Positions 1-64,000 of a DNA stretch of 64,000 nt are shown here, in pieces (position 1 is the stretch's first letter; the number at the start of each line of letters is the position of its first letter). The DNA comes from Trujillonella endophytica (GTDB lineage Bacteria; Actinomycetota; Actinomycetes; Mycobacteriales; Geodermatophilaceae). The DNA lies in assembly GCF_900110555.1 (NCBI RefSeq), contig NZ_FOEE01000011.1, positions 1 through 64,000 on the forward strand, read 5' to 3'. A program made the position numbers and the translations under genes. Under the pieces are notes generated by a model that worked only from the letters and a program-made list of their open reading frames with translations, ran no database searches and was not told where the DNA came from.

Positions 1-1418
1 GTCGCCGTCTGCTCCTCCACCGCGCTGGCGATGGTGGTCTGCCGGTCGGAGATCTGGGCGACGATCTGGGAGATCTCCCCGATCGCCGCGACCGCCGCGG
101 TGGTGTCGCCCTGGATGGCCTGCACCCGGCGCGCGATGTCCTCCGTGGCCTTCGCCGTCTCCTGCGCCAGCTCCTTGACCTCGTTGGCCACCACGGCGAA
201 GCCCTTGCCGGCCTCCCCGGCCCGCGCCGCCTCGATCGTGGCGTTCAGCGCCAGCAGGTTCGTCTGCTCCGCGATGCTCGTGATCACCTTCACGACGTTG
301 CCGATCTCCGCCGAGGACTCGCCCAGCTTGTTCACCGTCGCCGTCGTCGCCTCGGCCGCGCTCACCGCGCGCATGGCCACCTCGGAGGCCTCGGCCGCGT
401 TCTGCGAGATCTCCCGGATCGACGCGCCCATCTGCTCCGCACCGGCGGCGACCGTCGCGACGCTGCGCGACACCTCCTCGGCCGCGTCGGAGACGACCCC
501 GGACTGCGCGGAGGTCTCCTCCGCCGACGCCGAGATCTGCGCCGACGTCGCCGACAGCTCCTCCGACGACGCCGCGACCGCGGTCGCCGAAGCCGCGACG
601 CCGGCCATGACCTGCCGGAGGCCCGCCTGCGCGCTGTCGAGGGCGGCGGCCATCTGGCCCACCTCGTCGCGGGACGTCACCCCGGTGGCGACGGTGAGGT
701 CGCCGACGGCCAGGGCGTCGAGCGCGCGCTTCACCTGCGTCACCGGGCGGGTGATCGACCGCATCGTCAGCAGGCTCACCCCGCCGATGACGAGCAGACC
801 CACCAGCGCGATCACCAGGCTCACCAGCTGCGACTGCGCGATGGCGTCGTCGAGCCTCGTCCGGGCCTGCTCGCTCTCCGCCGCCAGCGCGTCCTTCGCC
901 TCGCCCACCGCGCCGTCGGTGAGGTCGTTGGCGATCTGGATCTCCTCCCAACGGACGCGGGCGGCAGCCTGGTCGGCCACCGCGAGGTTCACGAACGCGG
1001 TGATCGCGTCGGTGTAGGCGCCGTAGCTCTGCCCCAGGCCGGCGACGGCCTCGGCGCTCTGCCCGGTGAGCTCGATGTCCTGCAGCTCTGCCAGGAGGGC
1101 CTGCGGGGTGGCGATGTCCTCGGCCAGCTCCTCGAGCTGGCCGGCCGGGTCGGGCCGGACCGTGGCCTTGTACCCGTCGACCTTCAGCTCGCTGGCGCGG
1201 GTGTCCAGCTGCAGCACCAGCGCCTGGGCCTCCTCGAGGACCACGAGGTCATCGGCGGCCTGACGCACGCTGGAGTTGCCGACCAGCATGGACCCGAGCA
1301 TGCCGCCGCTGGCGAGGACGACGGTCCCGGTGAGGATCGCGAACTTCACGGCGAGGGGGCGGTCGGCGAACCACCCGGCGGACCGGCCGGGGGGAGGTGC
1401 GGGGGCGGTGGTGGACAC
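1..1418 (-). CDS. Methyl-accepting chemotaxis protein, 3' end cut by window edge
   Basis: Membrane chemoreceptor that relays a ligand signal to CheA/CheW. Translating the minus strand from the GTG at 1418 gives an open frame to base 1 (about 472 residues) without a stop, so the C-terminus lies outside the window. A first membrane helix (about residues 23-45) is followed by a helical ligand-binding domain of about 150 residues, a second membrane helix (about 195-216), a HAMP region and a signalling hairpin. The hairpin tip reads [19 protein letters not shown], then [11 protein letters not shown], near residue 380-412, which is diagnostic of MCPs. The start was chosen because GGAG lies 6 nt upstream; an in-frame ATG at 1463 is the alternative. 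The sensor domain is of the four-helix type by appearance, but its ligand is unknown. No che genes are visible in the window. Confidence 0.93.
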
Positions 1419-1564
1419 GGGGGCTCCAGGGAGAGCGGGGACGGCGGGTGCGAGCGACGCCATCGTTGGGCCCGCTCCACGCCCGCCGACGCTCCCACGC
1501 CCGTCAGTGACGCAATTGTCGCCGGACCCCGAGGTCACAGGCGACAGCGGTGTCGACCTGTCGA

Positions 1565-1586
1565 TGCGCGCCGCGCGCGGCGCGCA
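1565..1586. terminator. Perfect 22-bp GC palindrome downstream of otsB
   Basis: A perfect palindrome centred on GCGCGC lies between the otsB stop (1620) and the chemoreceptor start (1418). It is well placed to form the terminator hairpin of the minus-strand otsA-otsB operon. No T-run follows, as is common for terminators in very GC-rich actinobacteria. Confidence 0.45.
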
Positions 1587-1619
1587 CACCCCGCTCCGGG
1601 GGGCCGTCCGGGCGGCGGG

Positions 1620-2375
1620 TCAGCCCCGGGTGCTGGTCAGCGCCTCGTCGAGGGCGACCAGGAGCGAGATCGCCGCGGTCGGGTCGGCCACCCGGGCGGT
1701 GGCCCGCGTGTCGCCGGGACCGACCTTGACCCCCAGGTCGTGCGGGCGGAGGACGGCGAAGGCGTCCTCGTCGGTGAGGTCGTCGCCGAGGTAGAGCACG
1801 CACGCGGCGCCCAGGTCGTCGCGCAGCCGGCACAGGGCGCTGCCCTTGTCGGCGTCGGTGACGGCGAGTTCGAGCACGTCCTTGCCCGGCTTGAGGGTGA
1901 GCTCCGGATCGGCCTGCTCACGGGCCCGGGCCAGCAGCGCGGCCGCCGCGGTCCGGTCGGTGACCTGCCGGACGTGCACCGCGACGCTGGCCGGCTTGAC
2001 CTCCAGCCGCGCGGCCGGCGTGCCGTCGACCAGCGGGGCCAGCCGGGCGGCGAGGGCGTCGCGGCGCCGGGCGGCCTCCGGGCCGATCGGCCCGTCGAAC
2101 TCCGCGCCGTGGCTGCCCACCCACCGGTACGGGCCGGTGAGCCCGCTGGTGCGGCGCAGGTCGTCGACGCCGCGTCCGCTCACCAGGGCCACCGTGACGC
2201 CGTCGCGGGTCGCCAGCCGGGCGAGCACCTCGGCGACGCCGGGCTCGGGCACCGCGGCCGACGGGTCGTCGCGGAGCCGGGCGAGGACGCCGTCGTAGTC
2301 GCAGGCGATCAGGAGCGGGCGGCGCGCGGCCAGGCGGGGGAGCGCGGCGACGAGGTCAGCGGGGAGCACGGTCAC
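1620..2375 (-). CDS. otsB: Trehalose-6-phosphate phosphatase
   Basis: Removes the phosphate from trehalose-6-phosphate, the second step of OtsA/OtsB trehalose synthesis in the cytoplasm. The 251-residue protein is a HAD hydrolase: the nucleophile motif CDYDGVLA is near residue 30, the SGR motif (VALVSGRGVDDL) near 63, GSHGAEFDGP near 85, the conserved Lys in LKPGKDVLEL and the acidic motif LGDDLTDEDAF near 200. Length is normal for the family. The start is the GTG at 2375, whose GTGA overlaps the stop of otsA by 4 nt, so the two are translationally coupled. Trehalose is a standard stress protectant in actinobacteria, which fits the nearby NAGGN genes. Confidence 0.95.
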   Translation of the reverse strand: MTVLPADLVAALPRLAARRPLLIACDYDGVLARLRDDPSAAVPEPGVAEVLARLATRDGVTVALVSGRGVDDLRRTSGLTGPYRWVGSHGAEFDGPIGPEAARRRDALAARLAPLVDGTPAARLEVKPASVAVHVRQVTDRTAAAALLARAREQADPELTLKPGKDVLELAVTDADKGSALCRLRDDLGAACVLYLGDDLTDEDAFAVLRPHDLGVKVGPGDTRATARVADPTAAISLLVALDEALTSTRG

Positions 2376-3787
2376 GCCTGGGCCTTCAGAGCCGCGAAGA
2401 AGGAGCTCGCCCAGTGGTCGAGGTCGTTCTTGAACAGGTGCCGTCGCATGGCGCGCATCCGCTTGGCGCTCTCCTCCGGCTCGACCCGCAGGGCCCGGAG
2501 CAGCTGCGCCTTCAGCCCGGCGATGTCGTGCGGGTTGACCAGGAACGCCTGCTTGAGCTCCGCCGCGGCCCCGGCGAACTCCGAGAGCACCAGGGCGCCG
2601 CCCAGGTCGCCCCGCGCGGCCACGTACTCCTTGGCCACGAGGTTCATGCCGTCGCGGTACGGCGTCACCAGCATGACGTCGGCGGCGCGGTAGAGCGCCA
2701 CGAGCTCCTCGCGGGGCACGGACTGGTTGATGTAGTGCACCGCCGGGCCGCCGAGCGTGCCGAAGATGCCGTTGATGTGGCCGACCTGCTGCTCGATCGT
2801 CTCCCGCATGTGCACGTAGTGCTCGACGCGCTCGCGGCTGGGGGTGGCGACCTGCACGAAGACCGTGGACGGCGCCTCGACGACGCCGTCCTCCAGCAGC
2901 TCCTGGAGAGCGTTGAGCCGGACGGCGATGCCCTTGGTGTAGTCCAGCCGGTCGACGCCGAGGATGATTCGGTCCGGGTCGCCGAGCTCCTTGCGGATCT
3001 CCGCCGCGCGGGACACCACCTCGGGAGAGCTCGCGAGCCCGTCGAAGGCCTCGGCGTCGATCGAGATCGGGAACGCCCGCGCCGTCACCGTCCGCCCGTC
3101 GTACTGGATGAACTCCTTGCGGGTGGGCAGGTCGTGCAGCCGGCGGGCCAGCTGCACGAAGTTGCTCGCGGCGCTCGGCATCTGGAAGCCGACCAGGTCG
3201 GCCCCGAGCAGGCCCTCCACGATCGCCGACCGCCAGGGCAGCTGGGTGAACAGCTCGTAGGGCGGGAACGGGATGTGCAAGAAGAAGCCGATCGTCAGGT
3301 CCGGACGACGCTGGCGCAGCATCGCCGGCACCAGCTGAAGCTGGTAGTCGTGCACCCACACGATCGCGCCCTCGCCGGCGACCTCGGCGGCGCGGTCGGC
3401 GAACCGCTTGTTGACCTGCACGTACGTGTCCCACCACGTGCGGTGGTACTCGGGCTTCTCGACGACGTCGTGGTACAGCGGCCACAGCGAGGCGTTCGAC
3501 ATGCCCTCGTAGTAGCGGTCGACCTCCTCCTCGCTGAGCTCGACCGGGATCAGCGACATGCCGCCGGACTCGAAGGGCTCCGGCGCCTGCCCGGCGTCGC
3601 CCGACCAGCCGACCCATGCGCCGCCGCGGCCGGCCACGAAGGGCTCGAGCGCGGTGACGAGGCCACCGGGGCTGCGCTGCCAGCGGGTGGTCCCGTCGGG
3701 GTCGGTGACCCGGTCCACGGGGAGCCGGTTGGCCACGACGACCACCGGGCTCTCCGCCCGCATCTGGTGCTCCGCAGTGTCGGCCAT
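2372..3787 (-). CDS. otsA: Alpha,alpha-trehalose-phosphate synthase (GT20)
   Basis: Joins an activated glucose (UDP- or GDP-glucose) to glucose-6-phosphate to make trehalose-6-phosphate. The 471-residue GT20 protein shows ANRLPVDRV at the N-terminus, the N-terminal loop SPGGLVTALEP, WVHDYQLQLVPAML, the IGFFLHIPFPP motif, GVDRLDYTKGI and the C-terminal TPYRDGMNLVAKEYVA. All are hallmarks of active OtsA. The ATG at 3787 gives the standard N-terminus. It is the first gene of the otsA-otsB operon and overlaps otsB by 4 nt. Together with ngg-asnO a few kilobases away it forms a compatible-solute neighbourhood. Confidence 0.97.
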   Translation of the reverse strand: MADTAEHQMRAESPVVVVANRLPVDRVTDPDGTTRWQRSPGGLVTALEPFVAGRGGAWVGWSGDAGQAPEPFESGGMSLIPVELSEEEVDRYYEGMSNASLWPLYHDVVEKPEYHRTWWDTYVQVNKRFADRAAEVAGEGAIVWVHDYQLQLVPAMLRQRRPDLTIGFFLHIPFPPYELFTQLPWRSAIVEGLLGADLVGFQMPSAASNFVQLARRLHDLPTRKEFIQYDGRTVTARAFPISIDAEAFDGLASSPEVVSRAAEIRKELGDPDRIILGVDRLDYTKGIAVRLNALQELLEDGVVEAPSTVFVQVATPSRERVEHYVHMRETIEQQVGHINGIFGTLGGPAVHYINQSVPREELVALYRAADVMLVTPYRDGMNLVAKEYVAARGDLGGALVLSEFAGAAAELKQAFLVNPHDIAGLKAQLLRALRVEPEESAKRMRAMRRHLFKNDLDHWASSFFAALKAQA

Positions 3788-3818
3788 ACCGCCTGCGACC
3801 CTACCGACCCGACGGCGG

Positions 3819-4178
3819 TCAGAAACCGGCGGCCACCGCGTAGCCGGCAGCGGCCGCTCCGAGACCGAGGACCAGCGTGGCGCCCAGGTAGGCGCAGAGC
3901 CGGCCGACGGCGCGCTGCTCGCCCAGCCCGACGAGCTCGGCGCCCAGGGTGGAGAACGTCGTCAGCGTGCCGCAGAAGCCCGTACCGACCAGCGCCACCA
4001 GCCCGGCGGGGACGTCCTGCGCGCCGAGCAGCAGCCCGAGCAGCAGCGACCCGGCGACGTTGACCGCGAGGGTGCCCAACACGCTGCCCGGGCCGCGCCG
4101 GGCGGTGGCCACCCGCTCGGCGAGCAGCCGCAGCGGCGCCCCGGCCAGCGCGCCGAGCACGACCAGCACCCCCGTCAT
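3819..4178 (-). CDS. crcB: CrcB/FluC fluoride channel subunit 1
   Basis: Small membrane protein of the Fluc fluoride-exporter family. The 119-residue protein has four hydrophobic segments and the signature GFCGTLTTFSTL (about residues 68-79), which contains the pore-lining Phe and the TTFS helix break. The start at 4178 forms an ATGA overlap with the stop of the upstream paralogue. Two adjacent, non-identical crcB genes usually encode the two halves of a heterodimeric channel, whereas single genes form homodimers; that stoichiometry is inferred here. No fluoride riboswitch consensus was seen upstream of the pair. Confidence 0.93.
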   Translation of the reverse strand: MTGVLVVLGALAGAPLRLLAERVATARRGPGSVLGTLAVNVAGSLLLGLLLGAQDVPAGLVALVGTGFCGTLTTFSTLGAELVGLGEQRAVGRLCAYLGATLVLGLGAAAAGYAVAAGF

Positions 4179-4567
4179 GCGGTCGCCCGCGAGATGCTCG
4201 TGGCGCGCCGCCCCAGCCACAGCCCGGTCGCCGCCGCCAGCACCCCGCCGGCCACCGAGGCGAGGACGTACCCCGCGGCCAGGCCCGCCGCGCCGTCGTC
4301 CGCCAGCCGGACGACGTCCACGGCGAAGGCCGAGTACGTCGTGTAGCCGCCGAGCACGCCGGTGGCGAGCAGCGGGCGCAGCCAGGTGCGCTCCGGGAAC
4401 CGGGGGAGGAGCGCGCCCAGGAGGACGCCGATCAGCAGGCAGCCGGAGAGGTTGACCAGCAGCGTCGCCCACGGCCAGTCGCCGGCGGGGGAGGGGAGCG
4501 CGGAGCTCACGCCCCAGCGGGCGAGCGCGCCGAGAGCGCCGCCGACCGCGGCCCACACGTACGCCAC
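4175..4567 (-). CDS. crcB: CrcB/FluC fluoride channel subunit 2
   Basis: Second member of the tandem fluoride-channel pair (130 residues, four membrane segments). It begins AAVGGALGALARWGVSS, the typical FluC N-terminus with the conserved Arg, and carries GVLGGYTTYSAF, the equivalent of the GFCGTLTTFSTL signature, with Tyr where its partner has Phe. The GTG start at 4567 is preceded by GGGGGAGG. It overlaps its partner by 4 nt (ATGA), so the two should be made in fixed ratio. The Phe/Tyr divergence supports a heterodimer with non-equivalent pores, which is inference. Confidence 0.93.
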   Translation of the reverse strand: MAYVWAAVGGALGALARWGVSSALPSPAGDWPWATLLVNLSGCLLIGVLLGALLPRFPERTWLRPLLATGVLGGYTTYSAFAVDVVRLADDGAAGLAAGYVLASVAGGVLAAATGLWLGRRATSISRATA

Positions 4568-4584
4568 TCGACCTCCCCCGTGTC

Positions 4585-4645
4585 AGGCATCGGAAGCTCT
4601 CCGCACGTCTCCGGGCCGGAGACGCGGGCACAGCTTCCTATGCCT
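4585..4645. repeat. Dispersed palindromic element, copy 1 (61 bp)
   Basis: An imperfect palindrome beginning AGGCATCGGAAGCT and ending AGCTTCCTATGCCT, with a nested inner stem (CGTCTCCGG against CCGGAGACG). Its reverse complement matches 21781-21840 at about 80% of positions, including GGCATAGGAAGCT near one end. Here it lies between ngg (stop at 4664) and the crcB pair (start 4567), so it could terminate ngg transcription. Confidence 0.8.
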
Positions 4646-4663
4646 CGCGCCGGCGGCCGGAGT

Positions 4664-6421
4664 TCACCGGCGGCGGGTCTCGGGGAACAGGAGGTCGACG
4701 AAGCGCTCGGCGGTCGGCTGCGGCTCGTGGTTGGCCAGCCCCGGGCGCTCGTTGGCCTCGATGAACACGTAGTCGGGGCCGTCGACGGCGGGCACGAGGA
4801 AGTCGATGCCGGTCACCGGGATGCCCAGCGCCTCGGCCGCGCGCACCGCCGCCTCGGCGATGTCCGGGTGGAGACGGTCGGTGACGTCCTCGATGGTGCC
4901 GCCGGTGTGCAGGTTCGCCGTCCGCCGGACCGGGACGCGCTCCCCGTTGGGCGGGACGTCGTCCATCCCGTAGCCGGCCTCGGCGACCACCTCCGCGGTG
5001 GTGTCGTCCAGCGGGATGCGCGACTCGCCGCCGGTCGCCCGCTCGCGCCGCCGGGAGGTGGAGCGGACGAGGTCGGCCACCGCGTGCCGGCCGTCGCCGA
5101 TGACCTCGGCCGGGCGCCGCACGGCCGCGGCGACGACCTGCCGGTCGATGACGACGACGCGCAGGTCCTCCCCGGGCACGAGCTCCTCGACGAGCACGTC
5201 GGGGCAGAACTGCAGGGCGAGGGCGACCGCGCGCTCGAGCCCCGCGTCGTCGGTCACCCCGACGGTGATCCCCCGCCCCTGCTCGCCGCGGGCCGGCTTG
5301 ACGACGACCGCCCCGACGTCGGCCAGCAGGGCACGCGCCTCCTCGAGGTCGCCGCCGGCCGCCAGGGCACCCCGGGCCACCCGCACGCCGGCGCGGCGCA
5401 TGATCCGGCGGGTCACCCGCTTGTCGTCGCAGCGGCTCAGGGCCACCGCGGTGGTGAACTCCGACAGCGACTCGCGGGTCAGCACCGACCGGCCGCCGAG
5501 CGTCAGGCGCATCTCGCCCCACTCGGCGTCGGTCACCTCCACCCGGATGCCGCGGCGCAGGGCCTCCTCGGCGATGATCGCGGCGTAGGGGTTGAGCCGT
5601 TCCAGGCCGGGCGGCCGCGAGGCGAACAGCGGTGTGTTGATCGGGTTCTTGCTCTTCACGCAGACGGCGGCCACCCGGGTGAAGCCGAGCTTGCGGTACA
5701 GCGTGATCGCCGGCTTGTTGTCGTGCATCACCGAGAGGTCCAGGTAGGACCGGCCGCGGGCGACGTACCGCTCGGCGAGCACCCGCACCAGGGCCTCGCC
5801 CGTGCCGGGCGGGGCGTCCTGCTTGTCCGCCACGAGGCACCACAGGCTGGTGCCGCCCTCCGGATCCCCGAACGCGAGCGCGTGGTCCACCCCGGTCACG
5901 GTGCCGACGATCTTGCGGGTGCGGGTGTCCTCGGCGACGAGGTAGGTGAAGGTGCGGGTGCGGTGGTTGGCCCACATCAGCGCGGGGTCCGAGGCCACCA
6001 TCCCGTTGCGGGCGTAGAGGTCGTCGATGAGCTCCATCTCCGCGTGCGAGGTCACCGTGCGCACGAAGACCCCGCGGATGACGTCGGGGCGCGGCCGGTA
6101 GCGGTGCAGGTCGAGACGGTAGATGAGCGACGGGTCGATGAAGAGCTCGTCGGGCGCCATCCCGACCAGCACCTGCGGGTCCCGCGGGTAGACGCAGATG
6201 TCGCGCCGTCCGGTCGCCTCCGCGCGCAGCGCGCTGACGATGCCCTCCAGCTCGCGGAACGTCTGGCCGAACACGAGCCGGCCCCAGCCCAGGTCCAGGA
6301 CGACGTCGCTGGCCATGCCCTCCCGCTCACGGGCCGACGGCTCGTGCCAGGAGCGGCTGGTCAGGTCCGGCGTGGAGGCGACGGGGGGACGGCGGCGGTG
6401 GCCCGCGAGCCGGGGAGACAC
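4664..6421 (-). CDS. ngg: N-acetylglutaminylglutamine synthetase (GNAT-ATP-grasp fusion)
   Basis: Makes the dipeptide precursor of N-acetylglutaminylglutamine amide (NAGGN), an osmoprotectant described in Sinorhizobium and Pseudomonas. The 585-residue protein fuses two enzymes. The N-terminal half is a GNAT acetyltransferase (about 110-270; LDLSVMHDNKPAITLYRKLG). The C-terminal half is an ATP-grasp ligase (about 300-585) with VVVKPARGEQGRGITVGV, QFCPDVLVEELVPGEDLRV and a terminal IEANERPGLANHEP metal-binding motif. The GTG at 6421 is preceded by AGAGGGGA; a later ATG (MASDVVLDLG, about residue 36) is an alternative start. It follows asnO by 13 nt, so the two form an operon. The M42 peptidase that often completes this trio is not present. 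Confidence 0.92.
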   Translation of the reverse strand: MSPRLAGHRRRPPVASTPDLTSRSWHEPSAREREGMASDVVLDLGWGRLVFGQTFRELEGIVSALRAEATGRRDICVYPRDPQVLVGMAPDELFIDPSLIYRLDLHRYRPRPDVIRGVFVRTVTSHAEMELIDDLYARNGMVASDPALMWANHRTRTFTYLVAEDTRTRKIVGTVTGVDHALAFGDPEGGTSLWCLVADKQDAPPGTGEALVRVLAERYVARGRSYLDLSVMHDNKPAITLYRKLGFTRVAAVCVKSKNPINTPLFASRPPGLERLNPYAAIIAEEALRRGIRVEVTDAEWGEMRLTLGGRSVLTRESLSEFTTAVALSRCDDKRVTRRIMRRAGVRVARGALAAGGDLEEARALLADVGAVVVKPARGEQGRGITVGVTDDAGLERAVALALQFCPDVLVEELVPGEDLRVVVIDRQVVAAAVRRPAEVIGDGRHAVADLVRSTSRRRERATGGESRIPLDDTTAEVVAEAGYGMDDVPPNGERVPVRRTANLHTGGTIEDVTDRLHPDIAEAAVRAAEALGIPVTGIDFLVPAVDGPDYVFIEANERPGLANHEPQPTAERFVDLLFPETRRR

Positions 6422-6434
6422 GGCCGGTCCCCTC

Positions 6435-8216
6435 TCAGACCCCGTGGTTCTGCAGCCACAGCTCCAGCAGCCCCAGCTGCCAGAGCTTGTTGCCGCGCAA
6501 CGGCGTGAGCTCGCCGTTGGGGTCGGCGAGCAGGCCCGCCACGTACTCGGGCCGGAACAGCCCCCGCTCGCGGGCCGCGTCGCTGCTGAGCGCGTCGCGG
6601 ACCAGCCCGAGGACCTTGCCCTCGAGGTGGGTGATGGCCGGCACCGGGAAGTAGCCCTTGGGCCGGTCGATGACCTCCGGCGGGATGATCCGCCGTCCGA
6701 TCGCCTTGAGCACGCCCTTGCCGCCGTCGGCGAGCTTGAGCTCCGGCGGGCACGCGGCGGCCAGCTCGACGAGGTCGTGGTCCAGGAACGGCACCCGGGC
6801 CTCCAGGCCCCAGGCCATGCTCATGTTGTCCACCCGCTTGACCGGGTCGTCGACGAGCATGATCTCGCTGTCCAGGCGCAGCCCGGCGTCCACGGCGGTC
6901 CGGGCGCCCGGAGCGGACATGTGCCGGCGGACGAACTCCAGGCTGGGGTCGGAGTCCAGGGCGTACCGGTCGGAGACCACCGCCCGCATCTGCCGGTGGT
7001 CGCGGTCGAAGAACGCCCGCGCGTACCGCTCCACGGCCTCCTCGCGCTCGACCCCGGCCAGGGGTGGGTACCAGTGGTAGCCGGCGAACACCTCGTCGGC
7101 GCCCTGGCCGGACTGCACCACGCGGATGGACTCGCTGACCCGCTCCGACAGCAGGTCGAAGGCCACGACGTCGTGGCTGACCATCGGCTCGGCCATGGCG
7201 CCGATCGCGTGGCCGAGCGCGCCGGCCAGCTCGTCCGAGCCGACCCGGATGCGGTGGTGATCGGTGGCGAACCGCTCGGCGATGACGTCGGAGTACTGGA
7301 ACTCGTCGCCCTCGCGGCCGCCGACGGACTCGAAGCCGATGCTGAACGTGGACAGGCCGGTCTGGCCCTCGTCGGCGAGCAGGCCGACGATGAGGCTGGA
7401 GTCCAGCCCACCGGAGAGCAGGACCCCGACCGGGATGTCGGCCACGAGCCGGCGGCGGACGGCGACCCGCAGCGCCTCCTCGATCGCGTCCTCCCAGTCG
7501 CGGGAGGACCAGTTCGCGTGCTCCGCGCGCCGCTCGTAGGTCGGCGCCCAGTACCGGTGCTCCCGGCTCGTGCCGTCGGCCTCCACCACCCGCACGGTGG
7601 CCGGGGGGAGCTTGCGCACGCCGTTGAGGATGGTCCGGGGCGCCGGGACGACGGCGTGCCAGCTCAGGTAGTGGTGCAGGGCGACGGGGTCGATCGAGGT
7701 GTCGACGTCGCCCGCGCGGAGCAGGGCCGGCAGGGTCGAGGCGAAGCGCAGCCGGCCCGGGGTCTCGGCCAGGTAGAGCGGCTTGATGCCGAGGCGGTCG
7801 CGGGCCAGCACGACCCGGCCGGTGTCGCGCTCGTGGATGGCGAACACGAACATGCCGTGCAGGTGGTCCACGACGTCGGTGCCCCAGTGGTGGTAGCCCT
7901 TGAGGATCACCTCGGTGTCGCTGGTGGAGAAGAACCGGTAGCCGTGGCCCTCCAGCTCGGCCCGCAGCTCCCGGTAGTCGTAGATGCAGCCGTTGAAGAC
8001 CGCCGTCAGGCCGAGTTCGTTGTCGACCATCGGCTGGCCGCCGGCCGCGGACAGGTCGATGACCGAGAGCCGGCGGTGCCCGAAGGCCACCCGCCCCGCG
8101 CTCCACATGCCCTGCCCGTCGGGCCCGCGGGGGACCAGCTGGTCGACCATCCGCCCGACGGCGGTGATGTCGGCGAGGGTGCCGTCGAACCGGATCTCGC
8201 CGGAGAGGCCGCACAT
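6435..8216 (-). CDS. asnO: N-acetylglutaminylglutamine amidotransferase (AsnB-like)
   Basis: Glutamine-dependent amidotransferase proposed to amidate the acylated Gln-Gln dipeptide to give NAGGN. The 593-residue protein has a class II glutaminase domain whose catalytic Cys follows the initiator Met (MCGLSGEI), with RGPDGQG, FNGCIYDYRELR and the oxyanion/Gln-binding elements. A synthetase domain follows with the PP-loop VLLSGGLDSSLIVGLL and the SGQGADEVFAGYHWY region. The start must be at 8216 because Cys2 has to become the N-terminus. The adjacent ngg separates this from ordinary asparagine synthetases. Inference: osmotic or desiccation tolerance together with otsAB. Confidence 0.92.
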   Translation of the reverse strand: MCGLSGEIRFDGTLADITAVGRMVDQLVPRGPDGQGMWSAGRVAFGHRRLSVIDLSAAGGQPMVDNELGLTAVFNGCIYDYRELRAELEGHGYRFFSTSDTEVILKGYHHWGTDVVDHLHGMFVFAIHERDTGRVVLARDRLGIKPLYLAETPGRLRFASTLPALLRAGDVDTSIDPVALHHYLSWHAVVPAPRTILNGVRKLPPATVRVVEADGTSREHRYWAPTYERRAEHANWSSRDWEDAIEEALRVAVRRRLVADIPVGVLLSGGLDSSLIVGLLADEGQTGLSTFSIGFESVGGREGDEFQYSDVIAERFATDHHRIRVGSDELAGALGHAIGAMAEPMVSHDVVAFDLLSERVSESIRVVQSGQGADEVFAGYHWYPPLAGVEREEAVERYARAFFDRDHRQMRAVVSDRYALDSDPSLEFVRRHMSAPGARTAVDAGLRLDSEIMLVDDPVKRVDNMSMAWGLEARVPFLDHDLVELAAACPPELKLADGGKGVLKAIGRRIIPPEVIDRPKGYFPVPAITHLEGKVLGLVRDALSSDAARERGLFRPEYVAGLLADPNGELTPLRGNKLWQLGLLELWLQNHGV

Positions 8217-8288
8217 ACGAGTTGATCTAACTCCCGTGCACGATCTGCCGCGACCAGAGCCGGGCGCGTCGTGAGCGGTCTCACCCCC

Positions 8289-8302
8289 GTTCCACGTGGA
8301 AC
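8289..8302. promoter_or_regulatory. parS-like site 1
   Basis: Perfect palindrome GTTCCACGTGGAAC in the gap between asnO and the aldo/keto reductase. It matches the bacterial parS core (GTTTCACGTGAAAC type) in centre, symmetry and length. It is one of five such sites in the window. Confidence 0.75.
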
Positions 8303-8400
8303 GGACACGGGCCGGGCGAGGCGCCCGGTGGCCGCGCCCGCGCCGCGCGGCAGGGCCGGTCCCCGGTTGCCCGGGCCTGCCCCTGGGCACGGACGCCGCC

Positions 8401-9393
8401 ATGCGGATGCGCGAACTGGGAGCCCTGCAGGTGCCGGCCATGGGGCTGGGCTGCATGGGGATGAGCGAGTTCTACGGAACGGCGGACGAGGCCGAGGCCC
8501 TGCGGACGATCTCCCGCGCCCTCGACCTCGGCGTGACCTTCCTCGACACCGCCGACATGTACGGCCCGTTCACCAATGAGCGGCTGGTGGGCCGGGCGAT
8601 CGCCGGCCGCCGCGAGGAGGTCGTACTGGCCACCAAGTTCGGCAACGAGCGCGGCGAGGACGGCGCCCGGCTGGGCGTCAACGGCCGCCCGGAGTACGTG
8701 CACCGCGCGTGCGACGCCTCGCTGCAGCGGCTGGGCGTCGACGTGATCGACCTCTACTACCAGCACCGGGTCGACACCACGGTCCCCGTCGAGGAGACGT
8801 GGGGCGCCCTGCGCGAGCTGGTGGAGGCGGGCAAGGTGCGGTTCACCGGCATCTCGGAGGCCGCCCCGGAGACGATCCGGCGCGCGCACGCCGTCCAGCC
8901 GGTCACGGCGGTGCAGACCGAGTACTCGCTGTGGACCCGCGATCCGGAGGAGGACGGCGTCCTGGCCACCTGCGCCGAGCTCGGGATCGGCTTCGTGGCC
9001 TACTCGCCGGTCGGCCGCGGCTTCCTCACCGGGCGGATCCGCAGCCTCGACGACCTGGCGCCCGACGACTTCCGCCGGCACGACCCGCGCTTCCAGGGCG
9101 AGAACCTCGTCCGCAACCTGGAGCTGGTCGACCGGGTGCGGGAGATCGCCGGCGAGAAGGGCGTCACCGCGTCCCAGCTGGCCCTGGCGTGGGTCCTGGC
9201 GCAGGACGGGCGGGCGGGCTCCCCGACCGTCGTGCCGATCCCGGGTACGAAGCGGGTGAGCTACCTGGAGGAGAACGCCGCGGCGGCGGAGGTCTCGCTG
9301 ACCGACGCGGACCTGCGCCGGCTGGACGACGCCGCGCCGCGCGGGGCGACGGCGGGGGACCGGTACGCCGACATGTCCGGCGTGCACGTCTGA
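8401..9393 (+). CDS. Aldo/keto reductase
   Basis: NADPH-dependent oxidoreductase of the AKR superfamily (330 residues). It shows the family motifs in order: [34 protein letters not shown] with the catalytic Asp-Tyr, LATKFGN with the catalytic Lys, [13 protein letters not shown] with the catalytic His, [11 protein letters not shown], and the cofactor-binding [16 protein letters not shown]. The profile resembles the YdhF/YajO-type AKRs annotated as general aldehyde reductases; the substrate cannot be read from sequence. The ATG at 8401 was chosen because the family N-terminus (MRMRELG) starts there; the open frame extends upstream through the parS site with unlikely composition. It is convergent with the following methyltransferase. 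Confidence 0.92.
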
Positions 9394-9438
9394 CCGCCCG
9401 GCGGCGGCCGGCCGGGCCCGGAGCCGGTCGTCCGCCGC

Positions 9439-10233
9439 TCAGCGGCGGCGGCCGATGCCGACGAAGAAGGGCGCGAACGTGATCGGGCGGACCGGTGCGG
9501 CGTCCATCCGCTCGAAGGCGGCCTCCCAGCGGCGGAGGTCGTCCTCGGACGCGAGCCCCTGCGCGCGCAGGGCGTCGCGGGCCGCCCACGCGGGCGGGCG
9601 GATGCCGGGCGGCATCTCGCCGATGAGGTAGCGGCCCGCGTGCCGCTCGACCTCCAGACCCGCGGCGGCCAGCAGGCGGCCCAGCCGCAGTCCGATCCGG
9701 AGGTCGTTGCCGCGCCGCCGGTGCAGCTCGGCGTACCGCTCGTTGATGTCGGCGAGCCCGGGGTCGGCGTCCAGGACGCGCATCGCCGTGCCGTCGACGT
9801 CCACGAGGTAGACGGCCCCGCCCGGCCGGACCAGCGAGGCCAGGTGGTCGACGATCGCCTGCTCCCGGCCGCCGTTGTGCGCGAGCACGTGCCGCAGGAG
9901 CGCGACGTCCACCGATCCCGGCGGGATGCCCGTGTCGGTGCCGCTGCCCTCCCGCACCTCCACGTTGGCGGCGCCGGCCTCGGCGACGAGCCGCCGCGCG
10001 GCCGCCCGGGCCGACGGGTCCGGTTCCACGCCGACGACCGAGCCGCCCGCGCCGACCACCGCGGCGACGGCGACGGCGACCGCGGCCGGACCGCAGCCGA
10101 CGTCCGCGACCCTCGCGCCGGGCACGATGCCGGCGGCGCGCCAGGCCTCGGCCTCCTCGGTGCGGGCCAGCTCGGCCATCAGCCGGTACCGGGCGATCTC
10201 CGCGTCGGTGACCTCGAGTGCGTAGTCCGTCAT
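9439..10233 (-). CDS. Class I SAM-dependent methyltransferase
   Basis: 264-residue Rossmann-fold methyltransferase. Motif I is RVADVGCGPAAVAVAVA (about residues 41-57), the acidic loop is VVGVEPDPSA, and the motif III/IV region contains VDVALLRHVLAHNG and LVRPGGAVYLVDVDG. The order matches UbiE/YcgJ-like small-molecule methyltransferases. The substrate is unknown. The ATG at 10233 has GAGGA at good spacing. It stands alone, convergent with the aldo/keto reductase, and its promoter region faces the following small membrane-protein genes. Confidence 0.85.
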   Translation of the reverse strand: MTDYALEVTDAEIARYRLMAELARTEEAEAWRAAGIVPGARVADVGCGPAAVAVAVAAVVGAGGSVVGVEPDPSARAAARRLVAEAGAANVEVREGSGTDTGIPPGSVDVALLRHVLAHNGGREQAIVDHLASLVRPGGAVYLVDVDGTAMRVLDADPGLADINERYAELHRRRGNDLRIGLRLGRLLAAAGLEVERHAGRYLIGEMPPGIRPPAWAARDALRAQGLASEDDLRRWEAAFERMDAAPVRPITFAPFFVGIGRRR

Positions 10234-10384
10234 GGCGTCCTCCTCACCCCCCGGCATGGTCGCGCCGCCGTGCGGTCCGGTCGAGCCCGTGGTGCACCGG
10301 TCGCCACGCCGCCCTCGGTCGACCTCGTGCGTGGCGGCCCGCGACCGCGCGGGAGGATGGGGGCGTGCACAGCGGAGCGGCCCG

Positions 10385-10750
10385 GTGACGACGGCGCTGG
10401 TCGTCCCCACCACCGTCGTCGCCGCGCTGCTGGCCCTGGCCGGCCTGGCGTCGACCGTGGCGCGGCGCCGGATCGGCCTGCTGCACCTGGTGCTGGCCGC
10501 CGTCCTCGAGGCGCTGCTGGTCGTCCAGGCGGTCGTCGCCGGGGTCCGCCTGGCCGGGGACGCCGCGCTGCCCGAGACGGCGACCTTCCTCGGCTACCTG
10601 GCGGGGGCGCTGCTGCTGCCCGTGGCCGGCGTGCTGTTCGCCCGCACCGAGACCAGCCGCTGGGCGGGCACCGTGCTCGCGGTACCGGCCGCGGCGGTCG
10701 CGGTCATGGTCTGGCGGCTGCTCCAGCTGTGGGAGGCCGGAGGTGGCTGA
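10385..10750 (+). CDS. Small four-helix membrane protein, unknown function
   Basis: A 121-residue protein with four predicted membrane segments: TTVVAALLALAGLAS, LLHLVLAAVLEALLVVQAVV, LGYLAGALLLPVAGVLFA and VLAVPAAAVAVMVWRLL. No catalytic motif is visible and I do not recognise the family. The GTG at 10385 has GGAG upstream and gives a hydrophobic start directly. It overlaps the next membrane-protein gene by 8 nt (10743-10750), so the two are probably co-translated and may form a complex. In many actinobacteria such pairs are annotated only as integral membrane proteins. Confidence 0.7.
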   Translation: MTTALVVPTTVVAALLALAGLASTVARRRIGLLHLVLAAVLEALLVVQAVVAGVRLAGDAALPETATFLGYLAGALLLPVAGVLFARTETSRWAGTVLAVPAAAVAVMVWRLLQLWEAGGG

Positions 10751-11237
10751 GCCCGCCGGTCCGCGCGAGGCCCCGCCCGCGGAGGGGCTGGGGCGGGTGC
10801 TGGTCGCGCTGTACGGCGTCTTCGCCCTGGCGGCGGGGTCGCGGGCCGCGGTGCAGCTGGCCACCCGGTTCTCCGAGGCACCGCTGGCCTATCTGCTGTC
10901 GGCGCTCGCGGCCGCGGTGTACGTCGCCGCGGCCGCCGGGCTGCTGCGGGGTGGCCGCGCCGGGCGCCGCACCGCGCTGGTCGCCTGCCTCGTGGAGCTG
11001 ACCGGCGTGCTGGTGGTCGGCGTCCTCTCGCTGGCCGACCGCGCGGCGTTCCCCGACGAGACGGTGTGGTCGGGGTTCGGCTCCGGCTACGGGTACGTCC
11101 CGCTGGTGCTGCCGGTGCTCGGCCTGCTGTACCTGCGCGGGCAGGGCCGGGCTCAGAAGTCGCCGCCGCCGAAGTCCCCGCCGAAGTCGCCTCCCCCGTC
11201 GAACCCGCCGCCGAAGTCGTCGCCCCCGCCGCCGTAG
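10743..11237 (+). CDS. Small membrane protein with Pro/Lys/Ser-rich tail
   Basis: 164 residues from GTG 10743. Membrane segments run through VALYGVFALAAGSRAAV, LAYLLSALAAAVYVAAAAG, TALVACLVELTGVLVVGVLS and YVPLVLPVLGLLYL. The last 28 residues are a low-complexity tail of Lys-Ser-Pro repeats. That tail is encoded antisense to the Gly-Asp-Phe repeat tail of the convergent gene, with 85 bp of overlap (11153-11237), so its composition may be a by-product of the opposite strand. It overlaps the preceding membrane gene by 8 nt and probably works with it. Function unknown. Confidence 0.65.
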   Translation: MAEPAGPREAPPAEGLGRVLVALYGVFALAAGSRAAVQLATRFSEAPLAYLLSALAAAVYVAAAAGLLRGGRAGRRTALVACLVELTGVLVVGVLSLADRAAFPDETVWSGFGSGYGYVPLVLPVLGLLYLRGQGRAQKSPPPKSPPKSPPPSNPPPKSSPPPP

Positions 11238-12025
11238 TCACCGGCGACGTCGCCACCGCCGTCGGAGCCAGTGCCGTCATAGCCACCGCCGTCGGAGCCA
11301 GTGCCGTCATAGCCACCGCCGTCGTCCGCGCCCGCGCCGTCCTGGTAGCCCTCCGCGTAGGCCTCCTCGTCGCCGCCGCCGAACAGCCCGCCGTCGCCCA
11401 GCCCCGTGTCGAAGAGGGCGTCGGCCACCGCGGACCCCACCACGAGGCCACCGATGGTGCCGAGCATGGTGGCGCCGATGCCGGCCCCCATCCCGCCCAT
11501 CCCGAAGCCTCCGCCGTAGCCCCGCCCGGGGCCGCCGCCGTAGCCGGGCCCGTACCCGCTGCCGTAGCCACCGCCGTAGCCACCGGGCCCGGGGCCGAAG
11601 ACGCGCTCCAGGGTGCCCGGCTGCCGGATCTCCGCCCGCGTGGCCGCCCGGGCCAGCGTGCGGGGGTCGTCCGTGCGCGGGCGCTCGCCCGACGGGACGG
11701 CGGCGGCCAGCTGCACCAGGACCTCCTGCCGCTGCTGGGGCGTCAGCTGGGCGAACGCCTCCGCGTGCGCCTCCTCGATCTGGTCCGGGGGAGCGGTGCG
11801 CAGCAGGTAGCGGTACCGCTCCACAGCCTGCGCGTCGGTGAGCGGGCCGCGCCCCCGCGGCGCCTGCCGCGGCTGCTGCCCGTACCCGGTGTCCGCCTCG
11901 CCCTGATGGCCGCCGGCGTATCGGTCGTCGTCGCGGGAGTCGTACCCGTCGTAGCCGGCGTCGTAGCGGGCGTCGCGCCGGTCGTCGTGCCGGCGCCGGC
12001 CGAGGAGTCGGTCGAGCAGTCCCAT
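11153..12025 (-). CDS. Gly-rich low-complexity protein with central helical domain
   Basis: 290 residues from ATG 12025 (GGAGGGGA upstream). The N-terminus MGLLDRLLGRRRHDD is amphipathic and basic. A conserved-looking helical block follows (about 60-130: LTDAQAVERYRYLLRTAPPD, then IEEAHAEAFAQLTPQQRQEV), then Gly/Tyr repeats, a short hydrophobic Gly-zipper (GMGGMGAGIGATMLGTIGGL, then VVGSAVADALF) and a long Gly/Asp/Phe tail ending GGDFGGDFGGGDF. It resembles cationic-transporter-like or DUF-type proteins of actinobacteria with a glycine-zipper segment, but I cannot name the family. A 30-bp DNA repeat within it may vary in copy number. It is convergent with the small membrane-protein pair. Confidence 0.75.
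   Translation of the reverse strand: MGLLDRLLGRRRHDDRRDARYDAGYDGYDSRDDDRYAGGHQGEADTGYGQQPRQAPRGRGPLTDAQAVERYRYLLRTAPPDQIEEAHAEAFAQLTPQQRQEVLVQLAAAVPSGERPRTDDPRTLARAATRAEIRQPGTLERVFGPGPGGYGGGYGSGYGPGYGGGPGRGYGGGFGMGGMGAGIGATMLGTIGGLVVGSAVADALFDTGLGDGGLFGGGDEEAYAEGYQDGAGADDGGGYDGTGSDGGGYDGTGSDGGGDVAGDYGGGGDDFGGGFDGGGDFGGDFGGGDF
11252..11324. repeat. Minisatellite, 30-bp unit, about 2.4 copies
   Basis: Two identical 30-bp units (11252-11281 and 11282-11311) starting GCCACCGCCGTCGGAGCCAG, then a 13-bp partial copy. On the minus strand it encodes Gly-Gly-Gly-Tyr-Asp-Gly-Thr-Gly-Ser-Asp per unit, so copy-number change keeps the frame. Confidence 0.9.
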
Positions 12026-12169
12026 GGCGGTCCCCTCCCTGACGGGCCGGTGCGCGGTGCACCTGCGGACGTTCCGCCCGCAGTCGTTCCCGCTGCCGCA
12101 CCGATCACACGTCGGCATCACGAGAGGCGCCCGCCCGGGGCTCTCGTGGAACAGGTCGTGCGCAACCGA

Positions 12170-12175
12170 TAAAGT
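12170..12175 (+). promoter_or_regulatory. -10 hexamer of a leaderless promoter
   Basis: TAAAGT ends 6 nt before the GTG start of the LOV-GAF-PP2C gene, and no ribosome-binding site fits between them. Transcription would therefore begin at or next to the start codon. Confidence 0.5.
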
Positions 12176-12181
12176 CGTCCG

Positions 12182-14461
12182 GTGCCGCGCGCCCACGACC
12201 AGACCCGACCGGGGGTCCAGCTCCCTTCGACCGTGGACGGGCAGGCGGGCCAGCAGGCCGGCCTCGTCGCCACGGCCAGCGCCGTCGTCTCGGGCCACCC
12301 CTCGCCCCGGACCGCGTCGGCCGCCCTGCCCGGCGTCCTCGCCGACAGCCCGGTCGCCGTCCTGCTCATCGACCGCATCGCCGGCGCGGTCACCTTCGCC
12401 AACACCGCGGCCGTGGAGATGGCCGGGCGGGTGACCCTGCCGGTGCCCATCGACGCCTGGGGTGCTGCGGCGGGGCTGACCGACCTCGCGGGCGAGCCGC
12501 TGGCCTCCACCGGCGGGCCGCTCTCCCTCGTCGCGCAGGGCCGGCCGGTGACCGGCGAGGCCGTGCGGCTGCGGCCGGGGGCCGACGACGGCGCCGCCGA
12601 CCGGCTGCTGTGGGTCACCGGCTTCCCGCTCTCGCACCCCACGGCCGAGGACCAGCAGCTCTCCCTCGTCGTCCTCCTCGACGTCGAGACCCCGGCCCTG
12701 ACCGACGATCCCGACGCCCAGCTCCAGGCGCTGCGGGAGCGCGCCGTGATCGCCACCGACATCACCTTCACCATCAGCGACCCGCGGCAGCCCGACGACC
12801 CGCTGATCTGGGTCAACCCGTCCTTCACCCGGATCACCGGTTACTCCTACGACGAGGCGGTGGGCCGCAACTGCCGCTTCCTGCAGGGTCCGGCCACCGA
12901 CCCCGGGGCGCTCGAGGAGATCCGCGCCGCCCTGCGCGCGCAGCGCCCGCTGACGACCACGCTGCTCAACTACCGCAAGGACGGCACCGCGTTCTGGAAC
13001 CAGCTGTCGATCAGCCCCGTGTTCGACGGCGAGGGTGAGCTGGTCAGCTTCGTCGGCGTGCAGACCGACGTGACCGAGCGCGTCCGCGTCGAGCACGAGC
13101 GCGAGTCCGCGTTCGCCGCCGAGCAGGCCGCCCGCCAGGAGGCCGAGCTCGCCCGCGCCACCGCCGAGCAGGCGCGGGCCGACGCGGAGAGCGCGCGCCT
13201 GCAGGTGGAGAAGGCCACCAACCGCCTGGCGCTCATGGCGGAGGCCACCAGCACGCTCATCGCGACGCTGGACATGTCCGACCTGCTGGAGCGGCTGGCC
13301 GGCCTGTGCGTCCCGCTCCTGGCCGACTGGGTGTTCCTCACCCTCGTCGACGAGCACGGGGAGGTGGCGGAGACCGCCTACCGCCACCGGGACGGCCACG
13401 AGGAGGAGCTGCGCGCCTTCAGCACCCTGCACGCCCAGCACCTCCCCCCGGGATCGCCGAGCCGGCAGAGCATGCGCAGCAACCGGCCGACGTTCATCGA
13501 CCGCGACCGTGCGCGCATCGAGGCCGCCTTCGCCACCGAGGCGGCGCGGGACGCCTTCGACGCCGTGGGCGGCCACTCGGTGGTGACCGTTCCGATGGTC
13601 GCCCGCCGCCGGACGCGCGGTGCGATGGCCCTGATCGCCTCCGGCGACCGCACGTTCACGCGGGAGGACGTCGACCTGGCCGAGGACCTCGCCCGGCGCG
13701 CAGCGCTGGCGATGGACAACGTGCGGCTCTACCAGCAGGAGCACGCCGTGGCCGACACGCTCCAGCGGTCGCTGCTCCCCGACCTGCCCGACATCCCCGG
13801 GATCACCGCGGCGGCGCACTACGTGAGCGCGTCGACGGCGGCGGACGTCGGCGGCGACTTCTACGACCTCCTGCACCTGCCCGACGGGTCGGTCGGCATG
13901 GTCATCGGCGACGTCGTCGGCCACGACCTCGCCGCCGCCGCGGCCATGGGGCACCTCCGGGGGCTCATCCGCGCCTGCGTGTGGGACGCCCCCGACCCCG
14001 ATCCCGGCGTCGTCCTGGGCCGGGTCGACCGGCTGGTGCAGGGCCTGCGCGTCGCCTCGATGGCGACGATCGCCTACGCCCGCGCCGTGCCGCCGGCCGC
14101 GGCGGGCGAGCCGTGGCGGGTGCACCTCGCCGACGCCGGGCACCCGCCCCTGCTGCTGCGCGAGCCCGGTGGCGCGGTCCGGGTGGTCGACGAGGTGACC
14201 GGCCTGCTGGTGGGGGTCGACGACGGCGCGCACCGCCCGACCGTGGTGCTGGACGTCCCGGCCGGGTCGACGCTGCTGGCCTACACCGACGGGCTGATCG
14301 AGCGCCCGGGACTGGACCTGGACCTCGGCATCGAGGAGCTCGTCGCGCGGATCGCCACCATCCCGCCCGGCGCCACCCCCCGGCAGCTGTGCGACGCCGC
14401 GGTGGCCGGCACCCTCGACGGCCGCGACGACGTCGCCCTGCTCGCCGTCCGGCTGGGCTGA
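12182..14461 (+). CDS. Blue-light (LOV) sensor PP2C/SpoIIE-type phosphatase
   Basis: 759-residue modular signalling protein. A degenerate PAS (about 50-165) is followed by a LOV domain (about 185-300) containing GRNCRFLQG, the flavin-binding signature; its Cys231 is the residue that forms the photo-adduct with FMN. Then come a coiled coil (about 300-345), a GAF domain (about 350-515) and a C-terminal SpoIIE/RsbU-like phosphatase (about 520-759). The phosphatase shows ADVGGDFYDLLHLPDG, GDVVGHDLAAAAAMGHLRG, LADAGHPPLLL, AYTDGLIE and DDVALLAVRL, which supply the metal-binding acids. Such phosphatases act on anti-anti-sigma factors (STAS proteins) and switch on alternative sigma factors. Inference: light or stress input to a general stress response. 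No STAS or anti-sigma gene is adjacent. Confidence 0.9.
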   Translation: MPRAHDQTRPGVQLPSTVDGQAGQQAGLVATASAVVSGHPSPRTASAALPGVLADSPVAVLLIDRIAGAVTFANTAAVEMAGRVTLPVPIDAWGAAAGLTDLAGEPLASTGGPLSLVAQGRPVTGEAVRLRPGADDGAADRLLWVTGFPLSHPTAEDQQLSLVVLLDVETPALTDDPDAQLQALRERAVIATDITFTISDPRQPDDPLIWVNPSFTRITGYSYDEAVGRNCRFLQGPATDPGALEEIRAALRAQRPLTTTLLNYRKDGTAFWNQLSISPVFDGEGELVSFVGVQTDVTERVRVEHERESAFAAEQAARQEAELARATAEQARADAESARLQVEKATNRLALMAEATSTLIATLDMSDLLERLAGLCVPLLADWVFLTLVDEHGEVAETAYRHRDGHEEELRAFSTLHAQHLPPGSPSRQSMRSNRPTFIDRDRARIEAAFATEAARDAFDAVGGHSVVTVPMVARRRTRGAMALIASGDRTFTREDVDLAEDLARRAALAMDNVRLYQQEHAVADTLQRSLLPDLPDIPGITAAAHYVSASTAADVGGDFYDLLHLPDGSVGMVIGDVVGHDLAAAAAMGHLRGLIRACVWDAPDPDPGVVLGRVDRLVQGLRVASMATIAYARAVPPAAAGEPWRVHLADAGHPPLLLREPGGAVRVVDEVTGLLVGVDDGAHRPTVVLDVPAGSTLLAYTDGLIERPGLDLDLGIEELVARIATIPPGATPRQLCDAAVAGTLDGRDDVALLAVRLG

Positions 14462-14477
14462 GCGGCCGACCCGGACC

Positions 14478-15011
14478 TCAGACCTCGAGGTCGGTGCCGC
14501 CGCCGAGGAGGCCGTAGCCGCCGCGGTGGAACAGCAGCGGGCGGCGCGCGGGATCGGCCCCGAGGTCCAGCACCCGGCCGGCGACGAGGGTGTGGTCGCC
14601 GCCGTCGTACTCGGCCCACAGCGCGCAGTCGATCCACGCGACCACGCCGTCGAGCACCGGCTGTCCCTGCCGGCTGGCGCGCCACGCCACGCCGGCGAAG
14701 CGGTCGGGCGCGCTGCCGGCGAACGTGGTGGACAGCCCGTGCTGGTCCTCGGCCAGCACGTTCACGCAGAACCGGCCCAGCGCCCGCAGCCGCGGCCAGG
14801 TGCGGGAGGTCCGGGCGGGGGCGAGCGCGATCAGCGGTGGGTCCAGCGACAGCGAGCTGAACGACTGGCAGGTGAAGCCGATCGGCCCGCCCTCCGTCGC
14901 GGCGGTGACCACGATGACGCCGGAGGCGAAGTGCCCCAGCACGTCGCGCATGACCTGCGGGTCGACGGGAGCGCCGGCCGGGTCACCGGGGGAGGGGAGG
15001 GCCGAGCTCAC
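14478..15011 (-). CDS. Flavin reductase family protein
   Basis: 177-residue FMN-binding split-barrel protein of the HpaC/flavin reductase-like family. It shows FASGVIVVTA, IGFTCQSFSSLSLDPPLIAL (the conserved flavin-contact loop), FCVNVLAEDQ, RFAGVAW and a C-terminal HTLVAGRVLDLG. These enzymes supply reduced flavin to partner monooxygenases or reduce small molecules. No monooxygenase neighbours it, so its partner is unknown. The GTG start at 15011 lies 37 nt after the stop of the HMG-CoA-lyase-like gene on the same strand, so the two probably share a transcript. A leucine/acyl-CoA link is possible but not shown. Confidence 0.88.
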   Translation of the reverse strand: MSSALPSPGDPAGAPVDPQVMRDVLGHFASGVIVVTAATEGGPIGFTCQSFSSLSLDPPLIALAPARTSRTWPRLRALGRFCVNVLAEDQHGLSTTFAGSAPDRFAGVAWRASRQGQPVLDGVVAWIDCALWAEYDGGDHTLVAGRVLDLGADPARRPLLFHRGGYGLLGGGTDLEV

Positions 15012-15023
15012 GCCCCCGAGTCC

Positions 15024-15059
15024 ATCACGAGGTCCGTCACGAGGCCCGTCACGAGGCGG
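15024..15059. repeat. Three tandem 12-bp units
   Basis: Three near-identical 12-bp units of the form GTCACGAGGCCC span the gap between the two minus-strand genes and include the stop of the HMG-CoA-lyase-like gene (15049-15051). This looks like slippage or a small duplication. Confidence 0.7.
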
Positions 15060-16011
15060 CCACCGCCTGCTCGGTGCCCCGGGGCACCGAGCGCCCCCCG
15101 GCGCGGTACAGCGAGCTGGGCAGCTCGCGGCCGACGGCGCGCTCGGTGACCCGCGCCGCGGCCAGCACGGCGTCGAGGTCGATGCCGGTGTGCACGCCGG
15201 ACTCCTCCAGCAGGTAGACCAGCTCCTCGGTGGCGATGTTGCCGCTGGCGCCGGGGGCGAACGGGCAGCCGCCCAGCCCGCCCACGGAGGAGTCGAGCTG
15301 GGTGACGCCCGCCTGGATCGCCGTCAGCGCGTTGGCCTGGCCGGTGCCCCGGGTGTCGTGGAAGTGCACGCCGACCGGCACGCCGGGGCAGACCCGGCGG
15401 ACGGCGTCCAGCAGCCGGACGACCCGCATCGGGGTGGTCGTCCCGATGGTGTCGCCCAGGCAGAGGCGGTCGGCTCCCGCGGTGACGGCGGCGCGGGCGA
15501 CGTCGACCGTGCGGGCGATGGGCGTGCGCCCGTCGAACGGGCAGTCCCAGGCGGTCGCGATGATGACCTCGAGCGTGCCTCCGGCCCCGGAAGCGAGCCC
15601 GGCGATCTCGCCGATCGCGGCGACCGCCTCGGCGGTGCCGCGGCCCGCGTTGGCGCGGCTGTGCCCGTCGGAGGCCGAGACGACGTACTCGAGGTCGGGG
15701 ACACCGGCGTCGACGGCCCTTACGGCGCCCCGCGGGTTGGCCACCAGCGCGGAGAAGGCGACCCCGCTCCAGCGGCCCAGCTCGGCGGCGACCTGGTCGG
15801 CGTCGGCCAGGGCCGGCACCGCCCGCGGGGAGACGAACGAGGTGGCCTCGATCCGGCGCACCCCCGTGGCGACCAGCGCCTCGAGCATGGCCAGCTTGTC
15901 GGCGAGGGGGAGGGGCGCCTCCAGCTGCAGCCCGTCGCGCATGCCGACCTCGCGGATGTCCACCGCGGGAGGCAGCACCAGGTCGAAGGGGTCCCGGTCG
16001 TCGAGGTGCAC
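15049..16011 (-). CDS. Hydroxymethylglutaryl-CoA lyase family enzyme
   Basis: 320-residue TIM-barrel enzyme of the DRE-metallolyase/HMGL-like family. It shows DIREVGMRDGLQLE with the catalytic Arg-Asp, ATSFVSPRAVPALADAD, GDTIGTTTP, GVHFHDTRGTGQANAL with the metal-binding His pair, and the G-loop SSVGGLGGCPFAPGASGN with the catalytic Cys. That Cys loop supports a true HMG-CoA lyase, which cleaves HMG-CoA to acetoacetate and acetyl-CoA in leucine degradation, rather than an isopropylmalate synthase. The GTG at 16011 has AGGAGG 4-5 nt upstream. It precedes the flavin reductase gene on the same strand; no other leucine-catabolic genes are nearby. Confidence 0.88.
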   Translation of the reverse strand: MHLDDRDPFDLVLPPAVDIREVGMRDGLQLEAPLPLADKLAMLEALVATGVRRIEATSFVSPRAVPALADADQVAAELGRWSGVAFSALVANPRGAVRAVDAGVPDLEYVVSASDGHSRANAGRGTAEAVAAIGEIAGLASGAGGTLEVIIATAWDCPFDGRTPIARTVDVARAAVTAGADRLCLGDTIGTTTPMRVVRLLDAVRRVCPGVPVGVHFHDTRGTGQANALTAIQAGVTQLDSSVGGLGGCPFAPGASGNIATEELVYLLEESGVHTGIDLDAVLAAARVTERAVGRELPSSLYRAGGRSVPRGTEQAVAAS

Positions 16012-16140
16012 GGCTCCTCCTCTCCAGCGCGCGGGCGTCGGCGGCCCGGCGCATTCGGTACCCATCCTGCCCCGGACCGCGGGGAGACCGGCCCGGAGGC
16101 CCGCCCGGGTGGCAAACCGCCCGCGAAGGACCGAGATCAC

Positions 16141-16154
16141 GTTCCACGTGGAAC
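16141..16154. promoter_or_regulatory. parS-like site 2
   Basis: Perfect GTTCCACGTGGAAC in the divergent gap between the HMG-CoA-lyase-like gene and the first diguanylate cyclase gene. Confidence 0.75.
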
Positions 16155-16232
16155 CCGACCGGGCATTAGGCAGATGGAGTGCGGCCCGGAACCGTCACGG
16201 GGGGCGTCCAGGATGACCGCGGGAGGTGGGAC

Positions 16233-17132
16233 GTGGCGAAGCGCAGCGTTACCGCGGTCGTGGCCGGGGAGCGGCCGCCGTGCGTCCGCGAGGCCTTCGG
16301 GCGCGCCCCGCTCGGCATGGCCATCTGCGATCCGGGCGGCACGCTGCTGGAGGTGAACGCCGAGCTGGAGCGCCTGCTGGGCCGTCCGGCGGCCGAGCTC
16401 ATCGGTACCTGCCTGTACGACCTGACCGACCCCGAGGAGCTCGCGGCCGTCCGGGAGGCCACCGCCGGGCTGCACGCCGAGCCGGGGCAGGTGGCCCGGG
16501 TGGAGAGCCGGCTCGTCCGCGGTGACGGCAGCGGCGTGCCCGTGCAGCTCACCTCGACCCGGGTGGCCGAGCAGCCGGGAGACCCCACGCACCTGGTGAT
16601 GGTGGTGGAGGACATCACCGCGCGGAAGCTGCTGGAGACCGAACTGGTGCACCGGTCGCTGCACGACGCGCTCACCGGGCTGCCCAACCGGACCCTCTTC
16701 GCCGACCGGCTGCGGCACGCCCTGGAGCGCGGCCACCGGGAGCAGACGCCCACGTGCGTGCTCACCGTCGACCTCGACGGCTTCAAGGACGTCAACGACC
16801 GGTACGGACACCCGATGGGCGACGCCGTGCTGGTGGCCTTCGCCGCGCGGCTCACCTCGGTGCTCCGCGCGAGCGACACCGCCGCGCGCCTGGGCGGCGA
16901 CGAGTTCAGCATCGTCTGCGAGAACACCGAGCGTGCCGACGCCGAGGTGCTCGCCGAGCGGCTGCGCACGACCCTCGTCGACCCCCTGGACATCGGCGGC
17001 ACCCTGATCGCCGTGGGCATGAGCGTGGGCATCGGCACCGTGGAGCCCGGCGCCGACCCCGACGTCGCCTGCGAGCAGGTGGTCCGGGCCGCCGACGACG
17101 CGATGTACGCCGACAAGCAGCGGCGGCGCTGA
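16233..17132 (+). CDS. PAS-GGDEF diguanylate cyclase
   Basis: 299-residue protein that should make cyclic di-GMP from two GTP. A PAS domain (about 15-130; GRAPLGMAICDPGGTLLEVN, then VVEDITARKLLE) leads into a GGDEF domain (about 135-299). It has HDALTGLPNRTLF, the metal-binding DLDGFKDVND, the intact active-site GGDEF (in LGGDEFSIV) and the inhibitory I-site RASD exactly five residues before GGDEF. It is therefore probably catalytic and product-inhibited. The GTG at 16233 follows GGGAGG at good spacing. No EAL or HD-GYP phosphodiesterase gene is in the window. The ligand of the PAS domain is unknown. Confidence 0.92.
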   Translation: MAKRSVTAVVAGERPPCVREAFGRAPLGMAICDPGGTLLEVNAELERLLGRPAAELIGTCLYDLTDPEELAAVREATAGLHAEPGQVARVESRLVRGDGSGVPVQLTSTRVAEQPGDPTHLVMVVEDITARKLLETELVHRSLHDALTGLPNRTLFADRLRHALERGHREQTPTCVLTVDLDGFKDVNDRYGHPMGDAVLVAFAARLTSVLRASDTAARLGGDEFSIVCENTERADAEVLAERLRTTLVDPLDIGGTLIAVGMSVGIGTVEPGADPDVACEQVVRAADDAMYADKQRRR

Positions 17133-17256
17133 CAGCGCCGCTGTGCGGAAGTGTTCACACCGACGTAACGCGCGCCGGATGGAGTGACTACAAGCACACG
17201 CCGAAACTCCAGGGACCGGCCGGGTGATCGCGGCCTTGCCGATGGGGGAGGCCCGC

Positions 17257-18285
17257 GTGCCCGAGAGAGTCGTGGCGCTCGCCGAGCAGGTGGAGGCCCA
17301 GTCCGCCGCGCGACTGCGCGACCTCGACGCCATCGCCCGCACCACCCGCATGCTCGCCCTGAACGCACTGGTCGAGGCGGCGCGGGCGGGCGAGGTGGGG
17401 CGCGGGTTCGCCGTCGTCGCGGAGGAGGTCAAGCAGATCGCCGAGCAGGCGGCGTCGATCAGCGCCGGCCTGTCCGAGGAGCTGGCCCCGACCGTCGGCG
17501 CGCTGCAGGAGCTGGGCAGCCGCCTCGTCGGGCAGGTGCGGGGGCAACGCCTGGCCGACCTGGCCCTCTCCGCGGTCGAGCTCGTCGACCGCAACCTCTA
17601 CGAGCGCACCTGCGACGTCCGCTGGTGGGCCACCGACGCCGCCGTCGTCGCGGCCGCCGAGGAGGGCGACCCGGCCGGCCGGAGCGCGGCCGAGGCGGTC
17701 CGCCGGCTGGCCGTGATCCTGCGCAACTACACGGTCTACCTGGACCTCTGGGTCACCGACCGGCAGGGCCGGGTGGTGGCGACGGCGGCACCCCGGCGCT
17801 GGCCGCACGTCATCGGCAGCGACGTCAGCGGTGCCGCGTGGTTCCGCGACGCCCTGGCCACCGCGGACGGCGACGCCTACGCCGTCGAGGACGTCTCCCG
17901 GTCCGCCGCGCTGGACGCGACCGTCGCCACCTACGCGACCGCGGTCCGCCGCGGCGGCGAGACCGACGGCGAGGTGGTGGGCACCCTCGGCGTCTTCTTC
18001 GACTGGGGACCGCAGACCCGCGCGATCCTCGACGGGCTGCGCCTGGCCGACGACGAGCGGGCCCGCACCCGCAGCCTCCTGCTCGACTCCGAGGGCCGGG
18101 TGATCGCCGCCTCGGACGGGGTCGGCGTGCTCACCGAGCGCATCGCCCTGCGCACCGACGGCGCCGCCAGCGGCTCCTACGACGAGGGCGGGACGACGAT
18201 CGGCTTCGCCCGCACCCCCGGCTACGAGACCTACGAGGGTCTCGGCTGGTACGGCGCGCTCGTTCGATCGTCATCCTCCGGATGA
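17257..18285 (+). CDS. Chemoreceptor-like protein with reversed order: signalling hairpin then Cache
   Basis: 342 residues without a membrane segment. The first about 75 residues contain a short MCP-type hairpin tip: [20 protein letters not shown], then [19 protein letters not shown]. The rest (about 100-342) is a Cache-like sensor with two PAS-like halves: [61 protein letters not shown] and [14 protein letters not shown]. Canonical receptors place the sensor first and the hairpin last, so this is an inverted, soluble arrangement with a truncated hairpin. The GTG at 17257 (GGGGGAGG five nt upstream) was preferred over GTG 17224. Its partner and ligand are unknown. Confidence 0.8.
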
Positions 18286-18296
18286 CACCCCCGAGT

Positions 18297-18355
18297 TGAT
18301 CATCGGCACGTGGCTGCTCCCGGCGGCGCGTCGGACAGCCACCCGCCGATGATCA
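18297..18355. repeat. Large imperfect hairpin between convergent genes
   Basis: Left arm TGATCATCGGCACGTGGCTG (18297-18316) pairs with the right arm at 18336-18355 at 18 of 20 positions across a 19-nt loop. It lies between the chemoreceptor-like gene (+) and pgm (-) and probably acts as a bidirectional terminator. It may belong to a dispersed repeat family. Confidence 0.7.
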
Positions 18356-18377
18356 CGGGGGACGGCACTCCCTCGGC

Positions 18378-20012
18378 TCAGCCGGCCAGGGCCGCGGTGA
18401 CGACGGCGCGCGCCTCCTCCTGCACCCGCGCCAGGTGGTCCGGGCCGGCGAACGACTCCGCGTAGATCTTGTAGACGTCCTCGGTCCCCGAGGGACGGGC
18501 GGCGAACCAGGCGTTCTCCGTGACCACCTTCAGGCCCCCGATCGGGGCGTCGTTGCCCGGCGCGCGGGTCAGCTTGGCCACGATCGGCTCGCCGGCCAGC
18601 TCGGTCGCGGTGACCGCCTCCGGCGAGAGCTTCGCGAGCGCGGCCTTCTGCTCGCGGGTCGCCGGGGCGTCCACCCGCGCGTACGCCGACTCCCCGTAGC
18701 GCTCGGTGAGCTCGCCGTGCAGCTGCGAGGGCGACCGGCCGGTGACCGCCTGGATCTCGGCGGCCAGCAGCGCGAGCAGCATGCCGTCCTTGTCCGTCGT
18801 CCACACCCCGCCGTCCCGGCGCAGGAAGGAGGCGCCGGCCGACTCCTCGCCGCCGAACCCGACCGACCCGTCGAGCAGGCCCGGCACGAACCACTTGAAG
18901 CCGACCGGCACCTCGACCAGGCGGCGGCCCAGCCCCGCGACCACCCGGTCGATCAGCGACGAGGAGACGAGCGTCTTGCCGACGGCGGTCTGCGCGCCCC
19001 ACTCGGGGCGCGAGCTGAACAGGTGCGAGATCGCGACCGCGAGGAAGGCGTTGGGGTTCATCAACCCGCCGTCGGGGGTGACGATGCCGTGCCGGTCGGC
19101 GTCGGCGTCGTTGCCGGTCGCGATCGCGTAGTCGGCGCGCTTGCCGATCAGCGACGCCATGGCCGACGGCGACGAGCAGTCCATCCGGATCTTCCCGTCC
19201 CAGTCCAGCGTCATGAAGCGCCAGGTGGGGTCGACCAGCGGGTTGACGACGGTCAGGTCCAGCCGGTGCCGCTCGGCGATCGCCCCCCAGTAGTCGACGC
19301 TGGCGCCGCCGAGGGGATCGGCCCCGATGCGCACGCCGGCGGCGCGGACGGCGTCCAGGTCCAGCACGCTGGGCAGGTCCTCGACGTAGGTGCCCGTGAA
19401 GTCGTACGCCGACGCCGCGGCCCGCGCCCGCGCGAACGGGATCCGCCGCACGCCGTCGAGCCCGGCGCGCAGCAGCTCGTTGGCCCGGTCGGCGATCGCC
19501 TTCGTGGCGTCGGAGTCCGCCGGACCCCCGTGCGGCGGGTTGTACTTGAAGCCGCCGTCGCGCGGCGGGTTGTGCGACGGGGTGACGACGATGCCGTCCG
19601 CGCGGCCGCCGTTCTTCCCCCGGTTGGCGCGCAGGATCGCGTGGCTGACCGCCGGCGTCGGGGTGTAGCGGTCGGCGGCGTCGACGAGGACGGTCACGTC
19701 GTTGGCCGCGAGCACCTCCAGCGCGCTGGCCCAGGCCGGCTCGCTCAGGGCGTGGGTGTCCCGGCCGAGGAACAGCGGCCCGTCGACCCCCTGCGCGGCG
19801 CGGTACTCGCAGATCGCCTGTGTCGTGGCCAGGATGTGCGCCTCGTTGAAGGCGGCGTCGAGGGAGGAGCCGCGGTGCCCCGACGTCCCGAACGCCACCT
19901 GCTGCGCCGGCTCGGTCGGGTCGGGGTCGAGCGTGTAGTAGGCGGTGACCAGCGCGGCCACGTCGACCAGGTCGCTGGGCTCGGCGGGCTGACCTGCGCG
20001 GACGTCGCTCAT
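18378..20012 (-). CDS. pgm: Phosphoglucomutase (alpha-D-glucose phosphate-specific)
   Basis: Interconverts glucose-1-phosphate and glucose-6-phosphate, linking glycolysis to glycogen, trehalose and cell-wall sugar nucleotides. The 544-residue protein has the [11 protein letters not shown]-terminal loop, the phosphoserine motif [12 protein letters not shown], the metal-binding [11 protein letters not shown], the sugar-binding GFGGEESAG and the phosphate-binding [17 protein letters not shown]. Length and the GHRGSS variant fit the bacterial Pgm subfamily rather than ManB. The ATG at 20012 gives the usual N-terminus. It is a single gene, convergent with the chemoreceptor-like gene. Its substrate glucose-6-phosphate is also used by OtsA upstream. 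Confidence 0.96.
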
Positions 20013-20149
20013 GCACCGATCCTCGCGCCTCGTGCGGGGTCGCGCGACCCACCTCCGGGGGACGTTCCGGAACCGGCCTTCTCACTCGCTGGAGTGGGCC
20101 GCTCCCGCCCGCGGTTCAGCCCGGCTGCCGGGGCGGCCGATGAGGGGGT

Positions 20150-21787
20150 GTGACCAGCGACCGCTCAGCCGGCGACAGCGCACCCGAGGCCGTCCTCGGG
20201 TCGCTGCTCGCGCTGCCGCACGCGGCATTCGCGGCGATGGCCGCCGACGGTGTCCTGCTGCCCATGCCGGAGTCGGTGGGGCTGGCGCCCGAGCGTGCCC
20301 TGCCCGTGCCGCCGGACCGGGCCACGATGCTCGACGCCATCGCCCCCTCCGACGCCATGACCGTCGTCGTCGCCTGGGAACGCGCGCTCACCACCGGCCT
20401 GGGCACCGTCACCGTGCGCACCAGGCAGAACCCCGACCAGCCGATGTCGCTCACGTTCGTCGACGTCCGCCCCGTCCACGGCGTCCTCCTGGGTGTCCTG
20501 CACGTCGCCGGCGAGGAGCAGGAGGCGCCGTCGGCCCCCGAGGGCGAGTGGATCACCGTCTCCCGCGCCCCCCGCACCGCGACGGCCACCAAGAGCGGCC
20601 TGGCCGTGGTGACCGGCATCGACGAGCGCACCACCCGGATGCTCGGCTGGACGCCCGAGGAGATGGTCGGCCGGCGCTCCTCGGAGTTCATCCACCCCGA
20701 GGACCAGGAACGGGCGATCGCCAACTGGCTGGAGCTGCTGTCGACCCAGGCCAGCCAGCGGGTCCGCCTGCGGCACCTGCGCGCCGACGGCAGCTGGGCC
20801 TGGCTGGAGCTGGAGAACCACTACACGCCCGCCGAGGACCCCGCGGACGCCGTCGTCCTCACGCACATGAACGACATCTCCGACGAGATGGCCGCGCACG
20901 AGGCCCTGCGCCAGCAGGAGCGCCTGCTGCGCCGCGTCGCCGAGTCGCTGCCCCTGGCCATCCTGCAGCTGGGCGCCGACCGCTCGGTGGTCTTCGCCAA
21001 CCCCCGCTTCGACGAGCTCGTCGGCCGGCCGGGCGCCGATCCGCTCGCGGCGCTGACGGCCGCGCTGCGTCCCGACGACCGGGCGGTGCTGGACACCGCG
21101 CTCGCCGCCGCCCTGGACGAGGGCCGCGACGGCGAGCTCGAGGTGGCGGTCCGGGTGCCCGGCGGTCAGGTCCACGTCTGCGCCGTCGGTGTCATCGCCC
21201 TGGGCGAGGACGAGGGTGCCCCCGGTGCACTGCTGTCCTTCGCCGACGTCTCGGCCCACGTGCGCACCCGCGAGGAGCTCACGGTGCGCGCGATGACCGA
21301 CCCGCTCACCGGGCTCGCGAACCGGGAGGCGGTGTCCGCCGCGCTCGACGAGGCGCTGGCCGACCTCGGGGACGCGCTCATCGGGGTGCTGTTCGTCGAC
21401 CTCGACGGGTTCAAGCCCATCAACGACACCCACGGGCACGACGTCGGCGACGAGGTGCTGAAGCTGACCGCGGCCCGGCTGCGCGCGGCGGTGCGGCCGG
21501 ACGACGTGGTGGGCCGCATCGGCGGCGATGAGTTCTTCGTGATCAGCCGCGGCCACGCGGAGCCGGAGACGGCGCTGGAGCTGGGGCACCGCGTCCGCGC
21601 CGCGCTGGCCGAGCCGGCGCGCCTGCCGCAGGGGCACATCCCGGTGAGCGCCAGCGTCGGCGTCGCCTGGGGCCGGGCCGGCAGCGACCCCCTCGACCTC
21701 ATGCGGCAGGCCGACAAGGACATGTACCGCGCCAAGCAGCGACGCCACAGCACGCCGGACCTCGCCGAGGCGACCCGCCGGGCATAG
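20150..21787 (+). CDS. Multi-PAS GGDEF diguanylate cyclase
   Basis: 545 residues: a poorly conserved N-terminal region (1-135), a PAS with PAC (about 140-260; ERTTRMLGWTPEEMVGRRSS, then FIHPEDQERA), a second PAS-like unit (about 265-380), then GGDEF (about 385-540). The cyclase has TDPLTGLANREAV, VDLDGFKPINDTHGHDVGDE, IGGDEFFVIS and an I-site RPDD five residues before GGDEF, so it should be active and subject to feedback inhibition. The GTG at 20150 follows GAGGGGG. Its TAG stop (21785-21787) lies inside the palindromic element at 21781-21840. Confidence 0.9.
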   Translation: MTSDRSAGDSAPEAVLGSLLALPHAAFAAMAADGVLLPMPESVGLAPERALPVPPDRATMLDAIAPSDAMTVVVAWERALTTGLGTVTVRTRQNPDQPMSLTFVDVRPVHGVLLGVLHVAGEEQEAPSAPEGEWITVSRAPRTATATKSGLAVVTGIDERTTRMLGWTPEEMVGRRSSEFIHPEDQERAIANWLELLSTQASQRVRLRHLRADGSWAWLELENHYTPAEDPADAVVLTHMNDISDEMAAHEALRQQERLLRRVAESLPLAILQLGADRSVVFANPRFDELVGRPGADPLAALTAALRPDDRAVLDTALAAALDEGRDGELEVAVRVPGGQVHVCAVGVIALGEDEGAPGALLSFADVSAHVRTREELTVRAMTDPLTGLANREAVSAALDEALADLGDALIGVLFVDLDGFKPINDTHGHDVGDEVLKLTAARLRAAVRPDDVVGRIGGDEFFVISRGHAEPETALELGHRVRAALAEPARLPQGHIPVSASVGVAWGRAGSDPLDLMRQADKDMYRAKQRRHSTPDLAEATRRA

Positions 21788-21840
21788 GAAGCTTTGCCCG
21801 CGTCCCGGCGCCCGAGACGTGGGGATGGGCTCCTATGCCT
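21781..21840. repeat. Dispersed palindromic element, copy 2 (60 bp), carrying stop codons on both strands
   Basis: Palindrome with ends GGCATAGGA and TCCTATGCC, homologous to the reverse complement of 4585-4645. Its left end supplies the TAG stop of the plus-strand cyclase (21785-21787). Its right end supplies the TAG stop of the minus-strand MmcQ-like gene (21833-21835). The hairpin is placed as a bidirectional terminator. Confidence 0.8.
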
Positions 21841-22213
21841 CGTCGACCGGCGTCTCGGCGGCCGGGCGCTCGGCGGCCGGGCGCTCGGCCAGCAGCCGGG
21901 CGTGGGCCCGCCGGGCCCACGCCTCCTCCAGCAGCTCCGCGACCAGCCCGGGCCCGGCGACGGCGAGGTCCACCCGGACGCCGGAGAGCTGCTTGCCCCA
22001 CCACAGGAGGCTGCACGGGCCACCCTCGGCCGCCCGCGCCCCGGACTCGTCGAGCATCACGTTGAGCTGGGTCGGGGACCACTGGGTGGCCAGGATCCGG
22101 GTGCCGAGGCGGAACGCGCGCCTGCCGTGGTGGTCGCCGTCGGTCACCTCCGGGAGGGCGAGCGCGATCGCGCGGACGTCGTCCGGCGTCACGGGCCGCA
22201 GCCGCCGTCCCAC
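21833..22213 (-). CDS. MmcQ/YjbR family protein
   Basis: 126-residue protein of the MmcQ/YjbR-like fold (double-wing, proposed DNA-binding). It shows DVRAIALALPEVTDGDHHGR, FRLGTRILATQWSPTQLNVML and the C-terminal GPGLVAELLEEAWARRAHARLL, the usual family ending. Beyond this it has a short repetitive tail (AERPAAERPAAETPVDEA) made by tandem DNA units and ended by the TAG in the palindromic element, so the tail is probably recent. Function in the family is unproven. The GTG at 22213 was taken as start. Confidence 0.85.
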   Translation of the reverse strand: MGRRLRPVTPDDVRAIALALPEVTDGDHHGRRAFRLGTRILATQWSPTQLNVMLDESGARAAEGGPCSLLWWGKQLSGVRVDLAVAGPGLVAELLEEAWARRAHARLLAERPAAERPAAETPVDEA

Positions 22214-22314
22214 CGGGTGCCCACGCGCCCAGGATGGCAGGCCGGGGACGAACCGTCGCCCGACGGTCGGACCGCCGTCATCCGTTCGTCATGTGCGGCG
22301 GCCACCCTGGGGCG

Positions 22315-22539
22315 ATGACGGCGACCCTCTACGCGACCACCGCCCCCGCGTACGCCGTGGCCCGCGCCGCGGCGCCCGCCTCGTCCGACCCGGGCCCCCT
22401 CCACGCGGTCTCCCGGCCGGTGATCGACGGGCTCACCGCCTCCGAGTGCGGCCTGCTGGTCGACGCGACCGCCGACCGCGAGTGGCGCGACCTCCCCGCC
22501 GCCGACAAGTGCCCGGAGTGCGCCCGCCTCGCCGGCTGA
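22315..22539 (+). CDS. Small CxxC protein, conserved-looking hypothetical
   Basis: 74 residues from ATG 22315. The C-terminal half (LTASECGLLVDATADREWRD, then LPAADKCPECARLAG) has a KCPEC motif plus another Cys upstream, suggesting a small metal-binding knuckle. The N-terminus is Ala-rich and variable. CACCCT ends 6 nt before the ATG and may be a weak -10 for a leaderless mRNA. I do not recognise a characterised family; similar short proteins occur in actinobacteria by memory only. It converges with the hydrolase gene (stop at 22543). Confidence 0.55.
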   Translation: MTATLYATTAPAYAVARAAAPASSDPGPLHAVSRPVIDGLTASECGLLVDATADREWRDLPAADKCPECARLAG

Positions 22540-22542
22540 TCC

Positions 22543-23415
22543 TCAGTCCTCCGCGGCCCCCGGGCCGTCCCGGTGCTCGACCCCGTCGAGGAACCGGCGG
22601 AGGGTCTCGAGGAAGATCTCGGGCTGCTCGGAGTGCACCCAGTGCCCGGCGCCCTTGACCTTCACCAGCCGGGTGCGGGGGAACAGCTCGTCCATGCGCG
22701 CGCGGTCCTCCGGCAGCACGTAGTGGCTGTTCGCCCCGGCGAGCCACAGCACCGGACCGTCGAAGGTCGCGCCCGGCGGCGGGTCCGGGAAGCCGCGCAG
22801 CTCCTCGAGGTCGCGGCCCAGCAGGTCGAGGTTGAGCCGCCAGCGCCAGCCCGCGTCCGCCCCCACGCCGTCCCGGACCAGGCTCTGCAGCAGGAACGAC
22901 CGCACCATCCGGCTGGGCACCGCCTCGCGCAGCGCCGCGTCGGCCTCGTCCCGCGTCGTCAGCCGGTCGAGGTCGACGGCCTGCATCGCGGCGATGTACG
23001 CGCCGAACGGCGAGGCCTCCTCGTCCGGGTCGTCGGTGCGGCCGCCGGACACCGGGTACTCGACTGGCGCGATGTCGACGACGACGAGCGCGCGCAGCAG
23101 CTCGGGCCGGCGCAGCGCCAGCTGCATCGCCACCTTGCCGCCCATCGAGTGGCCGACCAGCGTCGCCGGCTCGCCGAAGGACTCCAGCTCCGCCGCCACC
23201 AGCCCGGCCATGTCGAGGTAGTCGATGCGCTCGGTCCACGGCGAGTGCCCGTGGTCGGGCAGGTCCAGCAGGGTGACCCGGTGCCGGTCGGCGAGGCCCT
23301 TGGCGATCGTCGTCCAGTTCCTGCCCTGGCCGAACAGGCCGTGCACGAACACGACCCGCGGGCCGGCCTCGCCGAGGGTCCGGGCGTGCAGCCGTTCCTC
23401 GGGGTTCGCGGTCAC
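22543..23415 (-). CDS. Alpha/beta hydrolase
   Basis: 290-residue serine hydrolase of the alpha/beta fold. It shows the oxyanion segment VVFVHGLFGQGRNWTTIA, the nucleophile elbow LVGHSMGGKVAM (Ser near residue 104), GPVLWLAGANSHYV before the acid, and the catalytic His in VKGAGHWVHSEQP. The closest general type is the YbfF/esterase group, which acts on short acyl esters; the substrate is not readable. The GTG at 23415 was chosen because the preceding codons lack family character. It is divergent from the helicase gene and convergent with the small CxxC gene. Confidence 0.9.
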   Translation of the reverse strand: MTANPEERLHARTLGEAGPRVVFVHGLFGQGRNWTTIAKGLADRHRVTLLDLPDHGHSPWTERIDYLDMAGLVAAELESFGEPATLVGHSMGGKVAMQLALRRPELLRALVVVDIAPVEYPVSGGRTDDPDEEASPFGAYIAAMQAVDLDRLTTRDEADAALREAVPSRMVRSFLLQSLVRDGVGADAGWRWRLNLDLLGRDLEELRGFPDPPPGATFDGPVLWLAGANSHYVLPEDRARMDELFPRTRLVKVKGAGHWVHSEQPEIFLETLRRFLDGVEHRDGPGAAED

Positions 23416-23633
23416 CCGGCGATTCCACCAGAGCACCCGCGGAGCCGGCCGCCCGGCGCCGGGATGATCGCCGTCCTTCCCTCCGGTGTGCCGTCCGCGC
23501 GGCCGGACGGGAGGCCGGCGGCGACGACGCGCGGGTCGCGATCATCCCGGCGGCGCTCGGCGTGCTGCCGCCGGATCGTCGGTGGTGCGGCGCACCATCG
23601 CCGGGACGTCCCGCCCCGAGGAGGAACCCCCGC

Positions 23634-25370
23634 ATGCCCGGACGGCGCCGCCGCACGACGACCCGCGCGAGCGGCACGACACGCACGGCGCCGAAGCGTC
23701 GCGCGCCCGCCCGCCGCGCGGCGAAGCCCGCTCCCGACCTGCCCGTGGCCGGTCCCGGCGAGCGGGTGTGGGTGCTCGCCGTCCCCTTCCGCGCGCCTGC
23801 CCCCGGCGCCGTCTGGCACCCGGGCCTGCAGGCCTCGGTGTGGGTGGGTGCACACCTCCCGCCGGCGCTGGCGCCCTACGACCCGCCGCCGCACACGCTG
23901 GAGCGCTTCCTCGAGGACGAGCTCAACGACGAGCCCCGGCCCCTGCCGCCGGCGAAGTCGCTGGAGCCGCGCGAGGAGCAGTGCACGGGGGCCGACGCCG
24001 TCATCGCCTCGGCCGCGGCCGGCCACCGGGTGTTCCTGCTCGGCGACGATCCCGGCGTCGGCAAGACCGGGACGGCGATCATGGCCGCGCGTGAGATCTG
24101 CGAGATGCGCGGCGGCGACCGGGTGCTCGTCGTCGCCGACCGCCCCGCGGCGATCACCATCCCGCACTGGACCCGGTCCATCGCCGGCTTCGGCGACGGC
24201 GGCCTGCGCTGGTGCGTCACGACCTGGGACCGGCTGGCGAAGGTCGCCGCCCTGCTGAAGACGGCGCCGCAGTTCGACGTCGTCATCGGCGACGAGGCGC
24301 ACATGGTGCGGCACACGACCACCCAGCGCTGGAAGCACTGGAAGTCCGTCTCCGGGGCCGCCCGCGTGAAGGACGCCCCCTTCGTCATCGCCGCGACCGC
24401 CACCCCCGCGCACACGCCGCTCGAGCTGCCCTACCTGGCGCCGCAGTTCGCCGCCCGCGCCGGCGAGCCGCTGCGCGCCTGGGCCGACCTGCCCGCGAGG
24501 CTCGGCGAGCACGGGTTCCACGTGGAACGCGGCCGCTACGGCTGGGCCTGGACCGAGGACGCCGACGAGCGCCGCGCCGACCTCGACCGGCTGCAGGAGT
24601 GGCTGACCGGCGGTGAACCGCCCGCGGCGCTGCACCGATCGGCGCCCTGGGGGCCGGTGTCGGTGAGCGGCGCGGCGGTCGCGCTGAGCCCGTCCGAGCG
24701 CGCGAGCTACGAGGCCGAGTGGTCGGAGTTCCGCGCGGAGATGCAGCTGGCCCGCCGCGGCCGGCAGACCGCCCGCGGCCGGGCCGCCCTGCTGCGCTTC
24801 CGGCAGAAGGCCGGGCTGATCCGGGTGCCGGCGACGGTCGACTGGGTGAAGGCGCAGGTGGAGGCCGAGCGCCAGGTGGCGGTGTCGGTGGAGTTCGTCG
24901 AGACCGCGGCCGACCCGATCCGGGAGGCGCTGCTGGACGCCGGCATCGCCGTCGCGGGCATCTACGGCCGGGACCGCTTCGACGTCGAGGCGGAGCGGCT
25001 GCGCTTCCAGACCGGCGCGGCCCCGGTCTGCGTCTTCACCGTCACGGCCTCGATCAGCCTGCACGCCGGGGAGCTGCTGCCCACCGGGACGGCGGCCGGC
25101 GACACCCCGCGCGTCGGCCTGTTCCACCAGCCCCGCTTCTCCGGCATCCAGGCCCGTCAGGTCACCGGCCGCACGCACCGGGACGGCCAGACCTCGCCGT
25201 GGCGGGTCGCTTTCGCCGAGGACACGGTGGAGGAGCAGGTCGCCCGCGTGATGGTCGAGCGGCTGGCGGTCAGCGGCTCCACCGCGGGCGCGGACACCTC
25301 GTCGCTGCAGGAGATCGCCGAGCTGCTGGAGGCCGACTGGCTGCCGAGCACGGCGCTGACCGAGGCGTGA
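23634..25370 (+). CDS. Stand-alone SNF2-like superfamily 2 helicase/ATPase
   Basis: 578 residues. After a basic Arg/Lys-rich leader (1-40) and an uncharacterised domain, the helicase core has Walker A GDDPGVGKTGTAI (about 137), the DEAH box (VVIGDEAH, about 218), motif III ATATP (about 253) and a C-terminal half with QVTGRTHRDGQ (motif VI, about 508). The compact core without methylase or nuclease domains resembles phage-type single-protein helicases more than restriction or chromatin-like SNF2 proteins. GAGGAGG precedes the ATG at 23634. A perfect parS palindrome lies inside the coding sequence (Phe295-His-Val-Glu-Arg). No restriction partner is adjacent. Phage origin is inference. Confidence 0.85.
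   Translation: MPGRRRRTTTRASGTTRTAPKRRAPARRAAKPAPDLPVAGPGERVWVLAVPFRAPAPGAVWHPGLQASVWVGAHLPPALAPYDPPPHTLERFLEDELNDEPRPLPPAKSLEPREEQCTGADAVIASAAAGHRVFLLGDDPGVGKTGTAIMAAREICEMRGGDRVLVVADRPAAITIPHWTRSIAGFGDGGLRWCVTTWDRLAKVAALLKTAPQFDVVIGDEAHMVRHTTTQRWKHWKSVSGAARVKDAPFVIAATATPAHTPLELPYLAPQFAARAGEPLRAWADLPARLGEHGFHVERGRYGWAWTEDADERRADLDRLQEWLTGGEPPAALHRSAPWGPVSVSGAAVALSPSERASYEAEWSEFRAEMQLARRGRQTARGRAALLRFRQKAGLIRVPATVDWVKAQVEAERQVAVSVEFVETAADPIREALLDAGIAVAGIYGRDRFDVEAERLRFQTGAAPVCVFTVTASISLHAGELLPTGTAAGDTPRVGLFHQPRFSGIQARQVTGRTHRDGQTSPWRVAFAEDTVEEQVARVMVERLAVSGSTAGADTSSLQEIAELLEADWLPSTALTEA
24515..24528. promoter_or_regulatory. parS-like site 3, inside the helicase gene
   Basis: Perfect GTTCCACGTGGAAC within coding sequence, read as Phe-His-Val-Glu in the helicase frame. 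Confidence 0.7.
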
Positions 25371-25465
25371 CGGCACCGGCCACCACACGGCGGCACCGGG
25401 CCGCCGGGTGACGGCTCCCGGTCGGCTCGTCCCGGCGTGTCGGCGGTCCGCGGGACAATCGAGCC

Positions 25466-26818
25466 GTGCGTCGAGAGGCCAGCGTCCTGCACCTGGACCT
25501 CGACGCCTTCTTCGCCGCCGTCGAGCAGCGCGACAAGCCCTCCCTCCGGGGCCGGCCGGTCGTGGTCGGCGGGGTGGGCGGGCGCGGCGTCGTCGCCACG
25601 GCGTCCTACGAGGCGCGGGCCTTCGGCGCCCGCTCGGCGATGTCGACGGCGGAGGCGCGGCGCCGCTGCCCGGCCGGGACGGCGTTCCTCGGCGGGCGCT
25701 TCCCGGCGTACCGGGCCACCTCCGAGGTGGTGATGTCGCTGCTGCGCGAGCTGTCCCCGCTGGTCGAGCCGGTGTCGATCGACGAGGCGTACGTCGACCT
25801 CGCGGCGGCGCCGGGCAACGACCTGTCCGTCGCGGGGGTCACCGAGCTCGCCCGGGGCCTGAAGGAGCGCATCGCGGCGGCGACCGGCGGGGTGACCGGC
25901 TCGGTCGGCATCGGCAGCTCCAAGCTGATGGCCAAGCTGGGCTCCGAGATGGACAAACCGGACGGCCTGGTCGTCGTCCCGCCCGGCACCGAGCTCGACG
26001 TGCTGCACCCACTGCCGGTGACCTCGCTGGGCGGCGTGGGGCCGGCGACCGCCGAGCGGCTGCACGCGATCGGGGTGCGCACCGTCGGTGACCTGGCCGC
26101 CCGGTCGCTGCCGGACCTGGTCGCCCTGGCCGGCCGCGCGCACGGTGGGGGCCTGTACCAGCTGGCCCGCGCCGAGGACGACCGCGCCGTCGTCCCGGAC
26201 CGGGAGACCAAGTCGGTGTCGGCGGAGGAGACGTTCGAGCGGGACCTGACCGACCGGGCCGTGCTCGGCCGGGAGATCGACGCGATGGCGGGCCGGGTCG
26301 CCGGGCGGCTGCGCGCGGCGGCGTACTCGGGCCGGACGGTCACGCTGAAGCTGCGCCGCTACGACTTCACGACGCTCACCCGGTCCCAGACGCTCCCGCA
26401 GCCCACGGACGACGCGCGGCTGATCTCCGGCATCGCCCACCGGCTGCTCGACGAGGCGGGCACGGCGGGCGGCCTGCGCCTGCTGGGGGTGGGCGTCTCC
26501 GGGCTCTCGCTGTACGCGCAGGGCGACCTCTTCGCGCTGGAGGCCGACGACGAGCCGACCCCCGCGCAGCCCGACGTCCCGGTCGCGGCGGCCGAGCCGG
26601 ACGTCCTGCCCGCCGAGCGGCGCTGGTGGCCGGGGCAGGACGTGCGGCACGAGGAGCTGGGTCCCGGTTGGGTCTGGGGGCGGGGCATCGGCCGGGTGAC
26701 CGTGCGGTTCGAGGGGCCGCGCACCCCGCCCGGGCCGGTGCGCACGTTCGCCGCCGACGACCCGGCCCTGCAGCCGGCCGACCCACCGGACTGGCGCGCG
26801 GACGACCGGCCGCGGTGA
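25466..26818 (+). CDS. dinB: DNA polymerase IV (Y-family)
   Basis: Translesion polymerase. The 450-residue protein carries HLDLDAFFAAVEQRDKPSLR, the catalytic SIDEAYVDL, the helix-hairpin-helix TSLGGVGPATAERLHAIGV, the little-finger region and a clamp-binding motif QGDLF (about residue 352). A C-terminal extension of about 90 residues with RRWWPGQDV and GPGWVWGRGIGRVTVRFEG is typical of one actinobacterial DinB subgroup. GTG 25466 sits 6 nt after GACAAT, consistent with a leaderless mRNA. No LexA box is seen upstream, so SOS control is not indicated. It is followed by a PPOX-type gene. Confidence 0.96.
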   Translation: MRREASVLHLDLDAFFAAVEQRDKPSLRGRPVVVGGVGGRGVVATASYEARAFGARSAMSTAEARRRCPAGTAFLGGRFPAYRATSEVVMSLLRELSPLVEPVSIDEAYVDLAAAPGNDLSVAGVTELARGLKERIAAATGGVTGSVGIGSSKLMAKLGSEMDKPDGLVVVPPGTELDVLHPLPVTSLGGVGPATAERLHAIGVRTVGDLAARSLPDLVALAGRAHGGGLYQLARAEDDRAVVPDRETKSVSAEETFERDLTDRAVLGREIDAMAGRVAGRLRAAAYSGRTVTLKLRRYDFTTLTRSQTLPQPTDDARLISGIAHRLLDEAGTAGGLRLLGVGVSGLSLYAQGDLFALEADDEPTPAQPDVPVAAAEPDVLPAERRWWPGQDVRHEELGPGWVWGRGIGRVTVRFEGPRTPPGPVRTFAADDPALQPADPPDWRADDRPR

Positions 26819-26843
26819 GCCGTGCCGGCGGGACACTGCGCCC

Positions 26844-27290
26844 ATGGCGAGCTGGCAGCAGATCGAGGCCGAGGTGCCGGCCCTCGCGGCGCTCGTGCGG
26901 GAGGCGTTCGCCGCGTCGCGGCACGCGACCATGGCGACCCTCCGGGCGGACGGGGGGCCGCGGATCAGCGGCACCGAGGTGGACTTCGCCGCCGACGGCG
27001 AGCTGCGGATCGGGTCGATGACCGGCGCGGTGAAGGCGCGCGACCTGCTCCGCGATCCGCGGCTCGCGCTGCACAGCCCGACCGTGGACCCGGGCGAGGA
27101 CGGCGCGGCCTGGCCCGGCGAGGCGAAGGTCGCGGGGCGGGCGGTCGGGGAGGGGGAGGCCGACGACGCGCACGTGTTCCGGCTCGACCTCACCGAGGTG
27201 GTCTGGACCGGCCACACCGCCGACCGGACGGCGCTCCGCATCCTGTCGTGGCATCCCGGCCGCGGTCTCGAGGAGCACGTCCGCACCTGA
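26844..27290 (+). CDS. Pyridoxamine 5'-phosphate oxidase-fold (flavin-binding) protein
   Basis: 148-residue split-barrel protein of the PPOX superfamily. It reads SRHATMATLRADGGPRISGT (substrate/flavin strand), GSMTGAVKARDLLRDPRLAL and RLDLTEVVWTG near the end, the pattern of the F420- or FMN-dependent small oxidoreductases abundant in actinobacteria. The cofactor is undecided from sequence. ATG 26844 lies 25 nt after the dinB stop; GACACT six nt before the ATG could also start a leaderless transcript. Confidence 0.85.
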   Translation: MASWQQIEAEVPALAALVREAFAASRHATMATLRADGGPRISGTEVDFAADGELRIGSMTGAVKARDLLRDPRLALHSPTVDPGEDGAAWPGEAKVAGRAVGEGEADDAHVFRLDLTEVVWTGHTADRTALRILSWHPGRGLEEHVRT

Positions 27291-27327
27291 CCGACGGGCC
27301 GGCGACCGCGCGGGAGACCATGGGCGC

Positions 27328-27933
27328 ATGACGGAAGCGAGCGCTCCTCCCCCCAGTGCCTGGGCGCGGATGACGGAGGCCGACCCGGGTCACTCGGCCG
27401 CCTACGTGCAGCGCTTCCGCACGATGGCCGAGCGGGGCGTGGACATCGTGGGCGAGGCGCGGCTGATCGACGCGATGCTGCCGCGCGGCTCGCGGGTGCT
27501 CGACGCGGGCTGCGGCCCGGGCCGGATCGGCGGGCACCTGGCACGCGCCGGGCACGACGTCGTCGGGGTGGACGTCGACCCGGTCCTCATCGCGGCCGCC
27601 GAGGCCGACCACCCCGGGCCGCGCTGGCTGGTCGGCGACCTGGCGCTGCTGGACCTGCCCGACCGGTTCGACGCGATCGTGTGCGCGGGCAACGTCGTCA
27701 CGTTCCTCGCCCCGAGCACGCGGGGTGAGGTGCTGCGCCGGTTACGCGCCCACCTGGCTCCCGACGGGCGGGCGGTGGTCGGCTTCGGCGCCGGCCGCGA
27801 CTACCCCTTCGACGACTTCCTCGCCGACGCGCGCGGTGCCGGGCTGATCCCCTCGCTGCTGCTGTCGACGTGGCACCTGCACCCGTTCACCGAGGAGTCG
27901 GACTTCCTGGTGGCGGTGCTGACCGCCGCCTGA
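27328..27933 (+). CDS. Class I SAM-dependent methyltransferase
   Basis: 201 residues with motif I RVLDAGCGPGRIGGHLARAG (about 57-76), the acidic turn GVDVDPVLI, the motif II region DRFDAIVCAGNVVTFL and a post-motif strand GRAVVGFGAG. The layout is that of small-molecule methyltransferases related to UbiE/Tam. The substrate is unknown. It begins at ATG 27328 and ends at a large inverted repeat; it may be transcribed with the upstream PPOX gene 37 nt away. Confidence 0.88.
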   Translation: MTEASAPPPSAWARMTEADPGHSAAYVQRFRTMAERGVDIVGEARLIDAMLPRGSRVLDAGCGPGRIGGHLARAGHDVVGVDVDPVLIAAAEADHPGPRWLVGDLALLDLPDRFDAIVCAGNVVTFLAPSTRGEVLRRLRAHLAPDGRAVVGFGAGRDYPFDDFLADARGAGLIPSLLLSTWHLHPFTEESDFLVAVLTAA

Positions 27934-27936
27934 TCC

Positions 27937-28005
27937 GGGCAATTCCGCGCTTCCGCCCCGGTGCAATTCCGCGCTTCTGCACCGCGCGGAAGCGCGGAAT
28001 TGCCC
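27937..28005. repeat. Triple-copy palindromic element with alternative hairpins
   Basis: GGGCAATTCCGCGCTTCCGC (27937-27956) is matched 20 of 20 by its inverted copy at 27986-28005. A second direct copy (27963-27980, two bases shorter and one base different) lies between them, so the right arm can pair with either left arm. It fills the gap between the convergent methyltransferase and PucR-type regulator genes and probably terminates both. Confidence 0.85.
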
Positions 28006-28039
28006 AGGGGAGCCCGGGGGAGCCCGGCTCGGGTGTTCC

Positions 28040-29224
28040 TCAGGTGGCCGGGACCGCCAGAGCCACGGTCAGCTCCAGGACGGTGCGCGGATCGTCGAGC
28101 CGGTCACCGAACAGGTCGCGCAGCTGCCCCATGCGGTAGCGCACGGTCTGCGGGTGCACGAACAGCTCCGCGGCCACCCGGTCGCGCCGGCCGTGGTGCA
28201 GCAGCCACGAGCGCAGGGTCTCGACGAGCTTCTCGCGGGCCGTGGCGCCGACGCGGTCCAGCGGTGCCAGCACCCGGGTCCGCAGGTCGGCCAGTGCGGT
28301 GGCGTCGGCACGCAGCACCAGCTCCGCCAGCCGCTCCTCGGTGTCCAGCGGCGCCGTCCCCTCGGCCCGCAGCCCCAGCTGCACGGCCCGCTGGGCGCGC
28401 GCGTAGGAGGCCTGCGCCGCCGTCCACGAGCGTGGCGGGCCGACGACGGCGTCCTTGCCCTGCAGCGCGGCCAGCAGCGGCCCCCGCCCGCGGCCCTCCG
28501 CGTCCGGGACGAGCAGCGCCACGCGCTCGGGGCCGGGCAGGTCGCCGGCCGGGAGCTCCTCGGCGCTGACCAGGGTCCGCACGTCCAGGGTGGAGAGCAC
28601 CGCCCGGGCGTGCGTCTCGGGCAGCAGGACGGCGGTGAGGGTGCGCGGCGGCAGCCACTCCGCCCGCTCGGCGGCCGCGGTGAGGTCGTGCAGGGGTCGG
28701 CCGGCCACGAGCACGGCCGCCAGCCGCTCCAGGTGCCGGCGGCGGGCGCGGCCGGTGGAGGCGAGCTCGTCGGCGTGCCCCGCGACGCTGGAGGCCGACA
28801 GCTGGTCGATGTAGGCGAAGACGAGCTCGGCGAACCGCGCCAGCCCCTCCGCCGACATGCCGGCGGCCACGGCCGCGCCGCTCATGTGCCGCCAGGACAC
28901 CCGCGCCCCGACCCGGAAGGCGGCCAGCAGCGCGTCCATCGACCGTCCGCTGCGCGCCTCACCCCGCCCGAGGGCGTAGGCGCCGTCCAGCGCGGGGCCG
29001 ATCGGCCGGCTGGGGTCGCCCCCGCCGGTGGCCAGGTTGAGGAAGCCGCCGAGGGCCACCTGGACGGCGCGCTCGATGGTGCGGCCCATGTCGCCGCTGA
29101 AGGCCCCGGCGTAGCTCGGCACCTCGACGACGATGGTCGCGATCGTGGACTCCGCGACCGCGGGCAGCTGCTCGGTGAGCGCCGTCACGACGTGCGGCGG
29201 GAACGGTGAGTCATCCTCGGCCAC
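28040..29224 (-). CDS. PucR-type helix-turn-helix transcriptional regulator
   Basis: 394 residues. The N-terminal helical region (about 15-165) is followed by a GGDEF-like/PucR linker segment and a C-terminal HTH_30-type domain: LVETLRSWLLHHGRRDRVAA, then ELFVHPQTVRYRMGQLRDLF. That is the PucR/CdaR activator signature. GTG 29224 was chosen since GGGG lies 8 nt upstream; GTG 29230 is an in-frame alternative. It is divergent from the reductase-desaturase operon across a 93-bp, comparatively AT-rich gap (29225-29317), so it is the likely regulator of that operon, perhaps sensing membrane fatty-acid status. That role is inferred from position. Confidence 0.88.
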   Translation of the reverse strand: MAEDDSPFPPHVVTALTEQLPAVAESTIATIVVEVPSYAGAFSGDMGRTIERAVQVALGGFLNLATGGGDPSRPIGPALDGAYALGRGEARSGRSMDALLAAFRVGARVSWRHMSGAAVAAGMSAEGLARFAELVFAYIDQLSASSVAGHADELASTGRARRRHLERLAAVLVAGRPLHDLTAAAERAEWLPPRTLTAVLLPETHARAVLSTLDVRTLVSAEELPAGDLPGPERVALLVPDAEGRGRGPLLAALQGKDAVVGPPRSWTAAQASYARAQRAVQLGLRAEGTAPLDTEERLAELVLRADATALADLRTRVLAPLDRVGATAREKLVETLRSWLLHHGRRDRVAAELFVHPQTVRYRMGQLRDLFGDRLDDPRTVLELTVALAVPAT

Positions 29225-29317
29225 TGCCACCCCTTTTGTCTCCGACGAACAAAGTATGCCGCCCGATTCACGTCCGGAGCACAGGTACTTAGCCCGAAAA
29301 TTGGGAAACCTCGAGAC

Positions 29318-30427
29318 ATGACCGTTATGCAGCCGAGTCCTTCCCCGACCCGGCCCCGGCTGACGGCGCTGCGCGACCGGCTGCTCCGGATCGCCGAGCT
29401 CGCGACGACGCCGCTGCTGCCGCAGGACTACCTCGACATGGTCGACCCGCTGCGCTCCGGTGCGGCACTGCGCGGCCGCGTCGAGGCGGTCCACCGGGAG
29501 ACCCGGGACGCCGCGACGCTCGTGATCCGCCCGGGCCGCGACTGGCTCCCCCACGTGCCGGGCCAGTACGTGCGCATCGGCGTCGACGTCGACGGCGTCC
29601 GCCAGTGGCGCGCCTACTCGATCACCTCGGTGCTCGGCCGGGCGGACGGCTGCTTCACCATCACGGTCAAGGCGATCCCGGACGGCACCGTCAGCAACCA
29701 CCTGGTGCACCGCACCCAGCCCGGCACGCTGCTGCACCTGGACCAGGCGACCGGCGAGTTCGTGCTGCCGCGGCCGTGCCCGGGCAAGACGCTGTTCGTG
29801 ACCGCGGGCTCCGGCATCACCCCGGTGATGGGGATCCTGCGCAACCTGGCCGACGAGGACGCCGCCGACGTCGTCCTCGTGCACTCCGCGCCCACGGCCG
29901 ACGACGTCATCTTCGCCAACGAGCTGCGCGGGATGGCGGCCACCGGCCGGATCCGGCTGGTCGAGCAGCACACCGACACCGCCGGCATGCTCGGCGCCGC
30001 CGACATCGCCGCCCTGGTCCCCGACCTGGCCGAGCGCTCCACCTGGGCCTGCGGGCCGGTCGGGATGCTGGAGGCGCTCGAGGCGCACTGGGCCGGCGCC
30101 GGCCTCGCCGACCGGCTGTACACCGAGCGCTTCCGGCCGACCGTGATCGCCGCGGACGGCGAGGGCGGCACGGTCACGTTCACCGCCGACGGGACGACGG
30201 TCGACGCCGACGGCGCCACCCCGATCCTCGACGCCGCCGAGGCCGCCGGAGTCCTCATGCCGAGCGGCTGCCGCATGGGCATCTGCTTCGGCTGCGTCCT
30301 CCCCCTGCGCGAGGGGGCCGTGCGCGACCTGCGCACCGGCGAGGTCACCACCGCCGCCCCGGGCGACGGCGTCGTCGTCCAGACCTGCATCAGCGCAGCC
30401 GCCGGCGCCTGCCAGCTCGACCACTGA
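29318..30427 (+). CDS. Ferredoxin reductase-like flavoprotein with C-terminal 2Fe-2S domain
   Basis: 369-residue electron-transfer protein. A FAD-binding barrel (about 45-150; GQYVRIGVDVDG, RAYSITS), an NAD(P)-binding domain (about 150-270; FVTAGSGITPVMGILRNL, TWACGPVGMLEALEAHW) and a plant-type 2Fe-2S ferredoxin domain at the C-terminus (CRMGICFGC plus a distant Cys in VVQTCIS). The architecture matches the reductases that feed electrons to membrane stearoyl-type desaturases, such as Rv3230c with DesA3 in Mycobacterium tuberculosis. It starts 38 nt before the desaturase gene and should form its redox partner. Confidence 0.93.
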   Translation: MTVMQPSPSPTRPRLTALRDRLLRIAELATTPLLPQDYLDMVDPLRSGAALRGRVEAVHRETRDAATLVIRPGRDWLPHVPGQYVRIGVDVDGVRQWRAYSITSVLGRADGCFTITVKAIPDGTVSNHLVHRTQPGTLLHLDQATGEFVLPRPCPGKTLFVTAGSGITPVMGILRNLADEDAADVVLVHSAPTADDVIFANELRGMAATGRIRLVEQHTDTAGMLGAADIAALVPDLAERSTWACGPVGMLEALEAHWAGAGLADRLYTERFRPTVIAADGEGGTVTFTADGTTVDADGATPILDAAEAAGVLMPSGCRMGICFGCVLPLREGAVRDLRTGEVTTAAPGDGVVVQTCISAAAGACQLDH

Positions 30428-30465
30428 TCCCCGTCCGAGACCGACCCCCCGAGGAGCCGGACCGC

Positions 30466-31665
30466 ATGACCGCCATCCAGAAGAAGTCCGACAACCCGAT
30501 CGCCCACCTCACCGCCGAGGACATCGAGCTCCTGGGCAAGCAGCTCGACGCGATCCGGCAGAGCGTGCTCGACGAGCGCGGCGAGTCCGACGCGCGGTAC
30601 ATCCGCACCGTCATCGACGTGCACCGCAAGGTGGAGCTGGGTAGCCGGGCCGTCCTGCTGGCCTCGGGCTTCCCGCCCGCGTGGATCCTCGGGACGATCG
30701 GCCTCTCGGTGGCCAAGATCCTCGAGAACATGGAGATCGGGCACAACATCCTGCACGGCCAGTGGGACTGGATGCGGGACCCGAAGATCCACTCCACGAC
30801 GTGGGAGTGGGACATGGCCAGCCCGGCCGTGCAGTGGAAGCACTCGCACAACCAGCTGCACCACACGTACACGAACGTGATCGGCAAGGACAACGACCTC
30901 GGGTACGGCATCATGCGGGTCGACGAGGACCAGAAGTGGGCCCCCGGCCACCTGCTGCAGCCGGTGTGGAGCTTCCTCAACGCCTGCTTCTTCGAGTACG
31001 GCATCGCCGCCTACGACCTCGAGCTCGGCGCCGTGATCGCGAAGGGTCAGACGAAGGATCCGGAGTTCCGCCGCCGCGGCAAGGAGGTGCTCCGCAAGAT
31101 CGGGCGTCAGGTGCGCAAGGACTACGTCGTCCACCCGCTGCTGTCCGGGCCGAACTTCGTGCCGACCCTGGCGGCCAACTTCGTGGCCAACGTCGTCCGC
31201 AACCTGTGGTCGAACTCGGTCATCCTCTGCGGGCACTTCCCCGAGGGCGTCGAGACGTTCGAGAAGCGCTCGATCGAGGGCGAGACCAAGGGCGAGTGGT
31301 ACGTCCGGCAGATGCTCGGCTCGGCCAACATCTCCGGCGGCAAGCTCATGCACCTCATGACCGGGAACCTGTCGCGCCAGATCGAGCACCACCTGTTCCC
31401 CGACCTGCCGAGCAACCGGTACGCGGAGATCTCGCCACAGGTGAAGGCCCTGTTCGAGGAGTACGGCCTGAACTACCACGAGGCGCCGCTGCCCCAGCAG
31501 GTCTACTCGGCCTGGCACAAGATCTTCCGGCTCTCGCTCCCCAACGGGTGGCTGGACAACACGACGCCGGCGAACCTCCCGAAGCAGCTGGTCAAGCTGT
31601 GGAAGATGTCGACCGGCTCCAGAACGGTCCGCCGCCGGCTGACGCTGGCCGAGATGGCCGGCTGA
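30466..31665 (+). CDS. Membrane fatty acid (acyl-CoA) desaturase
   Basis: Introduces a double bond into fatty acyl chains, using electrons from the upstream reductase. The 399-residue protein carries three histidine clusters: GHNILHGQWDW, HSHNQLHHTYTN and RQIEHHLFPDLP, which bind the di-iron centre. A hydrophobic helix (SRAVLLASGFPPAWILGTIG) precedes the first box. It resembles DesA3-type delta-9 desaturases of mycobacteria. GAGGAG precedes ATG 30466. The operon ends at a strong hairpin (31680-31716). The product should adjust membrane fluidity. Confidence 0.94.
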   Translation: MTAIQKKSDNPIAHLTAEDIELLGKQLDAIRQSVLDERGESDARYIRTVIDVHRKVELGSRAVLLASGFPPAWILGTIGLSVAKILENMEIGHNILHGQWDWMRDPKIHSTTWEWDMASPAVQWKHSHNQLHHTYTNVIGKDNDLGYGIMRVDEDQKWAPGHLLQPVWSFLNACFFEYGIAAYDLELGAVIAKGQTKDPEFRRRGKEVLRKIGRQVRKDYVVHPLLSGPNFVPTLAANFVANVVRNLWSNSVILCGHFPEGVETFEKRSIEGETKGEWYVRQMLGSANISGGKLMHLMTGNLSRQIEHHLFPDLPSNRYAEISPQVKALFEEYGLNYHEAPLPQQVYSAWHKIFRLSLPNGWLDNTTPANLPKQLVKLWKMSTGSRTVRRRLTLAEMAG

Positions 31666-31679
31666 CCCGACCTCCGCAT

Positions 31680-31716
31680 CCCGTGGCCCGGAACGCATCG
31701 CGTTCCGGGCCACGGG
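31680..31716 (+). terminator. Perfect 17-bp stem hairpin after the desaturase gene
   Basis: CCCGTGGCCCGGAACGC pairs perfectly with 31700-31716 across a 3-nt loop, 14 nt after the desaturase stop. This is a strong factor-independent-type terminator without a long T-run. Confidence 0.85.
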
Positions 31717-31814
31717 CATTCGACCGTCCGGGCGGGGACGACACCCCTGGACCGCGGCGACGCCCGCCGGGAGCATCGGTCCCTCACCCCGCCGGCGGCC
31801 AGGAGGTCCTGCCG

Positions 31815-32885
31815 ATGCGCCGCAACCTCGCCGCCTTCCTCGACGGCACCTGGAGCGACGACAACACGAACACCAACGTCGTGCAGATCCACGGCCGGGT
31901 GCCGGACGAGGCGCCCGGGGTGCGCCAGGAGCGGTGCTACGTCCGTGGCGTGGGCACGGGGGTGTCCGACCGCCTGATGGGGGGCGCCTTCGGCGTCGGG
32001 GTCGAGGAGAACATCCGCCGCGCGTACGACTTCCTCGCCGAGCGCTACGAGTCAGCCGACGACCACATCCACCTGATCGGCTACAGCCGGGGCGCGTTCA
32101 CCGCCCGCAGTCTCGCCGGGATGATCGCCAAGTGCGGGCTCATCAGCGCGGCCGACCTCCCCGCGGAGGCCGTCTTCCGGCGGTACCGCGACACCGCCGC
32201 GCCCGGCCTGCGCGAGCTCCAGCAGGGCGAGGCGCGGCCGCGCACGGCCCAGGACGAACTGCTGCTGGCCCGATCGCGGCTGGTGCGGATCCGCTTCCTC
32301 GGGGTCTTCGACACCGTCGGCGCCCTCGGCATCCCCGGCGGCCTGGGCCGGTGGCTCACCCGCCGCCGCTACGAGTTCCACAACACGAACCTGAGCGGGC
32401 TCGTCGACGTCGCCTGCCACGCGGTGGCCCTGGACGAGCGCCGCGGGCTGTTCATGCCGACGATGTGGACGAGCGTGCCCGTGCCGATGCCCGATCATCC
32501 GACGTCGGTCGAGCAGCGCTGGTTCGTGGGTGGCCACACCAACGTCGGCGGAGGCGGCACCCGGGACCCGCAGCGCAGGAATCCGCTCTCCGTGGTGACC
32601 CGCGAGTGGATCGTCGAGCGGGCGGTGGAGGCCGGGCTGGTCGTCGACCCGCCCTCCCCGGCGCCCACGGGGGAGGAGTGGAACGGGCGGATCGACGACT
32701 GGTCCAGCACGCTCCTGGGCCGCCTCGCCGGCCTGCTGCCCGGCAACCGGCGCCGTTCCCGTCCGGTCCGCGAGACCGTCGCGGAGACCCTGGATCCCGG
32801 CGTCCTGCACCGGTGGGGGACCGGCGATCCGCCCTACCTGCCGCGCAATCCCCACCTGGAGCCCTGGGTGCGGTCGCTGCTGTGA
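31815..32885 (+). CDS. DUF2235-family alpha/beta hydrolase
   Basis: 356 residues beginning MRRNLAAFLDGTWSDDNTNT, the diagnostic DUF2235 N-terminus. The nucleophile elbow is IGYSRGAFTARSLAGMI (GxSxG, Ser near residue 95), with the VFDTVGALGIPGG and RWFVGGHTNVGGG motifs that follow. Members include type VI phospholipase effectors (Tle1), but many free-living actinobacteria carry cytoplasmic forms without secretion genes, as here. AGGAGG precedes ATG 31815. It follows the desaturase terminator, so it is probably its own unit, although a phospholipid link to the upstream genes is attractive. Confidence 0.88.
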   Translation: MRRNLAAFLDGTWSDDNTNTNVVQIHGRVPDEAPGVRQERCYVRGVGTGVSDRLMGGAFGVGVEENIRRAYDFLAERYESADDHIHLIGYSRGAFTARSLAGMIAKCGLISAADLPAEAVFRRYRDTAAPGLRELQQGEARPRTAQDELLLARSRLVRIRFLGVFDTVGALGIPGGLGRWLTRRRYEFHNTNLSGLVDVACHAVALDERRGLFMPTMWTSVPVPMPDHPTSVEQRWFVGGHTNVGGGGTRDPQRRNPLSVVTREWIVERAVEAGLVVDPPSPAPTGEEWNGRIDDWSSTLLGRLAGLLPGNRRRSRPVRETVAETLDPGVLHRWGTGDPPYLPRNPHLEPWVRSLL

Positions 32886-32898
32886 CGGCGGTCCGCCC

Positions 32899-33777
32899 TC
32901 AGACCAGCTGCAGCCGCCGCTCGGAGCGGCGCAGCACGATCCGCTGACCCCACGTGAGGGTCAGCCGGTCGGCCTCCAGCCCGTCACCGAAGGCCACCAG
33001 CCCGTCGGACTCCACCGCCAACTCCAGCGCAGCACCGGCGGCCAGCAGCCCCTCGGTGCACGTCGTCCCCGTGGCCGGCGACGGCCACGCCTCGCGCACG
33101 AACCAGGCCAGCCCCGGATCGGTCGGGACCGGCAGCGGCAGGCCGCTGCGCCGCTCCAGCCAGGCCGAGCGGCACCAGCCGGTCGCGCCGGTGCCCGTGG
33201 AGACCAGAACCCCCGACGACGCCTGCCGCTCCGGCTCGGCCCCGGGCGCGGTGAGCCGGTAGCGCGCGGTCTGGTGGGTCGGGGAGCCCACGTACACCTC
33301 GTTGAGCGCCCGCAGCACCTGCCCGTCGTCGGCCACGGCCTCCACCATCGTCAGGGGCGTGGGCGCCGGCCGGTCCCGCAGCAGGGCGGCGACGTCGTCC
33401 GGCCGGTGCCGCACCAGGACGCCGGCGTTGCGGCCGGGCTCGGGGTCGACGCCGATCACCGGCTGCCCGTCCAGGTACTTGGCGACGTTGGCGACCAGCC
33501 CGTCCTGCCCGACGACGAGGACGACGTCGTCCGGGCCGAACAGGTAGCGGGAGAGGTCGGCCCGCTCGACGCCGCCGCGCCGCCAGTCGACCGGGATGCC
33601 CGCCGTCGCCGCGGCCATCGCCCGGGTCACCGCGGCGTCGCGCTCGACTACCTCGGCGAGGTCACGGCCACGGCTGCGCAGGAAGAACCCCGCCTGCGCG
33701 GCCGTGCCGTGCCGGGCGACCAGCTCCCGCAGCTCGGTGCTGCGGGAGACCACGACCACCCGCGGAGCCAGGGTCAC
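32899..33777 (-). CDS. NAD-kinase-like protein in an SPFH operon
   Basis: 292 residues with the diacylglycerol/NAD kinase fold. It shows [18 protein letters not shown] (GGDG-like motif with the catalytic Asp kept but the second Gly replaced by Gln), [34 protein letters not shown] (the Asn-Glu motif) and [16 protein letters not shown] (the STPTGSTAY equivalent). The core residues for NAD binding are therefore present but drifted, so it may phosphorylate NAD(H), bind it, or act on a related dinucleotide. GTG 33777 overlaps the stop of the SPFH gene by 4 nt (GTGA). A true housekeeping NAD kinase would be expected elsewhere in the genome. Its control by a putative NrtR operator supports an NAD role. 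Confidence 0.78.
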
Positions 33778-34772
33778 CGGGCACCGCCGAGCCGAGCCAG
33801 CACCGGGGTCAGCAGGTCGGGGGTGAGCACCAGGCTGTCGATCTTGGGCAGGCTCGTGGCCAGCTCGCGGGCGGCGACGGCCAGCAGCAGGTCGGCCGGG
33901 ATCTCGGCGTGCGCGGTGAGGTACGCCGACGTCGCGTCGCCGCGGGCCGCGCCGGCCAGCCGCTCGGCCTCGGCCCGGACCTGCGCCGCCCGCTGGTCGC
34001 GGCGGGCCTGCGCCTCGCTGGCCACCTCCGCGGCCGCCGCCGCGTGCTCGGCCTCCCGCCGGGCGTTCACCCCGCGCTGGCCGACCAGTTCCTCCTCGCG
34101 CCGGGCCAGCTCGATCTGGTTGGCCAACTCGTTCTCGCTGATGGCGCGCTCGCGCTCGACCGCCAGCGCCCGCCGCTCGTAGGTGGCCCGGTCGGCCTCC
34201 TGCTGCACCCGTTCGCGGGTGGGGGTCTGCAGGGCCCGCTCGACGTCGGCCTCCGGCCGGACGGCGACCACGCGGACCCCGATGACGGCGACGCCGGTCT
34301 CCGCCAGCCGCGTGTCGGCGGCCAGCCCGCGCTCGACGGTGTCCCGGATCGGCGCGACGCCGCGGGTCAGCGCCGTGGCCAGGTCGATGCCGGTCAGCAG
34401 GTCCAGGGCGTGCTGCTGCGCCGACTCGGTCAGCAGGCCGGCGACCTGCTCCAGGGGGGTCCCCCGCCAGACGCCGGTGCCGGGATCGATCGAGAAGTCC
34501 ACGCGCGCGGCGGCCAGGCCGGGGTCGATCACGCGGAAGGTCAGCGTCATCTGCACCGTGACGTCCTGGAAGTCCGCCGTCCGGGCGTGGAAGAGCAGGG
34601 GGAGCTCGCGGTCGTCGACCGGGACCTCCGACAGCACGGCCGACAGCGGGCGGAACCAGAAGCTCGCGCCGGTGGCGCCCTGGACCACGCGGCCGTTGCG
34701 CACGTGCAGGACGTGCGCGGTGGCGCTGCTGCGCAGGTGGCGCACGAGCGGATAGCGGGTGATGTCGGCCAT
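33774..34772 (-). CDS. SPFH/Band 7 domain protein
   Basis: 332 residues of stomatin/prohibitin type but with no N-terminal membrane helix. An SPFH core (about 30-175; [40 protein letters not shown]) is followed by a long Ala/Arg/Glu coiled coil (about 180-290) and a C-terminal helix [24 protein letters not shown] proteins form large rings or scaffolds, usually membrane-linked. GAGGAGG precedes ATG 34772. It is coupled by a 4-nt overlap to the NAD-kinase-like gene and transcribed from a promoter overlapped by two operators shared with the divergent NUDIX regulator. Confidence 0.88.
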
Positions 34773-34792
34773 CGGGGCCTCCTCGGTGGATG

Positions 34793-34813
34793 TTGTCGTC
34801 GGACTGACGATAA
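34793..34813. promoter_or_regulatory. Operator 1 of the SPFH/NUDIX-regulator gap
   Basis: TTGTCGTC-N4-TGACGATAA, an imperfect palindrome (half-sites TTGTCGTC and TTATCGTCA). It covers the -10 of the SPFH promoter. Confidence 0.7.
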
Positions 34814-34836
34814 GCGTCGCGACGGCTTGTCGTCAA
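34807..34836 (-). promoter_or_regulatory. Promoter of the SPFH-NAD-kinase-like operon
   Basis: On the minus strand TTGACG (34831-34836) and TATCGT (34807-34812) are separated by 18 nt, close to the sigma-70 consensus. Both hexamers fall inside the two operator copies, so bound regulator should repress. Confidence 0.6.
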
Positions 34837-34847
34837 CCTGACGATTG
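34827..34847. promoter_or_regulatory. Operator 2 of the SPFH/NUDIX-regulator gap
   Basis: TTGTCGTC-N4-TGACGATTG, the second copy, 34 bp from the first. It covers the -35 of the SPFH promoter and lies just upstream of the regulator's own -10. Confidence 0.7.
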
Positions 34848-34854
34848 CTCGCGC

Positions 34855-34860
34855 TAGGCT
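34855..34860 (+). promoter_or_regulatory. -10 hexamer of the NUDIX regulator gene
   Basis: TAGGCT ends 6 nt before GTG 34867, so the mRNA should be leaderless. Operator 2 lies 7-27 bp upstream of this hexamer, which suggests autoregulation. Confidence 0.55.
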
Positions 34861-34866
34861 GGGGGC

Positions 34867-35565
34867 GTGGCCGGCTACGACCCGAGCGCGTTCCCCGCGG
34901 TGGCGGTGACGGTGGACCTCGTCGTCCTGACCGTCCGGAACGGCGCGCTCTGCGTGCTGGTCGTCCGCCGGGGGGAGGACCCGTTCGCCGGGCGGGAGGC
35001 GCTGCCCGGCGGGTTCGTGCGGCCGGACGAGGACCTGCTGGCCGCGGCCGCCCGGGAGCTCGCCGAGGAGACGGGCCTGGCGCCGGGGACGGCGCACCTG
35101 GAGCAGCTGGCGTCCTACGGTGCGCCCGACCGGGACCCGCGGATGCGAGTGGTCACGGTGGCGCACCTGGCCCTGGTGGCCGATCCGCCGGATCCGCAGG
35201 CCGGCACCGACGCCGCGGCAGCGCGCTGGGCGCCGGTCGACGAGGTGCTGCCCGGGCTCGCGTTCGACCACGACCGGGTGCTGCGCGACGGGGTGGACCG
35301 CGCGCGGGCGAAGCTGGAGTACACGGCGCTGGCTGCGTCGTTCTGCCGGGCCGGGTTCACCGTCGCCGAGCTGCGCCGGGTGTACGAGGCGGTGTGGGGG
35401 CGGCCGCTGGACCCGCGCAACTTCCACCGGAAGGTCACCAGCGCGGCCGGCTTCCTGGAGGCGACGGGGGAGACGACGACCCGGGACGGCGGCCGCCCGG
35501 CCCAGCTGTACCGCCGGGGACCGGCGACCCTCCTGCACCCGCCGCTGCTGCGCGCCGACAGCTGA
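34867..35565 (+). CDS. NrtR-like NUDIX transcriptional regulator
   Basis: 232 residues. The N-terminal NUDIX domain has a complete Nudix box (about 48-71: [10 protein letters not shown], then REAEE-type RELAEETGL), so hydrolase activity is possible. The C-terminal domain (about 150-232) is a winged helix: [20 protein letters not shown], then [19 protein letters not shown], as in NrtR regulators of NAD metabolism that sense ADP-ribose or NAD. It is divergent from the SPFH-NAD-kinase-like operon with two operators in between, so it probably represses both directions. NrtR proteins usually lack a perfect Nudix box; its retention here is notable. Confidence 0.86.
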
Positions 35566-35578
35566 CCGCGCGGGGCCG

Positions 35579-35592
35579 GCTCCACGTGGAAC
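35579..35592. promoter_or_regulatory. parS-like site 4 (one mismatch)
   Basis: GCTCCACGTGGAAC differs from the other four sites at one base. It lies in the gap after the NUDIX regulator gene. Confidence 0.6.
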
Positions 35593-35616
35593 ACGCGAAG
35601 CGTCAGCGCCGGGTCC

Positions 35617-35622
35617 TACGGT
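35617..35622 (+). promoter_or_regulatory. -10 hexamer of a leaderless promoter
   Basis: TACGGT ends 7 nt before GTG 35630 of the methyltransferase gene. Confidence 0.5.
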
Positions 35623-35629
35623 GGCGGCC

Positions 35630-36283
35630 GTGACCGGGACCGGGAGCCACCCTGCCGACCTGGACGCCGTCCGCGCGTCCTACGACCGGGTGGCCGACGC
35701 CTACGTGGCCATGGGCGCCGGTGAGCTCGGCCCGCTGCCGTGGCTGCGGGCCGCCCTGGCGGCGTTCGCGGAGGAGGTGCGGGAGCTGGGGCCGGTGCTG
35801 GACGTCGGCTGCGGCCCGGGGCTGGTGACGGCGCACCTGGCGGGCCTGGGGCTGGACGTGTCGGGGGTGGACCTGTCGCCGCGGATGATCGGGCACGCGC
35901 GCCGGCTGCACCCGGGCCTGCGGTTCGACGTGGCGTCCGTGACGGAGCTCGGACCGGCCGACGCCTCGCTGGGCGGCGTGCTGGGCTGGTGGTCGCTGTT
36001 CAACCTGCCCCGGGACGTGCTGCCGGGCGTGCTGGCCGCGCTCGCCCGCGCCCTCGTGCCCGGCGGGATGCTGCTGCTGGGCACGCACGTGGGGGACGGC
36101 GACGTCGTGCGCACGGAGGCGTACGGCGGGGTGCCGGTGTCGTGGACGACCCGTCTGTGGCGGCCGGAGCAACTCGCCGCGCTGCTGGTGGACGCCGGCC
36201 TCGAGCCGGTGGCCGAGCTACGCCTGCCCGCCGGGCACTTCGAGCGTCCGCAGGTGCTGCTCGCCGCCCGCCGTCCCCACTGA
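35630..36283 (+). CDS. Class I SAM-dependent methyltransferase
   Basis: 217 residues starting at GTG 35630. Motif I is [19 protein letters not shown] (about 56-74), followed by [19 protein letters not shown] and [20 protein letters not shown], with a late [16 protein letters not shown]. The pattern is of the Methyltransf_25 group acting on small molecules. The WWS-FNLP segment is common in actinobacterial paralogues. It is convergent with dnaB and shares the hairpin terminator at 36301-36337. Substrate unknown. Confidence 0.88.
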
Positions 36284-36300
36284 GGCCGGCTCCGAACGTG

Positions 36301-36337
36301 CGACGGGCCCGGAGCCGTGGTGGCTCCGGGCCCGTCG
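36301..36337. terminator. Bidirectional terminator between methyltransferase and dnaB
   Basis: CGACGGGCCCGGAGCC (36301-36316) pairs perfectly with 36322-36337 across a 5-nt loop, 16 nt before the dnaB stop in the convergent gap. Confidence 0.85.
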
Positions 36338-36352
36338 CGGGTCTGGTCCGGG

Positions 36353-38965
36353 TCAGTTGGCCATGTCCACGAAGCGGCTGTAGTGGCCCTGGAAGGCGAC
36401 CGTGACGTTGGCCGTGGGGCCGTTGCGGTGCTTGACCAGCATGATGTCGGCCTCGCCGGCCCGCGGTGATTCCTTCTCGTACATGTCTTCTCTGTGAATC
36501 ATCATCACCATGTCGGCGTCCTGCTCGATGCTGCCCGACTCGCGAAGGTCGGAGAGCATCGGCTTCTTGTCCTGGCGCTGCTCAGAACCTCGGTTCAGCT
36601 GCGACATGGCGATGACCGGGCATTCGATCTCCTTGGCCAGGAGCTTGAGGGCACGGGAGAACTCCGAGACCTCCTGCTGGCGACTCTCGACCCGCTTGCC
36701 CGACGTCATCAGCTGCAGGTAGTCGATGACCACGAGCTTGAGGTCGTTGCGCTGCTTGAGACGCCGCGCCTTGGCCCGGATCTCCATCATCGTCATGTTG
36801 GGCGAGTCGTCGATGTAGAGCGGGGCGTCGGCCACCTCGCCCATCCGGCGGGCCAGCTTCGACCAGTCCTCGTCCGAGAGCGTGCCGGCGCGCATGTGGT
36901 GCAGCGGCACCTTCGCCTCGGCCGACAGCAGACGCATGGTGATCTCGTGCTTGCTCATCTCGAGCGAGAAGATGACGGTCGCCTGGTGGTTCTTGATGGC
37001 CGCCGACCGTGCGATGTCGAGACCCAGCGTGGAGTTGTGCGTCGGGATGAAGCTGCGGCCGGCGAGGAACAGCGAGTCCGCGGCGTCCACCTGGATGCAC
37101 CGGACCGGAACGCTGGGGATCGGCCGGACGTCGGTGATGAACCGGACGCCGCGCGCGGTGAAGGTCCGCGCCCCGCGCTCCTTGTGCAGCAGCTTCTTGC
37201 GCTCGAGCCGGAAGACCTCGTCGTCCGTGCTGAAGGTCAGCGTGTAGCAGGTCGAGGACTCCTCGGTACGGCCTCGCACCCGCTTCGTACTCATCCGCAC
37301 CCGGTGGCCCAGGCCGGCGATCAGCTCGCGGGCGTCCTCGGCCAGTCGGCGGCTGGTCACCGCGAACTGCACCGCACCGCTGGGGGCCACCGTGCCGTCG
37401 GTGTCGAGCAGCCCCGCCAGCAGCGCGCGTCGCTGCCCGACCGACGCCCGCAGGTACGACGTCGGGATGTGCTTGTTCCCGAGCACGCCCAGGCCGCGCA
37501 GCAGCGCCGTGACCGTGCCGTGGTCGTCGCGGCACGGCTGGCACAGCGCCATCCCCGAGGAGGGACCCCCGCAGTCGGGGCAGGCAGCCTGCTGGCCCAC
37601 GCCGCCCGCGGCCCGGAGTCGCCCGCCGCACGTCTTGCCACAGGTCTGCACCTGGGACGTCCGCGGGACGAAGACCTCGCCGCACACGGGGCACGACCGC
37701 GGGGCGATGGCGGGCGCAGGGAGGCGGAGCGAGTACCGGCGGTCGATACCCGCCAGCTCGGCCACCAGGCCCTCGCCCTCGATGTAGGCGGCGATCTCCG
37801 GGTCGGCGCTGGTGAACTGCGCCGCGGCAGAGGTGCCGTCTCCGAGCCAGACGCCCAGCGCGTAGGGGGGCAAGGGGAGGTCGGCGTCGGGCAGGTCCAG
37901 CGGCGCGGCATTCGTCACCGAGTGATTGAGCCGCGCGTCCTTGGTCGCGCACCGGACGGTGCGGGCGATCTCCTCCGTGGTGCGCACCTCGGCGAAGGTG
38001 CGCTGGTTCCGGTAGCGGTCGTAGCCGGTGCGCGCCCGGTGTGCCGAACGGCGGCTGGCGCGGGTCTCGGTCAGCCACTGGTGCTGGGCGTCGGCCACGA
38101 TCACCGAGCCGTCGGAGAAGTGCACCTCGTAGCAGGGCCGGTCGGTCAGCACGTCCGTGGCGGCCACCACCGTGGTCGGCCGGCCGTCGGATCCCAGAAC
38201 GCGGTCCCCCACCGCGATCCCGCCCATCGTCGTCCAGCCGGTCGGGGTGGCGACGGGGGTGTCGAGGGCGAGGGCCTTGCCCACGCCGGGCCTCGCCGCG
38301 ATGACGATCATCTGCCCGGCCTGCAGACCGTTCGTCAATTCGTCCAGGTCGCGGATGCCGGTCGGCACCCCGCGGCTCACGCCGCCGCGGCTGGCGATCG
38401 CGTCGAGCTCGTCCATCGTCGGCTGGAGGACGTCCTCCAGCCGCGAGTAGTCCTCGCTCATCCGCTTCTCGGTGACGTCGTAGATCTCCTGCTGGGCGCG
38501 GTCGACGATGTCGTCGACGTCGCCCTTGCCGCCCGCGGCGCCGTAGCCCAGCTGCACGACGCGCGTGCCGGCCTCGACCAGCCGCCGCAGCACCGCCTGC
38601 TCGGCGACGATCGCGGCGTAGTAGCCGGCGTTGGCCGCCGTCGGCGTCGAGGCGATCAGCGTGTGCAGGTAGACCGCGCCGCCCATCTTCGACAGCTGGT
38701 CGGTGCGGTTGAGCTCGGCGGCGACGGTGATCGCGTCGGCCGGCTCGCCGCGGCCGTAGAGGTCGAGGATGCAGTCGAAGACGATCTGGTGCGCGGGCCG
38801 GTAGAAGTCGTTGCCGTGCAGCTGCTCCACGACGTCGGCGATCGCGTCCTTGCTCAGCAGCATCCCGCCGAGCACCGACTGCTCCGCCTGCACGTCCTGC
38901 GGCGGCTGCCGGTCGTACGCCGGCGCCGTCGCCTGCGGCCGGCTGAAGTCGTCGGCCACCGCCAC
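36353..38965 (-). CDS. dnaB: Replicative DNA helicase, intein-containing precursor
   Basis: The hexameric helicase that opens the replication fork. The 870-residue precursor contains a 414-residue intein; removing it leaves 456 residues, the normal DnaB length. The N-terminal domain starts RQPPQDVQAEQSVLGGMLLS. The ATPase has Walker A split as ARPGVGK / STLGLD, the intein lying between Lys and Ser, then Walker B LVVIDYLQLMTSG and the MSQLNRGSEQR / RESGSIEQDAD motifs. Splicing is therefore essential for ATP binding. GTG 38965 has GGAGGA five nt upstream. A LexA box lies 95 bp upstream and a GC hairpin lies in the leader. In actinobacteria dnaB normally follows rplI as here. Confidence 0.97.
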   Translation of the reverse strand: MAVADDFSRPQATAPAYDRQPPQDVQAEQSVLGGMLLSKDAIADVVEQLHGNDFYRPAHQIVFDCILDLYGRGEPADAITVAAELNRTDQLSKMGGAVYLHTLIASTPTAANAGYYAAIVAEQAVLRRLVEAGTRVVQLGYGAAGGKGDVDDIVDRAQQEIYDVTEKRMSEDYSRLEDVLQPTMDELDAIASRGGVSRGVPTGIRDLDELTNGLQAGQMIVIAARPGVGKALALDTPVATPTGWTTMGGIAVGDRVLGSDGRPTTVVAATDVLTDRPCYEVHFSDGSVIVADAQHQWLTETRASRRSAHRARTGYDRYRNQRTFAEVRTTEEIARTVRCATKDARLNHSVTNAAPLDLPDADLPLPPYALGVWLGDGTSAAAQFTSADPEIAAYIEGEGLVAELAGIDRRYSLRLPAPAIAPRSCPVCGEVFVPRTSQVQTCGKTCGGRLRAAGGVGQQAACPDCGGPSSGMALCQPCRDDHGTVTALLRGLGVLGNKHIPTSYLRASVGQRRALLAGLLDTDGTVAPSGAVQFAVTSRRLAEDARELIAGLGHRVRMSTKRVRGRTEESSTCYTLTFSTDDEVFRLERKKLLHKERGARTFTARGVRFITDVRPIPSVPVRCIQVDAADSLFLAGRSFIPTHNSTLGLDIARSAAIKNHQATVIFSLEMSKHEITMRLLSAEAKVPLHHMRAGTLSDEDWSKLARRMGEVADAPLYIDDSPNMTMMEIRAKARRLKQRNDLKLVVIDYLQLMTSGKRVESRQQEVSEFSRALKLLAKEIECPVIAMSQLNRGSEQRQDKKPMLSDLRESGSIEQDADMVMMIHREDMYEKESPRAGEADIMLVKHRNGPTANVTVAFQGHYSRFVDMAN
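37034..38275 (-). other. Class 3 intein with LAGLIDADG endonuclease, in DnaB Walker A
   Basis: 414 residues from ALALDTPVATPTGW to SFIPTHN, precursor residues 231-644, followed by Ser+1. The first residue is Ala, so standard N-S acyl shift is impossible. The class 3 triplet is present: Trp67 in block B (DAQHQWLT), Cys393 in block F (VRCIQVD) and Thr412 in block G (THN). Known class 3 inteins begin splicing by direct attack of the block F Cys. Endonuclease motifs LGVWLGDGT and LLAGLLDTDG carry both catalytic Asp. Between them lies a Cys-rich insert (CPVCGEVF, CGKTCGG, CPDCGG, CQPC) that looks like zinc fingers. The endonuclease is probably active and mobile. Confidence 0.93.
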
Positions 38966-39002
38966 GTCGGTCCTCCATCCACTCCGGGCGCACCCCGCCA
39001 CC

Positions 39003-39025
39003 GACCCCGGCCACCGGCCGGGGTC
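39003..39025 (-). promoter_or_regulatory. GC hairpin in the dnaB leader
   Basis: GACCCCGGCC and GGCCGGGGTC pair perfectly across a 3-nt loop, 38 nt upstream of the dnaB start and downstream of the LexA box. It could attenuate or stabilise the dnaB mRNA. Confidence 0.55.
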
Positions 39026-39059
39026 TGGTGGGGGAGCACCAGGACGTTCGTCACCTGTC

Positions 39060-39075
39060 TCGAACGTGCGTTCGA
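39060..39075. promoter_or_regulatory. LexA (SOS) box upstream of dnaB
   Basis: TCGAACGTGCGTTCGA matches the actinobacterial/Gram-positive SOS consensus (TCGAAC-N4-GTTCGA) at every defined base. It is extended to a 22-bp perfect inverted repeat with a 2-bp centre (39057-39078). It lies 95 bp upstream of dnaB; the other flanking gene, rplI, points the same way and ends toward it, so dnaB is the only candidate target. Confidence 0.8.
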
Positions 39076-39558
39076 GACGTTCCTACCGCGGGGCACCGAC
39101 AGTTCGGCGCGGGCAGGTAGGCGAGGAGGACGTTAGGAACGGCGGACCGGTCCGTCCAACACCGGTGTGGGTCGACTTCTGCACAACTTGTGGACAAGTC
39201 GGTGGACACAGGCGTGTCGACATGTGGAGACAGCGGGGGACGGCGGGGCGGTCGCCGGCCTCTCCCGCCCCTGACCAGCGCGGGGACGACGCGCGGGGTG
39301 TGGACGGGAGAAATACGGGAGAACTCGACGTGTCGTCCCTCGGCGTGTCGCCCGCGTGCCGCACCCGTCCCAGCGGTCACAGCGCCGGTCGTCGTCCACA
39401 GCCGGCCGGGCGGCAGGGCGCGCGCGTCCGCACCCCACCGCGACCCCGCGAACGGGCCGCTGCCGCGCACGACTGCGGCCGGCGCGGCCCGGGGGAGCCC
39501 TGCCGGTCCCGACCCCCGCAGCGGGGCGCTCAGCGGGCGCGGCAGCCCACGGAACGCA
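39076..39558. other. 483-bp non-coding stretch between rplI and dnaB, with DnaA-box-like sequences
   Basis: No convincing gene is present on either strand; the open frames are low-complexity. It contains one perfect DnaA box (TTGTCCACA on the minus strand, 39189-39197), a near match TCGTCCACA (39392-39400) and weaker GTGGAC-type sequences. There is no AT-rich unwinding region, so it is probably dnaB promoter and regulatory DNA rather than an origin. Confidence 0.55.
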
Positions 39559-39594
39559 GCGAGGGGCGCCGGACCGAAGTCCGACGCCCCTCGC
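39559..39594 (-). terminator. Terminator of the rpsF-ssb-rpsR-rplI operon
   Basis: GCGAGGGGCG-C-CGGAC pairs with GTCCG-A-CGCCCCTCGC around a CGAA tetraloop, starting 15 nt after the rplI stop. Confidence 0.8.
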
Positions 39595-39609
39595 GGGACG
39601 ACTCGCGCC

Positions 39610-40065
39610 TCAGGCGGCGACGACGTCGATCGTCAGCGTGCTGGCCACCTCGGGGTGGATCCGGACGGTGACCTGGTGCTGGCCGGTCGTCTTGATGCTG
39701 CTGGGCAGCTCGATCCGGCGGCGGTCCAGCTCGGGGCCGCCGGCAGCAGTCACGGCCGCGGCCACGTCGGCGGTGGTGACGCGCCCGAACAGGCGGCCAC
39801 CCTCGCCGGCGCGGGCCGGCACGCGCACGGTCAGCCCGGTGAGGCGACCGGCCACGGCCTGCGCCTCCTCGAGGCTGCGCACGTCGCGGGCGGCACGCGC
39901 TCGGCGCAGCGACGTGACCTGCTTCTCGGCACCCCGGGTGGCGCTGATGGCCAGCCCGCGGGGCAGGAGGTAGTTGCGGCCGTAGCCGCCCTTGACCTCG
40001 ACGGTGTCGCCGGAGGACCCGAGACCGGTGACCTCCTGCGTGAGGATCAGCTTCATCGTGCTCAT
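39610..40065 (-). CDS. rplI: 50S ribosomal protein L9
   Basis: Binds 23S rRNA at the base of the L1 stalk. The 151-residue protein begins [20 protein letters not shown] and continues [20 protein letters not shown], the invariant L9 N-terminal domain. The long connecting helix (about 40-75) and the C-terminal domain ending [18 protein letters not shown] are complete. The ATG at 40065 lies one base after the rpsR stop (40067), so the two are tightly coupled. Last gene of the rpsF-ssb-rpsR-rplI operon, followed by a strong hairpin. Confidence 0.98.
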
Positions 40066-40066
40066 G

Positions 40067-40303
40067 TCAGCGCGCCGTGGAGGTGTAGGGCAGCAGTGCC
40101 ATCTCGCGGCTGTTCTTCACGGCCACGGCGACGTCACGCTGGTGCTGGCTGCAGTTGCCGCTGACGCGGCGGGCACGGATCTTGCCGCGGTCGGAGATGA
40201 ACTTCCGCAGCAGGGTCGTGTCCTTGTAGTCGACGTAGGTCGCCTTGTCCTTGCAGAACTGGCAGACCTTCTTCTTGACCTTGCGGATGGGGGGCTTGGG
40301 CAC
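40067..40303 (-). CDS. rpsR: 30S ribosomal protein S18
   Basis: Small-subunit platform protein that pairs with S6. The 78-residue protein contains the S18 core [20 protein letters not shown] followed by [20 protein letters not shown]. An N-terminal CQFC motif plus a later Cys suggests the zinc-binding (C+) form; many actinobacteria also have a zinc-free S18 elsewhere under Zur control. The ATG at 40303 gives [12 protein letters not shown]. It sits between ssb and rplI in the conserved operon; a hairpin lies in the 100-bp gap to ssb. Confidence 0.98.
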
Positions 40304-40342
40304 TGGGGTTCTCCAGGTACGACGTTGTTCAGGAACGTGGAT

Positions 40343-40399
40343 GGCCCCCTCGCAGGGGCCCGCGCCGCGCGGAGCGGGGCGTGGGGGGCGAGGGGGTCC
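40343..40399 (-). promoter_or_regulatory. Hairpin in the ssb-rpsR gap
   Basis: GGCCCCCTCGC (40343-40353) pairs with 40388-40399 with one mismatch, right after the ssb stop. It may be an mRNA processing site or a partial terminator that sets ssb and rpsR levels apart. Confidence 0.5.
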
Positions 40400-40403
40400 T
40401 TAC

Positions 40404-40910
40404 TCAGAACGGAGGCTCGTCCGAGGGGCCGGCGGGCGTCGACCACGGGTCGCTGGCGCCGGCACCGCCGCCGCCACCACCCCCGCCGCCTCCGCCACCG
40501 AAGCCACCACCGCCGCCGCCACCGAAGCCGCCGCCACCCTCACCGCGGGAGGCCTTGGTGACCTTCGCGGTGGCGTAGCGCAGCGAGGGGCCGATCTCGT
40601 CGACCTCCAGCTCGATGACGGTGCGCTTCTCGCCCTCCTTGGTGTCGAACGAGCGCTGCTTGAGCCGCCCGCTGACGATGACCCGCGAACCGCGGGTGAG
40701 GGACTCGGCGACGTTCTCGGCCACCTGACGCCACACGTTGCACCGGAGGAACAGCGCCTCGCCGTCCTTCCACTCCTGCGACTGACGGTCGAAGGTGCGG
40801 GGCGTGGAGGCCACGGTGAAGTTGGCGACCGCGGCGCCGGAGGGCGTGAACCGCAGCTCCGGGTCCGAGGTCAGGTTGCCGATGACGGTGATGACGGTCT
40901 CGCCGGCCAT
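40404..40910 (-). CDS. ssb: Single-stranded DNA-binding protein
   Basis: Coats single-stranded DNA in replication and repair. The 168-residue protein has the OB-fold start [20 protein letters not shown], then [37 protein letters not shown] and [21 protein letters not shown] glycine-only linker of about 25 residues follows, and the tail ends SDEPPF, the conserved acidic tip that docks partner proteins. ATG 40910 was chosen from the family N-terminus. The rpsF stop is only 2 nt upstream, so translation is coupled. Confidence 0.97.
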
Positions 40911-40912
40911 GG

Positions 40913-41203
40913 TCAGTGGGCCTCGGGGCGCATCAGCTTCGTGCGGAGCACCGACTCGTTGAGGTTCAGCTGCCGGTCGAGCTCGGCCACGGCCGCGGGC
41001 TCGGCGTTGATGTCGATGACGGCGTAGATGCCCTCGAGCTGCTTCTTGATCTCGTAGGCGAGCCGGCGACGGCCCCAGATGTCGACCTTGCCGACGGTGC
41101 CACCGGAGTTGGTGACGACGGTCAGGAACCGGTCGAGGGAGGGCGCGATGGTGCGCTCCTCGAGCTCGGGGTCGAGGATGACCATCAGTTCGTAGTTGCG
41201 CAT
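40913..41203 (-). CDS. rpsF: 30S ribosomal protein S6
   Basis: Partner of S18 on the small-subunit platform. The 96-residue protein starts [20 protein letters not shown] and contains [20 protein letters not shown] and [12 protein letters not shown], all S6 hallmarks. GGAGGTGGGG lies upstream of ATG 41203. It is the first gene of the operon, so the operon promoter should lie in 41204-41423. Nothing else was seen in that 220-bp gap apart from a TCGTCCACA DnaA-like 9-mer near 41352. Confidence 0.98.
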
Positions 41204-41423
41204 GGAGAAACCCCACCTCCTCTGGTCTCGGCGGCCGCAGCGGATCTGCGGCAGGAGGGTCGTACATGCGTCGCGCGCCCCGGCTCCCGTGGAACGGCAT
41301 CCGGAACGCGCCACCGCACAGGCTACCAGCGCACCCGACGGGCCCCGCCACCTCGTCCACAGCCCGGTCCGGGCACGCGCCGGCCGCCGGCCCCGACCCG
41401 GGACGGCGGCCGCCGAGGACTCG

Positions 41424-42491
41424 TCAGCGCGAGCGGTGCGACCCCGCGCTGCGGGTGCCGGCCCCGGTGCGCACCAGCGCCGCCGTCGTGGCCGCCAGCG
41501 CGACCACCGCGACCAGCGCCGGCAGCGGCAACGTCGGCTCCCCGGCCCCCGCGGGGCCGGCGCTCGTGGCGCTCTCCTCGTCCAGCGCCGGGTCCTCCAG
41601 CCCCGACAGACGGCCGAAGACCGGGACCGAGGCGCCGTCGTAGCGGCCCGCCGCGCCACCGCTCCCGCCGCCGCCGGCAGCGCTCCCCGCCCCGGAGGCG
41701 GGCACGACGCGCGCCAGGTCGAGCACGACGGCGACCGAGCCGGCGGGTGACATCGCCGCGGCCCCGGTACCCGTGTCGTAGGCGTAGGGCGAGCCGTCGA
41801 TGCCCGAGGGGCCGGCCGCGGGCGCCGGCAGCGCGGCGGGCGGCACCGCCGGTCCGGCCGGCGGCTGCGTCTGCGGCAGGAGTTGCGGCACGACCGCCCC
41901 GACACCGGGCAGCAGGGTCGGGACGTCGAGCACCGGCAGCCGCGGAAGGTTGATGCCGGGCAGGTTCGGCAGCGGGAGCGTCGTCACCACGAACGGCGTC
42001 GGCACCGGCAGCGGCGGCAGGAGCCGGAGGACGGCGTCGGTCAGCACCGAGGTCAGCGAGGCGTTGCTCTGCAGCCGGTATGTGTAGCCGATCAGGCAGA
42101 CGTCGATCAGTCCGGGCAGCGAGCAGTCGCGGTCGAAGGTCTCGTCCCACGAGCCGCCCGGCGGGAGCACCCGCGTGCCCGACGGCATCGTCAGCGTGAC
42201 CTCGGTGCGCACCGTGACGCTGATCAGGGTGGGCAGGAGGCCGCCGCCGCCGACCTGCACCGTCTTGTCCTGGATCTGGTTGACGAAGCGCACCGTGTCG
42301 CCGTCGTCGACCGACACGTACGGCGGTGTCAGGTCCCGGATCGGGATCTCGACCGCGGGGCCGACCCGGCCGTCGGGATCGGCGCTCGCGCCCGGTGCCG
42401 CGAGCACCGCGGCGGCCAGGAGGACCAGCCAGAGCAGCAGCGCCCCGGCCGGCCCCCTGCGGGCGCTGCGCCGGATCCGACCGCTCGCCAT
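41424..42491 (-). CDS. Secreted, C-terminally anchored protein of unknown function
   Basis: 355 residues. A twin-Arg-free signal peptide (about 1-38: [20 protein letters not shown] ending ASA) precedes a beta-rich domain (about 45-160: [60 protein letters not shown]) with two Cys that could form a disulphide. This part resembles cupredoxin-like or plastocyanin-like folds only loosely. A long Pro/Ala/Gly linker follows, then a C-terminal membrane helix ([17 protein letters not shown]) with a basic end, so it is wall-exposed and membrane-held. No LPXTG signal. It faces a divergent endonuclease IV-like gene; the gap holds an inverted repeat GTTAC-N6-GTAAC. Confidence 0.75.
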
Positions 42492-42514
42492 GTCCTCGGC
42501 ACACCCTCCGTCGA

Positions 42515-42530
42515 GTTACCGGGGAGTAAC
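42515..42530. promoter_or_regulatory. Inverted repeat in the secreted-protein promoter
   Basis: GTTAC-CGGGGA-GTAAC lies 24 nt upstream of the secreted-protein start and 80 nt upstream of the divergent gene. It is a plausible regulator half-site pair; the regulator is unknown. Confidence 0.4.
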
Positions 42531-42596
42531 CCCCGCCCGGTGCAGAACGAGGATGTGTGTCCGCGGTTACGCCCAAACCTCGTCGTACCCCCGAAC

Positions 42597-42602
42597 TACT
42601 GT
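42597..42602 (+). promoter_or_regulatory. -10 hexamer of a leaderless promoter
   Basis: TACTGT ends 7 nt before GTG 42610 of the endonuclease IV-like gene. Confidence 0.5.
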
Positions 42603-42609
42603 CGCGGCC

Positions 42610-43422
42610 GTGGCGACCCACCCGATCGGTGTACACGTCGGCCCCGGCCTGACCGAGGAGAACGAGCTCGTCGACGGCGGGCCGATGGCCCGTGCGGCGG
42701 AGATGGACGCCGACGGCGTGCAGGTCTTCCTCGGCGACCCGCAGGGCTGGAAGGCGCCGGTGCCGCGTCCGGACGCCGACGCGCTGCGCGAGGGCGACGT
42801 CGCCGTCGTCGTCCATGCCCCGTACGTGCTCAACGTGGCCACGACCAACAACCGGATCCGCATCCCCAGCCGCAAGCTGCTCGGCCAGCACGCGCAGGCA
42901 GCGGCGGCGGTGGGCGCCCTGGGCCTGGTCGTGCACGGCGGGCACGTGCTGGCCGGCGAGGACCCGGCGGTCGGTGTCGACAACTGGCGCAAGACCTTCT
43001 CGCGGCAGGCCGAGGCCGGCGGCTTCCCCGTTCCGCTGCTGGTGGAGAACACCGCCGGCGGCGGCAACGCCATGGCCCGCGACCTCGACGCCCTCGCCCG
43101 GCTGTGGGAGGGCATCGGCGAGTTCGGCGCCGGCTTCGTGCTCGACACCTGCCACGCCTGGGCGGCCGGCTGGGACCTGGAGACGGCGGTGGACGACGTC
43201 CGCGCGATCACCGGCCGCATCGACGTCGTCCACCTCAACAACAGCCGCGACCCGGCCGGCTCCAGCCGGGACCGGCACGCACCCCTGGTCGGCGGCGAGA
43301 TCCCGACCGAGGTGCTGCTGGCCGTCGCGCGCGCCGCCGACGCCGCGATCGTGCTCGAGACCCCGGGCGACGCCGCCGCCCACGCCGAGGAGGTCGCGAT
43401 GCTGCGGGAGGCGCTGGCCTAG
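42610..43422 (+). CDS. Endonuclease IV-like (AP endonuclease family 2) protein
   Basis: 270-residue TIM-barrel of the Nfo/xylose-isomerase-like family. It reads GVHVGPGLTEENELVDGGPM, FLGDPQGWKAP, VVHAPYVLNVATTNNRIRIP, LVVHGGHVLAGEDPA, PLLVENTAGGGNAMARD and VLDTCHAWAAGWDL, which supply the zinc ligands (His, Glu, Asp-His), then VVHLNNSRDPAGSSRDRHAP. All three zinc-site motifs are intact, so AP-endonuclease activity is likely. Its stop overlaps that of the convergent glycosyltransferase gene within CTAG (43419-43422). Confidence 0.9.
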   Translation: MATHPIGVHVGPGLTEENELVDGGPMARAAEMDADGVQVFLGDPQGWKAPVPRPDADALREGDVAVVVHAPYVLNVATTNNRIRIPSRKLLGQHAQAAAAVGALGLVVHGGHVLAGEDPAVGVDNWRKTFSRQAEAGGFPVPLLVENTAGGGNAMARDLDALARLWEGIGEFGAGFVLDTCHAWAAGWDLETAVDDVRAITGRIDVVHLNNSRDPAGSSRDRHAPLVGGEIPTEVLLAVARAADAAIVLETPGDAAAHAEEVAMLREALA

Positions 43423-44978
43423 GAGCCGTCCACGCCGGTCCCGGCCGGAAGGGGCTTCCGCCGCAGGCGGGCGGCGATCGTCGAGACGGTCAGCCGGTCC
43501 GGCGCGTGGTCGAGCACGCCCCCGGCCGGGTCGTCGACGCCGCGCCAGCTCGCGCGGACGACGTCGTGGTCGGGCCGCCAGACCTCGTGCACGACGAGCG
43601 CAACGAGCACGACCAGCGCGGCGTCGCGGCCCAGCACGCCGATCCAGAACCACTCCTCGTCGATGCCGCGGTTCGCCGACCCCAGGTACCAGAGCATCGT
43701 GACCACCCAGACCAGCGCCTCGGCGGCCTGCCACAGCAGCAGCGACCTCCAGCGCGGCCGGGCGAGCACGGCCAGCGGGAGCAGCCAGAGCGAGAACTGC
43801 GGGCTCCACACCTTGTTCAGCAGCAGGAAGCCGGCCACGAGCAGGAAGGCCACCTGCGCCACCCGGGGCCGCACCGGGGCCGCGAGGGTCAGCCAAGCGA
43901 CCCCCGACCCGTAGGCCAGCAGGGCGACGGCGATCACGGTGTTGAGCACCGAGGGCGACTGCCCCTCGGCGAGCGGTCCGTCGAAGGCCCGCCCGTCGGT
44001 GAGGGTGATCACCAGGTTCCACAGCGTCTCCGGATTGGCCGGCCGGGTGCGGCTGAACGTGAAGAACGTGGCCCAGTTGTCGAAGGCGAGCACCGCCACC
44101 GGCACGTTGACCGCCAGCCACGCGACGGCGGCCGCGCCCGCGGTGCGCAGCCACGGGCGCCAGGTACCCGCCCGGAGGCAGAGCAGCAGCAGCGCGCCCA
44201 GCACCAGCAGCGGATAGAACTTCGCCGCCACCGCCAGCCCCAGCAGCACGCCGGCCAGCACCTGGCGCTGCCGCGCCCAGGCCCACATGCCGAGCCCGGT
44301 CAGCGCGACGGCCAGCAGGTCCCAGTTGGTGAAGGCGTGCACCAGCAGCAGGGGCGAGAGGGCCACCATCGCGGTGTCCCACGGGCGGCGGCCGGCGAGC
44401 GCCATGACGGTGCGGGTGACCACGAAGGCCAGGAGCGTCAGCAGCAGGCAGGTGACGACGTAGTAGACCTGCACGTCGGGGAAGCCCGGCAGGAAGCCCT
44501 GGGCGCCGGAGACCTCGCCGTAGGCCCGGGCCAGGCCCGCCGCCACGGCCATCAGCCCACCGGTCAGCACCGGGTACTCGACTGCGGAGTCCAGATAGGG
44601 CACGGCGCCCCCGTCGAGCCCGTGCACCCCGAACAGCGGAACCGCGTCGTTGTAGCAGAAGTGCGTGTACTGACGCTGGCCCGACCACATGCCCGCGGAG
44701 CAGGGCGCCTGCTTCGTCCAGGCCAGCGCGAGCACCGCCGAGGTGAACAGCAGGCAGACCCGCAGGGGCGTCCAGAACAGCGCCCGGCCGATGACGCCGT
44801 GCCGGCCCCAGGGACCTCCGACGGCCTCGCCGGCCTGCGCGGCGACCGGGTCGCTCCAGGTCGGCACCACCCGGTCCGGCCGGTCGGCGACGGCGGCCGC
44901 CGCCGGCTCGCGCCACCGCACGGACCCCCCGGCAGCAGAGCTGTCCGAGGGGTCCGTGGGGTGCGCGGCGCCGGTCAC
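43419..44978 (-). CDS. Polytopic membrane glycosyltransferase (GT87-like)
   Basis: 519 residues, about ten membrane helices, of the DUF2029/GT87 mannosyltransferase-like group; equivalent by position to Rv0051 next to ponA1 in M. tuberculosis. The catalytic loop region includes PYLDSAVEYPVLTGGLMAVA, consistent with an Asp/Glu pair outside the membrane. Other segments are DTAMVALSPLLLVHAFTNWD, LLAVALTGLGMWAWARQRQV and VLLGLAVAAKFYPLLVLGAL. These enzymes use polyprenyl-phosphate sugars to build cell-envelope glycans. GTG 44978 is 20 nt after the PBP stop, so it is in the same operon. Confidence 0.85.
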   Translation of the reverse strand: MTGAAHPTDPSDSSAAGGSVRWREPAAAAVADRPDRVVPTWSDPVAAQAGEAVGGPWGRHGVIGRALFWTPLRVCLLFTSAVLALAWTKQAPCSAGMWSGQRQYTHFCYNDAVPLFGVHGLDGGAVPYLDSAVEYPVLTGGLMAVAAGLARAYGEVSGAQGFLPGFPDVQVYYVVTCLLLTLLAFVVTRTVMALAGRRPWDTAMVALSPLLLVHAFTNWDLLAVALTGLGMWAWARQRQVLAGVLLGLAVAAKFYPLLVLGALLLLCLRAGTWRPWLRTAGAAAVAWLAVNVPVAVLAFDNWATFFTFSRTRPANPETLWNLVITLTDGRAFDGPLAEGQSPSVLNTVIAVALLAYGSGVAWLTLAAPVRPRVAQVAFLLVAGFLLLNKVWSPQFSLWLLPLAVLARPRWRSLLLWQAAEALVWVVTMLWYLGSANRGIDEEWFWIGVLGRDAALVVLVALVVHEVWRPDHDVVRASWRGVDDPAGGVLDHAPDRLTVSTIAARLRRKPLPAGTGVDGS

Positions 44979-44998
44979 GCGCCCAGTCTGCCGGGCCG

Positions 44999-47449
44999 TC
45001 AGCCGCCGGTGTTCGGCTGCTGCTGACCGCCGCCGTTGTTGCCGAAACCACCACCGCCGCCGCCTGGCGGCAGCACGGTGCCGGGCGCGGGCGCGGTGCT
45101 GCCGCCTACCGGTGGGACCACGGGCGGGACGGGGGAGGAGGACGACGGCGACGAGGGGGTGGTGGGCGTCACCGAGGTCTCCGGGGCCTCCTCCACCTCG
45201 GTCTCCGGCGCCGGTGCCGAGCTCGTGGGCGGGGCCGACTCCGTCGCCGGGGCCTCCGAGGTCGGCGGCGCGGTCTCCGTCGCCGGCGGGCCCTCGCGGT
45301 CGGCGTCGATCACCGCCTCGGTGGGCAGCGGCTCCTCGGGCGTGCCGGCGAGCACCGTGTCCATGAACTGCTGCCAGATCGCGCCCGGGAGGCCGGCGCC
45401 GTAGATGATCGACCCCGAGGCGTTCACGATCGGGTCCCGCACGTCGGTGCCCATCCACACCGCCGTCGACAGCGACGGGGTGTAGCCCACCATCCAGGCG
45501 TCGCTGTTGTCGGTGGCGTTCAGGCCCTGGGTACCGGTCTTGCTGGCCACGGGGCGGTCGCCGTCCAGCGTGCGGCGGGAGTAGTCGGCGACGTCCAGCA
45601 TCGCGACCGTCGTGTCGTTGGCGACGTCGCCCGGGACGGCCTGCTCGCCGGGGTCGCCGCCGTACTCCAGGAGCACCGCACCGGAGGTGTCGGTGACCCG
45701 CGCGACGAAGTACGGGCTGCGCTCCACGCCGCCGGCGGCGAGGGTGGCGAAGCCGTGCGCCTGGTCGATGGTGCGCATCTCGTACTCGCCGATGCCGATC
45801 GCCGCACCGGTGGAGCCGTCGGCGTTGGCCAGGGTCGTGGCGCCCTCCAGCAGGCCCCCCTGCCAGGACTCGGGCAGCCCGGTGGCCGCGAGCGCCGTCG
45901 CCCGCACGTTCTCGGCGCCGACCTCGTACGCCAGCCCGTAGAACGTGGTGTTGAGCGAGCGGGTCATCGCCTCGGCCAGCGTGCAGTTGCCGCACGAGGC
46001 CCCGCCCGAGTTGCGCACCGGGGCGTCGCGGTCGGGGAAGGTCTGCGGGGACGACCCGTCGCGCCGCGACTCGATCCCGATGCCCTGCTGCAGCGCGGTG
46101 GCCAGCACGTAGGGCTTCATCGACGAGCCCGGCTGGCGCTGCGCCTGCGCGTAGTCGGTGCCGGTGCCGTTGAGGCCCCCGTAGTACGCCCGGACGGCGC
46201 CGGTCCGCGGATCGATCGCGACCAGCGCCTGGCGCAGGTTCTCCGGCTCGCCCTCCATGACGTCGGTGACCGCGGCGAGCGCGGCGTCCTGCGCCGGCTT
46301 GTCGATCGTGGTGGTGATGCGCAGGCCACCGGCGAAGATCTGCTGCTCCGTGTAGCCCTTGGCCCGCAGCTCGTCCAGCGCCTGCCGGACGACGAGCCCC
46401 TCCGGGCCGCCGGGGATGCCCAGGCTGCTGTCGGTGCGCGGCAGGACCGTCGGGTACACCGCGGCGGAGCGCTGCTCGGCGGTGACCCAGCCCTCCTCCT
46501 CCATCGCGTCCATGACGCGCTCCCACCGGCCCAGCGAACCCTCCGGGTTCACCTCGGGGTCGTTGTTGGAGGGGTTGCGGATCAGCACCGAGAGCACGGC
46601 GCCCTGCTCGGCGGTCAGCGCGCTCGCCGGCACGCCGAAGAAGGTGTTGGCCGCGGCCTCGATGCCGTACGCACCGCGGCCGAAGTAGATGGTGTTGAGG
46701 TAGTTCTCGAGGATCTCGTCCTTCGAGTACTCGTTGTCCAGCTTGATGGCCAGGAAGAGCTCCTGGAACTTGCGGCTGAACGTCTGCTCCGACGTCAGGA
46801 AGGCGTTCTTGACGTACTGCTGGGTGATCGTCGAGCCGCCCTGCGTGGAGCCGCCGGTGACGTTGTTCCACGCCGCCCGGACGATGCCGGTGAACGAGAT
46901 GCCCGGGTCGGAGTAGAAGTCGCGGTTCTCCGCGGCGAGGATCGCGTTGCGGGCCGGCTCCGACACCTGGTCGAGGGTGACGTTGGTGCGGTTCTCGTCA
47001 CCCAGGCGCGCCATCTCGGTGGTGCCGTCGGAGTAGTAGACGACCGTCGTCTGCGCGTTCTGCACGCTGTTGGGGTCGGGCACCTCCGTCGTCGCGTAGA
47101 CGACGCCGACGAAGACGGCGAGCAGCACGAACATGCCCGCCACCACGCCGGCGAGGATCTTGAGCCTGCGGCGACGGCGCTGCTTCTTCGTGCGGGTGGG
47201 CCCGCCCTTGCGGCCGCCCTTCCCGCCACCCCCGCCGGAGCCCCTGCCCCCGCCACCGTTGCCGCCCGGGCCGGGTGGCCGGCCGCCGCCGGACCCGGAG
47301 CCGGGCGGGCGGTTGCCACCGGAGCCCGAGGACCCGGTGCGCGACGCCGTCGTCCGGGCCCGGGTGGGCCCGCCGGGGCGGGCGGGGGGAGGCCGGCGGA
47401 CGGAGCCGGCCGCTGGGCCGACCGGTGACGTCTCGTCGTGGGAGGGCAC
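44999..47449 (-). CDS. Bifunctional class A penicillin-binding protein (PonA1-like)
   Basis: Polymerises and cross-links peptidoglycan. The 816-residue protein has a cytoplasmic Gly/Pro/Arg-rich segment (1-92), a membrane helix (LKILAGVVAGMFVLLAVFVG), a GT51 transglycosylase domain (AILAAENRDFYSDPGI, GGSTITQQYVKNAFLT, KDEILENYLNTIYFGRGAYG) and a transpeptidase domain with SSMKPYVL (active Ser), SLNTTF and KTGTQGL motifs. It ends in a Pro/Thr/Ser tail and a Gly/Gln-rich tip. GTG 47449 follows AGGAAGGGG. Gene order (PadR, DUF5318, PBP, GT87) matches the ponA1 region of mycobacteria. The disordered ends are probably regulatory, as phosphorylation sites often lie there. Confidence 0.95.
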   Translation of the reverse strand: MPSHDETSPVGPAAGSVRRPPPARPGGPTRARTTASRTGSSGSGGNRPPGSGSGGGRPPGPGGNGGGGRGSGGGGGKGGRKGGPTRTKKQRRRRRLKILAGVVAGMFVLLAVFVGVVYATTEVPDPNSVQNAQTTVVYYSDGTTEMARLGDENRTNVTLDQVSEPARNAILAAENRDFYSDPGISFTGIVRAAWNNVTGGSTQGGSTITQQYVKNAFLTSEQTFSRKFQELFLAIKLDNEYSKDEILENYLNTIYFGRGAYGIEAAANTFFGVPASALTAEQGAVLSVLIRNPSNNDPEVNPEGSLGRWERVMDAMEEEGWVTAEQRSAAVYPTVLPRTDSSLGIPGGPEGLVVRQALDELRAKGYTEQQIFAGGLRITTTIDKPAQDAALAAVTDVMEGEPENLRQALVAIDPRTGAVRAYYGGLNGTGTDYAQAQRQPGSSMKPYVLATALQQGIGIESRRDGSSPQTFPDRDAPVRNSGGASCGNCTLAEAMTRSLNTTFYGLAYEVGAENVRATALAATGLPESWQGGLLEGATTLANADGSTGAAIGIGEYEMRTIDQAHGFATLAAGGVERSPYFVARVTDTSGAVLLEYGGDPGEQAVPGDVANDTTVAMLDVADYSRRTLDGDRPVASKTGTQGLNATDNSDAWMVGYTPSLSTAVWMGTDVRDPIVNASGSIIYGAGLPGAIWQQFMDTVLAGTPEEPLPTEAVIDADREGPPATETAPPTSEAPATESAPPTSSAPAPETEVEEAPETSVTPTTPSSPSSSSPVPPVVPPVGGSTAPAPGTVLPPGGGGGGFGNNGGGQQQPNTGG

Positions 47450-47617
47450 GAAGGAAGCCCCTTCCTGACTGTCGTGTGGGACGGGACGGTTACGTCCCAC
47501 TACCCAGAGTGGCGTGTTCGACTGTGCGAGCGGGGGATGTCGACGGCGTTGCGACGGGCACGCCCCGGTCCGGCCCGGTACAACGACGCGACCGGGGTCG
47601 GGGTGTTCCCGGCGCCG

Positions 47618-48034
47618 CTACTGCTCCGTCGCCGCCCGGCGGCGGGGGCGCCGCGACTGGCGGCCGGGCTCGGGTTCGACACCGAGCACGTACGAGCAGT
47701 CCAGGTGGTTCCAGCCGCATGCCCGGCACACCTCGACCTCGTACACGGTGAACTCCTCCTGCATGGTGTCCATCCGGGCCAGTTCGGCGTGCGTCTTGGC
47801 CGAACCGGACACGTGCCCGAGCCCGTCGCCGTAGACGTAGCTCACGGTCGTGAGCCGGTGTCCCCGGCAGACCGGGCAGGTCTCCTCGGTCCGGTCGCCG
47901 TGGTGCCGCGCCGCCCGGGTCAGGTACGGACCGGCGTCGCAGACCTCGTAGAGGCTGGTGCGCCCGGTCTGCACCGCGGCGAGGACGGCACGCCGCCGCA
48001 GCGAGTAGTCCACGACAGATCGTCGTCCGGGCAC
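47618..48034 (-). CDS. DUF5318 zinc-ribbon protein
   Basis: 138 residues with two Cys pairs: ETCPVCRGHRLTTVSYVYGD and EVEVCRACGWNHLDCSYVLG, forming a zinc ribbon. The N-terminus VDYSLRRRAVLAAVQTGRTS is the usual family opening. It corresponds by position and motif to Rv0049, encoded upstream of ponA1. Function unknown; possibly a cell-wall or division-linked regulator. GTG 48034 is 6 nt from the -10 TACCCT, so the mRNA is probably leaderless; GTG 48013 is an alternative start. A basic tail (RRPRRRAATEQ) ends the protein. Confidence 0.85.
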   Translation of the reverse strand: MPGRRSVVDYSLRRRAVLAAVQTGRTSLYEVCDAGPYLTRAARHHGDRTEETCPVCRGHRLTTVSYVYGDGLGHVSGSAKTHAELARMDTMQEEFTVYEVEVCRACGWNHLDCSYVLGVEPEPGRQSRRPRRRAATEQ

Positions 48035-48040
48035 CGCGCC

Positions 48041-48046
48041 AGGGTA
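48041..48046 (-). promoter_or_regulatory. -10 hexamer of the DUF5318 gene
   Basis: TACCCT on the minus strand ends 6 nt before GTG 48034. Confidence 0.45.
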
Positions 48047-48153
48047 CGCACGCACCGGCACGCGGCGGAGGCTCCGGACGGCCCACCCCGTCGTCCGTGG
48101 CGGACGCCACGCCACTCGCGGGTGACCGGATGGTGGCCTCCCGCGCACTCCCC

Positions 48154-48174
48154 GATGTATCGTCTCGATACATC
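48154..48174. promoter_or_regulatory. Palindromic operator upstream of padR-ino1
   Basis: GATGTATCG-TCT-CGATACATC, a perfect 9-bp inverted repeat, 26 nt before the PadR start. It contains ATGT and ACAT half-sites of the PadR type, so autoregulation is likely. Confidence 0.75.
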
Positions 48175-48200
48175 GACCGGCAGAGGGCCTGGGGGGCGGA

Positions 48201-48812
48201 GTGCTCGAGTTCGCCATCCTGGGCCTGCTGCAACAGTCACCGATGCACGGATACGAGCTGCGCAAGCAGCTCGCCTCGGTCCTCGGCGGCCTGCGCAGCA
48301 TCTCCTACGGCTCGCTGTACCCCGCGTTGAAGCGGCTCCACAAGGCCGGGCTCGTCACCACCGTCGAACCCGGCCCGGGGGAGCTGCTGCCGGCGGACGC
48401 ACCGCCGCTCACCGGCCGCCGGGGAAAGGTGGTCTACACGATCACCGCGGAGGGCAAGGAGCGCTTCCAGGAACTGGTCAGCCAGGCCGGCCCGGAGGCG
48501 TACGACGACGGAGGCCACTTCGGCGTCCACCTGGCCTTCTTCCGGCACACCGCCGCGGACGTGCGGCTGCGGATCCTCGAGGGCCGCAGGCGCACGGTGG
48601 AACGGCAGCGGGAGGGCCTGCGGTCCTCGCTGGGGCGGACCCGCGAGCGGGTCGACCGCTACACGCTGGAACTGCAGCGCCACGGGCTCGAGTCGGTGGA
48701 CCGGGAGGTCCGCTGGCTCTCGGAGCTCATCGACAGGGAGCTCACCGAGAGCGCGCCCACAGACAGGGAGCACCGGGACGGCACGGCCGCGGATGACGGT
48801 CGCACGCACTGA
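48201..48812 (+). CDS. PadR-family transcriptional regulator
   Basis: 203 residues with the PadR winged helix at the start: [40 protein letters not shown] and [13 protein letters not shown], then [19 protein letters not shown]-terminal helical Vir-like dimerisation domain (about 125-195) follows. It is equivalent by position to Rv0047c beside ino1 in mycobacteria. GTG 48201 follows GGGGGGCGGAG. A perfect palindrome lies in its promoter and only 73 bp separate it from ino1, so the pair is one operon that it probably controls, linking inositol supply to an unknown signal. Confidence 0.92.
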
Positions 48813-48885
48813 CCCGGTGCCCGGGGGCGGACACCCGCCCCGCACACACAGCCGGACCCCCGGGTCCAACGGAGAGAGGAAGCTC

Positions 48886-49965
48886 ATGGGAGCCGTCAAG
48901 GTCGCCATCGTCGGCGTCGGCAACTGCGCCGCGTCGCTCGTGCAGGGCGTGCACTACTACCGGGACGCCGACGAGAGCGCCTCGGTCCCCGGCCTCATGC
49001 ACGTCCGCTTCGGCGAGTACCACGTCTCCGACGTGCAGTTCGTCGCCGCGTTCGACGTGGACGCCAAGAAGGTCGGTCGCGACCTCTCCGAGGCGATCGT
49101 CGCCAGCGAGAACAACACCATCAAGATCTGCGACGTGCCGCCGCTCGGGATCCCCGTCCAGCGGGGCACCACGCTCGACGGCCTCGGCAAGTACTACCGC
49201 GAGACCATCGAGGAGTCCGACGACCAGCCGGTGGACGTCGTCGCCGCGCTGCGCGAGTCCGGCGCCGACGTGCTCGTCTGCTACCTGCCGGTGGGATCGC
49301 AGAAGGCGGCGGAGTTCTACGCGCAGGCCGCCCTCGACGCCGGGGTCGCGTTCGTGAACGCCCTCCCGGTCTTCATCGCGGGCACCAAGGAGTGGGCGGA
49401 CAAGTTCACCGCCGCGGGCGTGCCGATCGTCGGCGACGACATCAAGAGCCAGGTCGGCGCCACCATCACCCACCGGGTGCTGGCGAAGCTGTTCGAGGAC
49501 CGCGGTGTCCAGCTCGACCGCACGATGCAGCTCAACGTCGGCGGCAACATGGACTTCAAGAACATGCTCGAGCGCGAGCGCCTGGAGTCCAAGAAGATCT
49601 CCAAGACCCAGGCCGTCACCAGCCAGGTCGACCGGGACATGGGCAAGGACAACGTCCACATCGGCCCCTCGGACCACGTGCCGTGGCTGAGCGACCGCAA
49701 GTGGGCCTACGTCCGCCTCGAGGGCCGCGCGTTCGGTGACGTCCCGCTGAGCCTCGAGTACAAGCTCGAGGTCTGGGACTCCCCGAACTCGGCCGGCATC
49801 ATCATCGACGCCGTCCGCGCGGCGAAGATCGCCAAGGACCGCGGCATCGGCGGCCCGATCCTGTCGGCGTCGTCCTACTTCATGAAGTCGCCGCCGGTCC
49901 AGTACGACGACAGCCAGGCCCGTGACGCCGTGGAGGCCTTCATCCGCGGCGACATCGAGCGCTAG
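48886..49965 (+). CDS. ino1: Inositol-3-phosphate synthase
   Basis: Converts glucose-6-phosphate to L-myo-inositol-1-phosphate with NAD, the entry to phosphatidylinositol and mycothiol in actinobacteria. The 359-residue protein has the NAD-binding start [75 protein letters not shown] and [20 protein letters not shown], then [20 protein letters not shown]. This is the short bacterial form. GGAGAGAGGAAG precedes ATG 48886. Mycothiol would complement the trxA-trxB redox genes at the window end. Confidence 0.97.
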
Positions 49966-49981
49966 CAGCCGCGCGCTCCAC

Positions 49982-50065
49982 ACGACGAGGACCTCTCTGC
50001 CCGCCCCCCGGTGGGGGCCCACCGCGAGCTTGCGCGCGGCGGGGGCAGGGAGGTCCTCTCGTCGT
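49982..50065. terminator. Long hairpin after ino1
   Basis: ACGACGAGGACCTCTCTGCC (from 49982) pairs with a complementary arm ending at 50065 over about 24 bp with a few bulges, enclosing a GC-rich inner loop. It starts 16 nt after the ino1 stop. Confidence 0.75.
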
Positions 50066-50125
50066 TCCCGGGGCCCGGCCCCGTCGCGTTCCGCGTGTGC
50101 GCCGGGCCGCCCGCACGTTGCTGCC

Positions 50126-50131
50126 TACGCT
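50126..50131 (+). promoter_or_regulatory. -10 hexamer of a leaderless promoter
   Basis: TACGCT ends 7 nt before ATG 50139 of the lipoprotein gene. Confidence 0.5.
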
Positions 50132-50138
50132 GACGCCC

Positions 50139-50906
50139 ATGCCGCCGCGCCGCCGTCCCCTGCTGGCCGCGGGCGTGGTGCTGGCCGTGCTCCCCGGGCT
50201 CGCCGCCTGCTCGGACGACGGCGAGCGGCAGGAGGGCGACGCGGTCAGCGAGGCCGAGGCCGACGTGCTCGCCGGCCTGCTCGCCCGCAACACCGAGGAA
50301 GGCGGGGCGGACTTCGTCGTCACCGCCCCCTACGGCGAGGACGCACTGCTGACACTGACCGGCGAGGTGGACTACACCGACGACGTCGGCCGGGCGCAGG
50401 CCGTCACCAGCGCCGGGGGCGCCGAGCAGGTGCGGACGGTGTTCTTCACCGCCGACCGGGTGTGGTTCGGCGACGTGCCGGGCCTGGCCGAGGCGCTCGA
50501 GGCCGCGGGCCTGCCGCCGGCCGGCTACGTCCGCCGTCCCCTCGCCCCCGAGGGGGAGGAGGCCAGCGCACCGCTGACCGACGTCCTGGTCCGGCTGGTG
50601 CTGAACCTGTCCGCGCCCGAGGGCGACGACCCCGGGGTGTTCCGCGCCGGCGACTACAGCTGGGAGGGGCAGCGCTCCATCGACGGCCGGCTGAGCACGG
50701 TCTTCGCCTCCCCGACCGGCTGGACGGTCGCGGTCGACGGCTCCACGGACCTGCTCCTGCAGTACGTCACCGGCCTGCCGGGGCAGGAGTCGCGGGTCAC
50801 CGTCTCGCTCAGCGACCACGGGCCGCGGGACATCGCGCCGCCGGCGGACGAGGAGACGGTGGACGGCGCGGCGCAACCGGCGCTGCTGGCCGCCGTCGGC
50901 CTCTGA
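50139..50906 (+). CDS. Lipoprotein, LppX/LprG-like in outline
   Basis: 255 residues with a lipoprotein signal peptide (RRRPLLAAGVVLAVLPGLAAC, lipobox LAAC, Cys near residue 24). The mature part has an alternating beta-strand pattern (GGADFVVTAPYGEDALLTLT, GEVDYTDDVGRAQAVTS, VRTVFFTADRVWFGDVPG, YSWEGQRSIDGRLSTVF) similar to LolA/LppX-type lipid carriers or to DUF domains of actinobacterial lipoproteins. The assignment is tentative. It is preceded by the ino1 terminator and read from its own probable leaderless promoter. Function unknown. Confidence 0.75.
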   Translation: MPPRRRPLLAAGVVLAVLPGLAACSDDGERQEGDAVSEAEADVLAGLLARNTEEGGADFVVTAPYGEDALLTLTGEVDYTDDVGRAQAVTSAGGAEQVRTVFFTADRVWFGDVPGLAEALEAAGLPPAGYVRRPLAPEGEEASAPLTDVLVRLVLNLSAPEGDDPGVFRAGDYSWEGQRSIDGRLSTVFASPTGWTVAVDGSTDLLLQYVTGLPGQESRVTVSLSDHGPRDIAPPADEETVDGAAQPALLAAVGL

Positions 50907-51015
50907 GGCGAACCCCGAGCCGACCGGGCCCGGACGTGCGGGAAGGGGCGGCCTCTTCCCCAGACCGCCCCTTCCCGGGCTCATTCCTACCAGAAACCGC
51001 CCGGCGGCGCTGCCC

Positions 51016-51675
51016 TCAGTTGACGGAGGGATCGGCCGGCGCGGTCGACAGGACGGCGAGCCGGCCGGTCTGGCGGCCCATGACCTGCCGCCACAGCTCC
51101 GGCCCCGCCAGCTCGCTCATCACGTCGCCCGGGACCCCCGCGACGCAGGCCCAGGCGCCCTCGGCGACCTCTCCGGCCAGTTGCCCGGGAGACCAGCCGG
51201 CGTACCCGGCGAACACCCGCAGCCCGGTCACCAGGTCCTCGAGCTCGGCCGGATCGGCGTCCAGGTCGACCAGGCACACCTCGTCGGCCACGCGGCGCAG
51301 GCCCGAGTCCTCGTCGAGCGCCCCGGGCGGGCTGGTGGCCAGGCACAGCGCGGTGTCGGTCTCGCAGGGGCCGCCGACGTGGAAGACCCCCGGGTCCACC
51401 GCGAGCTCGCACCAGCCGGGGAGCACGTCGCGGATCTCGACCTGGCTCGGCCGGCCCAGGACGACGCCCAGCGTGCCCGTGTCGTTGTGGTCCAGCACGT
51501 AGACGACGGTGCCGGCGAAGGTCGGGTCGGTGAGCGAGGGCAGCGCCACGAGCAGCGACCCGGGCCGGACGTCCTCGACCGAACCGGTCGACAGCGACGG
51601 CACCGCATCAGGGCGGCGTCGCCCGGTGGTGGGCCGCGCCGGCGGGCCGAAATCGGGATCGGGCGGGGAGGTCAT
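51016..51675 (-). CDS. YqgE/AlgH family protein
   Basis: 219 residues. The family core is clear: VRPGSLLVALPSLTDPTFAG, TVVYVLDHNDTGTLGVVLGR, VFHVGGPCETDTALCLATSP, RVFAGYAGWSPGQLAGEVAE and GAWACVAG. Proteins of this type (DUF179) are widespread but functionally undefined. An N-terminal extension of about 35 residues is Pro/Arg-rich. The ATG at 51675 has GGAG just upstream. The gene is divergent from the MFS transporter. Confidence 0.92.
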   Translation of the reverse strand: MTSPPDPDFGPPARPTTGRRRPDAVPSLSTGSVEDVRPGSLLVALPSLTDPTFAGTVVYVLDHNDTGTLGVVLGRPSQVEIRDVLPGWCELAVDPGVFHVGGPCETDTALCLATSPPGALDEDSGLRRVADEVCLVDLDADPAELEDLVTGLRVFAGYAGWSPGQLAGEVAEGAWACVAGVPGDVMSELAGPELWRQVMGRQTGRLAVLSTAPADPSVN

Positions 51676-51774
51676 CGCGCTCCAGTGTGCCCCACCCCGG
51701 CCCGCGGCGACGCGCCGAGTGGCGCGGCGGGCCGGCACCGGCCCGGCGGTCACGCGGCGGTACCGGCCCCGACC

Positions 51775-51780
51775 TAGGGT
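51775..51780 (+). promoter_or_regulatory. -10 hexamer of a leaderless promoter
   Basis: TAGGGT ends 6 nt before GTG 51787 of the MFS gene. Confidence 0.5.
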
Positions 51781-51786
51781 GACCGG

Positions 51787-53088
51787 GTGCACGAGGCGCC
51801 GAGCGGGGTCCGGCGGTTGCTCGGCCGCCCCGACTTCCGGCGTCTGCTGGGCACGCGCCTGCTCTCCCAGTTCGGGGACGGCGTCTTCCAGGCCGCGCTC
51901 GCCGGCACGGTGCTGTTCAACCCGCAGCGGGCCGCCGACCCGGTCGACGTCGCCGCGGGATTCGCCGTCCTCCTGCTGCCGTACTCGCTGGTCGGGCCCT
52001 TCGCCGGGGTGTGGCTGGACCGGTGGAGCCGCCGCCAGGTCCTCGTCCTGGCGAACCTGGCGCGCGGTCTGCTGGTGCTGGTGGTGGCAGCGCTGATCGC
52101 CGGCGGCGTGGCCGGCGGCCCCTTCTACGTGGCCGGCCTGCTGGTGTTCGCGGTCAACCGGTTCCTGCTCGCCGCGCTGTCGGCCGGCCTGCCGCACACC
52201 GTCGAGCAGCGGTGGCTGGTGTCGGCCAACGCCTTCTCGACGACGGCCGGCACGGCGGTCTCCGTCGTCGGGGGCGGGGTGGCCGTGGCGATCGCCTCGC
52301 TGGCGGGCTCCGGGGACGTGGCCTACGCGGTGGTGGCGGCGGCCGCCGTCCTCCCGTACGCGACCGCGTCGGCGGTCGCGGCCGGCTTCTCCCGGGAGCA
52401 CCTGGGACCCGACGAGTCCCTCGGCGCCGAGCGCCTCACCGCCGGGGACGTGCTCCGCGGCATGGTGGCCGGCGCCCGCCACGTGTTCGCCATCCCCCCG
52501 GCGGCGGCCGCCCTGGCCGCGATGGCCGTGCACCGGGTCTGCTTCGGGCTGCTCACGCTGATGACGCTGCTGCTCTACCGCAACACCTTCGAGGCGTGGG
52601 GGCCGTTGCTGCCGACCGGCCTGGCCGGCGTGGGGCAGGTGCTGTCGGCCGGTGCGGCGGGGGCGCTGCTGGCCGCGGCCGTGACGCCGCGGGTGGTCCG
52701 CCGGATCGGCAAGCCGCGCTGGTCGGTCGTGCTGCTGGCCGCCGGCGGGGTCGGCCAGGTCGCGCTCGGGGTGCCGTTCGTGCCGCCCACCGCCGTCGCC
52801 GCCGGCTTCGTCCTCGGCTTCGTGGGGCAGGGCGTGAAGATCTGCGTGGACACGACCCTGCAGGAGACCGTCGACGACGCCCACCGCGGCCGGGTCTTCT
52901 CCGTCTACGACACCCTGTTCAACGTCACCTTCGTCGTCGCCGTGGTCGCGGGGGCGTTCCTGCTGCCGGCGTCCGGGGTCTCGTACGGCGTCCTGGTCGG
53001 GATCGGCGCCGCCTACCTCCTGACCGCCCTCGCCTATGCGGAGTGCGACAGGCGAGGTTTCCTGCGCTCTCGCACTCCGGTCAGCTGA
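51787..53088 (+). CDS. Major facilitator superfamily transporter
   Basis: 433 residues with about twelve membrane helices. The N-terminal TMs begin RLLSQFGDGVFQAALAGTVL, and the MFS loop motif GVWLDRWSRRQVLVLANLAR is present. It belongs to the enterobactin-exporter/MFS_3-like group by appearance; the substrate is unknown. The last about 16 residues (from GAG 53041, Glu-Cys-Asp onward to RSRTPVS) are encoded by a 39-bp repeat shared with 54068-54106, so the original C-terminus has probably been replaced. It overlaps the convergent AbiEi/DUF559 pseudogene by 8 bp. Confidence 0.9.
   Translation: MHEAPSGVRRLLGRPDFRRLLGTRLLSQFGDGVFQAALAGTVLFNPQRAADPVDVAAGFAVLLLPYSLVGPFAGVWLDRWSRRQVLVLANLARGLLVLVVAALIAGGVAGGPFYVAGLLVFAVNRFLLAALSAGLPHTVEQRWLVSANAFSTTAGTAVSVVGGGVAVAIASLAGSGDVAYAVVAAAAVLPYATASAVAAGFSREHLGPDESLGAERLTAGDVLRGMVAGARHVFAIPPAAAALAAMAVHRVCFGLLTLMTLLLYRNTFEAWGPLLPTGLAGVGQVLSAGAAGALLAAAVTPRVVRRIGKPRWSVVLLAAGGVGQVALGVPFVPPTAVAAGFVLGFVGQGVKICVDTTLQETVDDAHRGRVFSVYDTLFNVTFVVAVVAGAFLLPASGVSYGVLVGIGAAYLLTALAYAECDRRGFLRSRTPVS
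53040..53078. repeat. 39-bp hairpin repeat, copy 1
   Basis: Hairpin with arms GGAGTGCGA and TCGCACTCC; 37 of 39 bases match 54068-54106 in the same orientation. It lies 2 nt beyond the stop of the minus-strand AbiEi/DUF559 gene and also codes the end of the MFS protein. Confidence 0.9.
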
Positions 53089-54017
53089 GCGCGGCGGCGA
53101 TCTCCTGGCCGCAGTCCGCCGGGGCGCTGCGGAGTCGGCGGACGGGATAGCGAAGGAGCAGCAGCCCGACCGACTGCAGCGCGTTCTGCCGGATGAGGTC
53201 CCGTTGCCCAGTCCTCGGCCGAGAGGTGGAAGGCCGAGCCGTCCGCCTCGACCGCCACCCCGCGGTCCCTCCACAGCGCGTCGACGAAGAACGTGCCCGC
53301 CGGGGTCTCGACAGCCGCCCCCCACTCCGGCTCGGGGAGCCCCGCAGCGAGGACGACGCGTCGGAGGTCGGACTCGCCCACCGAGCGCATCCCCCGCCGC
53401 GCGTCACCGAGGGCCTGCCGGAGCCAGGCCGTCAGGCGCCTGCCCAGCCGAGCGGCCTCCTCCTCGAGCGCCGGTACCGAGCAGATCCCGCGCTGGAGGA
53501 CGTCGGCGACCACATGGTCGACGTCGGCCCGACGCGCGGAGGTGATGCCGGCGTCGACGGCAGCGCGGGCCGCCGTGGTGACCCGCACCCCGGGGTGGAG
53601 GTCCACAGCGGTGACCGGACGACGACTCTGGTGCACGACGACGAACCCCCTCGACCACAGGTGGTGACCGTGGCGAGCGGTGACCTCGACGAGACCGCCC
53701 TCGGCGGGCAGTTCGTATGCGCCACGGACACCCGCGGCCCGTCGGGTCGTGGAGACCTCCTGCACTCGACATCCCAGAGCCAGGGGAGCGCTGCGGTGGG
53801 AGAGCGCCGAGCCGGCGCCCGCGTAGTGCAGCGCTGCGCACCAGCGCTCGCGACGCGTCAGGGGACCCGAGTGGCTGACGAAGATTCCCGGCAAGGGCTC
53901 CTGCCACCTCCCGGACGCCACTGCGGTGCGGAGTCGGTAGGCGCTGACACCCCTCGCCGTCAGCACGGAACGCGGGGCGACCTGTTCGCCGTCGAGCGCG
54001 ATGGGTGGCAGATGCAC
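53081..54017 (-). pseudogene. Frameshifted AbiEi-like/DUF559 endonuclease-fold protein
   Basis: From GTG 54017 the frame shows an N-terminal winged-helix of the AbiEi antitoxin type (SVLTARGVSAYRLRTAVASG, LPGIFVSHSG), a middle domain (TAVDLHPGVRVTTAARAAVD) and a DUF559/Vsr-like nuclease domain (VDALWRDRGVAVEADGSAFH). At 53207-53209 a run of three C carries one extra base. Removing it joins EDW to QRDLIRQNALQSVGLLLLRY and RRLRSAPADCGQEIAAALS, the normal DUF559 ending, with a TGA at 53081-53083. As written the frame runs on to 53034 inside the MFS gene. It is either a recent inactivation or an assembly error. Flanked by two copies of a 39-bp repeat. Confidence 0.82.
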
Positions 54018-54067
54018 CGGCGCAGGGTGCCGGTAGCCGCCGATCTCCCGCCGTCGTCATCCACAGC

Positions 54068-54106
54068 GGAGGGCGAGAGGCGAGGTTTCCTGCGCTCTCG
54101 CACTCC
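54068..54106. repeat. 39-bp hairpin repeat, copy 2
   Basis: Matches 53040-53078 at 37 of 39 bases and in the same orientation. It ends 2 nt before the pcnA stop triplet (TCA at 54109-54111), the same geometry as copy 1 with its gene, and probably terminates pcnA. Confidence 0.9.
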
Positions 54107-54108
54107 GT

Positions 54109-55620
54109 TCAGGCGGTGCGGGCGGCCCACCAGCGGAGCAGTTCGGCCTCGGCCTCGTCGCGGTCCAACGGTCCGCGCTCGAGTCGCAGCTCCTTGAGGT
54201 GCCGCCAGGCCTCGCCGACCTCGCGCCCGGGCCCGATCCCCAGCAGCTCCATGATCGCGTTGCCGTCGAGGTCCGGGCGCACCCGTGCGAGGTCCTCGGC
54301 CGCCGACAGCTCGGCGATCCGCTGCTCCAGGGCGTCGTAGGTCGACGCCAGGGACGCCGCCCGCCGCTTGTTGCGCGTCGTGCAGTCCGAGCGCACGAGG
54401 GTGTGCAGCCGGGGGAGCAGGTCGCCGGCGTCGGTGACGTAGCGGCGCACCGCGGAGTCGGTCCACTCCCCCCGGCCGTAGCCGTGGAAGCGCAGGTGCA
54501 GGAACGTCAGCCGGGAGACCGCCTCGACGACGTCCTTGGGGTAGCGCAGCGCCGTCAGCCGCTTGCGCACCAGCTTGGCGCCGACCACCTCGTGGTGGTG
54601 GAAGGAGACCCGGCCGCGCTCCTCGTGCCGGCGGGTCGCCGGCTTGCCGAGGTCGTGCAGCAGCGCCGCCAGCCGCAGCACCAGGTCGGGGCTCTCGACG
54701 CCGTCGCCCGCAGCCGCCAGCTCCTTCTCGCGGGAGATCGCCTGGTCCAGCACGGTCAGCGAGTGGGTGTAGACGTCCTTGTGCTGGTGGTGCTCGTCGA
54801 TCTCCATCCGCAGCGCCGAGAGCTCCGGGAGGACGACGTCGGCCAGGCCGCTGTCGACGAAGAGCTCCAGCGCTGCCCGCGGCGAGTCCTGCAGCAGCGT
54901 CTTCGACAGCTCCGCCTGCACCCGCTCGGGCGTGATCCGTCCCAGCTCGCCCGACATCCTGGCCATCGCCTCGAGCACGTCCTCGTCCGGCGTGAGCTCC
55001 AACTGCGCCACGAAGCGCACCGCGCGCAGCATCCGCAGCGGGTCGTCCGCGAAGGAGTCCGACGCCGCACCCGGTGTGCGCAGCCGGCGCGCGAGCAGGT
55101 CACCGAGGCCGCCGAACGGGTCGGTGACCGTGCGGTCGTCGGCCAGGGACACGGCCATGGCATTGACGGTGAAGTCCCGCCGGGCCAGGTCGTCGACCAG
55201 CGAGTCGCCCCACGCCACCTCGGGGTTGCGGGACTCCCGGTCGTAGCGGTCCGCGCGGAAGGTGGTGATCTCCAGCCGGACGCCGCGCACCTCGGCCCCG
55301 ACCGTGCCGTAGGCGATCCCCTGGTTCCACGTGGAACCCGCCCAGCCGCGCAGCAGTTCGAGGGTCTGCTCGGGCCGCGCGTCGGTGGTGACGTCGAGGT
55401 CGCCGGGCACCCCGGACCCGGGGGCGCCGGCGGCGAGCAGCGCGTCGCGGACCGAGCCCCCGACGAGGTGCGCCTGGAACCCGGCGGCGGAGAACCGGGC
55501 GCCCAGCTCGGCGAGCACGGGGGAGACCTCGACGAGCTCCCGCACGGTCTGCTGCACGGCGACCGGCACCGGCTCGACGACGGAGCGGTGCGACGGAGAA
55601 CCCGGGGGCTGGCTGGACAC
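54109..55620 (-). CDS. pcnA: CCA tRNA nucleotidyltransferase (PcnA-like)
   Basis: 503-residue class II nucleotidyltransferase, the actinobacterial PcnA that adds or repairs the tRNA 3' CCA end. It has the head HLVGGSVRDALLAA, the catalytic GDLDVTTDARPE, LEITTFRADRYDRESRNPEV, VDDLARRDFTVNAMAV, then an HD domain (LLHDLGKPATRRHEERGRVS, FHHHEVVGAK). Position beside mutT, DUF6049 and murJ matches Rv3907c. GTG 55620 is 8 nt from a TACCCT -10, so it is probably leaderless. A perfect parS site lies inside the gene. It is divergent from the NUDIX gene. Confidence 0.95.
   Translation of the reverse strand: MSSQPPGSPSHRSVVEPVPVAVQQTVRELVEVSPVLAELGARFSAAGFQAHLVGGSVRDALLAAGAPGSGVPGDLDVTTDARPEQTLELLRGWAGSTWNQGIAYGTVGAEVRGVRLEITTFRADRYDRESRNPEVAWGDSLVDDLARRDFTVNAMAVSLADDRTVTDPFGGLGDLLARRLRTPGAASDSFADDPLRMLRAVRFVAQLELTPDEDVLEAMARMSGELGRITPERVQAELSKTLLQDSPRAALELFVDSGLADVVLPELSALRMEIDEHHQHKDVYTHSLTVLDQAISREKELAAAGDGVESPDLVLRLAALLHDLGKPATRRHEERGRVSFHHHEVVGAKLVRKRLTALRYPKDVVEAVSRLTFLHLRFHGYGRGEWTDSAVRRYVTDAGDLLPRLHTLVRSDCTTRNKRRAASLASTYDALEQRIAELSAAEDLARVRPDLDGNAIMELLGIGPGREVGEAWRHLKELRLERGPLDRDEAEAELLRWWAARTA
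55324..55337. promoter_or_regulatory. parS-like site 5, inside pcnA
   Basis: Perfect GTTCCACGTGGAAC within pcnA, coding Ser-Thr-Trp-Asn around residues 96-99. Confidence 0.75.
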
Positions 55621-55628
55621 GACGAGCC

Positions 55629-55634
55629 AGGGTA
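55629..55634 (-). promoter_or_regulatory. -10 hexamer of pcnA
   Basis: TACCCT on the minus strand ends 8 nt before GTG 55620. Confidence 0.45.
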
Positions 55635-55731
55635 GTGCGGCGGCCGGTCGTCCCCGGTCGGTGTCCGCGCACGGCCCCCACCTCGCCCGCCACCCGCTGC
55701 GATGCTCCCGGGGCTCGCGCCCGGCGCGCGC

Positions 55732-55737
55732 TACCCT
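55732..55737 (+). promoter_or_regulatory. -10 hexamer of the NUDIX gene
   Basis: TACCCT ends 6 nt before ATG 55744; probably a leaderless mRNA and the promoter of the whole NUDIX-DUF6049-murJ run. Confidence 0.5.
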
Positions 55738-55743
55738 CCTGGC

Positions 55744-56220
55744 ATGGCTGGGACGGGCGGGCGCGGGCGCCCCGGCCGCCGGTTGCGCCGGGTCGACGAG
55801 ACCTCTGCCGGGGGCCTGGTGGTGGCCGATGACGGGGTCACCGGCCCTCGTGCTGCCCTGATCGGGCGCACCGACCGCCGCGGGCGGCTCCTCTGGTCGC
55901 TGCCCAAGGGCCACATCGAGGAGGGGGAGACCCCCGCGGACACCGCCGTCCGCGAGGTCGCCGAGGAGACCGGGATCATCGGCGAGGTCCTCGCCCCGCT
56001 CGGGATCATCGACTTCTGGTTCGTCGCCGACGGCCGGCGGGTGCACAAGACGGTCCACCACTTCCTGCTCCGCGCGATCGGCGGCGCCCTCTCCGACGCC
56101 GACATCGAGGTCACCGAGGTGGCGTGGGTGCCGCTCGAGGAGCTGAGCGCCCGGCTGGCCTACGCCGACGAGCGGGCCCTCGTCGAGCGCGCCCCGGCGC
56201 TGCTCGCCGACAGCGCGTGA
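55744..56220 (+). CDS. NUDIX hydrolase (MutT4-like)
   Basis: 158 residues with a complete Nudix box [14 protein letters not shown] followed by REVAEETGI (about 59-81) and the opening [20 protein letters not shown]. It corresponds by position to MutT4 (Rv3908) of mycobacteria, next to pcnA and upstream of the Rv3909 homologue. The substrate may be an oxidised or dinucleoside nucleotide; that is not readable from sequence. First gene of the run, overlapping the next by GTGA (56217-56220). Confidence 0.92.
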
Positions 56221-58550
56221 GGCGCGGCCCCTCCTCGAAGCTCGGGCACGGCACCGGACGCCGGGGCACAGGCCCCCGACGACGCTCGGCGCCGGTGCGC
56301 GTCCTGCTCGCCGCGCTGCTCGCGCTGCCGCTGCTGGCCGGCCTGGCGGGGCTCGCCCCGTCCCCGGCTGGCGCGGCTCCGGGGGACGGCGAGACCGACG
56401 CCGACCGCCCCGTCCGCATCGAGATCGACCGGATGGACCCGGCGACCGTCGCCCCCGGTGGCCCCATCACGCTGAGCGGCACGCTGACCAACACCGGCGA
56501 CGAGGACCTGACGGGCCTGAGCATCCGGCTCCAGCGGGGCGAGGTGCTGCGCACGCGGGCGGAGCTGGTCGCCACCGACACCGACCCCGACCCGGCCGCG
56601 ACGGTGGCGGCGGCGTTCAAGCCGATCGCCGACCCGCTGCCCGCGGGGGAGTCGATCCCGTTCGACTACACCACCACGACCACCGACCTCCAGCTCGGCG
56701 AGGACGGCGTCTACCCGGTGCTGCTCAACCTCAACGGCGCCGGCGAGGACGGCGAGCAGCGGCGGGTCGGCGAGGTGTCCACCTTCGTCGTCCAGGCATC
56801 GGCGCCCCCGATCCGGACCACCGGGGTGGCCTGGCTGTGGCCCCTGGTCGAGCCCACCCACCGGGACGCCGCGGGCCGGTTCGTCGACGACGAGCTCGCC
56901 GACCTCGTCGCCTCCGGCGGTCGGCTGGACCGGGCCCTGGCGGCCGTGGAGCGGATCCCCGAGACGGCCCCGCCCGGCGCGGCGCCGCAGCCGGTCGCGC
57001 GGGTGACCCTGGCGATCGACCCGGCGCTGGTCGAGGCCCTGACCGTCATGGCCGACGGCCCGTACGCGATCGCGGGCTCGTCGGACGGCGGGGACGGCAC
57101 GGAGGCGGCCGCCGCCTTCCTGGAGCGGCTGCGCGCCGTGGCCGCCGACCATCCGGTCGTGGCGCTGCCCTACGGCGACGTCGACGTCGACGCCCTCACC
57201 ACCGCCGGGCTCGCCGCGGTGGCCGCACGGAGCCTGCCCGCCACCGGGACGGCGGCCGCGTTCCCCGCCGTCCCGGAGGAGGGCGCCCCGCCCGTCGACC
57301 AGCGGGGCGCCGGCGTCCGCATCCTGCGCGACGCCCTCGGCGTACCGGTGCGGTCGGACCTGATGTGGGCAGCCGGCGGCACCGTGCACGGCCAGACCCT
57401 CGGCGTCCTCCGGGACGGCGGCGTCTCCACCGTCGTCGTCGGGTCGACCAGCCTGACCGACGGCGCCGCGGCGGTCGGGCTCGAGTCCGACGCCGCGGCC
57501 GCGCGCACCCCGCTCGCCGACGGGACGACGGGGCTGGTCGCGGACTCCGGGCTGAGCGGGCTCGCCGGCAGTGCGGGATCCGTCGCCGCGGGCACGCGCA
57601 TCGCCGGCCAGCGCTACGTCGCCGAGCTGACGCTCCTCGCCGGCCAGCCTGGCGGGGACCCCCTCGCGCCGCGGACCGTCCTCGTCGCGCCGGCCCGCGG
57701 GGTCGACGCCGACGCCGACGGGATGGCGGCGATGATCGCCTCCACCGCGCTGGTCCCCGGCGTGCGGACGGCCTCCCTCGACGAGCTGCTCACCGGCCCG
57801 GTCGCCGACACCGGGGGGCTCACCCCGCCGTCGGATCCCGTCGCGATCGACCCCGCCGTGCTCGCGGACGTCCAGGCGGCGGTCGGGGTGCGCGACGACC
57901 TCGCCGGGGCCGTGGTCGGCGACCCGGCGGCCGCGCTGGCGCCCTACGACGCCGCGACCGCCCGCGCCACGTCGGTGGCCTGGCGCGCAGACCCCGATCG
58001 CGCCCGGGCGGCCGCGGCCGACCTCCGGCGCACGCTGGACGGGCTGCTCGACGAGGTCACCCTGCTCTCCCCGGCCGACGGCACCTACAGCCTCGCCTCC
58101 AGCGACGCGCCGCTGGTGCTGACGGTGCGCAACGACCTGGAGTTCGCCGTCCAGGTGCGGCTCCAGGTGCGCGCCCGCGGCGGGGTGGGCCTGTCGGTGG
58201 AGGACATCGGGGTGCAGCTGCTCGCCCCCGGCGAGCGCACCACCCTGCAAGTGCCTGCCGAGGTGGGCCAGTCCGGCCGGTTCACGGTGACCGCCCGGCT
58301 CGTCACCCCGGACGGCGGCGAGCTGGGCAGCCCCGTGGAGCTGCAGGTCACGAGCACCGCCTACGGCGCGATCTCCCTGGCCATCACCATCGGCGCCGCC
58401 GCCCTGCTGGGGCTGCTCTTCCTGCGCCGGCTGGTGCTCTTCCTGCTCCGCCGCCGGGCCGCCGCCGCCCGCGGCGAGGCCGAGGACGACCAGCTGCTCG
58501 CTCCCGAGGGGGCGGCCGTGCCGCTGCCGCCGACGCGGAGCCCCGTGTGA
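56217..58550 (+). CDS. DUF6049 secreted/membrane-anchored protein (Rv3909-like)
   Basis: 777 residues. A basic start and signal segment ([20 protein letters not shown], cleaved near AGAAPG) precede a large extracytoplasmic domain. Readable parts include [40 protein letters not shown] and a C-terminal Ig-like strand set ([20 protein letters not shown] type). A membrane helix near the end ([20 protein letters not shown]) has a cytoplasmic tail. It is a conserved partner gene of murJ in actinobacteria and probably works with peptidoglycan precursor export. It is linked by GTGA overlaps at both ends. Function unproven. Confidence 0.88.
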
Positions 58551-60568
58551 GCGACGAGCACCCGGTCGGCGAGCGCGATCGGCTGCCGCTCCCCCCGGTC
58601 CCGCCCGCGCCGCCGCGGCGCCCCGCCGGCGACGGCCGGCCCCGGCCCCCTGCCACGCCGCTGCCCCCGCCGCCGTACCCGGTCGTGCCCGAGGACCTCC
58701 CGGTCGGCGGCGTGCCCGGCCCGGTTACGGCCCCCTCGTCGGCCCCGGTGCGCCCTGCCGGCGGCCCCGCGTCCGCGCCACTGCGCCCCGTTCCTCCGCC
58801 GCGCCCCGCCCGCGCCGCCCGGCCCCTGCCCCCCGTCCCCCCGCCGCGGCCCCGCTTCGTCCCCGCCGCCGACGACACGCAGCTCATCCCGGTCCTGCCC
58901 GCGGTGCCTCAGCCGGTCGACGAGACCGACGAGGAGGCCTCGGCCCGCGAGGGCGCCCCCGGTGCCAGCCGCGGCATCCTCCGGGCCGCCGGCACGATGG
59001 CCGTGGCCACCCTCGTCTCCCGGGTCACCGGCCTTCTCCGCACGATGGTGCTGGCCGCGGCGCTCGGCGTCGGGCTGGTCAACGACGCCTACAACACCGC
59101 GAACACGCTCCCCAACATCGTCTACGAGCTGCTCCTGGGCGGGGTGCTCACCTCGGTGATCGTGCCGCTGTTCGTGCACGCCCAGGAGCGCGACCGCGAC
59201 GGCGGTGTCGCCTACGTGCAGCGGCTGTCCACCGTCGCGATCGCCGGGCTGACGGTGGTCACGCTCCTGGCCGTCCTCATCGCCCCCGTGCTCACCAGCC
59301 TGTACGGCATCTCCGGCGACGCCGACCAGGTCGCGCTGGCCAACTGGCTGGCCCGGATCCTGCTGCTGGAGATCGTCTTCTACGGCATCGGCGCGCTCGC
59401 CCAGGCGGTGCTCAACTCGCGCGGCGTCTTCGGACCCCCGGCGTGGGCGCCGGTGCTGAACAACGTGGTCGTGATCGCCACCGGGGTGGTGTTCATGACA
59501 GTGGCCGACGGCGAGCTCGAGCCGGACACCATCAGCAGCGGCCTGGTGTGGCTGCTGGGCGCGGGCACCACGCTGGGCATCGCCGTGCAGGCGCTGGTGC
59601 TGCTCCCCCTGCTGCCCCGGGCCGGGGTGCCGCTGCGGCCGCGCTGGAACCTGCGCCAGACCGGCCTGCGCGAGGCCGGCTCGCTGGGGCTGTGGGTGAT
59701 CGGGTACTCCGCGGTCAGCGCGGTCGGCGTCGCCGTCGCCACCCGGATCGCGAACGCCGCCGGACGCGAGGGCGGGCTCGGGTCCAGCGCCTTCGCCATC
59801 GCCAGCCTGCTGTTCCAGATGCCCTACGGGATCATCGGCGTCGCGCTGCTGACCGCCCTGGTGCCGAGGATGAGCCGGGCCGCGGCCCGCTCCGACGTCG
59901 ACGGCGTGGTCCAGGACCTGTCGCTGGGCACGCGCCTGTCCGCCCTCGGGCTGCTGCCGGTGTCCGCCGCGCTCACCGTGCTGGGCCCCTCGCTGGCCAC
60001 GGTCGCCTTCGCCCGCGGCAACACCAGCGTGGCCGAGGCGCACGCGATCGGGGTCGCGCTGGCCATCGGCGCCTTCGGGCTGCTGCCGATGGCGGTGACC
60101 CTGCTGCAGTTGCGGGTGTTCTACGCCATGAAGGACGCGCGGACGCCGACGCTGATCCAGGTCGGCATGGTGGCCGTGCGCGTTCCCCTGCTGCTGCTGG
60201 TGCCGGCCCTGGTCGAGCCCGAGCACGTCGTCGCCGGGCTGATGCTCGTCACGAGCCTCACGTACGTCGCCGGCTGGGTCCTGGGGCACGTGGCGCTCAC
60301 CCGCCGGCTCGGCGGCCTGGACACCCGGTCCAGCCTGGTTCCGGTACTCCGCGTGACGGCCGCTTCGCTCGGCGCTGCCCTGGTGGGCTGGGGGGTCACG
60401 ATTGTGTCTCGGGACGCGCTCGGGACCTCGGTGGCGGGTTCGCTCGGCACCCTGCTCATCGGTACCGTGGTCATCGGAGTCGCAGCCATCGGCGGCATGC
60501 TGCTCGCCCGGGTCCCCGAGGTGACCGGACCGCTCGACGCGGTCCTGGATCGCCGGAGGCGCGGGTGA
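58547..60568 (+). CDS. murJ: Lipid II flippase MurJ (MviN)
   Basis: Moves lipid II across the membrane for peptidoglycan synthesis. The 673-residue protein has a Pro/Arg-rich cytoplasmic extension (1-150), then 13-14 membrane helices of the MOP fold: ATLVSRVTGLLRTMVLAAAL, NDAYNTANTLPNIVYELLLG, GGVLTSVIVPLFVHAQE, VLNSRGVFGPPAWAPVLNNV, SAFAIASLLFQMPYGIIGVA and LLTALVPRMSRAAAR. The conserved Arg residues of the central cavity are visible. GTG 58547 overlaps the DUF6049 stop (GTGA). Unlike M. tuberculosis MviN (Rv3910), which carries the pseudokinase on the same chain, this protein ends after the last helix and the pseudokinase is a separate gene. Confidence 0.95.
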   Translation: MSDEHPVGERDRLPLPPVPPAPPRRPAGDGRPRPPATPLPPPPYPVVPEDLPVGGVPGPVTAPSSAPVRPAGGPASAPLRPVPPPRPARAARPLPPVPPPRPRFVPAADDTQLIPVLPAVPQPVDETDEEASAREGAPGASRGILRAAGTMAVATLVSRVTGLLRTMVLAAALGVGLVNDAYNTANTLPNIVYELLLGGVLTSVIVPLFVHAQERDRDGGVAYVQRLSTVAIAGLTVVTLLAVLIAPVLTSLYGISGDADQVALANWLARILLLEIVFYGIGALAQAVLNSRGVFGPPAWAPVLNNVVVIATGVVFMTVADGELEPDTISSGLVWLLGAGTTLGIAVQALVLLPLLPRAGVPLRPRWNLRQTGLREAGSLGLWVIGYSAVSAVGVAVATRIANAAGREGGLGSSAFAIASLLFQMPYGIIGVALLTALVPRMSRAAARSDVDGVVQDLSLGTRLSALGLLPVSAALTVLGPSLATVAFARGNTSVAEAHAIGVALAIGAFGLLPMAVTLLQLRVFYAMKDARTPTLIQVGMVAVRVPLLLLVPALVEPEHVVAGLMLVTSLTYVAGWVLGHVALTRRLGGLDTRSSLVPVLRVTAASLGAALVGWGVTIVSRDALGTSVAGSLGTLLIGTVVIGVAAIGGMLLARVPEVTGPLDAVLDRRRRG

Positions 60569-60644
60569 CCGGCGGCCCGGGGCCGCGACTCCCGCAGCGG
60601 AGCGGGTGCGCCGCAGGCGACGACTGGACGGAGGGCCTGTGGCG

Positions 60645-62285
60645 ATGACGTCCACCGTCACCGGTCTTCCCGACCGCTACCGACCGATCGACGAGGTCGG
60701 GCCCGAGGAGGCCACCGCCACGGGCGTGATCCGCTGCTGGCGGGCGCGCGACCGGGTGCTCAACCGCGACGTCGCCATCCGCGTGCACATTCCCGGCGGC
60801 CCCGCGGCCCGGGCCTGGATCGGCCGGGCGCTGACCGCCGGCGGCCTGGCCACCCCCGCGCTGGCGATGGTCTACGACGCGGCGGAGGGCAGCGGGGATG
60901 CCGCCGCCCCGGGCGGTGCCGCCTACGTCGTGAACGAGTGGATCGAGGGCCGCACGCTCGCGGAGCGGCTCGCCGAGGGCCCGATCCCCGAGCGCGAGGT
61001 GCGCACCGTGCTCCGCCGGCTGGCCGAGGGCGTCGCCGAGGCGCACCGGGTCGGCCTGGCGGTCGGCGGCATCGGCCCCGACACCGTCGTGCTGCGCCCC
61101 AACGGCCTCGTCGGGCTGCGCGCGGTCCCCGCCGCCTCCGGGACCATGCAGGGCGACATCGCCGCCCTGGGGGAGCTCCTGGAGTACTGCCTCACCGGCC
61201 GGCAGAGCGACGCACCGGCCGCCGACGGGCGCCCGCCGCGTCCCTTGCTGGTCGCCCAGCCCGACCTGGCCGCGCTGGTCCGTCGCGCCCGCTCCACCGA
61301 GCCCGGCGCCGGGCTGTCCAGCGCGGCCGCCATGGCGGCGTTGCTGGCCGCTCCGCCGCGCCCCAGCCAGTCGATGCACCTCATCCGCGATCCGGAGGAG
61401 AGCGACAGCGGCTGGCTGCGCCGGCTGCGCGAGCGCCGCGAGGAGGACGACGTCGACGACGTCGACGCCGGCGGTCCGCAGCGGCTGGGCGTCGGCGGGC
61501 TGCCCCCGGCACCTGCCTACCGCGACGACGACCTGCGCCTGGACGCCGCGTTCGGCGACGAGGACGAGGACGACGACGCCTTCGACGAGGCCCTCGACGA
61601 CCGGCGGGACGACGGCTTCGGCGAGACCACCGACGGCGAGCGCCCGGCCCGGCGCAGGCTCGTGATGATCGGGCTCCCGCTGATCGCGCTCGTGGTCGTC
61701 GTCCTGCTCGCGTGGTGGTTCGGGACCAACGTGCTGTCGGTCGCCGACGGGACGGACGACGGCTCCGGGACCTCGGCCCCGCCGTCGTCCTCCGTGCCGC
61801 AGGACTCGGCCCCCGCCGAGGAGCCCCCGACCGGCGAGCTCCCCGCGGCCACGATCGCCTCCTCGACCCTGTTCAACCCGCAGGACTCCGACCCGGAGAA
61901 CGACGGCGACGTCCCGCTCACCCACGACGGGGACACCGGAACCGCCTGGTCGACGGTGACCTATTCCAGCTCGCCGGACTTCTCCGGGCTGAAGGACGGC
62001 GTCGGCATCGTCTACGACCTCGGCGGCGACCAGGCCCTGGCCGCGGTCACGATCACCACGAACACCCCCGGCGCGAGCATGGAGGTCCGCGTCGGCGGCG
62101 GACCCGGCGCGGACCTCGCGGAGTGGACCGTGGGCGCGTCCGGGACCGTCGACGGCTCCACCGAGCTGGCCTTCGACGAGCCGGTCACCACCCGCTACCT
62201 GCTCGTGTGGGTGACGTCGCTGGCCGAGACCGAGGGCGGCTTCTCCGCCGACATCGCCGAGGTCGCCCTCCGCCCGGCCGGGTGA
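60645..62285 (+). CDS. Membrane pseudokinase with C-terminal discoidin-like domain
   Basis: 546 residues. The N-terminal kinase-like domain (about 10-235) keeps [19 protein letters not shown] and [20 protein letters not shown] but lacks the catalytic HRD (HRVGLAVGG instead) and DFG, so it should be inactive. An acidic, Asp/Glu-rich linker (about 245-335) is followed by a membrane helix ([20 protein letters not shown]), then a Pro/Ser linker and an F5/8-type sugar- or wall-binding domain ([40 protein letters not shown]). This is the free-standing equivalent of the M. tuberculosis MviN C-terminus, where a phosphorylated pseudokinase recruits FhaA. It follows murJ by 76 nt. Confidence 0.88.
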
Positions 62286-62315
62286 GCGACCCCGCCCCTC
62301 CGGGAATGCGGCCCC

Positions 62316-62321
62316 TACGAT
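62316..62321 (+). promoter_or_regulatory. -10 hexamer of trxB
   Basis: TACGAT ends 8 nt before GTG 62330, giving a probable leaderless trxB mRNA. Confidence 0.5.
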
Positions 62322-62329
62322 CCGAGGTT

Positions 62330-63355
62330 GTGCCGCCCGTGACGAACGACCACCAGCCCAGCCCCGGCCCTGCGGTCACCACCGAGGGGATCGTGCACCC
62401 CGTGATCCCCCCGGCGGAGCACGACGGCGTCCGCGACCTGATCATCATCGGATCCGGTCCGGCCGGGTACACGGCGGCCGTCTACGCCGCCCGCGCCAAC
62501 CTCCACCCGCTGGTCTTCGAGGGCTCGCAGTTCGGCGGCGCGCTCATGACGACCACCGAGGTCGAGAACTTCCCCGGCTTCGCCGAGGGCGTGCAGGGTC
62601 CGCAGCTGATGGACGACATGCGCACCCAGGCCGAGCGCTTCGGTGCGGAACTGGTCGCGCGGGACGTCACCGAGGTCGACCTCACCGCGACGCCGAAGAT
62701 CGTGAAGATCGGCGACGAGGTGCACCGCGCCCACGCCGTCATCGTCGCCACCGGCTCCAAGTACCGGTACCTGGGCCTGGACAACGAGGCCCGGCTGCTC
62801 GGCCGCGGCGTCTCCGCCTGTGCCACGTGTGACGGCTTCTTCTTCCGCGACCAGGACATCGTCGTGGTCGGCGGCGGCGACTCGGCGATGGAGGAGGCGA
62901 CCTTCCTCACCCGGTTCGCCAAGAGCGTGACCGTCGTCCACCGCCGCAACGAGCTCCGCGCCTCGAAGATCATGCAGAAGCGCGCGCAGGACAACGAGAA
63001 GATCCGCTGGGCCCTCGGCAAGCAGGTCCTCGACGTCCTCGGGCAGGACACCGTCTCCGGCATCCGGCTCGCCGACGTCGCCAGCGGCAGCACCGAGGAG
63101 CTCCCGGTGTCCGGCGTGTTCGTCGCCATCGGCCACGACCCGCGCAGCGAGATCTTCGCCGGCCAGCTCAAGCTGGACGACGAGGGCTACATCCTGGTCG
63201 AGCACCCGACGACCCGCACGAACATCGACGGTGTCTTCGCCTGCGGCGACGTCGTCGACCGCATCTACCGGCAGGCCATCACCTCGGCCGGCACCGGGGC
63301 CGCCGCGGCGATCGACGCCGAGCGCTGGCTCGCCGAGACCTTCGACGAGCGCTGA
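62330..63355 (+). CDS. trxB: Thioredoxin reductase
   Basis: FAD enzyme that reduces thioredoxin with NADPH. The 341-residue protein has [20 protein letters not shown] (FAD), the redox pair [12 protein letters not shown] (CATC), [16 protein letters not shown] (NADPH) and [20 protein letters not shown] near the end. An N-terminal extension of about 35 residues precedes the FAD motif. The nearer GTG at 62339 is an alternative start. In Streptomyces and Mycobacterium a sigM-type sigma/anti-sigma pair usually lies just upstream of trxB; here it is absent and trxB follows the pseudokinase gene by 44 nt. Confidence 0.97.
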
Positions 63356-63506
63356 CGAAGGCCGCCCTTCCCCCGGCCCCGCGCTCGTCGCGGGACCCCG
63401 GAGGGTGGCCGAACGACACGGGCCGACAGGCGGTCCCGGGCATAGACCGCCCATCACGCTGGTTGACCCACCAGCGACTTCGCGCAACCGAACAGGGAGA
63501 ACGACC

Positions 63507-63833
63507 ATGGCAGGCAACACCGTGACGGTGACCGACGCGAGCTTCGCCGACGAGGTCCTGGGCAGCGACAAGCCCGTGCTCGTCGACTTCTGGGCGGAGT
63601 GGTGCGGACCGTGCAAGATGGTCGCTCCGGTGCTCGAGGAGATCGCCGCCGAGCACGGCGACAAGCTCACGATCGCCAAGCTGAACATCGACGAGAACCC
63701 GCAGATCGCCCGCGACTACCAGGTCATGTCGATCCCGACCATGACGGTCTTCCAGGGCGGCAAGCCGGTCAAGAGCATCATCGGCGCCAAGCCCAAGGGC
63801 GCGATCCTGTCGGACCTGTCCGACTACATCTGA
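63507..63833 (+). CDS. trxA: Thioredoxin
   Basis: Small dithiol carrier reduced by TrxB. The 108-residue protein has the active site FWAEWCGPCKMVAPVLEEIA, cis-Pro in MSIPTMTVFQGG and the usual C-terminal helix. AGGGAGAA precedes ATG 63507. It follows trxB by 151 nt, in which GTTGACC near 63461 may be a -35 for a separate promoter. In related genomes the next genes are an N-acetylmuramoyl-L-alanine amidase, parB and parA, which lie outside this window. Confidence 0.98.
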   Translation: MAGNTVTVTDASFADEVLGSDKPVLVDFWAEWCGPCKMVAPVLEEIAAEHGDKLTIAKLNIDENPQIARDYQVMSIPTMTVFQGGKPVKSIIGAKPKGAILSDLSDYI

Positions 63834-63840
63834 GCCAGGA

Positions 63841-63889
63841 CCCCGTGCCCCCTGCCGCTCGCACGCCCGCGGCGGGACCCGGCACGGGG
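63841..63889 (+). terminator. Hairpin after trxA
   Basis: CCCCGTGCC at 63841 pairs with GGCACGGGG ending at 63889, 7 nt after the trxA stop. A second hairpin (CCACCCGG/CCGGGTGG near 63935-63950) follows. No gene is visible in 63834-64000. Confidence 0.65.
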
Positions 63890-64000
63890 GCCGCACGCTA
63901 GACCAGGACGCAGCGTGATCCAGGGCCCACCCGCCCACCCGGCCGGGTGGGCCCCGGCGCGTCCGGGGTGCTGAAACCGGCCCCCCGTTGGGCCCCGGCC

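Follow-up and report, generated by a model that had tools for sequence, protein, structure and literature searches.

An NrtR-type regulator divergent from an SPFH gene and a GQDG-family NAD-kinase-like gene: a conserved bacterial module with a probable link to NAD loss

NrtR-family regulators are best known as controllers of NAD synthesis and salvage pathways. In Shewanella SoNrtR and M. smegmatis MsNrtR, as in the regulator described here, a Nudix domain is combined with a winged helix, the gene is divergent from its target operon, and the operators are palindromic. In published NrtR, according to the excerpted text of PMC4666351, the Nudix box is impaired, ADP-ribose suppresses DNA binding of the Shewanella protein, and the ADP-ribose contacts are made by Tyr10, Phe15, Arg41, Asn43, Lys76, and Arg98. 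Excerpts of two other papers give the MsNrtR operator as GTTTTCGA-N7-TCGAAAAC (PMC6800001) and describe NrtR-controlled salvage genes that come on when a toxin destroys NAD (PMC11535050). The regulator analyzed here differs from these in its Nudix box, which is intact, in its operator, and in its target, which is other than nad biosynthesis.

The window is the whole stretch of 64,000 nucleotides of Trujillonella endophytica that was analyzed (contig NZ_FOEE01000011.1, positions 1 to 64,000). The three genes of interest lie where the original prediction placed them, the ORFs and the domain matches being in agreement. On the reverse strand, an SPFH (Band_7) gene (33774–34772; 332 aa) precedes a kinase-like gene of the GQDG family, NADK2-like (32899–33777; 292 aa, GTG start). 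The translational coupling proposed for the two would fit their overlap, in which the stop codon of SPFH and the start codon of the kinase-like gene share the sequence GTGA at 33774–33777. On the forward strand, and divergent from them, is the regulator gene (34867–35565; 232 aa, GTG start). Among the matches listed, the nearest named relatives belong to Blastococcus, with kinase-like proteins 87–89% identical (three records).

The regulator belongs to the NrtR family by its domains, an N-terminal NUDIX (PF00293, 1.9e-22) and a C-terminal NrtR_WHD (PF21906, 1.8e-16), and it is the sole NrtR_WHD match in the source genome. Its Nudix box fits GX5EX7REUXEEXGU, in line with the original description of a divergent NrtR-type regulator with an intact box, so that the impairment of published NrtR is absent from it. 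Of 18 regulators aligned, 17 have an intact box, and the remaining one (L052) deviates at the late Gly. Against the NCBIfam equivalog model of NrtR (NF050029), the regulator scores 141.7 bits, below the curated cut-off of 400; that cut-off is a poor judge, since Shewanella NrtR itself reaches just 228. The window regulator is 36% identical to SoNrtR.

Two copies of TTGTCGTC-N4-TGACGAT, 34 bp apart, had been predicted, and both are exact in the window. Operator 1, TTGTCGTCGGACTGACGATAA (34793–34813, with the exact pattern match at 34793–34811), contains a putative SPFH −10 hexamer, TATCGT (34807–34812, reverse strand). Operator 2, TTGTCGTCAACCTGACGATTG (34827–34847, exact match at 34827–34845), contains the putative −35 hexamer, TTGACG (34831–34836, reverse strand), and the spacer between the hexamers is 18 bp. 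With the −35 in operator 2 and the −10 in operator 1, the 34-bp spacing of the operators is the spacing of a promoter. The original prediction had put the two operators on the promoters; the better explanation is that they contain the −35 and −10 of one promoter. On the forward strand, TAGGCT (34855–34860), a possible −10 of the regulator, starts 7 bp beyond the end of operator 2 and ends 6 bp 5′ of the regulator GTG. This short distance would allow a leaderless regulator transcript, and, as operator 2 is next to this possible −10, a bound protein should silence both directions. If these hexamers, recognized by their sequence, do act as promoter elements, the two sites would cover them.

In the rest of the 4.87-Mb genome, TTGTCGTC-N4-TGACGAT has no further exact or one-mismatch place. 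With two mismatches, 19 places are found in the genome vs. one for the reversed control pattern. A larger regulon in the source genome was considered and rejected: the longer palindrome, with up to three mismatches, matches only the two operators and one place on contig C13, the control giving 0. In the window alone, up to three mismatches yield four matches vs. a shuffle mean of 1.01, little above chance.

The three-gene neighborhood, a lack of whose conservation would have refuted the original prediction, is conserved in the relatives checked. Among 97 genomes (own included) searched with the kinase-like protein at E ≤1e-3, 25 match: the genome itself and 20 others strongly, one by a fragment, and three weakly. 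The distribution is patchy, with strong matches in 21/97 genomes, own included. In all 20 other strongly matching genomes, the SPFH gene adjoins the kinase-like gene, and the regulator is divergent in 18. Phylum-wide, at the same threshold, 43/396 genomes match; 12, the source genome among them, do so strongly (E below 1e-100), and one matches by a fragment. The other 30 have weak matches (best 1e-10), which probably represent ordinary NAD kinases. At least 520 relatives were confirmed in a scan of species genomes, and in the best 80 of these the SPFH gene is upstream of the kinase-like gene on the same strand in 80/80. The counts rest on HMM searches; a GC-based gene caller missed or misplaced some genes, its clusters containing the SPFH gene in 76, the kinase-like gene in 57, and the regulator gene in 50 of the 80 loci, and also gave antisense frames over the kinase-like gene. 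For the neighborhood, site, and promoter counts, eight duplicates were removed from 100 loci, leaving 92, or 93 with the window. The regulator is divergent and within 400 bp in 69 of the 92 distinct loci, and the HMM matches of SPFH and kinase-like protein are separated by no more than 120 bp in 82 and by a larger distance in 10. Among the 20 modules of the first set, one (L056) is broken in two genes, another (L055) has split frames, and a third (L054) has neither an adjacent regulator nor sites. In a crude clustering, genes other than those of the module were found in at most 10/80 loci, mainly of Lentzea.

The sites are conserved with the genes. At a score of at least 16 of 21 (in which three unspecified positions count as matches), two sites are present in 80 of 93 regions, one in 10, and none in three. 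The two sites of the 80 pairs are 34 bp apart in 59 cases, 33 bp in 19, 36 bp in one, and 25 bp in one; in two Streptomyces-type genomes (G119 and G285), the distance is 44 bp. Among 5054 control stretches of the same loci, 32 contain one site and none contains two. A promoter-like pair (TTGACn, 17 or 18 bp, TAnnnT) occurs in 76/93 regions, with both hexamers always inside the sites (6/4949 in control stretches); it was not found in the 17 other loci.

In the Streptomyces group, the regulator gene is unlinked to the module. The unlinked regulator carries the same site in 15/15 Streptomyces-type genomes, namely 7/7 of one genus (Streptomyces, by likeness to named ones) and 8/8 named genomes (Streptomyces, Kitasatospora, Actinacidiphila, and Streptacidiphilus). 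That site has one mismatch and is located 28–34 bp ahead of where the regulator match begins. In the seven genomes, the pattern with at most one mismatch occurs at 25 places, 20 of them at the module or the regulator, with 1 in all for the reversed control. In two genomes in which just distant regulator relatives were found (G489 and G305), the module is without the site. In another (G488), with just a distant regulator relative, the module has one altered site, TTATGGTCATAGTGACCATAA, and the distant regulator has TTTTCGATTCTAAGTCGAAAA upstream. The latter is close to the mycobacterial NrtR box as excerpted from PMC6800001, so that the site of the module-regulator clade appears distinct from it. 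In G487, the regulator is distant and interrupted, and no site is present. There are counter-cases: two regulators of G492 and one of G089 are without the site while their modules carry it, and at three loci (L100, L133, and L054) the site is missing beside the module. The co-occurrence of sequences across genomes supports the view that regulator and operator belong together, even where the genes are unlinked.

The reading we prefer, with a probability of about 0.55, is a response to NAD turnover, in which NAD cleavage would release ADP-ribose, leading to derepression and the production of an SPFH assembly with an NADK2-like kinase. A dimer of the NrtR family would sit on the two palindromic operators, one over the −35 and the other over the −10 of the SPFH-kinase promoter; operator 2 would also be over the regulator's own promoter region, and both directions would be repressed. 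Upon cleavage of NAD, ADP-ribose or a close NAD fragment would bind the Nudix domain and lift the repression. Expression of the coupled genes would then give a ring or dome of SPFH protein, either soluble or attached peripherally to the membrane, and on this assembly the NADK2-type kinase of the GQDG family would probably work. The kinase would convert NAD(H) to NADP(H) by phosphorylation and so protect the dwindling pool.

In the kinase-like protein, the GGDG motif of NAD kinases is replaced by GQDG, with the Asp retained (VGQDGL, 33499–33510, reverse strand). The original prediction was correct about the motif and took for a peculiarity of one protein what is a family-wide mark: GQDG occurs in 61/65 and GPDG in 4/65 aligned members, and GQDGLVAN in 11/11 plasmid-collection members examined. 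The NE short motif expected of an NAD kinase (NE/D) is present in 65/65 aligned members, with ND instead in eight plasmid-collection members, and the catalytic-position Asp is invariant (65/65). A Pfam search up to E 0.1 returned no match for the window protein, NAD_kinase included, and the same Pfam profile gave none for the Rhizobium, Providencia, and Treponema family members. The NCBIfam NAD-kinase models match weakly (best 1.1e-4). With both GGDG and the Pfam profile missing, the protein was not assigned to the ordinary NAD kinases. Its predicted structure has the NAD kinase fold, the closest fold being that of human NADK2. With this mitochondrial protein the identity is about 20%; unlike it, the kinase-like protein has GQDG for GGDG and its gene is paired with an SPFH gene. 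Since GGDG is replaced, catalysis may differ from that of NAD kinase.

The same replacement bears on a second reading, possible and clearly less probable, in which the kinase-like protein would sense dinucleotides without catalysis. GQDG would weaken the binding of the phosphate donor, and NAD(H) or ADP-ribose, once bound, would control the formation or opening of the SPFH assembly. A sensor would be consistent with the loss of the second Gly of GGDG in all 65 aligned members and the 11 others, and with the presence of other NAD_kinase matches in the source genome (three further places exceed the Pfam cut-off), but the invariance of the catalytic-position Asp and of NE in 65/65 suits catalysis. 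More doubtful is the idea that the GQDG proteins are 2′-kinases of ADP-ribose or another NAD fragment and not NAD kinases. The derepressing molecule would then be phosphorylated in the SPFH cage, in a new branch of NAD metabolism (for disposal or signal), and the proteins would perhaps be the bacterial kin that gave rise to the mitochondrial NADK2 line.

The SPFH protein matches Pfam Band_7 (PF01145, 7.2e-12), and in its model (pLDDT 88.4) the SPFH domain is followed by a long helix at 175–287, as is characteristic of the superfamily. The nearest folds are HflK/C, erlin, and stomatin, and the best PDB match is a chain of the HflK/C assembly 9cz2 (6.9e-12). The SPFH domain and the long helix are held in common with HflK/C, stomatin, erlin, prohibitin, and flotillin; in contrast with these, the window protein has a kinase-like gene partner and no predicted membrane span. 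The best 19-residue hydropathy mean, 1.19, is too low for a span, so the protein may be soluble or on the membrane face. A ring would be expected from its family membership. Prohibitin and NADK2 keep company in mitochondria, a parallel to the SPFH and NADK2-like pair that does not imply homology of the pair.

The NAD link that had been proposed for the regulator is supported by relatives of Shewanella NrtR beside the module and by glycohydrolase-linked paralogues, and ADP-ribose itself is a candidate effector. Shewanella NrtR is 66–73% identical to the module-adjacent regulators of Methylomonas, Proteus, Providencia, and Acinetobacter, and in the regulator tree it nests inside the clade of these regulators (support 100/100). 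The Providencia regulator is 72% identical to it and matches chain 3gz5 over the whole length (1.7e-108). Like the window regulator, these close relatives of SoNrtR in γ-proteobacteria are divergent from the SPFH-kinase gene pair. The regulators of a clade sister to that of the window regulator (91/85) adjoin an ADP-ribosylglycohydrolase in 7/7 loci, six of the seven being in the tree. The clade of the window regulator further includes seven regulators that are not located near any of the modules found, one of them adjoining a phosphorylase-domain gene. A common origin of the actinobacterial and proteobacterial module regulators is possible, with a support of 77/35. Regulators beside nadA (Pfam) or beside genes read as nadB and nadC are on distant long branches of unsure placement; in this tree the bootstrap had not settled and long branches meet for the nad-linked rows.

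At the six positions that contact ADP-ribose in the excerpted account of Shewanella NrtR (PMC4666351), the window regulator has Tyr, Phe, Arg, Glu, Glu, and Arg, retaining four of six. Arg41 and Arg98 are retained in 68/68 actinobacterial module regulators. The position of Lys76 is Glu in 68/68, Glu or Ile predominates at that of Asn43, and there is variation at positions 10 and 15 (Tyr in 24/68 and Phe in 31/68). Among the nad-linked NrtRs, 0/4 rows keep Arg98 (two rows being the same gene). In AraR, which binds arabinose, that position is Gly. AraR is the best PDB profile match of the regulator (2.6e-39), about as close to it as Shewanella NrtR, and the RefSeq annotation of the rhizobial kinase is that of a sugar kinase. 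Both observations would fit a regulator answering to a sugar or sugar phosphate like AraR, with the kinase acting on another metabolic substrate and NAD incidental. We consider this unlikely, given the Arg in 68/68 where AraR has Gly, the Shewanella NrtR relatives adjoining the module, the link of the sister clade to a glycohydrolase, and the NAD-kinase fold of the kinase-like protein.

To look beyond Actinobacteria, 72,556 plasmid records were searched at the protein level; 57 contain a relative, Rhizobium accounting for 42, and eleven stretches were examined, two of them from Rhizobium. Among the carriers of the gene pair is Rhizobium etli CFN 42. An annotated Nudix gene divergent from SPFH, then kinase, is found in the two Rhizobium stretches, in Methylomonas, and in Providencia, and HMM searches reveal the same trio in Proteus and Cupriavidus (an unannotated record). 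The module is real and widespread, and the SPFH-kinase gene pair occurs in at least three phyla. Its maintenance in very different bacteria suggests an uncharacterized response to NAD loss. A scaffold and a kinase of the GQDG family would be a conserved NrtR-type output that is neither NAD synthesis nor salvage, and the module points to a missing step in the bacterial handling of NAD loss. An anti-phage or abortive-infection device set off by NAD depletion, as originally suggested, is very improbable: NAD cleavage is common in such systems, and the patchy distribution and the presence on plasmids would agree with one, but the sole PADLOC match is weak (PDC-S07, 8e-4) and concerns the Nudix part of the regulator, the two other proteins having none, no relative is found among 50,697 phage records, and a crude clustering shows no further gene widely shared by the module loci.

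In the open literature, searched apart from the founding NrtR papers, we found no description of an SPFH-NAD kinase-Nudix unit and no paper treating SPFH and NAD kinase together. In a 2008 NrtR study, the names nrtX and nrtY were reportedly given to two targets without a known function, which may be the SPFH-kinase pair in Shewanella and relatives. If they are this pair, the γ-proteobacterial association is not new, and the present analysis contributes the identification of the parts, the branch in Actinobacteria with its operators, and the extent of the distribution.

Variants of the trio occur in the other plasmid-record stretches. In Acinetobacter, the trio is recovered by HMM search with an apparently interrupted SPFH frame. 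The small plasmid pAST2 has a shortened SPFH gene, and the regulator was not found in it. The Roseomonas and Kitasatospora stretches have the SPFH-kinase pair with no adjacent regulator, and in Treponema, which has both SPFH and kinase, the Nudix gene is 4 kb away. Repeated dyads, different in sequence from the operators and possibly due to chance, are seen between the genes in the proteobacterial stretches and in Treponema; one Rhizobium intergenic region is without a direct repeat.

Next to the module, on the (+) strand at 31818–32882, lies a gene whose product matches the catalytic domain of the Tle1-like phospholipases of type VI secretion systems (T6SS; 4.8e-64), convergent with the gene for the NADK2-like kinase. 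No such Tle1-like gene was found next to the module in the 20 relatives examined. At 36353–39001 (−), a DnaB helicase gene is present; the DnaB_C match falls in two stretches and residues 523–595 form a LAGLIDADG domain, so that, from its sequence, the helicase looks split by an intein.

In other genomes, the inferred promoter of the SPFH–kinase pair can face arginine deiminase and ornithine carbamoyltransferase genes. In locus L224, Pfam matches identify them, and similar sequences face the SPFH promoter in three loci of named Streptomyces (L096, L135, and L136). In locus L209 of the Streptomyces-type genome G119, the perfect palindrome TTATCGTC-N5-GACGATAA has two more copies, at 5070 and 11509 (6.4 kb between them), both close to the starts of called genes without a Pfam match.

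NrtR-type Nudix regulators related to that of the module occur also away from it. In one set of loci (L211, L213, L223, L238, L239, L240, and L241; four from named Streptomyces genomes), the paralogous regulator in seven out of seven adjoins an ADP-ribosylglycohydrolase, with the dyad TTATAGTCGTGCTGACTATAA upstream in L213. In a single genome, another paralogous regulator precedes a gene with a PNP_UDP_1 phosphorylase domain (L214, 4094–5998, −).

The kinase gene is found also on plasmids. In Proteus, Acinetobacter, and pAST2 (L251, L253, and L254), it is adjoined by tet(J) or tet(H) genes, and small plasmids of Pasteurellaceae contain partial kinase matches.
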